Shown in pieces: positions 1 through 64,000 of a stretch of 64,000 bases of DNA. The stretch is taken from assembly GCA_001599915.1 (NCBI GenBank), contig BCIG01000001.1, positions 1,256,573 to 1,320,572 on the forward strand. Direction: 5' to 3'. The position numbers and the translations under genes were made by a program. Position 1 is the stretch's first letter, and the number at the start of each line of letters is the position of its first letter. Under the pieces are notes generated by a model, which saw nothing but the letters and a program-made list of their open reading frames with translations, searched no databases and had not been told where the DNA came from. This DNA is from Symbiotaphrina buchneri (Eukaryota; Ascomycota; Symbiotaphrinales; Symbiotaphrinaceae).

Positions 1-972
1 TTCACCCCGCATATCTGACCTCATGGTGAATGCATATATCCGTCCTCACCGTATTTTCTCCATCTTGCATGACTCAGTTGGATTTCAGTCAGGGATATCC
101 CCGGATTATCCGGCGCCTTACGAAGTAAAGCGACATATGACGCCGGTTTGACCTCAACCTCAATACACGACCCCTGGATCCGTCCGGAAGGGAACCCGAA
201 AGTAAACGCCCGGAGCTGCGGGGCTGTACGTAGGGTCTCAATTTTCTTTCCAAGTGAAGTCTACGGAGACCAAACGGCTGAAACCTCAGCTACCTACTTC
301 GTACTATGTTTCTTTGATGCTGCAAGGGGAGTGGCGGTACAAATATCAATTTTGATTTCAACTTAAGGTGTTGCAGGGCGTCGGTAGTCTCTCCTATTGG
401 CTGCTCTGGTGTACCACCTTTGTGATGCTCTAAATTTCGAGGAAAACGGGAGAGTGAGACTTATAAAGGCTTGGTCTTAGAGATTCAAACTTCTCTTCGA
501 TATTTGAGTTGCAATTGAGCTGCGCTGCTGTTATATCAAATGCGGAGTGAGACTTGGTGGTGGTGCTGGTTGCAGCAACTTCAGTTCAAAGTCAGCCCCC
601 TGAATATTTGAAATACCTTATCTGAAGTATTATTTCGTACCGTTCAACAGCACCACCACAATTGACGATATTGATTTTATACTTGAGGCTGTCCAATGGG
701 GAAGCTGCATGCTTATCATCATATCAAGCCAGCCATCATTATTATTCTACTTTTTAGAAAGGTATTGAGTGGTGTATAACAAAGGCTCTTCTCATTCCAA
801 TGCTCGCTCGTTCCTTCGTGGAGAATACATAATGTTTTACAAACCACCCAATGCTCGACCAATGCTTCACGCACACCGTTACTCTCATGCCATGTCATGC
901 CTTAAAACACTCCGCATAATAACCACCAAACACTCCACCATCAACACCACACACCACCTCACACCTCAGACC
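1..972. other. Intergenic, no gene seen
   Basis: No supported gene. The short open frames here lack family motifs and codon structure. The last stretch, from about 945, is strongly pyrimidine-rich on the plus strand and runs into the 3' end of the minus-strand hydrolase gene. Confidence 0.6.
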
Positions 973-3643
973 TCATCCCTCCCTCCCCTCTCCCTCTCCC
1001 AGCCCAACACCCCTCTCCCTCCCCCTCCTCACAGCCGCCAAAGTCCGACCCACAGCCTCCAAATCACCCAGCAACGTAACATGGCCTCTCTCACTACTCA
1101 CCCTCCCACCCCTTATACACTCATACCCTTTCGGCAACATACTCTCCCTCGCCAGCGCAACTCCATCACCACTCGCAAACACCAGATCATCATACGCGTC
1201 TGCGCGGCGGATCCCATCCCGCCCGCGCACCCGCGCCCCGCTGACGGTCGGGATCGACTTGCCGTAGATGACTGCCAGCGGAGGATATAAGTTGGCGGCG
1301 CTGTGCGAGGGGACGTGGTGCAGTGCGCGCTTGAAGGCGAGGGTGCGCGAGAGCGTGCGTGCGAGGTAGGCGCGTGCGGCGCCGGGGGGTAAAGCGCAGG
1401 TGGTTGAGGAGGTGCTGGTGTTGGGGTGGTCGCTGGAGCGCATGGAGGGCGCGAGGGTTTTGTCTTTGTGCGTTTCAGCGAGCTCTTTTTTGGCATCACT
1501 AGGCGACGCGGGGCGGGCGTGCAGGGAGTTGCGTTTTCCCGGGAGGGGGAGGACGGAGAGGGAGCCGGAGAGGGGCTCGAAGATGGAGGGGAGGTTTGAG
1601 GAGGGGTTGAGTGGTGGTAATGCCGGAGCGATGCACGGTGAGAAGGCGTAGTCTTCCCAGGCTTGCGGGTTGAAGAAGTCGACGGGGTATTCTTCTTTGG
1701 TGAACTTGTCGACGAAGCACCGCCCATCTTCGGGGAGGAAGACGAAGCTCGTCCGGAAGGTGAAGTTTACTTGTGCGGTTAAGACGCGCGAACTGAGCAG
1801 GACTTGGTCGCCGTTTCGGATCGGCCCGAGGATGTTGACGCAGGTCTGGGGAACGCCCGCGTAGATGACCCCGGAGAACAGTGAGGGGTTCTGATTTACT
1901 GCGTGGCGGGTGATAAGTCCGCCGCAGGAGTGAGCGATGACGATCGCGCCCCGTTCTTGAGGTGGAGTATCAGGGGCGTTACAGGGCAGCCCTTCAAGGA
2001 ACTCGGTCAACTTCCGGCTGAGGAGCCATGGGCTCAACCGCCAGTCGTAACCATAATTCCAGATCCGGAGCTTCCCGGTTTGTGCATTTGGAGAATGCCG
2101 TAGCCGTTTGAATAACCGTCTTGATATATCGACCGGGCCGATATGAGTCAGCATCCCATCAGGGATGATCCTCTCCTCCATCGTGTCCTCGTCTTCATCC
2201 TCTAAACCCACTTCTAGATCAACCTTTCGCAAGTTCAGACCGACCTTGACGGGAATCCAAAGTTGCCGGTGAGGAGGCTTCGCCGAACGAAGAATCGACC
2301 CTCTGTATCCTCCCATGATGACGATGTCACCCGTCAAATGCGGAAGGATCGCATCGAAACTAGGATGTGGAGAGTCATTCTTTTTCGAAGTACCCGCTGT
2401 ACCCGGTTCCCCCATCATCTTAGCCGCAGCTGCTCCAACAGGGTCTTGAGCAACGTCTTCAGCTCCCTCTTTTGCAGCTCCTAGCTTGTTGGCCTTGGTA
2501 TCACCGGATGAAAGTAAGCTTGAAAAGGTTGGAAGTTCGGCATGGAAGGCATTCAGATGAAAGCTTGTCCTTGTCGGCAATCTAAAGCTTGAATCCTTGA
2601 GACTGTCTTTGATCGCTTTGACCCGACTATTTACTTGCTCGTGGACACTCTCAAATCTTGTATCATCTCCTAGAGATGACGCCCGTGATAGTGTGCTGCG
2701 CAGGAACAGGGAGCCGTCGGACGTAGACCGATGCAGAGATCTTGCTCTAGATAGTGATTGCCTTTCCGCCTCATGTTCTGCGTGTGCATCCATAGTCGTG
2801 GCACTTCTTGTCTGTGTCCTCCGCGGCTGCCCGGCTTCGGGGGTGTCCGAGCGGCTTGATTCGTAGAGCCCGCGGTTCTTTGGCTCTCCCGAAGGTGAAG
2901 CAAGCCTCCCGCTGCCGGTGCTAATCGAAGCATGAGCGGTACTCGGCCGAGGTGACGACGGCACACTGTTCAAATGTATTCCAGCGCTCCAAAGGATCTT
3001 GGAAAAACGAAAGTGTCCTTTCCATTCGCGGCTTCGGGGGCCCATTATCACTCCCTCTGCGGCTTCCCAAGAAAGACAACCGTGACGGCAAGCTCGGAAC
3101 CGGGAGACTGGGTAGATCGGGCGTCTTCGGCAGCGAGGGCAAACTGAACGATGAAAAGTATTTTCTGAAGCCAGAATCCGGGATCAGGGTCGCCCTGCGC
3201 CTTAGCTTCTTTGTTGGCTTCACGCCCGGCTTCCACGGGGAAGGCGGTCGAAGCTTGACCTGTGTAGATTCCTGCTCTTCCTCCTTGTGTATATTCAGTG
3301 GTTGCACTCCAGATGGTGCATCCCTTGGTACATGCTTTTGTGTCTGCTCCTCCTCCTCAGCATCCTCGACAAGAGTACCATCCTCATCCTCGAACCGCTC
3401 GAGAACAGCCTGTCTCACCGCGACGGGCGTCTGCGGCGAAGCCAGGCGCGTCTGCGTGCGACTGATACTGACACCCAGGACCGACTGCGCATCTTCGCCC
3501 GACAGCCTTATTTCCGGATGATCTTCGTAGCCCGTCTCCGAGCCCGAGGTCGAGTCGTCGACGATGGAAGCATACTGCGTCCGAGGCGCTTCCTCGATAC
3601 CCGCTGCCGGAGCAGCAGGACGCGATGCAGCAGGCGTGGTCAT
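973..3643 (-). CDS. LCAT-like alpha/beta hydrolase with long disordered N-terminus
   Basis: Two exons: 3643-2967 and 2920-973, giving 874 aa. The 46-nt intron (2966-2921, GT..AG) is needed to join two reading frames and restores the frame exactly. Residues 1 to about 420 are Ser/Pro/Glu-rich and look disordered. From about 424 the protein resembles the lecithin:cholesterol acyltransferase-type alpha/beta hydrolases: an IVIMGGYRGS strand/turn, a WNYGYDWR segment, and a nucleophile elbow AHSCGGL with Ser near 557 (Ala replaces the first Gly of GxSxG, as in LCAT). Later GDG (Asp) and RGHVTLLGD (His) complete a likely triad. By family it would act on lipids or acyl esters; the substrate is unknown. 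No signal peptide is visible, so an intracellular site is inferred. The intron is slightly short for this genome. Confidence 0.75.
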
Positions 3644-5142
3644 TGCTGCATTTGAAGAGATTGAAGTTCTTCAGGGGCAGCGCGAGCTGGTTTTCACAGT
3701 CCGCCGGCCATGTGAAAGTGGGTCGTGAGCCCTGGCGGTAGGCTCGGATGTTGCGAGGATGCTTTCCGGGTCCAGCCAGGCCCAGTATTGGTCTATCTGC
3801 GGTCCGCCCGCAACAATCACGGAATCGCCTCAAATGCAAAGAATTGGATCTTGAGAATATCCAGAGAAGTGATTATTAAAAGTGAGAAAAGTCATAACCG
3901 TCATTGTACGGGGTAGCTAGCTGGCGGCCCCCCGCATCTTGCCAGACATCCATCCTCGACAGGAACAAGGCTCGCCTGTTTCTGCAGCGTTCCGTCAGAC
4001 AGTTGTGCCTGTTACGCAAACTTCGAATTTCTGGAGCAAAAGATGCGCGCCGATGCCTGATCGGGACTGGCGTCGGCTGCCGGCGGATGTCATCTACCGT
4101 AGGAACGGGGCTTGGCAAGACCACAGCCGCGCCCCGCCGAACTTCCCGCAAAGCATGTGAAGTAGGAGCGAGCGGAGCACGGCAGGAAGTCCAACCGGTG
4201 CAGGCCAGACTTTGGGATACCACCGCAGTGTACCTACATTATCAGCTTTAAATGGAGAAATGGCAAACTGTACTTCGTAGAACACCAAAAGCTGGCTGAC
4301 AATATGGTGAGCATGACAAGGCACGAAAGACAGAATTTAGAGCACTTACCTTAGGTAAGGTACCGTTCGTCGAACAGGTCCGAGTAAGCTGACGTGGTTG
4401 GCCATGACCCGAAATCTCGTCAAGCCCCGGAAAATCGGCGTCAGATCCGATGGAGCTAAGCCATTCCAGCTAAAACGTAAACAAGCTTTCTCTGCCCAGC
4501 GGGATCTACCTTACCTCGGCTCCCCCATTGGGCAGTTACCTCCTTCTTGCTTCGGGGTCATTATTGTTGCAGACAGATGGGACCCGGAACGAGCACACTT
4601 CTATTTCATCCACAGCATGAATACCCTGGCTATCCACGTCTGTTCAGGATGATCAGAAAAATTCTTCAATTCGCGATGCTAGCTCCTGGTGGGACCATCT
4701 CCGCTTCTCAGCAGCCGAAATGCCCCACCATATCACTACTGGTACATAACGAAACGCATGCGGTGCGAGCCGGAGAGCAGATACGTCGCTGTAGACAAAA
4801 ACAAAACACAGAAAGCCGCCCAGGTGCGTCGATGCAATATTCACAAAGGCGAAAAAGGGGAAGAATGATATGCCTCAGGCGGGCATCGTATGCTAAACGA
4901 CCTCAATGGATGGAGGGGGACATGCAGGATGCGACAGGAGACCAGCCCGCGCCGCGCTGTGCAGACAAGCAAAACGCATGCAATGCAGTAGGCAATTTAT
5001 CCAACCTCCGAACATTGACATGGGTTAGGGCCGCTTCGGAAGCGACCAAGATAGGGTCGAGGACGGGAGCAGGCTAGTATATTGGGCATTGAATTCACAC
5101 TGGGCTCTGGTTATGTGAGAGACACCCGGCGGTTGAGGCGTC
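3644..5142. other. Intergenic, no gene seen
   Basis: Separates the 5' end of the LCAT-like gene from the 3' end of the PHD gene. It contains the upstream region of the former. An open frame of 176 codons (4547-5077, plus) has biased composition and no recognisable domain, so I do not call it. Confidence 0.55.
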
Positions 5143-7743
5143 TTAGCGGAATCGACCCGACTTATGAGCCAGTGGTGACGATGGCATAATTGCTCCACCA
5201 CGCATAGGATCCCGGACCCTGCCACCGCGTGTGACAGGAGTCTGTCCAGTGCAGAAGATGCAGACATAGACAGCGGGCAGACTGTTGCGATTCAATCCCA
5301 CGCACTTGACATGAAGCCAATTGGTGCAAGATTCGCTGGATAATGTTAACACTGCCTCAAGCGATTGAGAGTAGCAGCAACCCACCATTGAATCATCAGG
5401 CCTGAAGAGTTATAGTTGTCCCCACAAACACACCGAGTATCTCCCGACATCTGGCTAAACCTGTCTGTGCTCGGTGTAACGCTGTCCGGGTCGGTGATCG
5501 TAGTAGGGGATATGTTGTTGAAGGATGACATTTGGTGGTTATATGTCGGAGTCGAGGCAGGGGGCATGCGGGAGACAGGAACACGGCGGATGCTAGGACT
5601 GTAGAACTGGTTGTTGCTGTAGGATTGACTCATCGCAGGCCCTGTTAATGCTCTGTTAGATAGGTTGGAAGCCAAATGGACAGCGGTCCTTACTACTCTG
5701 CCTTGCCCTAGCCTCAACAATCTTTCGCAAAGCATGTTGGGCATCGCCGTCAGTATCTGCATCCACCACTGTCTCTGCTTCGCTGGCGGGATCATCAAGA
5801 GCATCGCCGAATGGACCCATGGCGTTCATTCGACCGGTATTGTTTTGTGATCGCACAGGCTGTTCTGCCAAGCTCGATAGAGACTGCATAGAGCTGTGGC
5901 GGGACATACCGAATGTTGGAATGGCTGAAATCTGGTTTCCTTTGGTCGACGATCTGGAAGCGGAAGCACTCAAAGGAGCGGTTTGGGGAAGTTGTTGCGG
6001 AAAAGTGAAGGATGAATTCCGGCTGAGAGTATAATTGAAGTCCTCGTCCGCTGAGGAATCGCTCTCACCAAGCTTCCAGCTTCCTTCAAGTCCCTTCCTG
6101 ATATCGGTATCGGTACTGGATTCAGACTCATCCAGGATCACTTCGGTTTCAGTTTTAGCCCTCCCATTAGCGTCAATGGTGAACTTGACTTTGGTGCGCG
6201 TTCGCGGGCTGGGAGTGCCTGAGCAGGAATCAACGGTAGCTACAGACTTGACCGGGGAGGGCCGCTGCTGAGGAGCCATATTCTCATGGTTCTGGTTTCT
6301 CTGAGGGATCCCCAGTGGCAAATGCACGCCTCTTCGGGGGTTGTATCGGTTTCCTCCAAGGGCGCTGTCAGTAGCGCTCCTTGTGAGACCAGGGCGAGCT
6401 GATTTCTTAGGCATCAATTTATTTTGAGGTCGTGGTTGTGCACCCCGCTGTTGCTGTACTCGTTGTGCCCTCTCCATTTCCTCAATTCTTGACTGCTCTT
6501 TCTGGTGCTGATATGGTTGCCTGTTATCCTGTGACATGTTGCCGGGGAGCGTCGCTGAGTTCTGCATATGTGATGGTGGAGGAGAGCTGGAAGTGACCAG
6601 CAAGTTAGGATTGACAGATGCTTCCGATGTTGTGCGAGAAAGTTGTGGCTTTCTCTGAACAGATGCCGTGACAGGGAAAGGATGAAATGATTCGGAGGTC
6701 GAGTGAGACATATCGTTGAAGCTTGTCTGCTGAGCTCTCGACGTATCTGGTAGCCCACCCCCGAAAGGTGTACTCGGATCATTCACCGTGTTCTGCATAG
6801 GAGTGACTTGTTTGTTCATGTCCCCCCATGAGAAGAAGTTATCATCACTGACTAGACCTTCTTCGAAAAAGCTATTACCACCGAAATCCATGCCCATGCC
6901 GCTCATGTTGTAATTGGGATCCCAAAACAAATCGGCCTGTGGGAGGATAGGGGCAGTCGCAGGCCCGGACATGCCATAGCTGAACAAATCGGGCGAGAAT
7001 TGATAGGACGTGAAGTTCTGAGGAGACTCGCCCAGCATGTCCAATGACATACCATTCGGCTTTGCCCTATTGCTGCCGGGCGTTGTCAATTTCTTGGGTC
7101 CAGCACTAAACGACCTTGCTGTTTCCTGTACGTCTGAATGCTTCGCTTTCCTTTTCGAGCCAGAAGCTCTAGTAGGAGGCGGCGTCTGCATTGACCGAGC
7201 AGATTGGGAACGTTGGAGGTTCTGGAATGAGGACTCGGGTTTTGGAGGGGTAAAGGGATTGATAGAACCTTCGGCAAGACCTGCCCTTGTCGGCGATGGC
7301 ATTGGGGATGAAGAAAGCCGCCGGCTAGGTTCTACCGGCGGAAGAGAGAGATTTGGATTGGGTGAGAGATGGTGGACATGTGCCGCAAGCTCTGCATTGA
7401 GTATATCCTGCTCAGAGAAAGAGCCCTGTTGACTTGTAGCAGTCAGCGGTCGTTGCCCGGAGGTACGCCGCGAGACTCGCTGGGGAGTCTTGAAGGAGGC
7501 AGTGTCGACTACATCCCCGGTGGACCAATTCCCGCGGTGATCGAATGTTGCGGTGTGGTATTGTTTGGGGGTTCGAAATATAGCACCGAAGTCGGGGGCG
7601 GTTGCTGAAGTGGGAGTTGCTGAGGGTGTAGGAGGTTCTCCAAGGTAGGCAAAGCTGTTGAGACTGGTCAGCTTGAAAGAACTTTTATGCTCCGTCGTAT
7701 GGTTTACTGACCCTGACATCTGACTATCCCAGCTCATAGTCAT
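5143..7743 (-). CDS. PHD-finger protein, probable chromatin reader
   Basis: Three exons: 7743-5694, 5641-5386 and 5335-5143, giving 832 aa. The introns are 52 nt (5693-5642, GTAAGG, with CTAAC branch) and 50 nt (5385-5336). The second intron lies inside the PHD finger, and removing it yields a complete C4HC3 ring: CVCG, then CESC, HVKC and CIFC, close to the C-terminus. The remaining 700 or so residues are low-complexity (Ser/Pro/Gln/Asn-rich), with short conserved-looking segments such as PDFGAIFRTPKQ and SADEDFNYTLSRNSS. PHD fingers bind histone H3 tails, so a nuclear chromatin or transcription role is inferred; the complex is unknown. The C-terminus SPLAHKSGRFR looks complete. Confidence 0.8.
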
Positions 7744-10491
7744 TGATCCCCAGAGACGACCACACCTTGCGCCCTTGAGTCAAGGCCAATTGCAAATCGC
7801 CGTTATGAGGGACAGACGAGCACTGTCAATGAGGGCGAAGGAGGGATTTCTCGAGTTCGTTGTCGAGACATGCAATTTTCTGCCCGACAAGGGTTCGAAT
7901 GATATCAGACGACCAGAGGCAAGGAAGCTGAGGTGAGGAGTGGTGTAGCCAGGGAGGGTCGTCTAGTTTGTAGCAAGGGCGGGAAAGAGCTAACGGCAAT
8001 GAGTGGCTGTAGAGCACCCTTTGGAGTCAGTGACAGGCAGAGATCAGCCAGATTGAGTCTGGCCTGGAGAGGGCAAATACCAGAATGAGCTCGTCCCGGC
8101 AGACAGAAGGATATTTTTCCCAGGTGAAAGAGGCAGGCGGGCAGTGGGTCAACGGATTTTGTGTAAAAGGCCCATTCCTCGCTCGGCCAGGCGAAGCTTG
8201 CAGTAGCTAGAACATTACGGGCCCCGTTACTGCATCTAAGCTATGGCCATGGTTTTAGACGACTGGAATTTTGCAAAAATGATGATTAGACAGATTTACA
8301 GATGCCGGTTGCCATGGCCAGCCTTTTTCTTACACAGGGGACAAGAATAAAGGATACGAAGGAGGGAGTAGGAGTGGGAGGAGGAGAGATGACAATTCAG
8401 GCCGGGATCACGTTGTTGGAGTCTATCTCTCTCTCTGCTCTCCCACGCGGGTCGGCGTTAAAGCCTAACACTACACCCTGGTCCCATGTTCCCGTAAGCC
8501 TATCCAAGGCCTTTTTCTTGCTCATAGTAGGAAATTCTGACCCGAACCAAGGCATGGAAATACGGCACATGCGAGATATAGGAGATGACTCCCGAGAGAT
8601 CAGTGGCTGCCTACGGTAATTTTCTTGTTGGTTTTTTTCTTTCAATGCAGGAACCTGTCATGCAACCCAATATCGTACTGCTTTCTGCACGGCCTCGACA
8701 ATAAACTGTCCAGCCAGCCAATGATTGCAAAACGCAAGCGATACAACGTGCGGAAGCGGTGAACAGACTCAAGTCTACCAACGGCTCTCAATCAGTACTG
8801 TGCTCCAGAAGACACAAGATCAAACGTCTTTCTGTGTCGCTCAGTCGGTTGCTTTGCATGCTGGATTGTTTCTCATCGCTCAGGCCATGACCAAACCACT
8901 GGCTCAACTGGAACTTCCCCCGAGTCGTCCCCCTTCGGTAGTCTGTCCCACATGCATCCAAGTGGGCATTTAACCGAATCCTTCTTGCTTGTCACTTACT
9001 GTACGCAGTTAGTCGTGGCCCCCCCAGCCCAATAACTCTAAACGAGTCATTATTAGCTCCTGACGAGCTGGACGGGGTCGCAAGCCAGCGGCGGACCGTG
9101 GCAGCTGTACACTGTCATTGGTGAGCTCGCCCACAGAGGGCTGGGATTCCTCGACCTGGTGGGAAGCCGCTAATCTGCACAAAGCGGAGCTATATCAACC
9201 CACTCATGCAGAAAAGGAGATCGGGTGGAGCTTTTCTTGGTAACAAATGACGGAATCCGACGATCCAGATCCAATTGTGGCCGAGGATGACTTCTTTGCG
9301 CTACCAAAACACTGTAATGCAGGTTGATGCTTCAAGGACCGAGTCAGAAAGCTCCTTTATGGAGCTTTGAATCTTGGAGCATCAATTGAATTCAGGGGTT
9401 CAAGCTGTGCGAAAGGGGTAGGGGACCCAGCGGACTCAGGGCACGCATTCTCAGCGGGAAACCTAAAAGTCCCCAGAGTCGACGGACGATTTGAGTTCAG
9501 ATCATCGATCCGACTTGTCCTAGCCTCACCACTCAGACCACCAATCGATTTTGGGCGGCCCATCCAGGGATACGAAGTCGGAGCTGTATCGGTCCTACTG
9601 GATCCTGCAAGGTACCGGCACCGTAACCGCTGTGAGGAATGAAAGCCCACCACTTCCGGCGACCTGGGCATACTTCTGCAGGCCAGCCTGCACTGCCCGG
9701 GGTGGTGGACAGACCTAAAGCTAACTCATCACATGCAACTACGAGATAGATCCTTCGATAAGGCCCCTCGTACGAGACCAATCTCCTCAATTGGGTCGAT
9801 GTCCATGCCAGTTGTTGACATCCTTCCTGAAAAGTGCTAACGCCGACTGCCCATCACTTACGATTCTTGGCCGACTCATGCAAGTCAATGCAGCGCTGGT
9901 GCGATGTTCCCGCACTTCTCGGTTGATCAACTGGAGTTCCCCGGTTTTCTTTTACGGCAATAATGAAAGTAGGCTCCAGAGTGTTTGCAGCTTGCGTAAC
10001 TCCAATTGACACAGACCGCGGATCTTCCTACTCCGTAAGCTTGTTTCCATTTGGACCAGGCGGCGCCACTGGTGAGAAGAAGCTCGCCAAAAGCAACACT
10101 TCGCCGGAAGACGGAAGACGGAAGACGTTATTACGGCACAAATTTACCCCTTGATATGCCGAGGTGGTGGAAGCCACCCAGCTGAAGTTGTCCGAGCATC
10201 ATCTCCTTTTCCAGTGTAGGACTTCGGGTTAATTGCATGCATAAAAGGCCACGGATGCCCAGCCGGCTTCAAGAATGTTAGTCCGAATCCCCGGTTCAAG
10301 TAAGTTTCGCACCTTTCGATGCATACGAGATAAGCACACGCAGTTCGGCACATAACTGGTAAGAGCAAGCGGAGAGAGGTGCTAGGCCTTTGAAGAGCAA
10401 TTTGCTAGGAATGGCGAGGCTTTAAAAGACCTGTGCGGTATGGTATGTACGTCAAAGTCTACAACCAATGAAGGCTCTCCGCCAAACACTT
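7744..10491. other. 2.7-kb intergenic, no gene seen
   Basis: Upstream region of the PHD gene plus the 3' flank of the nuclease gene. Open frames on both strands are short and mirror each other; none shows a domain. No tRNA or repeat was recognised. Confidence 0.5.
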
Positions 10492-11583
10492 TTACTTCGT
10501 AATATTTGCTTCTTGCTTCCTTTCCCGCTGGACAATCTTCTCTGTATCGAGAGTGACGAAGAGAGGAACATGGTCGCTTGGCCCGCGGTCCTGTGGGTTA
10601 TCCAACATGTCCGCTTCTTTGAGTGGCCGGCCTGCTCCGACCATGGATTTTGAGATGAGAATCAGATCGACCCTGTCGCAACCGGAGCCCCATGGTTTAT
10701 TCCGAGGATAGTAGGTATATTTCTTGCGGTTCCCATGGAGATATCTGAAGGTATCCACGAGTTCTAGGCCCCCGTCTTTGTCCAACAGCTTGCTCTTGAA
10801 ATCTGCCCGATTCTTAACGTGCTGTTCCCCCGTACGAAGGTATGGATGACTGTCTAGAACGGTCTGCGAAATATTCATGTCTCCTGCAAGGACCAGCGAG
10901 AATCCCTGTGCTTCGAGCTTGAGACATTCTTGTCGCAGCAGACTGTGGAACTCCCGTTTCCTATCATGCCTTGTGCCTACCACGTGTCCAGAAATTGGGT
11001 CTTTGTACGGACTATCTGTTCCATTGACAGCGTAGATGTTGAAAATGGCAAGCTTTGACTTTGTTTCAGTCACAAGGACGCGGCCTTCAATATCCCAATC
11101 CACTTCTCGAGTCCGGTCGACATCCGACAAGAAGTCATCTCTTATGATTGTCGCGACTCCATACATCCTTCCTCCAAAGCTGCGCACATTGATCTTGTCG
11201 CGCGGGAGGCAGAAGGTCACACTATAACCTGGCCCGCCATCTTCTTCCCTGCTGCTATTGACCGCCTTCTCAACGGCTCTTATGATGCTGGTATCGTCCT
11301 GCCTGAGTTTCACCTCTTGTAGGCACAGGACCTGAGGCCAATTATGACGCTCCAGGAAAGCTCGAAGCCTGGTCGGCGGCGTTGTCTTGCCAGATTTCGG
11401 TTGAAAGAAGGAGCTGATCAACTGAGCTATGAGCGGCTGGATTCCATTGACATTCCACGATATGATCCTTAAGACTTTGCCATCGAGCTTTGTGAGTTTC
11501 GCTGCGCGGCCTTCCTCCGCCAATTCGTCGCTAAGGTGCCTCTTCCTCAACGGTGGAGGGCTTATTGTGCGAGCGTTGGCCAT
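10492..11583 (-). CDS. Exonuclease III/AP-endonuclease family nuclease
   Basis: Single exon, 363 aa from the ATG at 11583. Motifs of the ExoIII/DNase I-like (endonuclease/exonuclease/phosphatase) superfamily occur in order: IISWNVNGI (metal-binding Asn), LCLQEVK (metal-binding Glu), a central YAVNG segment, LAGDMNIS (Asp/Asn pair), CDRVDLI and the C-terminal GPSDHVPL with the catalytic His. This predicts a Mg-dependent phosphodiesterase acting on abasic DNA or a related substrate. It lacks the zinc C-terminal extension of fungal Apn2, so it is a distinct, shorter paralogue. An in-frame ATG at 11676 would add 31 residues (MLLAKQLVEINP...), which are basic and acid-poor at the end and could be a mitochondrial presequence. 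I chose the inner start because the upstream part is not conserved in type. Confidence 0.8.
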   Translation of the reverse strand: MANARTISPPPLRKRHLSDELAEEGRAAKLTKLDGKVLRIISWNVNGIQPLIAQLISSFFQPKSGKTTPPTRLRAFLERHNWPQVLCLQEVKLRQDDTSIIRAVEKAVNSSREEDGGPGYSVTFCLPRDKINVRSFGGRMYGVATIIRDDFLSDVDRTREVDWDIEGRVLVTETKSKLAIFNIYAVNGTDSPYKDPISGHVVGTRHDRKREFHSLLRQECLKLEAQGFSLVLAGDMNISQTVLDSHPYLRTGEQHVKNRADFKSKLLDKDGGLELVDTFRYLHGNRKKYTYYPRNKPWGSGCDRVDLILISKSMVGAGRPLKEADMLDNPQDRGPSDHVPLFVTLDTEKIVQRERKQEANITK

Positions 11584-11995
11584 GATGCGGGGGATGTAGC
11601 GGGCCGACCATGGCGCATGACAGCCTGGAAGTCTACCTGAGGGGTTTATCTCAACTAGCTGCTTTGCCAGTAACATGCATGGTGAAGACGACGGAGGTGA
11701 ATATTAAAATAGTGATGGTAGAATTGAATGTGAAGAGTACCATTTTAGGTCCGGGGTAAGGACCCCTCTAGATGCTGCCGACGTCATCCAGTGGACTGAG
11801 CAGCTGTTCGTCGCAGCATGTGGGTCGTCTTGGCAAACCTCTTCTGCAAAACCAATGCCTGCGCAGAGCTTGACTGGCCATCAACTTTCTGTCCCATCAA
11901 ACCAAAGTTTGCTCGATCAGGCGATTTCAAACAGATGCAGGGAGACAGCTCTGGAATGATGTGTTCTATCTTCTGTACTGCTCCGTGACCGTTTC
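11584..11995. promoter_or_regulatory. Divergent promoter, nuclease / Zn2Cys6 regulator
   Basis: A 412-bp spacer between two divergently transcribed genes. A CCAAT box (fungal Hap/CBC site) lies at 11852-11856, about 140 bp before the regulator ATG. A 10-codon upstream ORF (11956-11988) ends 7 nt before that ATG. Confidence 0.45.
11956..11988 (+). promoter_or_regulatory. Upstream ORF of the Zn2Cys6 regulator
   Basis: ATG ATG followed by eight sense codons and TGA; it ends 7 nt before the main start at 11996. It matters only if the transcript begins upstream of it, which the sequence alone cannot show. Confidence 0.35.
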
Positions 11996-14900
11996 ATGGA
12001 TCCACCAAATCTGCCAGGACGAGGACCCCCAGGAAGCCAGCGGCATGGCTCGTCTACCGGAGGTTCCTCCTACGATAGCGGATCTCAACCAAGAGCGGAG
12101 CAATCTGCGTCTGAGCACCATACCAGACAAGAACATGGGGCGCACTCGCATCGAGCAAGTGCTGCCCGGCAGATAACTCGGACAAGGACAAGCTACAGTT
12201 GTCAGGCCTGTAGGCGGCGCAAGGTCAAATGCGACAAGGTCAGTGGCTGAGCTCGGTCCGAGGTGAAGATGTGGTTGACAAGATCAAGGCTCACCCTATT
12301 TGTGGAGAATGCTCAAAGAATGGCGAGCAATGCGTATATGGTAGCGGGGCTTCAGGCTCAGCACCTACAGCGGCCCCCCTACAGTCGCAAGCTACCAGCT
12401 CCACATCAGAAAGCGGCGGAAGCACCCCTGCCGGTCCTTACCAATCAAGGGTCATGAGTGCTGAAGAAGCGCAACGGAATATCAAGCGACAACGAACATA
12501 CTCGGGCAGCTTGACGTCTGGAGGAGACTTCACGGTGAATACATCCCTGGCTACCACACCCGTGACCGGCACCGAGGCGAAGGATATTGAGAGCCGCTTG
12601 GATCGTCTTACAGCCATGGTCGAGCAGCTAGTTCGAGCTCAGCCAACGCCTCCCGCAAACGTCGAATCTATGCCTCAGCAAGCACCATACTCCCGTGGTC
12701 GGTTACCAAGCCCACAGGAACAGCGCAAACGTGGCACAGAAGGTCTCGCGCACCCTGACCCTAAGCAGATTGGGAGTCTACGAGGGTTCCCCATTGAGCG
12801 GACCTTTTCTGCACCGCCACGTATGGAAGAGGAAGAAGATAGCGGTTCGGAGGATACTACCGCGAGACGTGCTTCCTCTGGGAGTGACATGAACATAGGC
12901 CACCTGGCCCTCGAAGGAAGTGGCCGAAGCAGCTACATAGGCAATACATATTGGGCGTCAATCTATGACGAGGTAGGGCTGAGAAAGAGAGAAAGAAGAG
13001 GATAGAGCCGAATTGCTGATTTGCAAAATATACAGGTCGCTGAGTTGAACCAACTATTACGTGATCAGAGCCGGTATCATAATCCTTCTGATCCCCGCCG
13101 ACCCACCGTCCAAACTAGACCACAGGAACCAGGCACAGCGGCAGCAAGAGGTACATCTGCGTCGTCGTTACGATTTCAAGGCGAGGATATCCGGTCGTCT
13201 GGGAACCCGCTCGAAGCTGATACCAAGAAAGTCAACCTTTTGCAGCCGCAGGACCAGTCGACTACGTCCCGGTTTTATAGGATTCTTCCGGAGGTGCTGG
13301 CGAACCTGCCATCCAAACGCCAATGTGACGTTCTCTACCGCGCATATATGCAAGGTGTCCACCCAATCATGCCAATGGTTCACCCGCCGGACTGCCTGGA
13401 AGACTATAATGACTTTTGGAATTGGTTCGATAAGCATGATCATGGTTCAGTAGCATATGCGAAGCCTAGCTTCATCCCTCTTCTTTATGCCATTTTGTAC
13501 GGTGGATCAGTCAGCTGTCCGGTGAAAATCCTGGAGGCCGAATTTCGTGAATCGAGGTCACGCCTGTCACATCGGCTCCATGATGAAGTTACCAGATCAC
13601 TGGCAATGGTTTCTTTCCCTCGAACGCCATCAATATACTCACTCTGTGCATTCTTGATCGTCCAAAGTATACTGATGAGGGAAGAAGAGCCTATGGTTTG
13701 CTCGACATTTGTCACGCTCGCTTTGAGGGTGGCTCAGTCGATGGGCCTACATCGTGACGGTGCCAGATTCGGCCTTAGCTCCTTTCAAACCGAGGTGAGA
13801 CGGAGGGTGTGGTGGCATATTGTCTTTCTCGATACTATGATCGCAACGACTCTAGGTCTTCCGCCGTTAGTCAACCTGGATTACGCCGACTGTGCCGATA
13901 TCAGTGAGTTGAAAGACAAGTGGGTTGGCACGGACATTGGTAAAGCATATGAAAGAGAAATCGCACTGGGCCAGAGAGAGCCCCCTGTGGCTGATGATGT
14001 GTTGGCCGGAGAACACGATTCCATGGTATGTCCGAGTGGCTTGTATACACAGGCCAAGGTCTATAACACGAGTAAGTGCTTCCTTGACCAAGTCTCCGCT
14101 GTTACCTCCGAGTATTTCCCCCAAATTGGAGCGCTGGTCCCATGCTTTGATGCAAATGTTACACGTGTACTAACGTCTGCGTAGCTGTACTCAAGAGGAT
14201 CGATCGCACACTACTTGGAGTTCGGCCTATACTGGTCAAAGATGTGCAGAAAATCCAGGAAATATACAATAACTGCAGAGACCACATGTTGGCTATTGTG
14301 GAGAGAGTCCCCTGGGAAGGGAAACCGGAGACGGATTTGTCATTGGACATCGACGCCCGTGTGCAAAGCTTCCTGGAGACGCACCCCTTATCAATTTCAG
14401 GGCCTGTAGATGGGACGGAATGGGATAAATTGACCGAGGCACAGCCTTTGGACAATATCACTGAACAAGAAATCCTGTATCAGCGCGAAAGTTATCTGGC
14501 GTTCCCTGCGTGGGTCAGAATAGTAACATCGTTGCTTATTGATAAGGTAAGCTTTTATTGCCCTCAAGAGCAAGCCACATCGGCTCACGGGGACAGACCT
14601 TCTGTGTGTCTTATCAACCATTCTTGAAAACAAGCAAGAGTCAGATGTGGAAGGTGTACCGAGAACGGTAAATTGGATTCCCGAAGGAATGACAATGAGG
14701 AACTGGAAGCTGACAATTCGCAGCGCCATCAAACATTGCCATGCATATATGGATAAGTTCATCCTTCTGACGACAGTCAAATGCTTCCAGCCATTTCAAT
14801 GGAGCTGGCCAGGGTTGGTGTCTTCCCTCCTCGGTCCTTTATTGAGTTCAAGAGCTGATGGCTGATGGTCTTCTCAGGAATCATCAGCCTATGCACGCGG

Positions 14901-15631
14901 CCATGATTCTGCTAGTCGATCTATACAAGGAACCCATGAGCGCCGAAGCGGTAAAGTCACGATCGTATATCGACAAATTATTTGCCTTGTCTGGTCCCGA
15001 TGGCGGAGTTGTAAGGAGTGAAGATGGCGTGCTCTCCCAACGTCCCCTACGAGAAGGAGGAAAGGAAGCTTGGGACATGCTCCGCCGATTGCGACAGAAA
15101 GCATGGGAGAAGGCTGGACTAGATCCTGATGTTTTATGGACGGATCTCGATGAAAACAGGATCGGTTTTGCACATCCGCTCACGTCCGGTGAAAGAATGA
15201 TGAAAGACTTACGGCAGTCACAACTTCCTATGCATCCGCCAGCAGAGCAAGGCGCCCATCATTATGAGTCAGAGTATCCTCCCTCAGGCGACCCAGGGAG
15301 ACAAGCTCCAGGCGGCCAGACAGCGGGTGCATCTACCGCCTCACAGTCTGCCGGTCAAGGACCAACCTTGATGCCGCAGGTATCTGTACCTTTGCGAACA
15401 GCTTCTGCGGTAGCCCCTTCCGATGTCGAGACCCCGTACCCCTCCGCCTCTTCGGCTCAAGGAAGCGCTGCTCCATGGGCAACGGCGACGACGGCCAGTG
15501 GAGAACCGGGCGAGTTTAACTGGGATGAGTGGGATAACGTTTTTGGCGATTATCTCAGGGTGGGCGATCTGATGGATGTGGACCAGCAGGATCCATGGCC
15601 GTTCAAGGATGATAATGATACGGATACTTGA
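11996..15631 (+). CDS. Zn2Cys6 transcription factor, large
   Basis: Seven exons: 11996-12238, 12289-12972, 13036-14071, 14185-14546, 14597-14667, 14724-14813 and 14878-15631, giving 1079 aa. The first intron splits the zinc cluster; spliced, it reads C69-x2-C72-x6-C79-x6-C86-x2-C89-x6-C96 with RRRKVKCDK. A coiled dimerisation segment (SRLDRLTAMVEQLVRA) follows near 195. The fungal-specific transcription factor middle domain covers roughly residues 380-850, including RVAQSMGLHRDG and VRRRVWWHIVFLD. The C-terminal 150 residues are Ser/Ala/Gln-rich and acidic, a plausible activation region. It is a nuclear regulator with unknown targets, and its neighbours give no pathway hint. A 113-nt intron (14072-14184) is the longest; the rest are 50-64 nt. 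Confidence 0.88.
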
Positions 15632-17142
15632 AGGTCAACGACGACCACTCCAGCTTTAGAGCGTGAGTGGGATCGGGATTTCGGTATGCATCGTCAGCCC
15701 CTATGTCGCCCCCTACAGAGGGTCAATACAGCGACCGGTCTCGTCGAAGGAGCCTCACATGTGCTCCTTAGATCTATATTGGCTCGACATCGCAGCCGAA
15801 TTTTAAAGCTTCGCCGACTACTTGAACGCTTCACCGCGTCAAGTCAATCTGCTGCAGCTTTGGTCTGTCTGAGAACCTGAAGAGCAGGATGGGGCCTTCG
15901 GGAAGATGGTACAGCTACGGCACATAGACCGGAAAGTCGATATGGCCAGATGAAAGGCGGCAATGGCTGATGCAACCACCGAACAAACATTCTGGGGTCC
16001 TATCTGTCCGCTCCGGATGCAGCCTTTGACGACTGGCTGTCATATCTGGAGGACTATGTGCAGTATTGCAAGCTACCATGCAGGCAGGACCCATTGAGCC
16101 GTCTCCGGTGCCAGGAGCTGAAAATCCACCCCGGTTAGGACATCATTAATTCCCCAAAAGAGCTGTGCAGGGCAGTTTTGATGAGGCAGGACCAACGGCC
16201 GGCATCGCCCATCTCCAATCATGTTCATACACTGGTAAGGCCATTGCACTGGCTGAAGCACATTTGCTGTGCCGTATGCAGTTCCCGCCGGGGATGAGAT
16301 TCTGAGGATTTACTGTCAGCACTAAAACGGGAGGCCGAGAGAGGCCAGGGGGCAAGTCGGGCAACTATCTGCCCGGACGAGGTCAATGGACTGGCTCATG
16401 TTGGAAATCAGTCGTGCTGCGCCGCGCAATCACGGCCGCAAATTTACCTTATTAGAGAAGAGCATCGTCCATAGATGAGCTGAATATTAATTGCCGTTGT
16501 GGGATCTCACCAGAAAGATCCTTCAGCTGCATCATGTTTTAACATGGGTATTGGAACCTTATCAGTAGTAAAACTCGTATATATTAATGTTCCACGCCTG
16601 ATGCTGTCTTTTGAAGCTTTGTATTCCTGACGATACTGTCTCTTCCAATTGTCTCTGCCAGTATGCACAGAACATAAGGTAGTCAGCATTTGCAGGCCAC
16701 TGAGAGTGGCAGTTGCCGTGCGCTGTTGACCCCTCATTGGAAGGGAGCTACCAATCTCCAAGCGAAGCTCTCGAGCTCTCGAGCTCTCCAAGCTGGAGCT
16801 CAAATACGTCTTCCAGCTCGAAACCGGAGACTCTCTCTACGAGCTCTTAACTACAATTAACTCGAACCTGGAAAGCCCCCAGTCTACGACCTTTTCGACT
16901 GTGGTGGCTTGAAACCAAATAAACCATTGGTAAGCCTTAGCAAAGACCAGGCGCATCGCTAAGAGCTTGCTGACCAAGGGGATCTCTCCCTCTCAGTTCC
17001 TGGACCGGATCTAAGAGATTACCTGCTACAACCCTTGATCAGGGCGCTTGACACGGGCTTTGTGTCAATCGCATTTCGCGCGGACAATTATTGATAGTAG
17101 GCAGCCTCGTCGGCGACCCGGAGCTCGGGAGGGTCCTCGCAA
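15632..17142. other. 1.5-kb intergenic
   Basis: No gene supported. At 16765-16800 there is a short patch of overlapping GAGCTC and CTCGAG hexamers, with related GAGCTC/CTCGAA words to about 16870. This could be a local repeat, but no function can be assigned. Confidence 0.45.
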
Positions 17143-19788
17143 ATGTCCGGCGCACCCCATACCCAACCCGGACGCCCACCTGCCCAATCCCGTGGATCAA
17201 GATCTGGAATTAATCGCGGTCACCAGAATAGCCAAGGAGGAGTTCACAATGGCGGTGTGGGGCCAGGCGCTGGCCCTGGAGTACCGCCAATAAGGGTGTC
17301 TACCAAGCAATCTCAGAATGCGTTGTACGATCAGTTGCCAACTGGGGCTACCCACCACCAACAGCACCCACAGAGCCAGTATATACAGAATGCAAGCTTG
17401 GGAAACGAGGCATTGGAGGACTACAACTTCACTGCGACACAGGGGCTACATGGAGATGGCGCGAATAATCCATACGATGCGAATCTGGGGTTATTGAACT
17501 GGGATTGGGGCGATGTCAATTTCGATCCGAACACCGCATTCGGTGACTCCTACGAACCTCAAGGGGAGCTTCTACAGCTGTTCGAGGACCAGCAGCAGTT
17601 TCGCCAACCTATAAAACAGCAACCTGCGAAGCAGGAGTTCAATCTTCCTAATCAAGATACCGTTGTTCAAACAACTCCCCAGCCAGCACCTCAATCAAAT
17701 GTCTTGCCAAATACTATGAGTGGTCTGCCTACGGTTGTACCACGGGCTCAACCAGCACCAGCCCAATCTTCGGTCAGGGCAGGCATGAAGAGGAAATCGC
17801 AATCAGAGCCATCGTCTGCTGTTGAAGGACAACAGGTGTCTTCTGCTGGCCCTACAGATAAAGACGATTCGCCTCCTTCCAAAAAGTTTGCCAAACCTAG
17901 TCCTGCTTCTACGACAGATAGTAGTGTGAAAGACGGACAGAGTGGAGAGACTAGTGGTAAAGAAGAGAGCGCGTCAACCGCTCGACTGGTGAGCCGTGGG
18001 AATGATACACCCAGCTCGACAAGACAACCGGAGAACCAGAGTACTGCACCAAGGCCGAAGCCTACTATCTCTCAAACTAGAGAGGATAGACAAAGCAGGA
18101 ATGCTATTCCTGGAGTGATGCGAGCAGCTGTTGGTGACCCAAGGAGATCTTCTGGCAAGTCGAGCTTGCCGCAGGAGAAAGTGTTCCCCATCCAGATCGG
18201 GTCCGAACTGTTCAGGTTGTCCGGAGCATCAATAGCATCTGATGGTAATGGTGCCTTCCCATATATCCTATTCGACCAAAGCTAAAAGGCCTAGAGCACC
18301 CTCATACTTCTCTCAGTGTTTTGAGGAACAGCTTCGGAATCATGAAGACGATGCTGGCGGTGTGAGAACATTGTATATTGATCGGGACCCGGTCACATTT
18401 CGAGATATACTGCTCCATTTACAAGGTACGATCCGCTCCGGGTTCCGACCTCGACCTATATTGACCGTCCTAGGGTATTACGTATATCCAAAAGATGGGC
18501 TGCATTTTGTGAGGCTCTTTGCAGATGCTCAGTTCTATAGTTGTGGGTTTAGCTTGGTCTCGTATCTCCGTAGTCTTGTTGACTCTTGATAGTACCACGC
18601 CTGATATCTCAACTTTTCGAATCAGAGATTTATATGCATATTGGCGAACAACCATTCCGAATATCGCGAGATATATTCTCTTCTCCTGGCGACTCCCCGA
18701 ACTTTTTTACTCTGGGCTTCCATATATTCTTCACAACGCCGAAGGAGGTGTTTCCCGGTCTGGACGGTAGAGGTCTACTTCGGCCGCCAGCTATTATGCC
18801 ACCAAGCGTTCCTCATAGATCCGCGGATGTGTTCCGAGATCTACTCCATGTATTGCGTGGATATCCCATACACATCAAGAACGAAGAACATCGAGCAGAA
18901 CTTCTCCGGGACTGCCGTTATTACCACCTTCGTGGTCTCGAACAAAAGCTCATCAGTCATCACATCAGCTATAATCTGCGCCGGCAACGATCCGAGATCG
19001 TCATCCGGCTCGAAGACATTCGGCAATCCGGCATCACATTTGTCCCCGACTCTCACAGTGTATCCGCCCAAACTCCTGATACTCCTTCACGGCCAGTTCC
19101 ACCTTGCCCGTCTGGTTGGGTACAATACGCCCGCCCGTTCGTTGACGACGGACCACATGACCTCATCCTCGAATTAAGCGCCGCCGAATGTCACACGCTT
19201 GATCTTACAGACCACCGAGCCTCGTTCCACGGCGATGCCAAGAAGCGCATCACCGCGCTGTTCCAAGTCGTCGCGAACAAGATGAACCTCCCGACCACGC
19301 AGCCACTGGGCCTAATGCTTCTCTCAACCGGAGGCGGCGTCGCCGCACAGCCTGCCTCGCCTGGTAATACGCCTCTGAGCGAGGAGCGAGTCCGAATCCG
19401 CATCGACCCTGACGCGGACGTCATCGTTGACGGGGTCCCATATCATGGCTTCTCGAACACCCGTGAGCCTGAAGCGTCCGGGTCTAGTGACCCAGATGCT
19501 GAGCAGCAGCCGCCGGGCCCTTCGCGTAAGTCGAGCGAGGCCGGCCTGTCGCAGCACTCTGATGGCCCTTCTCCCGGTGCGAGGACGACTAGGTCTCGAT
19601 GGCCCGGTAAGAGGGCGATCGCCGGGGCGGAGGATGGAGGCGAGTCGGTGGTGCAGAGGGGACAGTGGAGGCTGAGGGTGCAGAGTACACCTGACGGCAA
19701 AGGCGCGAAGGTGGTCCTCGTTGCGGTCAAGTTGGAGGTGGTCACGAATGAGAAGGCGAGGAATAAGGGGAGGGGCTTTTTGGGTTAG
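17143..19788 (+). CDS. BTB/POZ-domain protein with two BTB-like segments
   Basis: Four exons: 17143-18244, 18297-18425, 18474-18539 and 18593-19788, giving 830 aa. Introns are 52, 48 and 53 nt. Residues 1 to about 345 are Gln/Pro/Ser-rich and disordered. A tetramerisation-type BTB segment begins at about 348 (FPIQIGSELFRLSGASI) and continues through SYFSQCFEEQLR, RDPVTFRDILLHLQGYYV and HFVRLFADAQFY. A second BTB-like unit follows directly (IYMHIGEQPFRISRDIF, VFRDLLHVLRGYPI, LLRDCRYYHLRGLEQKL). The last 230 residues hold a beta-rich stretch and a charged tail. BTB domains mediate self-association or Cul3 adaptor roles; the exact role is unknown. The middle exons break at conserved points of the BTB fold, supporting the splice choices. 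Confidence 0.78.
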
Positions 19789-20287
19789 ATGGGCAAGGCA
19801 ATGAGTAGCGCAGGGGCGTTTCTGGTGTCCTTGGGGTTGTGGGGATTGGAGGTTATGTAAGGCGTTGTGGATACCCAAGTATTATAGGGCGTTTGCTGGG
19901 GAGCAATGTAGGATTACGGAATACGGAAGGCGGAAAACATTAGAGCCAAAGGTTTGCAATATCTTTCTTCATCTAAGCTTGCTTTCAACAGCACTCAGTA
20001 GTGTATCCATCCTGTGATGAATGCTGGTAGGTACTCATTCTATGTAGCTGAAGAGAACAAAGCCGCCACGAAAAGCGGGCGTCAGGTAAGAGAGCGCCTC
20101 CCCAGTTCCCCAGCCAAACGCCATGTGCATGCAGTAAGATGATCGAATAATAGCGATGAAGATTCTGCGCGGACCGCCGGCGCAAATAGCATGCCATATG
20201 GACTGTCCACGTCCTTCGTCTTGTTCTCTTGCTCCTCAAAGGTCTTGGTCGTCGCCGTCCAGAGACTGGCAAACGTCCGTTGCAATC
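19789..20287. other. Convergent 3' flanks
   Basis: A 499-bp spacer between the 3' ends of the BTB gene (plus) and taf4 (minus). No gene is seen; it is probably occupied by the two 3' UTRs. Confidence 0.5.
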
Positions 20288-22072
20288 TCAGTCTTTGCCC
20301 AGCCGCCCCAGTGCGGCAACGAGCGCCTTCCTCTCCTTCCCATCTGCCTCCAGGACCGCGACGAGGTCCCTCAACTGGATCCCAGTGCCCTTGCCCTGAT
20401 CTTCTCGAAACTCGCCCATTCTCCGGCCCACAGATACCGCCGTCGACGACCCCCCACCCGTACCGGTCCCGCTTGCCGCACCGCCCACGTTGGTCTGCAG
20501 GCGCCCGGCTCCAAAGCCTCCTCCTCCACCACCAGATCCTCCTGTCATCCACGATGGCTTCTTCCTGCCGCCCAACATCAGCGCCGCCGTGCGATTCGCC
20601 GATGTGTGCGCGACTGCTTCGTCCTGTCTTGCAGAGGCCATTTTGGCCGCTTCTTTCTTGGTTAACTTTTTGGGCTCGACCACGTCTGGTGCGCGATCGC
20701 CAAGCAGGCCTGGTGTACCCGGCGTGCCCGGAGTCCCCGGGGCGGAATCGAGGGGAGGGTCTTTACGCTTCTGGCGCCGGGCGAGCCGAGCTTCCTCCAA
20801 CTTGCGCGTGGTGTCCTGGAGGTCCCGAAATGATTTGGCCATTGTGTTCGGGAAAGAAAGGGTCGGGGTGGGCTTTGTAGGGGTAGTGGCAGGCGTTGGA
20901 AGGCGATTCGCGGAGGAGAAGGAGCCTGCAAGACGTAAGCCATGTGACAGTGGTGAAGAACTGGGTGAGAACGCACGCTTGAGCGGGTTAGGGAGAGGAC
21001 TGGAGGTGGTTTCAGTACTGGCAGACTTCAATGGGGCGACACCGTCGGTATTGCCATTGGCAGGAACGGCGAGATCCGTCCATTCTGGGGGCACGACGCC
21101 GTGCGATCCCATCCGTCGACCCTTAGCCAGTCCTGCTGCATCTTCGACCATGCCTCGTACGCGTTCCTGGGTTGCGAGCGATAGAAGTGCCAGGATATCA
21201 GCCAAAGGAGCATTATCGCTGACCATCGCTCCCGTTCTGACTGTAGTAATAGTCGTCCCATCGGGATTGATAGCGTGCATAATCTCCGGTTTCTTCTCCG
21301 GCGTCTCTGGAACCTTCTCCCAAACTCCTTCCAAAGGCATCCGCATATTGTTCTCGTAAACCCTACGCCCAATGCGGTACCTGACAACATTACCCAAGAG
21401 GAATGGATTAAACATATGTTGTGACCTGGACTCCGCTATCCGCCGTTTAGCTTTCTTCCACTCCTCATTTGCAATTTCTTCCGGGGTTTGTCGAGGGACT
21501 GCGGGCTGATGTAGTGGTCCGAGCTGTTGTGGGGTAGACCACTGAGAATATCCTTGTGGAAATCTTGGATCTGGTCCAGTGGAACCAGTAGAACCGAATG
21601 AGGACGTAAGGTTGGAGTTGAAGGAAGTGGCATCTTGATTGGCGCCGCGGTAAGACTGTATCAGGAACTCTTCTTCATCCTTGAGATCGATACCAGAAGA
21701 AGCCAGCACATCCGCTAGCTGAGTAGTGTCTGTAGCCCTCTCAGCGGGCCGAGAAGGCGGTCCCATTGTCCCAGCAGGAGGTGGAGACATCCCTGACGCT
21801 CCATCCACTTGTGCACCCATCTGCCCACCCATTTGCCCAGCTAGCGGCCCTCCAAATTGACCCCCAGACTGCCCACCAACCTGACCACCCATTGTAGGAA
21901 GCTGCATATTCGAGATGCCGGGAGATCCATATGGTGACTCTGGCTTCGGTGAAAGCCGAGGCCGTTTGGTAGGCGGAAAGTATGACCCAGAAGGTGAGAG
22001 TGCGCTATTAGGCCCAGGAGACGGAGTATTCTGAGCGGGCGAGAATGCGCTTGGCGGAAGATGTTGCGCCAT
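20288..22072 (-). CDS. taf4: Transcription initiation factor TFIID subunit TAF4
   Basis: Single exon, 594 aa, near the usual size for filamentous fungi. The N-terminal 150 residues are Pro/Ser-rich, with a Gly/Gln repeat of GGQ/GAQ type around residues 62-90. The TAF4 C-terminal domain follows: LADVLASSGIDLKDEEEFL (about 140-160, matching the histone-fold region), a MFNPFLLGNVVRYRIG segment, DILALLSLATQERVRGMVED (about 290), and a terminal LRDLVAVLEADGKERK helix. TAF4 pairs with TAF12 by histone folds and is a core TFIID subunit in RNA polymerase II initiation. It is divergently arranged with ysh1, sharing a 610-bp promoter. Confidence 0.88.
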   Translation of the reverse strand: MAQHLPPSAFSPAQNTPSPGPNSALSPSGSYFPPTKRPRLSPKPESPYGSPGISNMQLPTMGGQVGGQSGGQFGGPLAGQMGGQMGAQVDGASGMSPPPAGTMGPPSRPAERATDTTQLADVLASSGIDLKDEEEFLIQSYRGANQDATSFNSNLTSSFGSTGSTGPDPRFPQGYSQWSTPQQLGPLHQPAVPRQTPEEIANEEWKKAKRRIAESRSQHMFNPFLLGNVVRYRIGRRVYENNMRMPLEGVWEKVPETPEKKPEIMHAINPDGTTITTVRTGAMVSDNAPLADILALLSLATQERVRGMVEDAAGLAKGRRMGSHGVVPPEWTDLAVPANGNTDGVAPLKSASTETTSSPLPNPLKRAFSPSSSPLSHGLRLAGSFSSANRLPTPATTPTKPTPTLSFPNTMAKSFRDLQDTTRKLEEARLARRQKRKDPPLDSAPGTPGTPGTPGLLGDRAPDVVEPKKLTKKEAAKMASARQDEAVAHTSANRTAALMLGGRKKPSWMTGGSGGGGGGFGAGRLQTNVGGAASGTGTGGGSSTAVSVGRRMGEFREDQGKGTGIQLRDLVAVLEADGKERKALVAALGRLGKD

Positions 22073-22682
22073 GATGGTTGATGAGCGCGGTGCTGGGAGG
22101 GTGAGGAGAGCGAGCTAATAACCTCGGAGAATGAGCTCTGCGGGCCCAGGCAGAGATGCGCCGCGGGCGACGACGAAGCGTCACCGGCGGACGGAGGTTA
22201 TTCTGCAATCAGTAGAAGAGCCGCATGGGATGAAATAGTGTGCTCGAGCCTGGTGAACTATCGGGACGTATCTGGATCGTTGTGGAAGAGAAGAAGCTGG
22301 TTAGGTGTCGTGGTTGTGAGGAGCAAGGAGATCTCGAAGTCGCAGATGAGTTGCACAGCGGAGGAACAAGCAGCACGTGACCTTGCTTTAGTCCAAGTCC
22401 CGCGCAGAATCGAAGTGACTCTCACACCGCGACGTTCACTTACTGACTCGACAACATTCATCTCTCGGATCTTTCTTGTATCAGGAGCCCAATCCAATGG
22501 CCGAGCGATATTACATTTAGGCTTTCTTCTGAAAAGACCAACTGCACCTTTATTGATGACGCGGTGACCAACGTCGGTCCTGCTGCTGCTCGGCCGCTGC
22601 TACTGCTATCCCACTAGCTACTCATTCCACCAGTGCTTCACCTGTCTAGCTACAGGGAAGCGCCTTTTGGCCTTACGCGGGG
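22073..22682. promoter_or_regulatory. Shared divergent promoter taf4 / ysh1
   Basis: A 610-bp spacer between head-to-head genes. Two CCAAT boxes stand in direct tandem at 22489-22493 and 22494-22498, about 190 bp from the ysh1 ATG and 420 bp from the taf4 ATG. They are candidate sites for the Hap (CCAAT-binding) complex. Confidence 0.5.
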
Positions 22683-25600
22683 ATGGCGGCCAAAAGAAAG
22701 GCGGCTGCGTTGTCGCCTGTCGACGAGGAGCCTGTAGATCCTGCCGATGAGCTCATGTTCTACTGCCTGGGGGGTGGGAATGAGGTCGGGCGTTCATGTC
22801 ACATCCTTCAGTACAAGGGCAAAACCGTCATGGTAAGATCCATGCCCATGCTGTATTGGATGCACCAGCTAACCATCTGTAGCTTGATGCTGGAATGCAT
22901 CCCGCATATGACGGCCTTGCTGCGCTCCCTTTCTACGATGAGTTCGATCTCAGCACAGTCGATGTACTCTTGATCAGCCAGTAAGCAGACGAATTCCCTT
23001 CGGTCCTTTCAAGTCATATTTCTATTCTGTCATGTGGTGGATGGCACAAAAGCGTACTTGCTAGACTCTGGCATAGTCCTGCATTGCTGCGCTTCGTACA
23101 CCTTTCCTTGATGTCTCTATCATCTCTTATAGGCATTAGAGAGCCTGGGGCTCGAGTGGAGGAGTCAGTGGCATTCTCAGTCGAGACGCCGCTGTACGTG
23201 AGAAACAATACAAGACGCGATGTATCCCCTCTGAAAGCCGCCCCTCTAGCTGTGTTGCCAAACGTCCATCCACGTGTCTCATGCAGCCCACGACTCAGCC
23301 TTGTACATAGCCTCACGCCAAATGTTGGCTACCCTGCAGTTGGGCCTATTGCTGACCTCATATCAGTTTCCATCTAGATCATGCAGCATCGCTTCCCTAC
23401 GTGCTGTCCAAGACGACTTTCAAAGGTCGCGTCTTCATGACACATCCTACCAAAGCCATCTACAAATGGCTTATCCAGGACAGTGTCCGAGTTGGGTGTG
23501 TACCTGCACAATGCCATAGTTACTGCGACTGATCATGTTTGCAGCAACACTTCGTCATCCTCCGACCAACAAACTCAGCTATACACCGAAGCGGACCACC
23601 TTTCAACGTTTTCAAAGATTGAAGCCATAGATTACCACACTACTCACACCATCTCATCAATTCGCATCACTCCTTATCCTGCGGGGCATGTTCTAGGTGC
23701 CGCCATGTTTCTGATAGAGATCGGCGGCCTCAAAATGTTGTTTACTGGCGATTATTCTCGAGAAGATGATCGTCATCTTATACCTGCGGAAGTCCCTAAG
23801 AACGTCAAAATCGATGTGCTCATAACGGAGAGCACGTATGGCATTGCATCTCACATTCCCCGACTTGAGCGAGAAGCAGCCTTGATGAAATCCATTACAG
23901 GCATTCTAAATCGAGGTGGTAGGGTGTTGATGCCCGTCTTTGCTCTGGGACGGGCTCAAGAACTACTGCTAATTCTGGATGAATACTGGGGAAAGCATCA
24001 AGAGCTTCAAAAAACCCCAATATACTATGCTTCAAGTCTTGCGCGGAAATGCATGGTAGTGTATCAGACTTATGTGAGCGCTATGAACGACAACATCAAA
24101 AGGTTGTTCCGGGAACGTATGGCTGAGGCGGAGAATTCTGGAGACGTCGGCAAAGGAGGTCCATGGGACTTCCGTTTTATTCGAAGCTTGAGAAATCTGG
24201 ACCGCTTTGACGATGTTGGTGGCTGTGTCATGCTTGCTTCTCCCGGTATGATGCAGAGTGGCGTTTCTAGGGAATTGCTAGAACGATGGGCCCCAGATCC
24301 CCGGAATGGCGTCATCATCACTGGTTATTCGGTTGAGGGGACAATGGCAAAACAGATTATGAACGAGCCGGAATCCATACCGGCAGTCATGACCAGCAGG
24401 GGCGGAGGAGCTGGGGGTAGAAGAGCGCCTGGTGCGGCGGAAGGTGACAAGGTCATGATACCCCGGCGATGCAGTGTGCAAGAGCTTTCATTCGCTGCCC
24501 ACGTTGATGGAGTAGAGAATCAGGAGTTCATCGAGGAAATTGCATCTCCGGTCGTTGTAAGTCTTCAACAGTCGTATCGCGTTGGATGATGCTAACTATT
24601 GAAGATCCTGGTTCACGGGGAAAGGCACAATATGCTCCGCCTGAAGTCTAAGCTCCTCTCCTTGAACGCCAACAAGGCTCACAAGACGAAGGTCTACAGC
24701 CCTGCTAACTGCGAGGAACTGCGGATTCCCTTCAAGGCAGATAAGCTCGCCAAGGTCGTTGGCAAGCTTGCTCAATTCCCTCCCCCAACTGAACCTGATC
24801 CAAACCTTGAGCATGCTCAGCTCATTACCGGTGTGCTCGTTCAAAATGACTTCAAGCTTTCCCTCATGGCTCCTGAAGATCTGCGTGAGTATGCGGGTCT
24901 GACCACTACTACCATAACCTGCAAACAGCGTCTCACTCTGAGCGCTGCTGGAATTGACCTCATCCGCTGGGCGCTTGAGGGTACATTCGGCGGTATCGAG
25001 GAGCTTGCGCCGAAGAAGTCTGAACACACCAACGGGACGGCCACCAATGGCAGCACAACACCTGTGAAGAAAGAGGAAGAGGAAGACGCTGATGAAGAAA
25101 TTTCTCGCTCTGATGATGAACACATTACGACGTTCCTCATCATGGGCTGCATCCTTTTGCGTTACCGCAACTCCGGGGAAGTACTTCTTGAGTGGGAAGG
25201 GAACATGCTCAACGACGGGATTGCTGACGCTGTCCTGGCGGTGCTCTTCTCAGTAGAGTCATCTCCTGCAGCTGTCAAGCGTTCGGCACATACCCACAAA
25301 CATGACGGTCATCAGCATGACCGCATCCTAGATAAAGAAGGCAACCCAAAACGGAATCCACACGCCTACTTGACGCCGGAGGATCGCCTTTCGCGACTCT
25401 GTATGTTCCTGGAAGCGCAATTTGGTTCCGAGAACGTGTCTCCGATCCATCGTCCGCGTCTGCAGAGCCAAGAGGCTGAAACGTCAGCGGAGGAGGAGCT
25501 ATCACCCGACGAGAAGGCAGAACTCAATCGCCTGCATGCACTAGGCATTCCTGTTCCTGGGATCGAGATCAAGGTCGATAAACACACGGCGAAGGTGTGG

Positions 25601-25711
25601 TTGGAGGACTTGAGTGTGGAGTGTGACTGGGGTGTCATGAAGGACAGAGTGACCAAGGTTGTTGAAAGGGCAGTAGGAGTTGTGGCTCCTTTGTGGCAGG
25701 GCAGGAGATGA
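22683..25711 (+). CDS. ysh1: Pre-mRNA 3'-end endonuclease Ysh1 (CPSF73)
   Basis: Five exons: 22683-22832, 22883-22980, 23367-23495, 23545-24556 and 24605-25711, giving 831 aa. It is the metallo-beta-lactamase/beta-CASP nuclease that cleaves pre-mRNA before polyadenylation. Visible: [12 protein letters not shown] and [10 protein letters not shown] at the N-terminus, the zinc motif H83-F-H85-L-D87-H88 formed across an intron, [13 protein letters not shown], the beta-CASP part with [23 protein letters not shown] and [14 protein letters not shown], then [16 protein letters not shown] and a C-terminal CPSF73-100 domain. Introns 1, 3 and 4 are 48-50 nt; intron 2 (22981-23366) is 386 nt and cuts inside the zinc motif. 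A nuclear cleavage/polyadenylation factor subunit. Confidence 0.92.
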
Positions 25712-26076
25712 AAACTTACTACGGCGTTGTATGGCTGGATCTCAGCGGAAAGGCATCCAATGGGTTGATCTTATGGTCTACTTCCCTTGGCTACAGGAAT
25801 TGGGAGAGATAGCATTTGTGGGCTCGGTATCTGCGACTGGCGACGGACGTCATAAAAGCAAGGTGGATCTTGCACCTTCAATTGCGAAAAGGAACTCTCA
25901 TAGCTCAATGTAGCTCGATTTGAAGACTTTTGCCTTATGTAGTACATGTAAACATGCTCCTCGTGATCTGAGGTATCCGTGAAGACAATCCAGAGAACCA
26001 TCATCCAGACTTGCTGTAACGCCGGAAGTATGCAGGATGCAGGCCGCAACTTCCTTTTCACTGTCCATAAGCCACC
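25712..26076. other. Convergent 3' flanks
   Basis: A 365-bp spacer between the ends of ysh1 (plus) and sap18 (minus). No gene is seen; the 3' UTRs probably fill it. Confidence 0.5.
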
Positions 26077-26947
26077 TTACCACCTCCTACCGCGCCCTCG
26101 ATCGAAATACCTCCCTCTTCCACCGCCACCAACAGGCTCAGGCACCCTCTCTCCTCTTCTCCACTCGCCTTCGGGCATTCTAACGCCCGCATCTCCAACT
26201 CCGCCTCCCCTGCCTCTAACCTGGAACCCGGAACCATTTTGTTGCAGAGCACCCCTCAACCCAGCAGCGAAACCTCGTCCAGCGCCTGCTGCTATACCAC
26301 CTCGCCCTCCACGTATGCCTGTATCCACCCCAAATCCCCCGGCAAGCAATGGCGGCGCAATCGAGCCATCTGGGAAAGGTGGAAGGATAGCCACGGCTAT
26401 GTAGTCGCCGACGACGAAGCGGGAATCTTGCAGCGTTTTGGTCGCATCATCAACCTCCGCCTCTGCGCCATCCTCCGCCTTATCTGCTGCGCCATTGATA
26501 CGCTCCTTCTGCTCCTCCTTGTCAGGGCGCACAATACAGCTCCCCAGATCTTTACTTAGGTATCTGCCGGGCGCGCCAGGCCGGGCAGCCGCGTCCCGTG
26601 TGTCGGGGTACAGCAGGCGGTAGGATAACCGTGTGCCGATTATGGGCGACGGGAGGATGTTCGGGTGAGAAGAGAGAAGGTGCGAGGTCAGCTCGTGGGA
26701 GAGCTCGCGGAGGGTGCAGGATGGCCAAGTGTGTAGCGATATGTGAGCGGGCAGGGAGGGAGCGCTAGGGGAGAACTCGTCGAGTCTGAGGAAAGTCTAG
26801 TCAGTACTTTTTTGGCCGGATCTCTGGAAGGCGCACGAACCGTGGGAAGGAGTTTTGTCGGTAGAAGACCTTGATGTGAAAGGGAACGGTTGTTTCGCGG
26901 TCAATGGGTTTGGGCGGTTCGCTCGGCGGCGGTGGTGCAAGCGCCAT
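26077..26947 (-). CDS. sap18: Sin3-associated polypeptide Sap18, with RGG-rich tail
   Basis: Two exons: 26947-26841 and 26785-26077, giving 271 aa; the intron is 55 nt (GTTCGT..CAG). Residues about 20-130 match the SAP18 ubiquitin-like fold: TTVPFHIKVFYRQNSF, HISLHTWPSCTLRELSHEL, GTRLSYRLLYPD and, after a charged insert, SRFVVGDYIAVAILPP near 185. Sap18 is part of the Sin3 histone-deacetylase complex and of the ASAP/exon-junction-associated complex in other eukaryotes. The last 85 residues are rich in Gly and Arg (RGGRGG, RGRGGG, GGGRGRYFDRGRGRR), an RNA-binding-type tail absent from animal SAP18. It is head-to-head with prp18. Confidence 0.87.
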
Positions 26948-27263
26948 AGCTGGGCCTGGTGAAGTAGAGGAGCTGGAGGAGCTGAAGACTTGTTTTATCT
27001 ATTCACCGTTCGAGGTGTAGCATAGTGACGAATTGTGGCTTCTCGAGCGGAGGTTTGCGGTGGATTGATGTAGCTGTTGAGCTACAAAAGCCGAGGTAGG
27101 TAGCGCGGGACGTTGAAGATCGTCAAGTCGCTCCCATCCAAACTTCTCAAACCTCATCACTTTTAGTTCCTTACACTTCCGTCCACGACAACAACGAGGA
27201 CCACAACGCACCCTGAATCGCTGTCACTGAGGGTCAGAGCTCAACTCTGACATCTAATCCAGC
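26948..27263. promoter_or_regulatory. Shared divergent promoter sap18 / prp18
   Basis: A 316-bp spacer between two head-to-head genes for nuclear RNA/chromatin proteins. No clear TATA or CCAAT box was found. Confidence 0.45.
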
Positions 27264-28352
27264 ATGGATTTCGCGTCTCTGATGTCCGCGCAAATCTCCC
27301 AAGCAAAATCCACGTCTCCCCCACCCACATCATCCAACTCCTCCAAATACATCAAACGCGGCGAAGCTGAAGCCGCCCGTGAAGCCGCCTACCGGGCCGA
27401 GCAAGCAGCCGCTGCCGCGGCGCGAGAGGAACGATTAGCAAAGAAGCGCAAAGCGGAGGAAGAAGAGGCTGAAAAGAAACGCGAACGAGAGGAGAAGCGA
27501 CGGAAGTTGGCTGAAGAGTCTCGGCGAAAGAGAGAAGAGGAAGAAGCGAAGGCGGAGCGCGCAAGGCGGAAAAGGCTTGGGTTGCCTGAGCTGCCAGAGA
27601 GGAAGGAGAAGGAGGAGACGCCATTGGCGGAAGGAGAGGTGGATATTGAGGATGGTGAATTAGTGGAGCTCTTGAGACGTATGGGCGAGCCGGCAAGGTT
27701 GTTCGGAGAGTCTCATAGAGGACGATTGAGAAGATACAGGAAGTTAGAGGAGAGGGCGAAGACGCCGCAACCCAAAGCAGGCAATGGGCCGATCCCGACC
27801 GTCCTGGAGCCGGTGGAGCAAAAGGATATGAAGGTTCCGCCGAAACCGCCTACGGACCCAGAAGCAAGGAAGTTCTTGTTCCGTCAACTGGCTTCGTACT
27901 TCAACATGGTGCTACGGGAATGGCAGATTGCGCTTGCACAGCGCTCCGATGAAGTGAAACAGTCTTTCTCCGGAAAGGCAGCTACCAATGCATTGACATC
28001 GACACTTGAGCATCTACGGCCTCTCTTCGTCAAATTCGAACGCGGTGAGCTAGAGAAAGGGGTGTTGGATCCTATTGTGGAGATTGTATGTGCCGCACAG
28101 GAAAGAAGATATGTGGACGCCAATGACGGATACCTACGTCTCAGCATTGGGAAGGCGGCATGGCCCATCGGTGTTACTATGGTTGGTATTCACGAGCGAA
28201 GCGCACGGGAGAAGTTGCATGAGAGCGACAAGAACCAAGCACACATCATGTCTGATGAAGTCACTCGGAAATTTTTGCAAGGGATCAAACGTTGCTTAAG
28301 CTTTGCACAGACTAGATGGCCGCCGGAGGACCAAGCACAGCTAATGGGCTGA
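27264..28352 (+). CDS. prp18: Pre-mRNA-splicing factor Prp18
   Basis: Single exon, 362 aa. Order: short N-terminus (MDFASLMSAQI), a long Arg/Glu/Lys/Ala coiled coil (about 30-115), the splicing-factor motif shared with Prp4 (LVELLRRMGEPARLFGE, about 133-150), and the Prp18 domain (about 200-355) with FNMVLREWQIAL, HLRPLFVKFERGEL, a YLRLSIGKAAWPIGVTMV stretch and IHERSAREKL. This contains the conserved loop needed for the second splicing step. Prp18 works with Slu7 in 3' splice-site use during exon ligation. Start chosen at the first ATG; the upstream promoter is shared with sap18. Confidence 0.93.
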   Translation: MDFASLMSAQISQAKSTSPPPTSSNSSKYIKRGEAEAAREAAYRAEQAAAAAAREERLAKKRKAEEEEAEKKREREEKRRKLAEESRRKREEEEAKAERARRKRLGLPELPERKEKEETPLAEGEVDIEDGELVELLRRMGEPARLFGESHRGRLRRYRKLEERAKTPQPKAGNGPIPTVLEPVEQKDMKVPPKPPTDPEARKFLFRQLASYFNMVLREWQIALAQRSDEVKQSFSGKAATNALTSTLEHLRPLFVKFERGELEKGVLDPIVEIVCAAQERRYVDANDGYLRLSIGKAAWPIGVTMVGIHERSAREKLHESDKNQAHIMSDEVTRKFLQGIKRCLSFAQTRWPPEDQAQLMG

Positions 28353-28637
28353 TTCCTGGTAGTTTGGGAAGAGCAATGATCTGGAACAACGTGCCTGCGG
28401 AGGGATGCGTCCCTAGAATGAAGACATCTTGCATGATAACTCCTGTTCCATATTCGACTAAATCTGTGTTCTCAATTGCCTCCAGTCTTCTGACGGTCTC
28501 CGGTACCTCCTGCTCTTCGCATAAAATTGCAAGTCTGGCAGCATATCTTGGCTCTGCTCCGGTGAAAGTCCTCACGACTGCAAAGAAGATTCCGATGAGC
28601 TTTCTGCAAAGACACAAGTTCAATACAGTCGACTTAC
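28353..28637. other. Convergent flank with likely 3'-UTR intron
   Basis: Lies between the stops of prp18 and the first secreted-protein gene. Directly after the latter's TAG is a GTAAGT donor (28637). The best acceptor gives a 60-nt intron (28637-28578), presumably in the 3' UTR. Confidence 0.4.
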
Positions 28638-28916
28638 CTATATGCAGACTACTCTGTATGGGTCCTCCCGATATTCGCATCCGGTTGTGCAATTTGATGG
28701 TTCTCTCCACAGTGTCTCCGGCTGGCACCTGTACGGCTGATCGTTGAGAATGCAATACCGTGGGTCTTTTTCGGAGCAGAAGCCAACGGGTGCGCCCCCC
28801 ATGGCCAGGGGTCCGTCTGGTTGTATGGGCTTCTTATGGTGTGGAAGGGAGAGGGCGGGCTGTGACATCAACAGAATGAGGAACCCGAGGATCAGCTGCA
28901 CTCCTGAGAGACCCAT
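28638..28916 (-). CDS. Small secreted cysteine-rich protein 1
   Basis: A 92-aa protein starting at MGLSGVQLILGFLILLM, a typical signal peptide with likely cleavage around ALS/LPHH. The mature part has six Cys with spacing C-x7-C-x8-C-x11-C-x3-C-x10-C and ends Cys-Ile-stop. It is the first of three tandem minus-strand paralogues. The larger frame upstream (to 29105) is not used because the signal peptide starts at 28916 and a TATA box lies at 29021-29027, about 105 bp before this ATG. A GTAAGT donor follows the stop codon immediately. Three disulfides are inferred; it could be an antimicrobial, effector or signalling peptide. Function unknown. Confidence 0.65.
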   Translation of the reverse strand: MGLSGVQLILGFLILLMSQPALSLPHHKKPIQPDGPLAMGGAPVGFCSEKDPRYCILNDQPYRCQPETLWREPSNCTTGCEYREDPYRVVCI

Positions 28917-29261
28917 CGCAGCTGGTTTAGAATCCTCTCGACGGTGATTTGTTGCACCTGTGGAAATGTGCGGAGATACTTCTGAGGCGGAAAACTCTAC
29001 ATGGAGGCTTGGTGGTAGTCTATATAGGGTGGGTTGACACCTTGATGGAGAGGGCAATACATTTCCAACCGTTACAACATTGCTCGTGGTATCGTACATC
29101 TGCAACGCATCCCGACACTGACAAAAGTCCCATCCGATTTATACATCAAAATGGCGAAAAAGGTGATGCGCATTGAGCTCGTCGCCTTCCGCCATCCCCA
29201 TCGCATCGTAGAGGGCAAAATCCCCAACACCCGTCAACCACAACCACCCTAGCCATCAAAA
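28917..29261. other. Spacer between secreted-protein genes 1 and 2
   Basis: Promoter of gene 1 and 3' flank of gene 2. Apart from the TATA box at 29021-29027, nothing further is recognised. Confidence 0.4.
29021..29027 (-). promoter_or_regulatory. TATA box of secreted-protein gene 1
   Basis: The minus strand reads CTATATAG about 105 bp before the ATG at 28916. Genes 2 and 3 have similar elements at similar distances. Confidence 0.4.
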
Positions 29262-29631
29262 TCACTCCTAAAAATCCAAATCAGCTTTCATCCCACAAAA
29301 ACATCATCCACAAGAAACCTACACAATGCACAAACGTCTTGTACTGCTCCCTAGCATCCGCACTGAACTGCATGGTGACCAGGCCGCAGTTGGTGATACA
29401 CTCCCCGATCAGCGATGTGCCGGACTTCTGGCAGTACGCTATTGTGTTAGTGATGTTGCAGTACTGCGGGTGGTCCTCGACGCAGGTGCCGTTCCCGATC
29501 AGCCGCAGCTGCGGCTCCAGCGTGTGCGGGTCGTGTGGTTGCGGTAGTGCCGTTGGTGCGTGGTGTTTCTTTGGGGCGGGGAGCGCGAGGGACAGGAGTG
29601 GGAGGAGGGGGAGGATGATGAGGGAGCGCAT
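29262..29631 (-). CDS. Small secreted cysteine-rich protein 2
   Basis: Two exons: 29631-29323 and 29267-29262, giving 104 aa. Signal peptide MRSLIILPLLPLLSLALPAP, then a His/Pro-rich stretch, then six Cys spaced C-x7-C-x8-C-x10-C-x3-C-x20-C; the chain ends Cys-Glu-stop. The 55-nt intron (29322-29268, GTAGGT..TTTAG, with CTGAT branch) falls in phase 0 directly after the last Cys codon. Unspliced, the frame would run on to 29281 and add an unlikely hydrophobic tail. The pattern and splice point match gene 3, which supports the model. One N-glycosylation sequon (NIT) and a second (NGT) are present. Function unknown. Confidence 0.65.
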
Positions 29632-30061
29632 TTTTGAGGGTTTTGGTTTTGCCTTTTTGTTCGGGATGCGCGAGATAAAAGGATTTGTTTGTTTGAAGAG
29701 AAAGGAAGAAAGTTTTGAGGAGGGATTAATATATCGTTGTTGTTGGATTTCCGTTATAGGTATCACCAAGGTGTTGGAGATGCTACACCAAATTGGGACA
29801 CTTGACGCAGCAACCTAAAACTTTTGCAGGAGAGGTAGAGAACCGCCATCCAATCCGAAGTATAACATAAGCCAGCTTTTTTGATTCCGTCCGTCGTGAA
29901 ACCCTTCTGCGGAGAGTATAGGTAGTGATACTCATGCCACTATCTCATAACCCCCAACGGCCCCTATCCGCCTCGCAATCGCAGCTGGCTCCTAATACAA
30001 CTCCCATCTGTTCAAGATCCCGTCCCTCACAATGCGAGCTTCATAACCGGTGATCCTCCCA
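29632..30061. other. Spacer between secreted-protein genes 2 and 3
   Basis: Holds the promoter of gene 2. A TATA-like element (TATATTAA on the minus strand) lies at 29726-29735, about 95 bp before the ATG. No gene seen. Confidence 0.4.
29726..29735 (-). promoter_or_regulatory. TATA-like element of secreted-protein gene 2
   Basis: The minus strand reads GATATATTAA about 95 bp before the start codon at 29631. Confidence 0.35.
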
Positions 30062-30386
30062 CTAATACTGCAACTCAATCAGCCCCCTGTAGACGTTCAT
30101 AGAAACCGTCCCAAACACTTACACAGTTGACATACAAATGGCGTTGCGAGAAAAGACGGAACTTGCTGGTGCACCCGTCCACGCAGGGCGCCATGTTGGT
30201 GCAGTCGTGCATGCGGCCGCGGATCTTGCACTGGCCCTTGTGCGCGGGCTCGCAGGTGCCTTCCCCTTTGTATTCCGGTGGTGGTGTGTGGTCCCAGGGC
30301 GCGGGCACGGGGTACGGGTGCCCGAGGATGGGGATGCCCAGGAAGAAAAGTAGGGGCAGCAGGAGCAGGATGCGTAGGGGTTTCAT
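30062..30386 (-). CDS. Small secreted cysteine-rich protein 3
   Basis: Two exons: 30386-30123 and 30067-30062, giving 89 aa. Signal peptide MKPLRILLLLPLLFFLGIP, then a Pro-rich linker, then six Cys spaced C-x7-C-x8-C-x5-C-x3-C-x15-C; the chain ends Cys-Tyr-stop. The 55-nt intron (30122-30068, GTAAGT..GCAG, with CTGAT branch) is in phase 0 directly after the final Cys codon, as in gene 2. The upstream extension of the frame (to 30773) is ignored because it precedes the TATA-like element at 30493-30497. The loop between Cys3 and Cys4 varies most among the three paralogues. Function unknown. Confidence 0.65.
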
Positions 30387-31084
30387 TTTGATGATTGTTT
30401 CGCAAGAGATGGGGTGGGTTGGTTTGTGAAAGAGAGATGGACTTGTTGAGATGTAAGATAGGGGAGGAGGGCGGAAGAAATACTGATGGCTGTATACTCC
30501 GGAGCATACAGATGTAAAATCACCAAGGTACCTGACAGGCGCGCTACACCGGATTCGTAGAAAAACGCTCCGGAGGAACTGATGGCAGAAAGAGGAGTAA
30601 AAGGAAAAACACCACGGAAAATAGCAAGAAATATCCTTCATGGTATTTTCGTGGGTTGGGCTACCGCTTGGGATGCTTGTGTTGGAAGCGCTCTTCAAGC
30701 AGGCAATGAAAGCAATGCAGACATGGGAAAGAGATGTATGGAGAACCGAACTTTCAAAAAGGGAATAAGGCATTGAAAAATAGAACAGAGGTCAGAGCAC
30801 AGGGTTGAAATCTCGAATATATTCAATCCTGGTCTCCTTTCCGTCTTGTTTTTTTGTTGTCTAAATAGGAATAGGTCGAGGTGATGGTGGATTGCAATAA
30901 GAGACGGGTTGGTGTAGTCCTCGAGGAACCAATCGGAGCCCGCAGATACAGTCTAAGGTCGGCAAGATCGGCAGCAAAACCTCCGACCTCCGTCTCAAAA
31001 TGTTTCTCCAGATTTCACGATCAACTTTCAAGACGTCTGCATCTCCTCGCCGCACCGCGGCCAGCCATCGCGGCGCTCGGCGTC
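30387..31084. promoter_or_regulatory. Divergent region, secreted-protein gene 3 / rcm1
   Basis: A 698-bp spacer. A TATA-like element (GTATAC) at 30493-30497 lies about 110 bp from the secreted-protein ATG. A CCAAT box at 30929-30933 lies about 150 bp before the rcm1 ATG. Confidence 0.45.
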
Positions 31085-32880
31085 ATGTCCCTCTACTACG
31101 ACGCTGCGCGCTTTCTGGAGAACGCGCCTAACCATGGCGGCTCCCTCAAATCGCGCGTCTACGGCGCGAAGGATCTTAAATCCAAGCCGGCGCATGTGTA
31201 TGCGCTCATAGCGGAGACCGTTAAGTGGAGCCCCGTGCTGAGGGAGGTTATTGAGAAGGCGGACTTTTTGGCTAGTGAAAGAAAGGTGTGTGTCTCCTGT
31301 GCTGGGTGTGTTTCTTTTCTTTTGCTTCGCGCCGGCTTGAGGCTTGAAGTGCAGGACCAGAACCTTGTTAAGGTGCAGGGGCTGATGTCACGGGCGAACC
31401 ACAGCTTACACCCGTCCTGTCTCTCCTGCTGGTGCATGACCTGCTGCTGGCAAAGAGTGGCGTTGCAGCGGCAGTGGCGCACCCATTGAAGGTCGCGATC
31501 ACACGGCACAAGGCCCGTCTACAGGCGGAGTTCACCAAGGCCCGAATACGGCGGGGGTTCAGCTCCGTCGAAGAACTCAAGGCTAGTGTCAAAGCGAGCG
31601 GACGCGGGTTAGGCGGATCAGAAGCGCAGGCAGGACAACATCCGCGATGGGTTCGTGTCAACGCAATTCGTACGAGCTTGGAGGAGCAATTGCCTGCCAC
31701 GTTCGCGGGGTACAAGCGGGCGGAGACATTGCGGGAGGTCATGGAGGCTGCTGTGACCGAGAAGATCTTGCACGTGGATGGAAACATACCGAGTCTCCTC
31801 GCTTTGCCGCCGGGAACGGACCTTACGGGCACGACTACATATACAAGGGGAGAGATCATTCTTCAGGACAAGGCGTCGTGTTTCCCAGCACACCTGCTCG
31901 ACCCTGCGGCGCTTTCAGGGGATGTCATCGATGCTTGCGCAGCTCCAGGGAACAAGACCACACATCTAGCGGCGTTCGTCAGCTCAGAAGTTGCGACGGC
32001 AGCGGAGGGCCGAACTATATACGCTTGTGAGCGGGATAAAATACGCTCGGAAACCCTGGCCAAAATGGTCGAGTGGGCAGGCGCGGGCGAGCTCGTCCAG
32101 GTTAACAAGAACCAGGACTTCCTCCGCATCAGTCCAGAGGACAGGATTTACGCCAACGTAGGCGCCATTCTGCTCGATCCTTCATGCTCCGGCAGCGGCA
32201 TCGTCGGCCGAGACGATGCGCTTCCTCAGCTCGAGCTCCCGAGCCGTAAACGAGCATCTGATCATGGCACACCCAGCGCGAAAAGCAAGAAACGGAAACG
32301 AGGATCCGATAAGCCAGACACGGCTTCTAAACCTGCAGACCCAGAAGCAGAAGAATCAGCAGCTCCACCGGAAGACGAAGACGCGGATAAGTTGAATCAG
32401 CGCCTAGCATCCCTCTCCGCGTTCCAACTGAAACTCCTTCTGCACGCCTTCCGCTTCCCCGCTGCGAGAAGGGTGGTGTATAGCACGTGCTCTGTACACG
32501 CGGAGGAGAACGAGATGGTCGTCTTCAAGGCGCTGAAGTCGAGTATAGCAAAAGAGAGGGGATGGCGGATCTTGAAGAGGGAAGAGCAGGTTGATGGCTT
32601 GAGACGCTGGCCTCATCGCGGTGTTGAGGTCGATGCGGAAGGTCTTGATACGTCCGTGCACAAACCAGATGTGGTGGAGGCGTGTATACGCTGTAATAAA
32701 GGAGGGGATGGAGAGGGGACTATGGGGTTCTTTGTCGCGGGATTTGTAAGAGATGGGGAGGTCCAGGATGCGAGGGCACCAGTAGATGGGAATGGCGGAT
32801 TGAACGGCCATCATGGGAGGGAGATACCCCACGGTGCGGATGAGGATGAAGAGGAATGGAACGGCTTCGACGATGATTGA
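31085..32880 (+). CDS. rcm1: 25S rRNA m5C methyltransferase Rcm1 (NSUN5 family)
   Basis: Two exons: 31085-31285 and 31405-32880, giving 558 aa. The 119-nt intron (31286-31404) ends at CACAG and joins ASERK to LTPVLSLLLVHDLLL, matching the family. The N-terminus (MSLYYDAARFLE) is typical of NSUN5/Rcm1. SAM-dependent methyltransferase motifs: DACAAPGNKTTHLA (motif I, SAM binding), a LLDPSCSGSG motif (PCS Cys) and VVYSTCSVHAEENE (TCS catalytic Cys). A Lys/Glu-rich insert (about 395-445) separates the last two, as in fungal members. The enzyme methylates a cytosine of large-subunit rRNA in the nucleolus. An in-frame upstream ATG at 30881 exists, but the family start supports 31085. Confidence 0.9.
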
Positions 32881-34254
32881 GCTTGGTCCGGGAGTGAACT
32901 CAACGCTGACAGAGCCGAGAGGTATATGAGAATTCTGGAGTCGGCGCCTGGCTGCAAAGTGCCGCTGCGACGAGCTGCTGCTCACTTCATAGCATGCCGA
33001 AAAGCAAGCAGAGCAGCCAAGCACCAGCTAAACGGATGGCTGATTGGCATTATATATACCAGTCCCGGCCTTGCAGGAATGTGCTTGGGGGTTTCACAAA
33101 TCGCGGGCTGTGCCTATCCTGCCCGGTGAACGTGATGAGATGACAGAGCAGGCAAAGTGCGAGATGTCTGTTGAAGAAGATGGTGAGGACTGCTACGGGT
33201 GTATGTTAGGTAGCATTGTAGGACACGACGAGTTCCGAGAAAAGTAACGAATCAAGGAGATTGTGGCCCGTCCCACCCTCTCATGTCTTCGAATAAGGCT
33301 CGACCGATAACCTTGTGCTGTTCACTTGAGAGCAATGGTGGTTTTATGGAGGAGCGCGGGGCTGGGAAGATCGGTTGATGCGGATTGGCTCCTTGACCGA
33401 TACCGCCGTCAGTTAGCCCCTGAACCCCTGCCAAGACTGGGTCAACTCCACTCATTAACCTCATGCAACGTCAACCTAGAAGACGGACATGACTTTGCAC
33501 CAAGTACTCTATATCATAGCATCTATTAGCCAGCACTATCTCACCCTATCTCCCAAAAGCGGTTCCCTCCTACTCAAGCGGCTAGCCCCTTGAAGATATT
33601 CACTTACAGGAAAAGGTCATCTCTCTCCGCTCTCCCATCTCACGCAGCCCCAACCGGATCAATTTCTTCACTTATATATCTAAAAAAGTGCCATCACACT
33701 CGAGCACAAGGGGTTGTTGGTGTAGCGGTTAGCCCGCGGCACCACGTCAAACCGCTCTCTTAAATGGGCAATGTCTCCGCTCTAAGGAGGCTTCGAGCCG
33801 TAACTGCGACTGGATCCTCTGGCAAACTGCAAAACCCACAGGGGTTTTCGTAGGGCTCTGGAACTACTGAAAAGTGGTTCTGGGGCCTGAGATTTTTTGT
33901 TTTTTTTTCCTTTTTGCTTTTTGCTTTTGTTGCCTTGGAGGCAGGGAGGTGGTCTGCAGCGGGAGGGTATTGAATGTGATGTTGGCGTTGAGTAACTTGA
34001 GCAGAATATTACCAGAGACCTGCTACGAACGAATACCTGACCTTACGACAAGAGCAGGTCTTGAGCCAAAACCGAGAGGATTCCCATAGAGACGCATATG
34101 CAGTAGGAGGATGTTTCCGAGATCATGCACATGAGCAATTTGCTACTTCAGAAGATAGCCAGGCAGCACTGACCGACCACAAGTGAGAATTCCCGCAGTC
34201 CACTCACTACCATGGATGCATCAATCGATCCCCAATCCCTCCAGATCTGCTCAA
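32881..34254. other. 1.4-kb convergent spacer
   Basis: No protein gene supported. It contains a possible Pol III unit (33711-33908, listed separately) and long T-runs at 33893-33935. The remainder is featureless. Confidence 0.5.
33711..33908 (+). ncRNA. Possible Pol III transcript / tRNA-derived element
   Basis: Starts with a tRNA-like 5' segment containing an A-box-like TGGTGTAGCGG (about 33718-33728). A degenerate B-box-like GCTTCGAGCC lies at about 33790-33799. Then comes a perfect 7-bp hairpin (AAAACCC-ACAG-GGGTTTT, 33831-33848), and the unit ends at T-runs (33893-33898 and 33900-33908) that could terminate RNA polymerase III. No cloverleaf or matching acceptor stem can be folded by eye, so it is not a normal tRNA. 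Confidence 0.2.
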
Positions 34255-35210
34255 CTAAACCTCCTCGCCCGCAACCCTCCTCACAACCTCGGCCACGAAA
34301 TCGGGCATACTCAGCATCGGCGAATGTCCCGCCTTGCACGACACCCTCGTGAACACGACCTTCCCACCACCATTAGGATCCGCACTCGCCTCAGCAGCAT
34401 CGACCATGCGCCGCTGCAGCGCCAGCGGCATAGCCTGGTCTTGCTCGCAGAAGAGAAATGTCGCGGGGACGTGTCTCCAGGCCGCGTACGTCATGGGCGA
34501 TGTGATCGTGAGAGCGCATTGTGGTTTTAGCTGCGCCGTCCAGTGGGCGGCTTCGGAAGCCGTGAGGTCGTTGTACAGTGCGGTGCTGTCGGTGACGTAG
34601 GTTTGGCCGCGCTGTTGAGGTGAAGATGGGTTGTTAGATGGACTTTGAATGGGGAAGTGAGGCACAGGTGGGGAGGAAGTGAGGGAGAGGGGGGAAGGGA
34701 TAGTGGACGGAAAGCATGCCAACATACCTCAACCTCAATCCAATCCGCGACCTCGCCATTCGCCGACGCCAGACTCTCGCCCTCGCGCACCACAAACGCC
34801 GCGATATACAACAATCCCACCACGCCGCCCTTCAGCCCCTTCTTCTCGCGGTCCGCTTTAGCCAGACCCTGCACGCTGCGCGTGCCCGGCAGCCCGCCGT
34901 AGCTGTGCATGATGAGCACCACGTCCTTGCCATCTTCGACGAGCTTGGTGATCGTGCCTTGGATGAATACCGCGTCGCTCTCGACGGTGCAACTGGTGGA
35001 GGTGCCGCCCACGGAGGGCAGGTGTAGGGCGAGGACGGGGTAGTTGTGTGCCTTGAGGAGGTTGATGATGGGGTTGAAGTAGGCGGGTGTGTGGAAGGCG
35101 CCGGGGATGAAGATCAGAGTGGGTTTGACGGTGTTGGCTGAGGGGGGTGTCGGCGGCGTTGTAGAGATTGTGGGTAGTTGCGAGGGAGGAGGCGGTGTTG
35201 AGCTTTCCAT
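34255..35210 (-). CDS. Alpha/beta hydrolase (AB hydrolase-6 type)
   Basis: Two exons: 35210-34728 and 34611-34255, giving 279 aa. The 116-nt intron (GTATGT..CAACAG) joins ADWIEVE to RGQTYVTD in frame. Visible: TLIFIPGAFHTPAYF (first strand and oxyanion loop), nucleophile elbow LIMHSYGGLPG (Ser), LLYIAAFVV, FLFCEQDQAMP (acid) and SCKAGHSPML (His). This is the compact, soluble, cofactor-free hydrolase/esterase class common in fungal catabolic and secondary-metabolite settings. No signal peptide; substrate unknown. The neighbours give no clear pathway. Confidence 0.82.
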
Positions 35211-36532
35211 GGTGGAGAGAGGGTGAAGTGAGAGTGTGGGTGTGGTGATGATGGGAAGAAGATGATGCTGGAGAAGAAACTGCGGGAAAGAGAGATATAT
35301 GTATGTTTGTGCTGACAGGTGTGAATCTCAGGCATGTAAATCACTGTCACGAAGCAAACAATCTAGATTCACTTCTTGCCTCCTATGAATCATCTTCGGC
35401 CTTCATACCATCAAACAACCAATTATGAGGAAGCATCGTGACATGCAGTGCTCGCGCTGCGTACATGGCTGACATATTTCTGCCTCTACCTTGGAATGAC
35501 CAGTCCCCGGGAGTATAGAAGTTCTGGAATGGTAAAATGGCAGCCGCAAACAGAGTGAAAGATACCGGAATCTCAGAAACTGCTTAATAGGATCTTTGAC
35601 AAGTGCAGGAGAACAGGAGAACATGACAAGGCATGTCTTTGTACGCATTCACCTAATGCTCACCACGCTTCAAGATCAGAGAAGAAAGTGGATGTATTGC
35701 ACAAACATAAATCGACATTCTGACCATAGGAGCAACAACAACAATAGGTCTCGAAGCAATCCACATCATGAAAAGCTCACTGAACATGATACTCCACCTG
35801 TGCGGCAACACATGCAGAGGATGACTCTGCTTCTTCCTCCTCTCTTTCATCCTGTTCGTCTTGTGAAGGGAAGGACTTGTGACCTTCAGACCCCAGGCTT
35901 ATAGTGCAATAATATTGCGGCAGATTCTGTGTTCCGTTGTCCCGACACTTCTAGCTCTTTACCACTCCGCAGCAATATGCCTTCTCAGCCCTCCACACCA
36001 TATGATGTGCCCTCCTTGACGTCCAGCTTTGCACAGACCAACGCCCGTGAGCCTGCATCTTTCTTTCCTCATCCACGGCATCGTCATCATCATCAATGGT
36101 TGGAATTGTGGCGGTTGGGTCTTGTAAGAAGACAGCCGCAGCTTCTTGCACACGCTCATTGACGTGCGGTTGCGGTGACAAAGGACGGAGGGCGGCCGAG
36201 GCGGCCGCCTTGCGTTGTGACTGCTTGTCGTTGATTGACCGCTGACCCCTGACGTTGTATCCCCATGGCTCGCTAATCCTTCCAATACAGATGGAGCTTT
36301 TAAAAAGTTGACACTGTGTGCAAATGGGCAACATGGACGAAGATGATCTTCTGTACTAAGAAGTTAAATAGCGATGATATTGCTGCGTACATTGGTTTAT
36401 ATATCAGAAATAAGAGTAACCTGCTTCTTCAGGGAAACCGCCGCAAAACAACTCCTTTGCTCCCGCAAACGCCCTTCATTAGTGTTCACCACATTACTCC
36501 ATAACATCGCCTAGAATTGGACCCCCAATCTA
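35211..36532. other. 1.3-kb intergenic, no gene seen
   Basis: Upstream region of the hydrolase and 3' flank of the reductase. Small open frames around 35929-36334 are present on both strands but have no domain or splice support. Confidence 0.5.
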
Positions 36533-37582
36533 CTAAGCCCGCTTCCCCTTCTCCTCAATCTCCAACAACTGCCTCCCCAAATCCGCAAACGTGTCCTCCT
36601 TCGCCGTAAACCTCACCCCCAGCACTTCCCTTGCCGGCGTCGAATCCGCCAGATACTGGTCCTCCGGCAGCGTCTTTGCGCCCTTCTCACCCTTCGGCGC
36701 CCTGTCCGCCGCACCCGGGACCCTCTCGCACAAAATATCCGCAATCTCCTGACTACTAACAGGCCCCGGCGTGATTAAAAAGCGCCTATTCCCCGCCTCC
36801 GGCGTCATCAACGCAGCGACATGCGCGCGGGCCAGGTCTCGGACGTCGACGTACAGCGGCAGGCCGTCGGGCGGCATGGGCGAAGCGGGCGTCGTGTCCT
36901 TGAAGAAGAGGCTGTAGATGCGCAGGTTGGACTCGTTGAGCTGCGCGGGCGAGGCGATGCTGTGCCGTAGCGGGCCGTAGACCATTGGCGGGTTCAGCGT
37001 GACGAGGTCGAAGCTGGGATGGGAGCTTGAGAGGAAGTCCCATGCGGCCTGCTCGGCGAACTTCTTGCTCGTGCAGTATGCGAAGCGCAGGTCGGTGGTG
37101 GTTACGGCTTCGTCCCACGTTGCGAGGTTCCAGTCGCGGTCGGTATATACGCGGCCGTAGAAGTCGTTGCGCCCGTAGGACTGCACGGCGGCGAAGCTGC
37201 TGGTGATAACGACCCGCTTGACCGTGGGCGCGAGCTTCTGGATGGACTTGAGCACCTCCGTCGTGCCCCTGGTTGATGGCAGGAGGAAGTCCTCGCCTTT
37301 GCTGGCCGCGCTGTAGCGGTACGGCGAAGCCGTGTGCACGACCGCGTCAAACGGCGGTGTGGACTTGAGGGCTTCGTCGAAAGCTCCCGGCGCGGTGATG
37401 TCGGGGACAATGGCGAAGTCCAGCTGAGATGGAGAGGCGGGGTGGTCGGCCCGGACGGCGTCGACCTTGCTTTGTGAGCGCAGAACGCTGCGGATGGAGA
37501 TGCCGGCGGTTAGGAGCTGGTGTAGGATGTGTGAGCCGATGAAGCCGTTGGCCCCGGTCAAGAGGACTCTTGTTGGTGCCAT
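36533..37582 (-). CDS. Extended SDR reductase (Gre2 / dihydroflavonol-reductase-like)
   Basis: Single exon, 349 aa, normal for the family. The N-terminal Rossmann motif VLLTGANGFIGSHI binds NADP(H); VVHTASPY follows. VVITSSFAAV holds the catalytic Ser region, and YCTSKKFAE gives the Tyr-x3-Lys pair. LVTLNPPMVYGP and YVDVRDLARAHVAAL are conserved in the atypical/extended class that includes yeast Gre2 and plant dihydroflavonol reductases. It would reduce an aldehyde or ketone with NADPH in the cytosol; the substrate is unknown. Confidence 0.88.
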   Translation of the reverse strand: MAPTRVLLTGANGFIGSHILHQLLTAGISIRSVLRSQSKVDAVRADHPASPSQLDFAIVPDITAPGAFDEALKSTPPFDAVVHTASPYRYSAASKGEDFLLPSTRGTTEVLKSIQKLAPTVKRVVITSSFAAVQSYGRNDFYGRVYTDRDWNLATWDEAVTTTDLRFAYCTSKKFAEQAAWDFLSSSHPSFDLVTLNPPMVYGPLRHSIASPAQLNESNLRIYSLFFKDTTPASPMPPDGLPLYVDVRDLARAHVAALMTPEAGNRRFLITPGPVSSQEIADILCERVPGAADRAPKGEKGAKTLPEDQYLADSTPAREVLGVRFTAKEDTFADLGRQLLEIEEKGKRA

Positions 37583-40500
37583 TGCGTTGATGTGAGATTG
37601 GATGAGGTAGAACGGTTGCGGGGTAGAGACCCACAGTGATTGCGCTGCTGACGTTGATGGTGAATGGTGAAGCCCAGTTGCCTGTGCTGATGCCTGCAGT
37701 GGACTCTCTCCATCTTGGGGATGGTCAACAGGTTATATATCCGTTGCGACATCCTTGCTTCACGGGATTTAGCAACGGCGTTTGTCGTCCTGCGGAGTTT
37801 GTATCTCGAGCTCGGTGTTAACGAAGGGTTTGCGATTGATTATTGATCCATCCTGTCATCATGCACGATTCCGCTCTAGCGGGAGCGATTCCGCGAAGTG
37901 GCTGGTCCCTGGCAGCCAATGGCAGCGTGCTGACACGGTTTACAAACCAGGATGGGCTGATATCCAAAGCCACAGTCGTCGATTTAGGCGTGCAGCATTA
38001 TCCGTTTCTAGTCATCCGTCTGTCCCGCAAGCCCTCTGCTTTATGTTTGTCTAACAACGAGGTCCTTGAGGCTTCAAAGTGGACCGTGGATAACATGAAT
38101 GGAAGGTGCAATTGGGCCCTGAGATGCTTGTTTCAAGTAGCTAGCTAAGTGCTGGATGCTTTTTTCTTGCCGGAGTTATCGTCAGGTCTCTGCAGCTTCT
38201 GGAAGATGTTTGAACAGCTCATGATCCCGTGAGGGTTGGGAAGGGAAGTTTCACTTGCTGTGAACTTGTTTGAAGTCGGGCCGCGGGCTTGATAACCGCT
38301 GTACTGTTAACTGAGGCTTCTTGGAGAGCTCGAGGCACCAAAAAATCGCAAACCCGAATCCTAAATTCAAAAACAAAAATGTTCAGACCCACCCAGGAAA
38401 ATACCCAGATGATTCTATGAAAATCCTTAGATTTTTCCTCGAATCAAACTCTCGCCCCTAAGGGTCGATTGCTCTACATGTGACTTGGAAATTATTTACA
38501 CTTCTAAGAGGAGATATTCCTCTACAGTTACACTTCACCATCTGCCCCATGCCCTGTTGTTGAGAAAAGAGGCTTATTGTAATATATGTACGTTACTGAG
38601 CACCTGTGGCTTATGGGAGTGCATATCAACATAGAGCATATTTTCTTATATAGGCAAAGCCCCCAGGATTGAGGGGCTTCAGCGCACATGGACACGCATG
38701 TACGAACTGAATCAAGGGGAAGGGGACAGGGAAATGCAGGTCAATACTATCAGGGCTTTATAGTAGCTCGTACGCAACCTTATCCTTAACTTGCGGGTCG
38801 ATATGATCTGCAGAGTTCCGCTGGACTGTGATTCAAGCATCTTAGTCTGCCTGGCGCAGGTTAGGCTTTTCCCTGGATGCCGTGGCTTTCCTTGTGGCAG
38901 TAAATCCTACTACGGCTGCAGTCGTCAGTGCAGAGGTCTCCTCTAGCAGCATGGGAGGATGTTGTCAGACAGGTGAAGGTGCGGTCCACTATCCTGCGAG
39001 GCTATCTTGTGAGGTCAAGCTTGCATATGAGAGAGATCCCTGTTCCACATCACAGTAGCGATAAACTGCAGTAGGTCTGTTCGCTGCATTCACCGTCCTT
39101 GATGAACCTTACATACGATACCATGTTTATCAAATATGCATTGTAACAATGAGGGTTGGGGAAGTATCACTACTACTTTGCAACGTAAGGCAGATAACAT
39201 TCTATGTTACAGTAAGTTGAAATTGCGTTACATTTCTTCAAGGCATAGTCACCTTACCTGAAACTGTCAATGTTGTGTATTACCGCTACTATACAACGTG
39301 GGAGAAGTCTTATTCCGCATTGTAGTAAGCTGAGAGCCCTAATTTGATTCATACTACGACGTGTACTATAACATTGGACGTGACTAGTACCAACTGGTAG
39401 CAGTCATACCACTATTCCTGTGCAGTATGAGAGGGAACCTATTCCACTCCATGTTACAGTAAGTTGAAAGTATAACCAACTCCTCCGACGGACCTCGATT
39501 TAGTCAGGTATTACAACGTCTGTAGAGTCCCATGGGATTTCTGGTTGTCTACTCTGGCAATACATGCACGCTGCCTGCTAGACTGTACTGGCTCCATATT
39601 GACAAAAACAGATTGACCGGTATCAATACAAGGGCGCAACGTTGCAGCAATCACGACTAAACTCTAATCATTATCCAGGAACTATAGCATAAGCCTGTGA
39701 AGATAAGAGTCACCAACTCATAGGTACAATACCACACAAGCACCCATACCAGCGGCAAGCTATCTGAGTACATGTGCTGGAGAAACGCGCTTTCCCCACA
39801 AAGATCTCACCATGGTCGTACGACAGACGGTCCAGACGTTCTAGGCATATGTCATTCATTCCTGGAGTCTGTGCATAGATCTGTATGCTGCTCGGCGGCT
39901 CAACGAGTCGAGTCTGACGCAATAGTAACGTTGCGGGGCGCGCTGGAGCTTTTTATCAGACTCGAAGCGGACTGGATGCCAGATGATTTCTCAAGTTTTG
40001 GTTCTTACGCCCGGCGAACGACCAAGATATACGCGTGTAGTAGGATTCGTTACGGTTCTGGCCCGGGATTGAAACAAATGCTTGGAGTTACCGAGATCGG
40101 TATTGTAGTAGGAGAGGCTGTATGGTGTATGAAATGCGCCCCTGAGGAAGTGAGGAGAAACTGGGTCAGACTACGATGACCTCCTCGACGGACGGGGTTT
40201 ACTTCCCATGGCACATAGGCAAAGGAGCAATGCCAATTCAGTGTGGCCTATTCTTGGGCTCTTAGATGCAGAGAACGAGTGATAAATGCCAAGTGAGAGT
40301 CGAGGATTCCTAGCCTAGCATATCTGCTCGGTACGGAAATAATCAAATCGACCAAGCTCCAAAGCGATGGACTACACCTGCGAGCTGTAACACTCCGGCT
40401 CCGGCGTCAATTCTCCCTCGAATATAGCCCCAAATTTGGAAGATCGAAAGCAAAGAGCATAAAAGAAGCGTGCGAGAGATTGGATCCTGACTCCTATATC

Positions 40501-40585
40501 AAAGCCTTGTCTATAGCTCCCAAAAACCGTGCCCACATATCGTCCTGAGAAGCCGGAGCCATGATAACTGTGATGATTACATTCC
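37583..40585. other. 3-kb gene-free stretch with diverged repeats
   Basis: The longest gap in the window. The open frames (for example 39772-40179) show no domain. It contains at least four diverged copies of a roughly 60-nt motif between 39023 and 39470 (listed separately). It may be a remnant of a mobile or heterochromatic element, but no transposase or reverse-transcriptase trace was recognised. Confidence 0.5.
39023..39470 (+). repeat. Diverged tandem repeat, at least four units
   Basis: Units at 39023-39066 (partial), 39163-39222, 39277-39337 and 39403-39470, spaced about 114-140 nt. The shared core is a TATTCC..CATGTTACAGTAAGTTGAAA-like end. Two units carry the identical 17-mer ATGTTACAGTAAGTTGA; the others differ by several substitutions. 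A TACTAC/TACCGCTAC/TACCACTA-like start is also shared. Confidence 0.5.
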
Positions 40586-42305
40586 TTACGTCTTGGTGCT
40601 CTCCATCTCCTCCAGAATCTGGTACTTTGAGAACTGTCTCGCAGGGACCTCGCGGACGAACATGACATCGATCTCGTCGAACGTCCTGCCCTTGGTCTCC
40701 GGGAGACGGAAGTAGCACCAGACACAGCAGATGAGGGAGATGCCGCCGAAGATGAAGCCGGCCTTGCCGCGGATGTTGCCCGCGGTAGGGTTAAGGATAT
40801 AGGGCATGACGATGGTGAAGACCAGGGCGGTGACGGACTGCATGGCCGTGGCGAAGGCGATGGTCCGCGAACGCAGCTTGGTCGACGAGACCTCGCCGAT
40901 ATAGATGTACATGACGGGCCCGATCGAGGCCTGCCACACGGCGGACCAGATCAGGATCAGCGAGGCCTGCGCCCAGCGGATGCTGCTGTTAGTGTCGTAC
41001 GCGGGGGCGATGTCGAGGAATCCGATGATCAGCAGCAGGACGGTGACGATGTACATGCCGGAGTTGTAGATGGTGCGGCGGCCGACCCAGGTGACCATGA
41101 CGGCGCTGAGGCAGGTGAAGAAGAAGCCTATGGCGGTCGAGCCGAGCGACAGCTTGAAGGCCGATGAGCTGGGCAGGCCGGCCTGCTCGAAGAAGTACGT
41201 CGAGTAGTTCATGCACAGCGGGATCCCCGAGAAGATCTGGATCACGTACACCATCGTGCAGATCTCGGTGCGGCGGTTGTTGGAGCCGCGGAAAATATCC
41301 AGGTACGAGCTCGACCGCTCCATTTCCTGCTCGAGCGCGTCCGTCTCGCGGATGAAGGTTAGGCGTTGCTCGATGCACTCGTCCGACTCGTGCTTGGTGC
41401 TTAGCTTCTTCAGCGCGGCGCGCGCCTTGTCTAGCTTTCCGTGTCGCACCAGCCAGTATGGCGACTCCGGCGCGAACTTAATCAGGCATAGGACTAGGCA
41501 TGGCCAGATCCACTGCACCGCGAAGGGGATCTTGTAGGCGTACTTGTCCGTCCGGTTCGACATGGCGTCCATGACGCCGTTAGCGATAAACTGCCCAATC
41601 ACGAAACCGAGGTTGTTGAGCACTTCCAGCATGCCTCTGAGCGAGTTGTGGGAAATCTCAGACGTGTAAGTAGGTGCCATCAACACGCAGCCTCCCCAGA
41701 GTACACCGGCAAGGACTTCTCCGGCACACAGCGTAGACAGGTTGTTGGCGAAGAACTGCATAAACACCAAGGCGACACAACATGCGAGCGTGACGGCGTA
41801 GGTCCACTTGCGTCCAAACTTCTCCATTGGATAGGCAAAGGCGAGAATGGTGATCTGACCAATTGGAGTCCCCATTGACACGGCAGTTTGCCAGGCCTGA
41901 ACAGATGGTCAGAGATTCAGAGTGCTCATCAAGCAGGGCCGGGGACTGGCTATACTTACAGCTGATATGACATAAGTACCATCGTCTTGAAGGACTCCGA
42001 ACTTCTTGTTGAAGGCGTCCAGACCGTATCTTGGCAACAATTAGTAGCTGCGTCATAGAGAAGCGTAGGAAGGGGGAGATAACATACAGAGAACCGATGA
42101 TCTGGGCATCGTAACCAGCCATGACAAGACCTAGCACGAAGATGAGGGCCCAGAAGACTTCCTTGGGATACCTCCGGATGACTTCCAGGACCCCGATCTG
42201 CTTCTCCTGGTCACGCACATTGTTGACCTGAATGAACAGAGTCTCCACATTATTGTGCGGGATGCCCTCCTCCCCAGTCTTTGTATTGATATCCTTCTCA
42301 GCCAT
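40586..42305 (-). CDS. MFS sugar transporter, alpha-glucoside permease type
   Basis: Three exons: 42305-42088, 42029-41960 and 41896-40586, giving 532 aa. Introns are 58 and 63 nt. The Sugar Porter family signature is clear: GYDAQIIGSLYGLDAF in TM1, YPMEKFGRKW between TM2 and TM3, PESPYWLVRHGK before the central loop, VGRRTIYNSG and LPETKGRTFDEID after TM12. The PETKGRTFDEID ending and the long soluble N-terminus fit the maltose/alpha-glucoside permease branch. It is a plasma-membrane H+ symporter by family. The start ATG at 42305 was chosen over a longer in-frame start because the shorter N-terminus (MAEKDINTKTGEE) is typical. Confidence 0.9.
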
Positions 42306-43265
42306 GTTTATTGCGAGTTTCGGATCAAGCAGCCGAAAACAACAAGGACAGGGATTGCTTGAGATCAGAAACCAAAAGAGGAGTTTCAGGATACTAATAT
42401 ATCCCACTGAGGCGGATGCCGATCAAAGCACGGTAAACCGCGCGGCAACTTGGACCACCACCGCCATGGCCCATGGATAATCGGGGTCCAGGAGTTACTA
42501 GCTTCATAGTGTCAGTTTAGCTTCAGATAAGAGTTGTCAAATGGCTCTCAGACCGGTGCCGAGATAGCGGTCTCCACCACCATTGGCTGGATCGACTAGG
42601 TCCGTTGTTGTCCCCTTCGCCTCCCGGCGCTTACAACATTACATTTGGCTTCGGTCAGTGACAATATAAGCAAGGTGAACCACGTTACATGATATCTATC
42701 TTATCATAACCGCCCATATCGCATTGAAATGCTGTATAACTCTCAAATGCCTGAGCGAGAACCAGCGGGGTTATTGTCGTCGCGGATTGCCGCACTGCAA
42801 GATACTCGGTGTTCTTTGCCGCCGTGCTGTATGAAGTATTGACTTTCACGTCGGCTCAACCGGCGGCAAAATGCTGTAACGTAACATGGTTGAGGACACC
42901 TCATAGAGCTCAATCTAAGGAGCAGTAGCTTTTCTGAAATTCCGGTATCGTATCCAAACGCTAATCTGGGCCAGAGCATTCTACCAGTCTATGAAACAAT
43001 CCCCCAGCCTACGGTCCTCTCAACGCTCGCCACAATCCCCGGATTGCACTTTCTGTGGTCGCTCAAAGTTCGGATAAATTCTATTTTCCGTACTCTAGAG
43101 TCTCCAAAGCAATTTCATCTTCGCCAGTACGGCGCCGTTATTATAGAATTATTTATTGGAGTATGACCTTCTATAGAATTTCTCTATCTTGCCAGATCTA
43201 AAGATTAAGCCCTGGTTCAATCGTACGGCGCACATTGTCAACTTTTATCCTCTCAGCTTTTTGTC
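42306..43265. other. 960-bp intergenic
   Basis: Promoter of the sugar transporter and 3' flank of the acetyltransferase gene. No gene or clear element seen. Confidence 0.5.
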
Positions 43266-44492
43266 TCAACCAAAACACCAAAACCCATTGTTAATCCACT
43301 TGACTCCCTCCGAGATGCCATGCCTTCCCCAGTCCTTCATCATCGGCAAAAAGTCCTTATTGGAATTATCCAAGCGCCAATCCTTCAGCAGCGTGCTCAC
43401 CACAAACTCATGCGTCTCTGCATCTTTCGTATGAATATCCTGCGTCGTAACCAGCAACTTAATCTCCGTAATAAAATCCAGGCTCAGCAGTCCATAATCC
43501 ACCACATGAACATATCTTAAAAATTGGACCAAGTACGCCAGATCCTGCGCCACCAGCCGCGTCTCGTCGTCGCTCGCAACGCTCAAGTCCGTGAACAGCT
43601 TCTGGATCAGGATCCCCGAGTAGTCGATGGCGCCGCAGAAAATCGCGAACGTCTGCTTTCCCACCGCGGCGTGCGTCAGTTTCACGCCGATGTGCTTGTA
43701 GCTGCGCCCGTAGTGTGCGCTGACCACGGCGTCGCGCACGTAGAAGTTGTGGATCATCGGGTTGTGCAGGCTGGTGCTGCGCGCCAGCGGCGAGGCGTCG
43801 ACGTTCACGTACGAGGCGTACGCCGGGTCGGAGAAGTAGCGGTTGATGTCGGACTGGTCGGAGTCGGTCTTTAATAATGTCACTTGCGTGTCGGCGTCGG
43901 GGTAGCTTGCGATGTCGCAAACGGGAGGGACGGATTTGTCCAACACGGGCTCTTCGTAGATCAACCAGTTCATCTCGCGCAGACTCCGGAATCCAAACTC
44001 GGCGTATAGCTCCGAGACGCCTGAGTACAGCGTCCAGTAATAGCTGTACAAGTCCAGCCGTACATGCCTCGTAATATACGCGTCGGCATCTTCATTGTCA
44101 GAGCCCGGTGCTGCGAACCTGTGCCCGGGGATCTCGTATTTCTTGATCGTCTCGCCGATCATGTAGCGCACGAAGCCGCGCTTGCGATACGCAGGCGCGG
44201 TATGGACGTTTCCGATCAGCAGGTTGAAGTTGTTGAGGTTGCCCCGCTTGTACATGATGCGGAACGACGACACGATTGTCAACTGCGGCCGCGCCGGATC
44301 GACCACGTAGAATTGATGCCATGGCTCCTTGGACCTCCGGGCTACTCGCATCTCCGTCTCGACGAAGACTTCGAGTGGCAGCTTGCCTGCGAAGGGGTCG
44401 CCCGTCGTCGAGATGATGGTTCGTAATACATCTTCTTTCGAGGCGAGATCTTCTGAATTGATCTGCTTGATGGGGTATTTTGTGTAGTCCAT
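43266..44492 (-). CDS. GNAT-family acetyltransferase, LYC1-like
   Basis: Single exon, 408 aa from the ATG at 44492 (MDYTKYPIKQINSED); an ATG 24 codons upstream is in frame but seems too far. The GNAT core lies in the N-terminal half: TIVSSFRIMYKRGNL, then IGNVHTAPAYRKRGFVRYM with the acetyl-CoA-binding R-x-x-G-type loop, and LYAEFGFRSLREMNWLIYEE. The C-terminal half (about 200-408) matches the layout of fungal LYC1-type lysine N-acetyltransferases. In Yarrowia, LYC1 acetylates lysine as the first step of its breakdown; whether this gene does the same is an inference. Cytosolic by lack of targeting signals. Confidence 0.78.
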   Translation of the reverse strand: MDYTKYPIKQINSEDLASKEDVLRTIISTTGDPFAGKLPLEVFVETEMRVARRSKEPWHQFYVVDPARPQLTIVSSFRIMYKRGNLNNFNLLIGNVHTAPAYRKRGFVRYMIGETIKKYEIPGHRFAAPGSDNEDADAYITRHVRLDLYSYYWTLYSGVSELYAEFGFRSLREMNWLIYEEPVLDKSVPPVCDIASYPDADTQVTLLKTDSDQSDINRYFSDPAYASYVNVDASPLARSTSLHNPMIHNFYVRDAVVSAHYGRSYKHIGVKLTHAAVGKQTFAIFCGAIDYSGILIQKLFTDLSVASDDETRLVAQDLAYLVQFLRYVHVVDYGLLSLDFITEIKLLVTTQDIHTKDAETHEFVVSTLLKDWRLDNSNKDFLPMMKDWGRHGISEGVKWINNGFWCFG

Positions 44493-45399
44493 CTTGACCT
44501 CAAAGGGTGCAGTGAACGAATGTTTGGTAGGCCTGCAGAGTGTTTCCGTGGCGCAAAGTTTCACGGCCGTTTGGAGGCGGGCGCATCCTACAGGCTTCCC
44601 GCGCCGAGGCCAACTGAGTGCCTGAGCCGCAGATGTTACCTGAACAATACGCCTACCGGCAACCCGGGTATTGGTATGCCTCGTACCGTTGTATCGGGCC
44701 TAGCAGTCGAGCTAGTAAGGATCATGTCACGCCTCGCCGGCCCGCCGGTACTGCTTACAGGCGCGATAAGGGAAATCCCCCGCCGATACAACGTAGATCC
44801 CCCCCTGACTGATAACGGCGGTTAAGCACCTTAACTGCAACGTTGTGGAGGTAAGTTGTTACGCCAGTCTGGAATGAGATAGCCTTCAGGAAGGACGATG
44901 AAGGCTTGAATAATTCCAACTCGTTCTGGCCGGCGCGAGCAGCTCGGGGCTTCGGGGGTGAGCCCCCGAGAGCGCCCGATAACATTCCCAGGGATGCGGA
45001 TCGTTGCATGCGGCAGCGGAATTATTGCTGTAGGACGATTAAGTATCAGTATTATTGATCCTCTCGCACGTGTAAAGGATAGCCTATGTCACGTTACATA
45101 TACGTGAGAGCACGCGTCAAAGAGCGGTCCATGTTATGCTCCAGTCTAAGTCGGGTTGGCCGCTCTGTTACCTGATTACCAGGTACTGTAATGCCTATCC
45201 CCGCACCAAACGAATTGGGCCGGGCTAGGGGATGCGACATCACGACTTTTACCATGTAACAATCATCTCGGTTCTAGTCCGACTAATAGCTATATTTTAT
45301 TACCATTCATCCTCAAAGCATCGCGACCCCATATCTAGGCAACGAGTCTTTGATGTGGAGCGTATCTTTCCTCTAGCCATCTCGTAACCTACATCCAAA
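44493..45399. promoter_or_regulatory. Divergent spacer, acetyltransferase / PhyH gene
   Basis: A 907-bp spacer. An inverse CCAAT (ATTGG) at 45214-45218 and a TATA-like TATATTTTAT at 45291-45300 lie about 185 and 105 bp before the PhyH ATG. The remainder shows nothing distinctive. Confidence 0.4.
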
Positions 45400-46281
45400 A
45401 TGACTGTCCTACCACACAAATACCACGACGAGATCGAAGCCGACGGCTTCACCATCATCCGGCAGTTCCTCACACCCGAAGAGGTGACCGAATACCGACA
45501 AGCATCCGAAGCCGTGATCTCATACGCGCGCGCCGGCAACTGGAGCGCCGTGCGGACGCGGGGCAAGCAATTCCCGCCCTGGCCCGCGAACTACAGCCCG
45601 GACATCTGGGGCGTGAGCGGGCTGCTGAACCCGGCGCTGGGCGAGCAGCTCTCAGCACCCTTCCACGACTTCTACGCACACGAGCGGCTGCTCATGGTCG
45701 TGTCGGATATCCTGCAGGTGCCCAAGGATGAGCTGTCGATGGAGCTGCTGAATATGCTCATCAACCCGCTCACGGACTTTGATCTGGAGTGGCACCGCGA
45801 TACGATCCCGCCTGAGGCGACGCCCGATGAGGAGCGTGAGGAGCTCGCCAAGAATGAATATGCGGGCGCGCAGTTCAATTTGGCACTTACGGAGGATAGT
45901 TGTCTCATTGTGGTGCCCCGGTCGCATAAGCGCGTCAGAACAGAGCTGGAGCGCGAGAAGACGAGTTCTGGATCGCGAAGAGAGCACCTCGAGGGACAGA
46001 TTACGGTCGAACTACACCCCGGTGATCTGGTTTTCTATAACAATAATATCCTCCACCGCGCGAGTTATTCTGCGAAGCAGCCGAGAGTCACCCTGCATGG
46101 CAGCTACGGGTCTGTTCATGAGGGGAAGACGAGAGCAAAGGGCGTTCTGCAGCACGGCGTTGCGAGTTGGCTACCTGATTTACAGCCTAAGAACTCGAAT
46201 CTGCTGCTGCTGAAGAGCAATCTCATGCGGCTGATCAAGGAGTTTGAAGGCGTTAATTTGGGCTATGCTCTCAAAGGGTGA
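45400..46281 (+). CDS. Phytanoyl-CoA dioxygenase (PhyH)-family protein
   Basis: Single exon, 293 aa. Fe(II)/2-oxoglutarate dioxygenase fold of the PhyH family: EIEADGFTIIRQFLTPEEV at the start, LEWHRDTIPP with the His-x-Asp iron ligands, an FNLALTEDSCLIVVPRSHKR strand pair, LHPGDLVFYNNNILHRA with the distal His ligand, and PRVTLHGSYG with the Arg that binds 2-oxoglutarate. The family hydroxylates diverse small molecules, so the substrate cannot be read from sequence. No peroxisomal C-terminal SKL is present (ends ALKG), so it is not a standard peroxisomal phytanoyl-CoA hydroxylase. Confidence 0.85.
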   Translation: MTVLPHKYHDEIEADGFTIIRQFLTPEEVTEYRQASEAVISYARAGNWSAVRTRGKQFPPWPANYSPDIWGVSGLLNPALGEQLSAPFHDFYAHERLLMVVSDILQVPKDELSMELLNMLINPLTDFDLEWHRDTIPPEATPDEEREELAKNEYAGAQFNLALTEDSCLIVVPRSHKRVRTELEREKTSSGSRREHLEGQITVELHPGDLVFYNNNILHRASYSAKQPRVTLHGSYGSVHEGKTRAKGVLQHGVASWLPDLQPKNSNLLLLKSNLMRLIKEFEGVNLGYALKG

Positions 46282-46877
46282 TTTCGATACATACATATGC
46301 GCATCTGTGTAAATAATAATCTAAAAGTCTGACCCATCCATGACCAAAGCCGCGTTCTGGCTCCAATAAGTGCAGGAGCGATAAGAAGCACAACATGATT
46401 TGACATAGCCATAGTTCATAATTACAACCGTCCCTCGAGTACAGAACAGAGCTGATTGCGATGCACTTTCCATGTACTGTAGTCTGCCATGACCGCAGAA
46501 GCAATGGCAACATCGATAAAGGTCCTTCCATAGCCGATGTGGTTTAGCCGGCGATGCGTAACAGCGGAAGCGGCGATGTAGCCCCGTGGCACCAAGCGTC
46601 CCAGGCACGCTTGCTCCAGCCGCCGTTATCTCTCTCCAACTTGTCGGGAAACGCCACCGCATGACGGCCAGGAGATCTGGCGCCCCACTTTTTGGGCGCT
46701 CGCTGCAACGTGATATGCGGCCAATCCGATCCCCAAAAAGACCGCTAGTACTGAGTTGTATGTATTTACCAGTGAAATGCAGCGATGTTACACGGTACGG
46801 CGTACGATTCTTGGGATGGAAGGAATTAAACCTCCACATTTGCTGCTATCAGCATCGTGTGTTTGCAGTGGTTCGCG
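46282..46877. other. 596-bp intergenic
   Basis: 3' flank of the PhyH gene and promoter of the DUF3445 gene. A minus-strand open frame (46321-46839) is Arg/Cys-rich with no domain, so I take it as chance. Confidence 0.5.
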
Positions 46878-48426
46878 ATGCTTGCTGTTCTGGTTCAGAC
46901 GCTGGGTGCGGGACAGGTCGTGGCTCTGGCCTTGCTGGTTGGAGTTGTGGGATTGGTTCTTGGGCGGCGCTGGCGCTCGAGTGGAGGCGGAGATGTAAGT
47001 GTGCACTGTTCGATATGGGAATTGCTCGCGGATTGGGAGCGCAATTACACATGCCGAGTTAATCAAATGCTGACTTTTGGGACAGGGCAAGTCACGAAAT
47101 GAAGGAAGGTCGAAGACCTCTATCGAGGACCCTTTGCACTTGAATCCACTTATCAAACCTCTCACGAATTTCGACTGGGCCACAACGCCACCGATCAAGT
47201 ACCGGCCTTTTCATCCAAGATACCATCTAACAATGGGTAAGTTCGACCTGCATACCCTCTTTCCTCGCCCATAACTGCGCCATCTTGCCGGTCCCAAGAA
47301 CTAGACTCACCTTCCCTTTCAAAACGCTCAGCTGTGGAGAAATACGACATCTCCGAGCTCGTCGAGATCGACAACACCTATCTGGATCGAGTCCAACTCC
47401 GGAAACGATTAATCGCCGAACACCCTGATCTCTGCGTCCAGGTCGGAAACGGCAGCGCCGACGCCGCAGTGAGCGAGTTCTACACCTGGCTCCTGGGTAC
47501 ATATCTGCCCACGCGGTACCCGACGATGTTCAAATTAGATCCATCACGAACAGGCCGCGTTGCTCGTGAAGGCGATGTCTATCTCAGGTGTGATGTCTCA
47601 GGGGATGTCTACCCGGTATCGCCGCCCGAGAGCACGGCGGAGATGCTGCAGATCCTAGGATCGGTTGTGGATGTTGACTGGCTGTTTCTGTATCCCTCTG
47701 ACGACGGAGATGGATATAGATTAGGAGCGTTCGTGGCGTGTTATCCCGATGGGCTGGAGTGGAGGAAGTTCATTGGTAGGAAGCTGAGGAATGTACATGT
47801 ATGTCTCTTCCTGGTCGTGCTCTCGCTTCACTGCTTGGAAGTCGTTCTGAATATACATCTAGGATGCTATCCGGGGTACAAGGCAAAGCTGGAGAAGAGC
47901 ATGGATCGATTCTTTGCTAGACTACCTGTGGGGCAGTATGTAAAGCGCGCAAACGTACGTCCATCCTTCCTCACCTTCCCTCGAAGACTCGCTCATTGTA
48001 TTTCAGTGGTCCATCTCTACGCATGCCAACCTCTGGAACCCCTCCGGCATCGGCAGGAAGAAAGCCGACAGCGACACCCTGGACACCAGCAACGTAAGTC
48101 CCCCCAGTCCCCCCTTTCCCCCTTCTCCTTCCGCTTCCATTAACCATCCATTTGTGATGTAGTGCTTCCTCCGCGAAGAGCGACAGACGCTCCACCGGCT
48201 GCCGCGCACGAAGAACATCCTGTTTGGCTTCCACACGTACATGACTCCGCTCGCGGAAGTCAAAGAAGAAGATGAGGGGCGGATGGGCACGACGCTGGCC
48301 GAGGCTATCACGGGCTTGGGAACAGGCAGTGTGCCCGAGATTAGAAAGTATAGGGGCGCGCAGCTTTGGGAGGATGGCGTTAGAGCGTTCTTGCTTGATG
48401 GTGGGAAAGAGAAAACTGTAGACTAG
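46878..48426 (+). CDS. DUF3445 protein, heme oxidative N-demethylase-like, membrane-anchored
   Basis: Proposed exons: 46878-46994, 47086-47236, 47332-47775, 47863-47954, 48007-48093 and 48163-48426, giving 384 aa. The N-terminus has one membrane segment (LALLVGVVGLVLG) followed by Arg. The family region starts at KYRPFHPRYHLTM and includes LVEIDNTYLDRVQLRK, WLFLYPS, AKLEKSMDRFFARL, VKRANWSISTH and the signature REERQTLHRLPRTKNILF with FHTYMTPLAEV. The bacterial relative HODM is a heme enzyme oxidising dimethylamine. Problem: the natural fourth intron by homology (GTATGT at 47799 to CTAG at 47862, 64 nt) breaks the frame by one base. The frame-keeping splice (47776-47862, 87 nt) drops the RKLRNVH segment. 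The gene may therefore be a recent pseudogene, or carry a sequence error. Confidence 0.7.
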
Positions 48427-49497
48427 GATACGGATAAAAGAAATGCAGCAGAGTAAATCGCCTTCTATATTGCAATTGTGCAAGCTGAGAGAAATACGAA
48501 ATACGATTTCATATTCTAGCAGTCACTGGCATCGGCATGTGGGACAACAAACCCGCAAGGCATGCCTACGAAGATGCCGGATCGAACGACTATAACAGAT
48601 GGAGCGGATCATCGATACTTGCATCTGCAGATGGGTGGGAAAGACAGGCAGCCCGAACCAAGCCTCCTGATGCTACATACCGGTAGCAAAGGCACATCCA
48701 CCCCCTTTTCGGTGGCCGGCAACTAGCTCTCGGACGGGCCGCCCGGATCGCCTTCGGGTGGACTACTGAAGAGTGAAACTCAGCTTACGACCATGACAAG
48801 CACATGGCCACTACAGTAGTAACTGAGGAGTTGTGCCAGAATCTGCTCAACGGAATAAAGGATGGGATGCACCGCCCTAACTGACCATGAACCTGCTCAT
48901 TGGGATCTGCAGAACCTTGCATCATTATTCCTAGAACTTTCCAGGCCATGCTCTCATCCGGGATTTCAATGTGTATTAGGCACGCGAATCCGATGGCAGT
49001 GCATCCTATTACTCGCCGCGGACTTCTGCCGCAGTTCTAGAACGCGAGAATGATTCGATCTCTGCTGATGATCTGGGACCTTATCTCGTCCGGATCGATC
49101 CACATATTCAACACGGTGCTGTTTGGTCATTTGGTCACCTAATAAGTGCTATCAAATACGATTTATCGTTTGACGATCGGACTGGTATCCCTCGCAGCTG
49201 CTTCATGCGGTTTAGCTCCAACACCACAACCCCTGCTCTGCCTGCATGATAACGTCTATCTGCCTGCATTGCAACCTATCAAGAGCCTTCAACTGGATTC
49301 ATCAACTAATAAGAATGAAGATGCTATCTAGACCCTCAAACTTCCTGACTACTACAGTGACTAAGGGAGCAGCTCCACACGGGGGCCGCGGGAACGATCC
49401 CCTCCCGACAAAATCTACCCGAAACTATATGTAGTGGCTCCCCCCGCTCGTGGAATGTGTTGTGCTTTATCGTCTGGTCTACGTGCTCTGATCGCTC
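48427..49497. other. 1.1-kb intergenic
   Basis: Promoter region of the oligopeptide transporter. The open frames (48862-49053, 49146-49331) are short and featureless. No gene seen. Confidence 0.5.
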
Positions 49498-52409
49498 ATG
49501 ATGGCGGACTTAAATCAGGAAACAGGAGTGGCGGAGGAGAAGAGGGTATCACCCGGGACTGAAGCCATCGATACAGAACGGGGCCACATGAAAGAACTGG
49601 AAGTTGATGTTGGAAAAGTGCTCAGAGAAGATGAACCGATTCCAATTGAGTCGAACTCTTCTCCCTTTGCTGAAGGTAAGCCTTGCCCGCTCTCAGCCCT
49701 GTACAGCAGATACTGATCGTAACCGCAGTCCGGTAATTTTGCTTACAATTCAATTGCTCTACCACGCTCTGACTTGTCTCAACAGTGCCGTCGTGCCAGA
49801 AGTCGATGATCCTAGCATGCCGGTCAATACCCTGCGAATGTGGCTCCTGGGGATCATCGCTACAATGATAGGGTGCGGAGTCAATCAGTTCTTCGCCCTC
49901 CGCTACCCCTCCGTACACATTGTTTCCCTAGTGGCAGAATTGCTCGCCTTCCCATGCGGCGTGTTCTTAGCTAAGGTCATTCCGATGTGGACCATCAAAA
50001 CACCCTTCGGGAACTGGGAAATCAATCCCGACCGGCATTTCAATATCAAAGAACATGCTGTGATCACCATTATGGCGAACGTGTCCTACGGGTACGGGTC
50101 GGCGGATTCGACCAACATCATCCAGGCTGCGAAGAAGTTCTACGGCTTTGAAATGAAGCCTGGTTTCTCGGTGCTGGTCGTCCTATGCTGTCAGCTGTTG
50201 GGCTTCGGCATTGCAGGTCTTTCTTCGTCGGTGCTTGTGGAACCTGCTAGCATCATTTGGCCCGGTGTCTTGTCAAACTGTGCCTTATTGAGCACGCTGC
50301 ACTCTCGAGCGAACGCCGTCGCCAGCGGATGGAAGGTGACGCGCCTCCGCTTTTTTATGTATGTCATGACTGGAGCATTCGTTTGGTATTGGTTTCCTGG
50401 ATTTATGTTTACGGGGTTGAGTAAGTTGTACTATGCACATTAGCGGTAATTCATCCAGTTGACGAATATAGGTTATTTCACCTGGATCTGCTGGATCGTT
50501 CCCAATAACATCATTGTCAATCAACTCTTTGGCATGGTCAATGGGTTGGCCATGTTCCCCGTGACGTTTGATTGGTCTCAGGTCAGTCTGGTCTGTGCTT
50601 CTTCAAGCTGTGTCGCTGACTAGAGCCAGGTCGTGTTCAATACCAACCCTCTGCTCTCTCCTTTCTGGGCCGCTATGAACGTTTTCGCAGGCTTCGCGAT
50701 CTTCTTCTGGGGAGTCTGTCCAGCAATTTATTACACGAACACTTGGTATTTCATCTTGATCACTTCTTGTGTAATCACTACTTACTGTAATAGGTTCACC
50801 GAGTATCTGCCAATGATGACAGCTGATGTGCGTATCTGTGATGTTGCATGTCTTGGCCGCACTGTTAACATTTCTTAGGTATATGATAACACCGGAGCGT
50901 TGTATAACACGACCAGGGTGGTCACGGCAGATGGTGTTTTGGATGTTGCTGAATATCGCAATTATTCTCCCCCTTATCTCAGCGCCACGTTTAGCTTCGT
51001 ATATGGTATGTATCCGTCCAAAAACGCGGGTTGTCGCCCATTGACGAACTATCTTCAGGCCTGTCATTTGCTTCCTTAACAGCTGTACTAGTCCATATTT
51101 ATGTGAGCAACCCCGGCGTCGTACTTCTTAAACATAAGTCAGCTAATGGTAGAAGGTTTGGAACTACAGTGACATTGTCGAAGCTTTGAGGGGAGTCCAG
51201 AAGCTGGATATCCACGCCCGCCTCATGCGCGCCTACAAGCGCACGCCGTGGTGGTGGTACGCTGCTCTTACCGTCATAGTTACAGCCATGGCAATTGCAA
51301 TGGTCGAAGTCTACCACACAAAACTCCCCGTCTACGGAGTCTTCTTGGCATTGATAATCCCGGCCGTAAGGCCCCACCATGTCCTATAGCACTCCCAAGC
51401 TAACAGAAGTTCAGATCTACATGATCCCCTGTGGCATCATCCAAGGGATCACCAACGTGGATGCCAACCAGCTCAACGTGCTCAGCGAGTTCATCGGCGG
51501 CTACATGTTCTCAGGGAAGCCGCTTGCCAACATGGTCTTCAAGGTCCTTTCCACCGATGTCGTCGGCCAAGGGCTCTTCTTCGCCCAAGACATGAAGCTA
51601 GGCCACTATCTGAAGATCCCGCCTCGAACGCTCTTCTGGGCTCAGGGTAGCGCTACTGCTCTTGGAGCTCTGACGCAGTGTGGAGTTACACTCTGGATGC
51701 TGGGGAATGTGAAGGATGTCTGTTCCGAGGACCGGCCGAATGGTTTCACGTGCCCGAATGGCCGGTATGTCAGCAACCTTCTTGACATCCCCCAGTAGCC
51801 TTGTGGCGCCTCAATAATAATATGCTTATGCTTATACTTTCCGCAGGACGGTCTTCTCTAGCTCTGTAATCTGGGGTCTCGTTGGGCCGGCGCGCCTGTA
51901 TTCCGTGGGCAAGATCTACTCTCCATTACTGCACTTCTTCTGGATCGGCGCCATCATGCCCGTCATCACCTGGGCGCTGTACAAGTACACCAAGAAAGAA
52001 TTCTTCAAATGGATCAACTGGCCCCTCATCTTCGTCGGCACGTACAACGGTAAGCCCTTCTCCAAATACCTCCGTGTGCATCAAACACTAATCAGCAACC
52101 TCAGTGCCGCCCGCGACTGGGATCAATTACTCAAGCTGGGCGCTGGTCAACTTCATCTTCAACCGCTTCGTCTACCGGAGATGGTTTGCGTGGTGGACCA
52201 AGTACAACTATGTGCTCGCCGCGGCGCTGGATACGGGACTGGCCCTGAGTGGGCTGGTCATTTTCTTCTGCGTGACGTATCCGGGAGGGGAGTTCCCGAA
52301 TTGGTGGGGTAATACGGTCTGGCAGAATACTGCAGATGGGCTGGGCGTGGCGTATAAGGCGTTGCCGGATGTGGGATACTTTGGGTTTGCCAATGGGACG
52401 TGGACCTGA
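49498..52409 (+). CDS. Oligopeptide transporter, OPT family
   Basis: Twelve exons: 49498-49675, 49729-49732, 49786-50420, 50472-50581, 50630-50745, 50794-50827, 50879-51005, 51059-51102, 51156-51365, 51415-51764, 51847-52049 and 52105-52409, giving 771 aa. The second exon is only 4 nt (TCCG); with it the protein reads SPFAEVRAVVPEVDDP, the family layout, and without it the frame breaks. OPT hallmarks: MPVNTLRMWLLG, GYGSADSTNIIQAAKKFYG, IPCGIIQGITNVDANQLNVL and FKVLSTDVVGQGLFFAQDMK. About 14-16 membrane segments are expected. OPTs import small peptides, glutathione or metal chelates with protons at the plasma membrane. Other introns are 48-82 nt. Confidence 0.9.
49729..49732 (+). other. 4-nt micro-exon of the OPT gene
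   Basis: TCCG between an acceptor CCGCAG and a donor GTAATT. The flanking introns are 53 nt each, with CTGATC and CTGAC branch-like sites. It completes the codons GTC CGT (Val-Arg) and is required to keep the frame. Confidence 0.7.
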
Positions 52410-52585
52410 AGGTGGGATGGAGACAGGGGATGAGGTGTGAATTTGATGATTGTGAAGAGAGTCAAATGACCTAGAAGAGGCCACCGGGTGGGTTCATGAC
52501 ATAGTCCATGCCAGAAAGATCCAGCCCAATTTTTCAAAGACGTGTCTTCATTTTCCAAGCACCGATCTCCTGCGTGCCCATCTTA

Positions 52586-53237
52586 TCAGGAAGATATGCT
52601 GTTACGCCTGCCGCGCTTCTCATCAGCAGGATAGGCCTCATGTAGACACATGTTCCTCTTCGCCACAACTGTAGAGACCACACCACATTAGCGTCCTTCT
52701 CTTTATCACAACCCCCACATATGCAAGAGGCGGTCGCGGCAGTCGCGGCGGCACTTACTCCACCTCGCCTGCAGCTTTATCTTCGTCTCCTCGGTCATGC
52801 TCTTCGGCACATGCCACTCGATCGTCAGCCACCCGTTCGGCATCTCCTTCCAGATCGGCACCACGCTGGTAACGAGCTCGCCCGCTAGCTCACCCATGGC
52901 GACCTAAACCATTCGCAACGCATGTCAGGCAACTTCTCGTTTAATCTCTATGCTTGCAATCGGGTAATGTGGTGAGGGAGGGAACGTGGCGTGGGATGAT
53001 TGGGTGTGACGAGGTTTTGGGCTGACTCACGATGATGTCTCTGAAGGCTTGGATGGTCGGATGTTTGGATGGTCGCAGGACCCCGTTGTCGTCGTAGCAG
53101 CCGGGCCAGTAGTCGAGCTGCGCGGCGTCGAAGGAGAGCCGGTTCCAGATGACGGCCAGCCAGGTCTGGACGTCGGTGGCCGGAAGACTGCTGGGAGGAG
53201 TAACGGGCATCGCGGGCAGAGCGGGTTGTTCAGTCAT
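52586..53237 (-). CDS. Orphan small protein A (tandem family of three)
   Basis: Three exons: 53237-53031, 52903-52759 and 52668-52586, giving 144 aa. Exon 1 carries IWNRLSFDA, then 13 residues to GVLRPS. Exon 2 (145 nt) carries LAGELVTSVVPIW and LTIEWHVP. Exon 3 is a short basic tail. The introns are phase 0 (127 nt) and phase 1 (90 nt, GTAAGT, with CTAAT branch). The same motif, intron positions and phases recur in genes B and C. If the last intron is not used, the protein ends at 52706 (134 aa). No signal peptide or membrane segment. I do not recognise the family. Confidence 0.6.
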
Positions 53238-53984
53238 GAGTTTGGAAGTTGCGGAGGAGAGCTCCAGAGGATTGAGGGAGAGAGGATGATGTGGAGAGGG
53301 CAGGAGGTGACGCGTGGGAAGATATTAGGTGGATGGCACTCGAGCATGCTGGGCGGTATTCACTGCTTGCTATTGTGATATTGGGATTCACTGTGGTGAA
53401 TACAAGCGTGTTGAGGACGGGCGTGGGAGATGATGGACTCGATATGATGAGGCAGGACTATTCACTGCTGGTTGAACAGGTCCGTTGCAGACGGACAGGA
53501 GTAGAAGAGGGTGATTGAACGAGTCGACGGTGTATCTATAGTAGATCTATTACGGGAGATCGATCTACAGTGCGTGGTAGATGAGGGAGTTTGGAGTCAT
53601 TCTGCTATCTAATAATAAGGACCTATCTATGATATAATGGCAAGTTTAGTGAGACATTCTGCTGGATGATTATTGTTTCTTAGAACTGTCCAAAGCAACG
53701 GCACTGTAGGCAGGTCCAGGACCTGCTGGCCAGCTCTCAGAGCTCGTGGCCGCCGAGGAAGTGGTCGAAGTCTCTCGAAAAGACAATCCCACTAATGCTT
53801 TTGAGGGGAGATACCGATCGACCCCGCTTCTTTGTCCATCCTTTCCTTCCAGAAATTCAAGTCCCTCACGATAAACACGAAAGGACAGTTCCGTTTGGCG
53901 GTACACGTGTGTCCAGTCGTCTTGTGGAGGTTGCGAAGCAGACCATATCCGCCGTGATGACGCCGTTGATGTTCCAATACGTTC
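53238..53984. other. Gap between orphan gene A and decayed ORF
   Basis: Promoter of gene A. Overlapping minus-strand frames at 53670-54007 (MYRQTELSF..., MLCLPRCEN...) could be remnants of the adjoining decayed ORF, but none has support of its own. Confidence 0.35.
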
Positions 53985-54786
53985 TCACATCTTGGAAGAC
54001 AGAGCACCGGATCCCACGGATAGTTCGGATAGTTCGATTTGTGGCGTATGCCCAGTGAGCTTCATATATCTCAAAGTTGTCACTGTTAAAATCCGGCCGA
54101 CTAGATTGTCATCCACGGACAGGATCTCCGATATGTGGACCGTTTTCCAACCATTTTCGCTAGTAACCCATGCCCAATATAGATCCGAGGTCGAGAAATG
54201 GTTGAACAATCGTGAAAAACTAAACCCGTTTGATGTAAAACAATCTTCTGATGCCATCGCAAGCAGTATTCGATGGTGGATACTGTTCTCCAGTTCTTCA
54301 CGACTGAGGCGTGTATCTCCAAGGATCTTCTCATGTAACGACAAATGTGAAGTTTGATTAATAAGATTTGAGAGGTAGAGCACGACCAGGGACTGTACCA
54401 TAGGGGCCTCGGTGTGGGTCACACCGGCCAACTCCTCGTCGCTCAGGAAGCAGGGGGCCTGTACCGGCTTGTTTTGGCCTGTATCGGCGCTACGGTAGTT
54501 CTTATGATCTGGATGGAAGAAGCGACCCTCCTTATGTCGAATATCAGAACTGGAGACGAAAGCCCAACGAATCACGATAGGTTGGCCGATCAAGAAAGTC
54601 TATCAGCTCCGGATCCCTTGCCTGAGGTAGGTTCCCGCCGTATGCCTCGACGGCAATCTTGTACGCCGAGGGGCTTGATCCCTGCAGGAACCTGACAAGA
54701 CCGTCCAGATAGATGTGAGGCTCCAGAAAAGACCGTTATTGTCCGAAGAAAGGGCGTACGCCCTGCTGCTGGAAATGACCTGACAT
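53985..54786 (-). pseudogene. Probable decayed orphan gene (fragmented ORF)
   Basis: From ATG 54786 the frame reads MSGHFQQQGVRPFFGQ, hits TAA (54738-54736), then stays open for 63 codons (RSFLEPHIYLDGLVRF...) to TGA at 54546-54544. An overlapping second frame continues to 53985 with about 200 coding-like residues (SDLYWAWVTSENGW, LSREELENSIHHRIL). No GT..AG intron joins the pieces convincingly. Either it is a gene decayed by a stop and a frameshift, or my splicing failed. No known domain; no visible similarity to genes A-C. Confidence 0.3.
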
Positions 54787-55022
54787 TCTGAATTGATTTG
54801 ACGTTAGGCTGATGCCGATCAACTGATTTGGTTGACAGAATGAGTGCCTTTCATGATAGAGCAGCACAGGGCGTGGAGATGAAAGAGGAGCAGGTGCTGG
54901 TGAGAGAAGAGAAAACTTTATACAATGGAGAGAATAGACTCAGAAATTATAATTGGAAAAGCACATGAGATACTTACAATACAGTCATAGTGCCTCCGGA
55001 TGACATCTGTTGAGCTCTGGCT

Positions 55023-55539
55023 CTAGTGGTCGTTCACTCTGTCGGTCCTCCCACGGCTCAGATCGACCCAGAAAATGCGCGGCGAGCCTGACGCCCTCGT
55101 CACGGCCGCTATGAAAATGATATCAGCCATTTGTTATTTTAATGGCGACAGTGATGTCCAACGAACCGTATGCTGCCGCCCACTCTGCGTATCTCTCCAA
55201 AATCAGGGCTCGCGGCCCACGCCATGTAATGCATAAGGACCCATCGTATCTACGGGCCCATAGTGGAAACATCTTAGAAGCATCGGCGCCGAAAATCTCT
55301 GCGCATATACGCTAGCAACATTAGTAAGGAAAAGTACGAGCTAGGAGGTTTATACTTACAATATAATTGTGATAGTCCCGAATGTTGTCTGAGGACATAT
55401 CAAGGAGCCCATCAGGTGTGCGGTGGTCGACTAATATATGCCTTCGAAGCGCATCAAAGCAAAGCCTGGTCCAGACTGTCTCAATATAGAATGCGCTGAT
55501 CATATCCGACATGGACAGCTGTGCTGTGGAAAACGCCAT
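55023..55539 (-). CDS. Orphan small protein B (tandem family of three)
   Basis: Three exons: 55539-55360, 55311-55167 and 55108-55023, giving 136 aa. Exon 1 carries VWTRLCFDA, then 13 residues to GLLDMSS. Exon 2 is exactly 145 nt, as in gene A, and carries FGADASKMFPLW and LCITWRGP. Exon 3 (86 nt) is a short charged tail. Introns: phase 0, 48 nt (GTAAGT..CTAG with TACTAAT branch) and phase 1, 58 nt (GTTCGT..ATAG with CTGAT branch). Start taken at MAFSTAQLSMSD, the first true ATG. Family and function unknown. Confidence 0.6.
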
Positions 55540-56179
55540 GATCTCGAGCAATATGGGTAAATAGAGGTAAATTGTTTTGCTTGATAGGGTGACTTCTGAA
55601 GAAGTGTGTAGATCTAGAGAAGAGTGTAGACGTGGAGAACTGTCGATATGTGGAAGATTGGGATGATAGCCGTTGAAATGGAGAATTCTCTCTGGAGATA
55701 TATTCGAAATACCACGCTGCAGAATATAATACTAAGAAACCAACCAGGAAAAGTTCCGGGAATAGCCCCTGGATTTATATCCACCAGAAGCGGGGTTGCC
55801 ACTACAGAGTAGAAATGACTGGACCACGTTTGCACTGAATAGCAAACAATGAGGAATGACTGGGAAGCTCCACAATAGCAGTTATTGTTAGGAGGGACAC
55901 GCAAACAATAAGCTGGAAGAGTCACCACATAGAAAGTTAGTCTGTGAATGAGGCTTGATGTCCTAAAAATTGTTTGCCTGATCATTGGACTCAGCAAATG
56001 AGTCAAAAATCACTGTCCAGCGCTATCATCTGCTATTGCCGTTGGTAGGTAACGCCTTCCAGTTTTGGCCCGTCTCAGGGCAGAATTGAATATTGTACAT
56101 AAGCTTTGTCGGAAGAATAGAAATCTTTGCCATCCAGACAGTGGCTGTAGAGTCCCTAGAATATCCTTCGTTGTGACAT
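55540..56179. other. Spacer between orphan genes B and C
   Basis: Promoter of gene B. A minus-strand open frame (55614-56006) is hydrophobic, but lies in the expected promoter and has no domain. Confidence 0.4.
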
Positions 56180-56695
56180 TCAACCTTCAAGACGAAACTC
56201 ATCCTCCTTGCGCTCCCGGCGATCGCGTTGTTGAAGAGTATCCTTCCTAGCTTAGAAAACAAGATCAGCCAGTGCCCACAAGAAACAAGAATACCCATTT
56301 CTTACACTGCTGGTCCATCTGCTCCAAACGAACTTTAATCTCCTGCACGACAGGCGCAGGGCCGATCCAAGTAATCGTGACTCCCTGCTCGTTCTCGTCC
56401 CATTTCGCAACCATCAGCGTCGCTTTGATATCGTAGATTCCCGCCATCTCCGCCTTGAACTCAGAACAAGTCAGTTCCTGAACAGTGCGCTACAGGAGAG
56501 ATAGGGAGAGTAGGGGGTAAGACTTACCACATGGCCATAGAGGTAGTTCAGATGCCTTGAGGCGCTGGGATCAAGCAGGCCCTGCTCGTCGTGGAAGCCA
56601 TGGAAGCAGTACATGGCTTGGGCGTCGTATGAGAGCCGAGCCCAGATTGTGTCGATCCAGACTTGCTTGAGGGCCGCGGCGAGGGACATGGTCAT
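56180..56695 (-). CDS. Orphan small protein C (tandem family of three)
   Basis: Three exons: 56695-56528, 56453-56306 and 56250-56180, giving 128 aa. Exon 1 carries IWARLSYDA, then 13 residues to GLLDPS. Exon 2 (148 nt) carries AEMAGIYDIKATLMVAKW and VTITWIGP. Exon 3 (71 nt) is a highly charged tail (RKDTLQQRDRRERKEDE). Introns: phase 0 (74 nt, with CTGAC branch; a 50-nt alternative acceptor at 56478 would add 8 residues) and phase 1 (55 nt, GTAAGA..CTAAG). Aligns with A and B without gaps across the exon 1 motif. Family and function unknown. Confidence 0.6.
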
Positions 56696-57518
56696 TTTCG
56701 AAGTCAGGATGCTCTTTTCCGCTTTTGTCCTTTGTTGAGTTCGAGAGTTGAGAAAGGAGAGAATTGGTGGGTAATGGAAGCTTGACAGTTTACTGCAGGA
56801 TGGGAGAACGAGGAAGCCTGAGAGGTAGAGTATCCTGCGATGAAGGCATAGATCGTTGGAGACTGTCATCGAAACTGGTCACAATGCTCAATAGCCATGA
56901 GACAATAGAATGGATAATACCATAGTTGGAAAAGCCATTCAATGGTTATAGTGTATAGACAATAGGTATCAAGGTCACTAAGTCCCATTAAACAATAGAG
57001 GACATGAATGCAGGCAGTGACACACCAAGAGCAGATATTATATGGCACTGATGGAAATACCGAAAATGGCAGACCAATGGGACAGCTGGCCCCTTTTATA
57101 GATGCATTTCCACCTGTATCATCCATCATGACCATCAAACTGGGCAATCAATGTGGCATTCACTGCGCAAAAGCGTGGGCAAAAACAGGGGCATCTTGAT
57201 CACCTTGCATCAATGCGGGTTACAATGAAATCTGATTTCATTGTCGGATTCACTGTTTCAAGAGAGAAACCGGCACTCTGGGCGATGTACCCGTCGCTCG
57301 CTGCTTCCAATGGATACCATTCATATTCCAGTGTATTCCAGAGTTTCCTCCATTGAGCTGCAAAATCCAAGGAATGCCCGCCGCCCGCTGAAGGGAATAC
57401 AGAGCCCCACTACTCCAGTGATCTCTTGCCACGCTCTAGTCGCTTGAGCGTCAAGTCAAGGCGCTTTCCGCACCTTTTGTTTACCGACATACCTGCTAAC
57501 TCCGACACCAACCACCAG
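56696..57518. other. Divergent spacer, orphan genes C and D
   Basis: An 823-bp spacer containing the promoters of gene C (minus) and orphan gene D (plus). Composition is average; no element recognised. Confidence 0.4.
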
Positions 57519-58217
57519 ATGGCACAATCTATCCATCTCAAAGACCTGCCTCTCAGCGAATCCTTCTACCGTCCCCGAGGTCTGCGTTCGGATATCCTCG
57601 TCGACATCACCCATGGCAGCGATGGTGACATCCGCGTACCTCTACCACCTCACATGCTAGTCACCATGACGCTGAACGAGATCTGCCGCGCCACCGACAA
57701 AGGCAAGTTCTACGTCGGGTACAGCCAAGAGGAAACAACCCGGGCGGGCGTGCACGAGACCTGTGACCTAGTCTACATCGTGTCCGACTGGAGCATCAAC
57801 GACGAAAGAGAGTACGACCGGGGCACCCACTACGAGCGGCTCCTAGATGCCATGATGCGCAATATCGACCCCGGCTGCGTCGTGTTTCCGCTCAAGGTCG
57901 TTGTCAGCGAAACCAAGATTGAGAAGACGCCCTTCTGGGATGCTAAGGCGCCGTGCTCGGGTATCTTGATTTTCGATCCTGAGCCCCATCTCTACATGCG
58001 TAAGGACTTTGCGGCGGTCCAGGGTGATGCTTGGCCGGGGTACTTGCATAATGATTTCAGTATCAAGGAGCATCGTGAGCTGTATGAGCGCTCGGCTTTG
58101 CCCTCGAATGAAGCGGTTGTCCATACCCTATGGAAATGGCTCTTCAAGGATGATGAGGAGCCGAAGGGCATGTACTTCATGCGGCAGATCGTCAATGGTC
58201 CTGAAGTGGAAAAGTGA
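57519..58217 (+). CDS. Orphan protein D, 232 aa
   Basis: Single open frame from ATG 57519 (MAQSIHLKDLPLSESFYRP) to 58217. The sequence is coding-like (balanced composition, charged loops) with an LYMRKDFAAVQGDAWPGYL stretch and a C-terminal helix VVHTLWKWLFKDDEEP. No signal peptide, membrane segment or repeat; I recognise no domain. It sits beside the A-C family on the opposite strand, but shows no visible similarity to it. The frame extends upstream of this ATG without another ATG, so the start is reasonable. Confidence 0.6.
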   Translation: MAQSIHLKDLPLSESFYRPRGLRSDILVDITHGSDGDIRVPLPPHMLVTMTLNEICRATDKGKFYVGYSQEETTRAGVHETCDLVYIVSDWSINDEREYDRGTHYERLLDAMMRNIDPGCVVFPLKVVVSETKIEKTPFWDAKAPCSGILIFDPEPHLYMRKDFAAVQGDAWPGYLHNDFSIKEHRELYERSALPSNEAVVHTLWKWLFKDDEEPKGMYFMRQIVNGPEVEK

Positions 58218-58787
58218 GATGGAAGTAGAGGAGGCGGGGATTCTTGGGAAGGGTGTGACGATGCGGCGCCAGCTGAACGGCGTCAATGAAGACGGGGCAA
58301 GAGAGCATATCGTTAACTGCGCTTGCATTCGGCCGGATCATAAGTTTGACAAGCAGAGGCAACTGAATTTCAGGTCTAGCAATTGAATTCGGCGAATTTC
58401 GGGTCTACTCAACAGCCAATGGTTAGTGATCATCGCAAAGAGTCCCTTTGAGGAAGGAGCCGAGGTAGGACAACGATAAAAACAAGCATCGGCGTGAGAA
58501 CCTTGCATGTGCTTGTTTCCATGGAATCTCCGATCATGATCTTATGAGGCAAGTCTAAGATAAGCTCAAAAGGGGCGTATCTCCACAAAATCCGTATATC
58601 GCCGGGATTCCCCGGACCGCATCGGCGCAGTAGATCGGATCTCAATCCCGTTTCTGTAACCGGTGGCGGGAGCCGAGCGCCGAAAACGGCTAACGCCGGG
58701 AAGACAAAACCTCTCTCTTCTCCGTAATCCGTATTACAGGCAACATAATCTGCCTGACATCGTTTTCCCAGTCATCCTTCACCGACC
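58218..58787. other. 570-bp intergenic
   Basis: 3' flank of orphan D and promoter of the second Zn2Cys6 gene. No gene seen. Confidence 0.5.
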
Positions 58788-61034
58788 ATGTCTTCAGCGT
58801 CGGCGTCCGCAGATGCGACTCCAGATACAACAGCAGATACGGCAGAGCCTCCAGCAGAAGGCGGCCCCTCAGCCACAGCGCATTTACAGGGCAGTGGCGG
58901 CAGCGGTGGGAGTCCTGCTCCGGAAATCCACAAACGCGCGTGCGCCCGCTGTCGGGAGCGCAGGATCAAATGTGACCGCGTACACCCGTGTGCTAAATGC
59001 GTCAAGGCCGGCGTGAACTGCTGGTTTCCCGAGCGGAAGAAGCGGCGGCCCGCGACACGCAAGGTCGATCCTAAGGCGGCGGCGGATAATGCGTTGTTGA
59101 CGCGGTTGGCTCGCCTGGAGCGGACGATTGAGAAGTTGAGTAAGGGCGAGGGAGTGCCTGCACATGCGGCGCATGAGGATTCGTCACATGAGGAGGATGA
59201 AGGCGACGAGACGGACCCGGCGGATGAGTTAGAGCAGAGCTTTGGGAGGCTGTTGATTGGGGATGGCGCGAGTCGCTATGTCAACGATTCGTTCTGGGCG
59301 AATGTGGGAGATGAGGTACGTCGAGAGCAAGGACATCGAGGACATGGACCACTGACACTCACGTCCTACAGGTCGAGAACCTTAAGGAAGCGTTATTGGG
59401 AACGCCGTCGCATTTGACCCCTCCAGCTGTCAGGGAAGAGTCACAGGCCACACTGCGAAACTTTCTCTTTGCAAGCCATGGCATAAATGGTCCATTAGAC
59501 CTGAAATCGTTCCATCCGGATCCAGAGAGAATGGACCTGTTATGGCAGATCTACGTCTCCAATGTCGACGCACTAATAAAAATATTACATGTCCCTACTT
59601 TCGACGTTCTGTTATGTCAGGCGAAAGCGGACCTGTCTATCCTCGATCAGAACAACGATGCACTTTTCTTCGCCATATACCACGCCGCCATCATTTCACT
59701 CTCTCCGAAACAATGTTTGGAGTTACTCCATGAACCAAAGGAAAGGCTGGTAGCAAGACATCGACAGGCATTAGAAGCGGGGCTGGCTCGGTGTCGAGCT
59801 ACTAGTACCCTGAAGCTCACGTCCTTACAAGCATTAGCTCTATTTCTGGTAAGCCCATTTTTTTTATATGCAACCGTTCCATGCTAACGGTTACCAGAAT
59901 ACCGCCGTTGCTTTCTCCGACCATAACTTTGTCTGGACTGTCACTGCAGCAGCGATCAGGACAGCTCAGATTCTCGGTTTACATCACGATGGTTCCGCTT
60001 TCAACCTTACGCCTTTCGAGATCGAGATGAGACGTCGACTCTGGGCGCAGATATGTATTCTCGACAGTAGAACCAGCGAGGACACAGGCTTGGATCCTAT
60101 AATAACGACAGGCTCTTTCGACACCAAACCGCCGCTGAATATCAACGACTCGGATATTTTCATGGCAAGCGAGCAGCTCCCTCCCGAGCGAAAAGGGATC
60201 ACGGACACGACCGTCTTCCTTCTGCGCACGCACATGGGGCTGCTGTTCCACGACTTGGCCTCACTCCCGTGGGGTGGTCATAGCACGCTCGAGTCCCGCA
60301 CAAAGCACAAAGAGAGGCTGTTGAAGAAATGCGAGCGCCTGATCTCCGAAAAGTACCTCAAAGACGCAGACATGGACTCCGACATCGGCCAGGCATGCTC
60401 CATACTATACCACATCCTCGCCTCGCGCGCACGCCTCGTCATCTACCAGCCCTTCCACAGCCGGCGCGCCGGCTCCGGCCTCTCGCAAGAGATCAAAGAC
60501 AATCTCTTCGAGAGCAGCTGCGCGATCCTCGAGATCCAGCAGCGCGTTGAACACGGCAGTGTCCTGGACCGCTGGAGTTGGCTACCTAAAGCTTTCGCGC
60601 AGAGACACGCGCTGGCGTACCTTCTGATCGAAGTATGCCGCCGCCGGGACCGCGCACAGCTGGATCGCGCATGGGCTTGCATTGACTATGCGCTGGATAG
60701 CCTGCGGAATAACGCCAACACGTCGAATACGGATGATCGTGCGGCGTCGAAGGGGCTGGAGAAGTTGATCCAGAAGGCGCTTGCCCTGCGCTGGACGCAT
60801 CATGAGCCGGGGCTGGAGACGTCCGCGCCGATGGATGTCCTTGTTGATGCGTTTGAGCATACGAAAGACCCGAGGGTGTACATGCCGGGTGATGGACTTT
60901 TCCCGGTCCGGGATACGGATACGCCTGTCCAGATGGATGGCACTCCTACGCAGGTGGATGGAGAGATGGCGGAAGCGGGCGAGGAGAGCATGGCGATTAA
61001 CCTGGCGGAAAGGTTCTTGACGACGTGGCTTTGA
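58788..61034 (+). CDS. Zn2Cys6 transcription factor
   Basis: Three exons: 58788-59315, 59372-59848 and 59898-61034, giving 713 aa; introns of 56 and 49 nt. The zinc cluster is near the N-terminus: C52-x2-C55-x6-C62-x5-C68-x2-C71-x6-C78 with RERRIKCDR and a basic KKRRPATRK linker. A short coiled coil follows (LLTRLARLERTIEKL, about 100-117). The fungal-specific transcription factor domain covers roughly 220-560, including RTAQILGLHHDG and MRRRLWAQICILDSR. The C-terminus is acidic. It lies on the same strand, 0.95 kb upstream of the EAR-repeat gene, and might regulate it; that is an inference. Confidence 0.9.
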
Positions 61035-61988
61035 AGGTGTCGACCATTGACGACCGCCTGATAAGGGTGGCGCATTGCTAGGGGCCGACTAAGGGAGTAT
61101 TCGATGGCCACCCCGAGGACAGTACCGCACCGGCCCAACAGAGTCGGTCATAATCGATGACGATGTCCATCGCGGATTATTCAACAACTCTTGGCAGGTA
61201 GTTTACCATGCCTGTCCGAGACCGCGCTGGACGAGATAGGAAAGTGGCCAGGAAGAATAAGCTTCCAGACTGTCAAGGGGGTAAAGCAGACCCTTCTATG
61301 GAAGCATGAGGAAGCAAGCCGTGGCAACAGGGTGTGGTTTGGCATGCATGTTATCCCTCCCAAGAGATGGAAGCAAGTCGTCCTCTGATATTTCTCCCTG
61401 ATCAGGCCCCCAGCCGCACTTTCGGAGAAAAGTCCGAAAGTGCGAGATCAAGCATTTCCCTAATTCGGCATCGCTCTGTCCTAAACTTTTTGGATCATGC
61501 AGCCACACCAATAGGACGATCAGACTAGCCCGTGTTTTGGGTTCATCGCCTCGATAACATGCCGCATGGTGTGGAACAAATCACATGGAGCGGCACGATT
61601 GGTAGCGCGCCGATGCCTCATGCGTGATGCATTTATTGTGGCGCATAAAGTAACAGTGCATTGTCAGCGTTGATTGGTCACAAAGATACAGTGGAGATGG
61701 AGGAGGTGAAGGTAATGGCGAGCTGGTCAAGGCTCGAAGCGTATGGCATGAGGGTCTAGTTGCTGATTGCCGTAGCGGGCTAGAGATGTTGAGTAAACAA
61801 TTCTCCGAGAGTCAGAATTGGTGTTGATATCTCTAGAATGGTACATATCCCACCTCAAACACCCGTCTGCGCTGTCTGTTCTTTAAAAGCCAGAGGGTTC
61901 TCTTCTGCATGAGCTTCCATCCCATCGAGCTCCCGCATATTCCTCAATCAACTGACACCATCAGTGCCTGGCACCCCTAACCTTCACC
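61035..61988. promoter_or_regulatory. Promoter of the EAR-repeat gene
   Basis: A 954-bp spacer. A TATA-like TTTAAAA at 61882-61888 lies about 105 bp before the ATG at 61989. No other element is clear. Confidence 0.4.
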
Positions 61989-63869
61989 ATGTCCTCATCC
62001 CATTGCCTCCTCCAACTGAAGCAATCCCTCCCCACAAGCGGCGCACGCGCCCTTGCACCCTTCACGATCGACGGGCAGACCTACCTCGCCATCCCACAGC
62101 TAGCCTACGACATCCCCGCCCAAAGCCCTAACATCAACGGCGGCAACAGCAACACCCCGCTGCTCATCTACCGCTACAACACCGCCACCTCCATCTTCGA
62201 AGAATGGCAGCAACTCCCCGTGCCCGGCGGCGAGGACGCCGAGTTCTTCTCCATCGCCGGCCGGAAATTCCTCACCACCGCGAGCCTGCGCTCCGGGGGC
62301 GGCGGTGCGGACGCGTACGAGATGGACGTGCAGTCTATCATCTTCGAGTGGAAAGCCGACAGGTTCGTCGAGTTCCAGCGCGTGCGCACGTTCGCGGCTA
62401 AGCAGTGGCGGTATTTCGCGCTGGGCGGGCGCCATTTCCTCGCGCTGGCGCAGGGAGTCGTGCTCCCGGGCTTGCAGGCAAAGGCGGCGGCGGAATCGTG
62501 CATCTTTGAGTGGGATGGGCAAGGGTTCCGGAAATTCCAGACGGTGCCCTCGGTGTGGGGGTATAATTTCTTGCAGTTTCGATGCGGCGGCGAGGAGTTT
62601 CTGGCGTATGCGGATCATGAAATGCCGTCGTTGGTGCTGCGCTGGGATGGGCATGCGTTTGTGTCGTTTCAGACTCTGCAGGGGAAGGGAGGAAGGGCGT
62701 TTTGTTTCTTTGAGGAACGTGGAGAGGCGTATCTTGCTTTTGCGAGCTTGATGCAGGACAGTGTTGTTTATCGCTGGGAGCAGGGAACGTTTGTGGTCCA
62801 TCAGGTGCTCGAGGGCCCTGGAGCTAGGGAGTTCGAGGTCTATCAGCGGGATGGGGAGACCTATGTTGTTCGAGTCAACTTCATTACCGGCACGAGGGAG
62901 GATCCGAATCCTTCGCTGGACTCCGTCGTCTACCGCCTCGAGGAGGGGAAGTTGAAGGTTGTGTCGACGTTCCACACCAACGGCGCTACAGATGTCAAGA
63001 TCTTTACAGTTGGGGGAGAGACTCTTACAGCTGTCTCAGAGAGCCTTTCAAAAAATATTCGCTTCCGCACCGATACACATATTTACAGGTTCCAGCCGGA
63101 GGCATTTGCATCAGGCGTAGCAGACCCGAGCATTTACCAAGACCTTGACCTGGTCGCCCTCTTCGAGACTTACACTGCCACACCGAACTGCATCGGCGCT
63201 CAGCTCGCGGACTCTATCATGAAGACGACAGCAGAGTATCCACTGCTTGTTGCCACTGCGACCGACCTTGTCCTGTACCCTGGACGTGGCCGTTTGCCTT
63301 CTTTCCAGAGCTTTCGACTTACATCACGTGGGTTCAAGGAGTTGACGGCTGTCTCGCATCTCGGACCGGCGTTGGCTTCTTTGGTCAATATGTACAACAT
63401 AGATCCTAACGGCAACTGGCGGCAGGAAGCCGAGAGATTACTAGCAGCCGTGATTAAGGCGCGGAAGGCCAATTCCTTGGACTTATGGCGTAACAAGATC
63501 GCAGTGGAAGCTTACCGTGGACGCGAAGAAGCCATCACGGCAATGCTGGACTACGGCTGTGCCTTGACTATCAAGTTCCTGGAAAAGGTCCTCGAGGATC
63601 CCACTAAGCTGACGGCAGAGTTTCTCCGCGAGGAGTATTTGGAAGCCAAGGGGAACACCCTTGCCGGTGAAATCCCATTCAACGCCGTCATGATCGCCAC
63701 TTTCTTCCTGACTGGCCTAGACATCTCCTTCCGGATCACACGCTGGCTGCACGAACAAGGCATCGACTTGGCCAAGGCCATGGTCGTCATCGTCGGACAG
63801 CAAGGCGGGCCCACATCCGGAGTGACCGCAGCCACGAACTCTGTTTTCCAAATGATCCGGCAAGCATAG
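61989..63869 (+). CDS. EAR/EPTP-repeat beta-propeller protein with unknown C-terminal domain
   Basis: Single exon, 626 aa. Residues about 8-370 contain seven EAR/EPTP repeats of 45-60 residues. Each has the pattern FxxxQxLxxxGAxxxxxFxxxGxxYLAxA... followed by an SxIYRW/F strand; examples are FQRVRTFAAKQWRYFALGG, FRKFQTVPSVWGYNFLQF and SVVYRWEQGTFVVHQVL. Seven repeats is the count in the animal proteins LGI1 and TSPEAR, predicting one complete seven-bladed propeller, usually a protein-binding surface. Residues about 380-626 are mostly helical and unrecognised (QEAERLLAAVIKARK, FLREEYLEAKG, NAVMIATFFLTGLDISF). There is no signal peptide, so unlike its animal counterparts it is probably intracellular. 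Function unknown. Confidence 0.8.
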   Translation: MSSSHCLLQLKQSLPTSGARALAPFTIDGQTYLAIPQLAYDIPAQSPNINGGNSNTPLLIYRYNTATSIFEEWQQLPVPGGEDAEFFSIAGRKFLTTASLRSGGGGADAYEMDVQSIIFEWKADRFVEFQRVRTFAAKQWRYFALGGRHFLALAQGVVLPGLQAKAAAESCIFEWDGQGFRKFQTVPSVWGYNFLQFRCGGEEFLAYADHEMPSLVLRWDGHAFVSFQTLQGKGGRAFCFFEERGEAYLAFASLMQDSVVYRWEQGTFVVHQVLEGPGAREFEVYQRDGETYVVRVNFITGTREDPNPSLDSVVYRLEEGKLKVVSTFHTNGATDVKIFTVGGETLTAVSESLSKNIRFRTDTHIYRFQPEAFASGVADPSIYQDLDLVALFETYTATPNCIGAQLADSIMKTTAEYPLLVATATDLVLYPGRGRLPSFQSFRLTSRGFKELTAVSHLGPALASLVNMYNIDPNGNWRQEAERLLAAVIKARKANSLDLWRNKIAVEAYRGREEAITAMLDYGCALTIKFLEKVLEDPTKLTAEFLREEYLEAKGNTLAGEIPFNAVMIATFFLTGLDISFRITRWLHEQGIDLAKAMVVIVGQQGGPTSGVTAATNSVFQMIRQA

Positions 63870-64000
63870 AAGGAGCATGACGGGGTCCGGGTTTGGCGGC
63901 AGAATCGACGGCCTCGCCGGCGGGGAGCCAATGGGCGGGCCGGACGCGAAGGCGGTGGCCGGTCGGGCGGCGGTACCGGGGTACCTGATGGGCCGAAAAA
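63870..64000. other. Right edge, 3' flank
   Basis: GC-rich 3' flank of the EAR-repeat gene, cut by the window end. No gene seen. Confidence 0.4.

What the first reader, a model, noticed from the sequence alone, without database searches (positions are those of the whole stretch)
52586..56695. Three-gene tandem family of unrecognised small proteins with conserved introns
Proteins A (144 aa), B (136 aa) and C (128 aa) lie on the minus strand within 4.1 kb. From the Trp of IW/VW they align without gaps: W-x-R-L-x-[FY]-D-A, thirteen residues, G-[VL]-L, then S at the same place. After a phase-0 intron at the same point comes a second block ending in [IL]-[TE]-x-[TE]-W-x-[GV]-P (LTIEWHVP, LCITWRGP, VTITWIGP). 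A phase-1 intron then leads to a short charged tail. Exon 2 is 145, 145 and 148 nt. Shared motif, intron position and phase show true paralogy; the low identity outside the motif suggests fast evolution. I know of no described family with this pattern.
Basis: partly seen in the sequence, partly recalled or inferred. Interest (0 to 1): 0.82.

Follow-up and report, generated by a model that had tools for sequence, protein, structure and literature searches.

The report
Four-gene family of small fungal proteins
Three neighbouring genes in an unnamed fungus, and a fourth one found near a chromosome end, are old copies of one another that appear to make small proteins of unknown function; similar gene families are documented in another fungus, so this is real but fairly ordinary.

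Summary
A, B and C read open at the stated places with the stated exon lengths and intron phases, and their similarity is far above chance (0 of 5000 shuffles for each pair). I found a fourth member, D, on another contig, 13.4 kb from a TTAGGG telomere, with the same motif spacing and the same intron phases. Seven of eight introns carry a CTRAY branch site, against 12% of background sites. No model in Pfam, NCBIfam, PADLOC or PHROGs and no PDB sequence matched with E below 0.04; no protein in the 5.8-billion set matched. That search needs shared 5-residue words, and five of six pairs within the family share none: "restricted to this fungus" is not shown. Weak models suggest a small helix-helix-hairpin-helix domain. 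Function is inferred only. Tandem, head-to-tail, strongly diverged orphan paralogues are documented for Neurospora (PMC2684829). Verdict: a real, apparently unnamed family of a known kind.

The parts
52586..53237 (-). Gene A, 144 aa; exons 53237-53031, 52903-52759, 52668-52586; introns 127 nt (phase 0) and 90 nt (phase 1)
   Evidence: Spliced reading with GT-AG sites and CTGAC / CTAAT branch sites; similar to B, C and D
55023..55539 (-). Gene B, 136 aa; exons 55539-55360, 55311-55167, 55108-55023; introns 48 nt (phase 0) and 58 nt (phase 1, weak GTTCGT donor)
   Evidence: similar to A, C and D
56180..56695 (-). Gene C, 128 aa; exons 56695-56528, 56453-56306, 56250-56180; introns 74 nt (phase 0) and 55 nt (phase 1)
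   Evidence: similar to A, B and D. It is the only member that finds all three others in the genome search (compare)
53124..53147 (-). Motif W-x-R-L-x-[FYL]-D-A of gene A, in the region modelled as helix 1 (same block in B at 55473-55450 and in C at 56644-56621)
   Evidence: Alignment A2. In a genome-wide motif scan (11 matches) the four family genes are 4; the other 7 were read and rejected
53985..54599 (-). Not a family member: unrelated open frame between A and B, probably a gene remnant
   Evidence: No Pfam hit at E 0.01; 62% identity over 58 aa to a frame on contig C23

Best explanation
A-D are four genuine, old paralogues making small (128-144 aa) proteins without a detectable secretion signal. 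Shown: homology, exon-intron architecture by sequence (no transcript data), three members head-to-tail on one strand and the fourth near a telomere. Inferred with weak models: the core is helix 1 (W-x-R-L-x-[FYL]-D-A), a loop with G-x-L, helix 2 crossing the first intron, a beta hairpin with W-x-[GV]-P, and helix 3. The invariant residues (W, R, L, D, A, G, L, G, W, P) look like core and turn residues, with R and D possibly bridging, rather than like a catalytic set. The third exon is a divergent, probably disordered tail. The most likely working is non-enzymatic: a small intracellular binding or adaptor domain whose core is kept while surface and tail diverge, so that each copy contacts a different or changing partner. 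The family arose by tandem duplication, with one copy moved to or from a subtelomere. My estimates: real family of working genes 0.95; small globular alpha/beta core 0.7; non-enzymatic adaptor role 0.3.
For: Pairwise shuffles: 0 of 5000 for all 6 pairs, z 8.7 to 22.8. Intron phases 0 then 1 in 4 of 4 genes; exon 1/2 junction at alignment column 77, 77, 77 and 76. One CTRAY branch site 9-21 nt from the acceptor in 7 of 8 introns, against 430 of 3550 background YAG sites with one 6-50 nt upstream, binomial p 2.7e-6. Protein similarity persists where DNA similarity is almost gone (one 27-bp blastn match between A and C), which argues for selection on protein. Exon-2 model of C: hairpin plus helix, mean pLDDT 81. 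No hydrophobic N-terminal stretch in 4 of 4 members in the rough scan.
Against: The whole-protein model is poor (pLDDT 62, pTM 0.41) and was made on B with its first intron read through and with some fragment rows misaligned. No PDB fold matched with E below 0.001. No expression data. D lacks a charged tail and D's first intron lacks a CTRAY site. B's second donor is weak. In A, one 19-residue stretch at residues 68-86 has mean hydropathy 1.71, just above the customary membrane cut-off of about 1.6 (cut-off recalled); B, C and D reach only 0.97, 0.89 and 0.54, so I read it as a buried helix, but solubility of A is not certain. Nothing tested here bears directly on a binding role.
Confidence: 0.5

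Rival explanations
1. The family is a diverged branch of a wider fungal domain family, possibly named elsewhere, that these tools could not reach; only its sequence divergence makes it look unknown.
For: Five of the six pairs of members share no 5-residue word, so the protein search could not have linked those members to each other. No fungal genome could be searched apart from the window's own (one search states that it has no relatives here). The positive control shows that fungal proteins are in the set, but its hits with a fungal name were at best 55% identical among the 120 listed, so close relatives of this fungus may be missing.
Against: Pfam HMMs, which do not depend on exact words, gave nothing for 4 of 4 members except one E 0.13 match. 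PDB profile hits were all E 0.39 or worse.
Confidence: 0.4
2. A selfish or rapidly evolving conflict family (spore killer, incompatibility or toxin-antidote type): small, clustered, subtelomeric, diverging copies.
For: Small proteins, tandem copies, one copy 13.4 kb from a telomere, low identity.
Against: No sequence match to any model of Pfam or PADLOC. The same features also describe ordinary orphan families. No sign of recent turnover: the copies are old, with DNA similarity almost gone.
Confidence: 0.07
3. Secreted effector-like proteins.
For: Size and tandem arrangement are typical of fungal effector families (recalled, not from a call).
Against: No hydrophobic N-terminal stretch: best 10-residue mean hydropathy within the first 40 residues is 0.27 to 1.34. 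Only 0 to 3 cysteines. No dedicated signal-peptide predictor was available.
Confidence: 0.04
4. Chance open frames or decayed pseudogenes, the motif being coincidence.
For: A and B are separated by what looks like a gene remnant; B has one weak donor site.
Against: 0 of 5000 shuffles for 6 of 6 pairs; intron phases 4 of 4; branch sites 7 of 8; every spliced frame is open from ATG to stop.
Confidence: 0.02

Closest known systems
Tandem paralogous orphan genes of Neurospora crassa (Kasuga et al. 2009, PMC2684829; abstract and section 7 read)
   Same: Paralogues mainly of each other, adjacent, head-to-tail, strongly diverged (mean identity 36.1% there, 17-30% here), clusters near chromosome ends. 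There 385 of 2,219 orphan genes had a paralogue, for 250 the best one was another orphan, 82 of those pairs were adjacent, and 73 of the 82 were head-to-tail.
   Different: Different organism and no sequence comparison with those genes was made. Orphan status here is not established. The A-C cluster is not shown to be subtelomeric.
Pfam, NCBIfam, PADLOC, PHROGs (model libraries)
   Same: Nothing: no member matched any model with an E-value below 0.04.
   Different: Best matches were Znf_XAF1_N E 0.13, TIGR02290 E 0.048 and phrog_3613 E 0.11, each in one of 4 members and read as chance; PADLOC gave none.

Membership tests
Tandem orphan gene families of filamentous ascomycetes | Paralogues within the same genome | tested here: met
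   Four members; 0 of 5000 shuffles for each of 6 pairs
Tandem orphan gene families of filamentous ascomycetes | Adjacent, head-to-tail copies | tested here: met
   A, B, C all on the minus strand within 4.1 kb; a remnant frame lies between A and B, so only B and C are strictly adjacent
Tandem orphan gene families of filamentous ascomycetes | No homologues outside the lineage | tested here: inconclusive
   None found, but the search depends on 5-residue words that the members themselves mostly do not share
Tandem orphan gene families of filamentous ascomycetes | Subtelomeric location | tested here: inconclusive
   D is 13,362 bp from the end of a contig that closes in a TTAGGG array. Contig C1 ends in a dispersed repeat, not a telomere, so A-C are undecided
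Tandem orphan gene families of filamentous ascomycetes | Accelerated sequence evolution | not testable with these tools
   Needs orthologues; the window's genome has no relatives in the genome search
Any curated Pfam-A family | Score above the curated cut-off | tested here: not met
   4 of 4 members below all cut-offs
Secreted fungal effectors | N-terminal signal peptide | tested here: not met
   Hydropathy scan only, 4 of 4 without a hydrophobic N-terminal stretch; rough test, no predictor at hand

The most novel reading that the evidence does not exclude
A-D define a new small protein domain (helix-helix-hairpin-helix with W-x-R-L-x-[FYL]-D-A and W-x-[GV]-P signatures) with no structural relative, held in a lineage-specific family that spreads between an internal cluster and subtelomeres.
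Probability: 0.15. Interest if true: 0.5.

Novelty: new member of a known kind. Interest (0 to 1): 0.3.

Why it matters
It adds a clean, testable example, with shared introns, of how small unannotated fungal genes multiply and diverge past recognition. Protein search by exact words would fail on most of it even within the family, which is a practical warning for calling genes orphan. If the core proves to be a new fold it would merit a domain entry; if not, it is ordinary.

Tried and rejected
More members: a genome scan for the exon-1 motif gave 11 matches, 4 of them A-D; the other 7 were translated and, read by eye, none continues like the family. The reversed-pattern control gave 2, so the 7 are somewhat more than that control predicts. 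A scan for the exon-2 motif gave 4 matches, B and D plus 2 that fail; its control gave 3. That pattern was written to fit B and D, and cannot match A or C. C17:212284 (WLRLRYDA, later GLPLPS) was the nearest miss; it was rejected because it has 19 residues, not 13, between DA and G, no Met between the upstream stop and the motif, and no hairpin motif seen downstream.

Relatives elsewhere: IMG/VR had 16 pattern matches, none confirmed; GTDB genomes had 1, not confirmed; each scan used one peptide pattern from exon 1.

Fold: Foldseek against PDB gave 0 of 267 and 0 of 342 matches at E 0.001. The best were E 1.2 for the whole model and E 0.49 (Avs4, probability 0.57) for exon 2; these and the KH, PadR, MADS and coronavirus nucleocapsid matches are read as noise.

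Shared surroundings: apart from A-D, five blastp hits between open frames of the window and the C7 end had E 5e-4 to 0.007; they are short and in frames without other support, and I accept none.

Species: GH11 xylanase was looked for as a marker and not found.

Literature: (four answered searches, listing 0, 6, 12 and 3 papers) showed no paper that I recognise as describing this family, judged on titles and abstract openings; only PMC2684829 was opened. A motif cannot be searched as text, so this is weak evidence.

Mended on checking: the end of the motif in gene A (53124), the length of B's read-through (14 residues), the identity of the best named control hits (55%), and the hydrophobic stretch in A, which I had left out.

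Full report
What is there. The window is the last 64 kb of contig C1 of a 23.4-Mb, 82-contig fungal genome. On the minus strand, genes A, B and C read open with two introns each. I confirm the observation.

Is it more than chance? Yes. Smith-Waterman scores exceed all 5000 shuffles for each of the six pairs among A-D (z 8.7 to 22.8). Core identity is 21-31% and full-length identity 17-30%. DNA similarity has almost vanished: one 27-base blastn match between A and C, E about 0.05. Differences per codon position in exon 1 of A-C are nearly equal at all three positions (0.45-0.64), which fits saturated synonymous sites. Seven of eight introns carry exactly one CTRAY branch site 9-21 nt before the acceptor, against 430 of 3550 background YAG sites that have one anywhere 6-50 nt upstream (p 2.7e-6). 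The exception is D's first intron. The two acceptors of C are AAG, not YAG, so for them the background is only approximate.

A fourth gene. Searching the whole genome with C gave A (E 7e-4), B (E 0.06) and a new place on contig C7 at E 0.012. Read on the minus strand there, D has an ATG, the block WARLSLDA, thirteen residues, G-S-L, a phase-0 GTAAGT...CTAG intron, the block VYVEWLGP, a phase-1 GTAAGT...TTAG intron and a 29-residue tail. Its exon 1/2 junction lies one alignment column from that of A-C, and pairwise shuffles support it (z 8.7, 9.3 and 11.7). D starts 13,362 bp from the end of C7, which ends in TTAGGG repeats. Each of the four proteins was used as a genome query at E up to 10, and no fifth member appeared; A, B and D each found only themselves and C. 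Two motif scans left no further candidate. Only 3 to 6 candidates were scored per genome query, so four is a minimum.

What it is not. Pfam gave 1 weak match in 1 of 4 members (E 0.13), NCBIfam 1 in 1 of 4 (E 0.048), PHROGs 2 weak ones (E 0.11, 0.19), PADLOC none, and PDB sequences nothing better than E 0.39. The 5.8-billion-protein search gave none of 285 candidates at E 1 for A-C and none of 2229 at E 10 for A-D. As a control, the neighbouring EPTP-domain protein found 1168 relatives at E 1e-20 among 7999 scored candidates, and the 120 listed include named Trichoderma, Fonsecaea, Talaromyces and Penicillium proteins, so fungi are represented. But one search shows that A-B, A-C, A-D, B-C and B-D share no 5-residue word, and only C-D shares one. 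The search would therefore not have found most members from one another. Absence of hits excludes close relatives only.

How it may work. AlphaFold2 on exon 2 of C (4 sequences) gives a short helix, a beta hairpin and a helix at mean pLDDT 81, pTM 0.47. On B, read through its first intron, it gives helix 10-32, helix 51-66, helix 73-89, strands 91-96 and 102-107 and helix 110-123 at pLDDT 62 and pTM 0.41; the second and third of these helices are probably one helix interrupted by the 16 intron-encoded residues 61-76 (my inference). Neither model matches a solved structure. The invariant residues are mostly of the kind that build cores and turns. A rough hydropathy scan shows no signal-peptide-like N-terminus in any member; A alone has a stretch (68-86, mean 1.71) at the customary membrane cut-off, in the part aligned with helix 2. 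I therefore favour a small intracellular binding domain with a variable tail, but at low confidence, since nothing here tests function.

What it is like. Kasuga et al. (PMC2684829; abstract and section 7 read) describe for Neurospora crassa 385 of 2,219 orphan genes with a paralogue, 250 of them with another orphan as best hit, 82 such pairs adjacent, 73 of these head-to-tail, mean identity 36.1%, concentrated near chromosome ends; they also cite subtelomeric enrichment of orphans in Aspergillus. The family here fits that kind. Whether it is orphan, and whether A-C are subtelomeric, remain open: contig C1 ends in a dispersed repeat with at least 36 places, 18 of which start within 400 bases of a contig start, not in a telomere.

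Verdict. It is unnamed in every library I searched, now has four members, and is of a kind already known in filamentous fungi.

Noticed in passing
window 53985-54599 (-): Open frame of 204 aa between A and B, no Pfam match, 62% identical over 58 aa to a frame on contig C23 (208145-208318); I saw no obvious gene structure around it and read it as a remnant.
   Followed up: partly
window 61989-63866 (+): 626-aa EPTP/DUF5624 protein; many of its closest relatives are about 1070 aa and carry an alpha/beta hydrolase domain as well. The frame here stops about where the contig-end repeat begins (63855-63867), so the gene may be cut short. One listed relative is named as bacterial (Rhodospirillales).
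   Followed up: partly
window 63867-64000 (+): Repeat present at 36 or more places in the genome, 18 of them starting within 400 bases of a contig start; it probably broke the assembly.
   Followed up: partly
window 57519-58214 (+): Intronless 232-aa frame divergent to gene C, no Pfam match at E 0.01 and no paralogue found in the genome.
   Followed up: partly
L015 7483-8001 (-) (G000 C7 821482-822000): AAA_11 helicase-like frame about 3 kb from gene D, near the telomere of contig C7.
   Followed up: no
window 13006-14181 (+) and 59853-61031 (+): Two frames sharing 43% identity over 56 aa; the second holds a Fungal_trans transcription factor domain.
   Followed up: no
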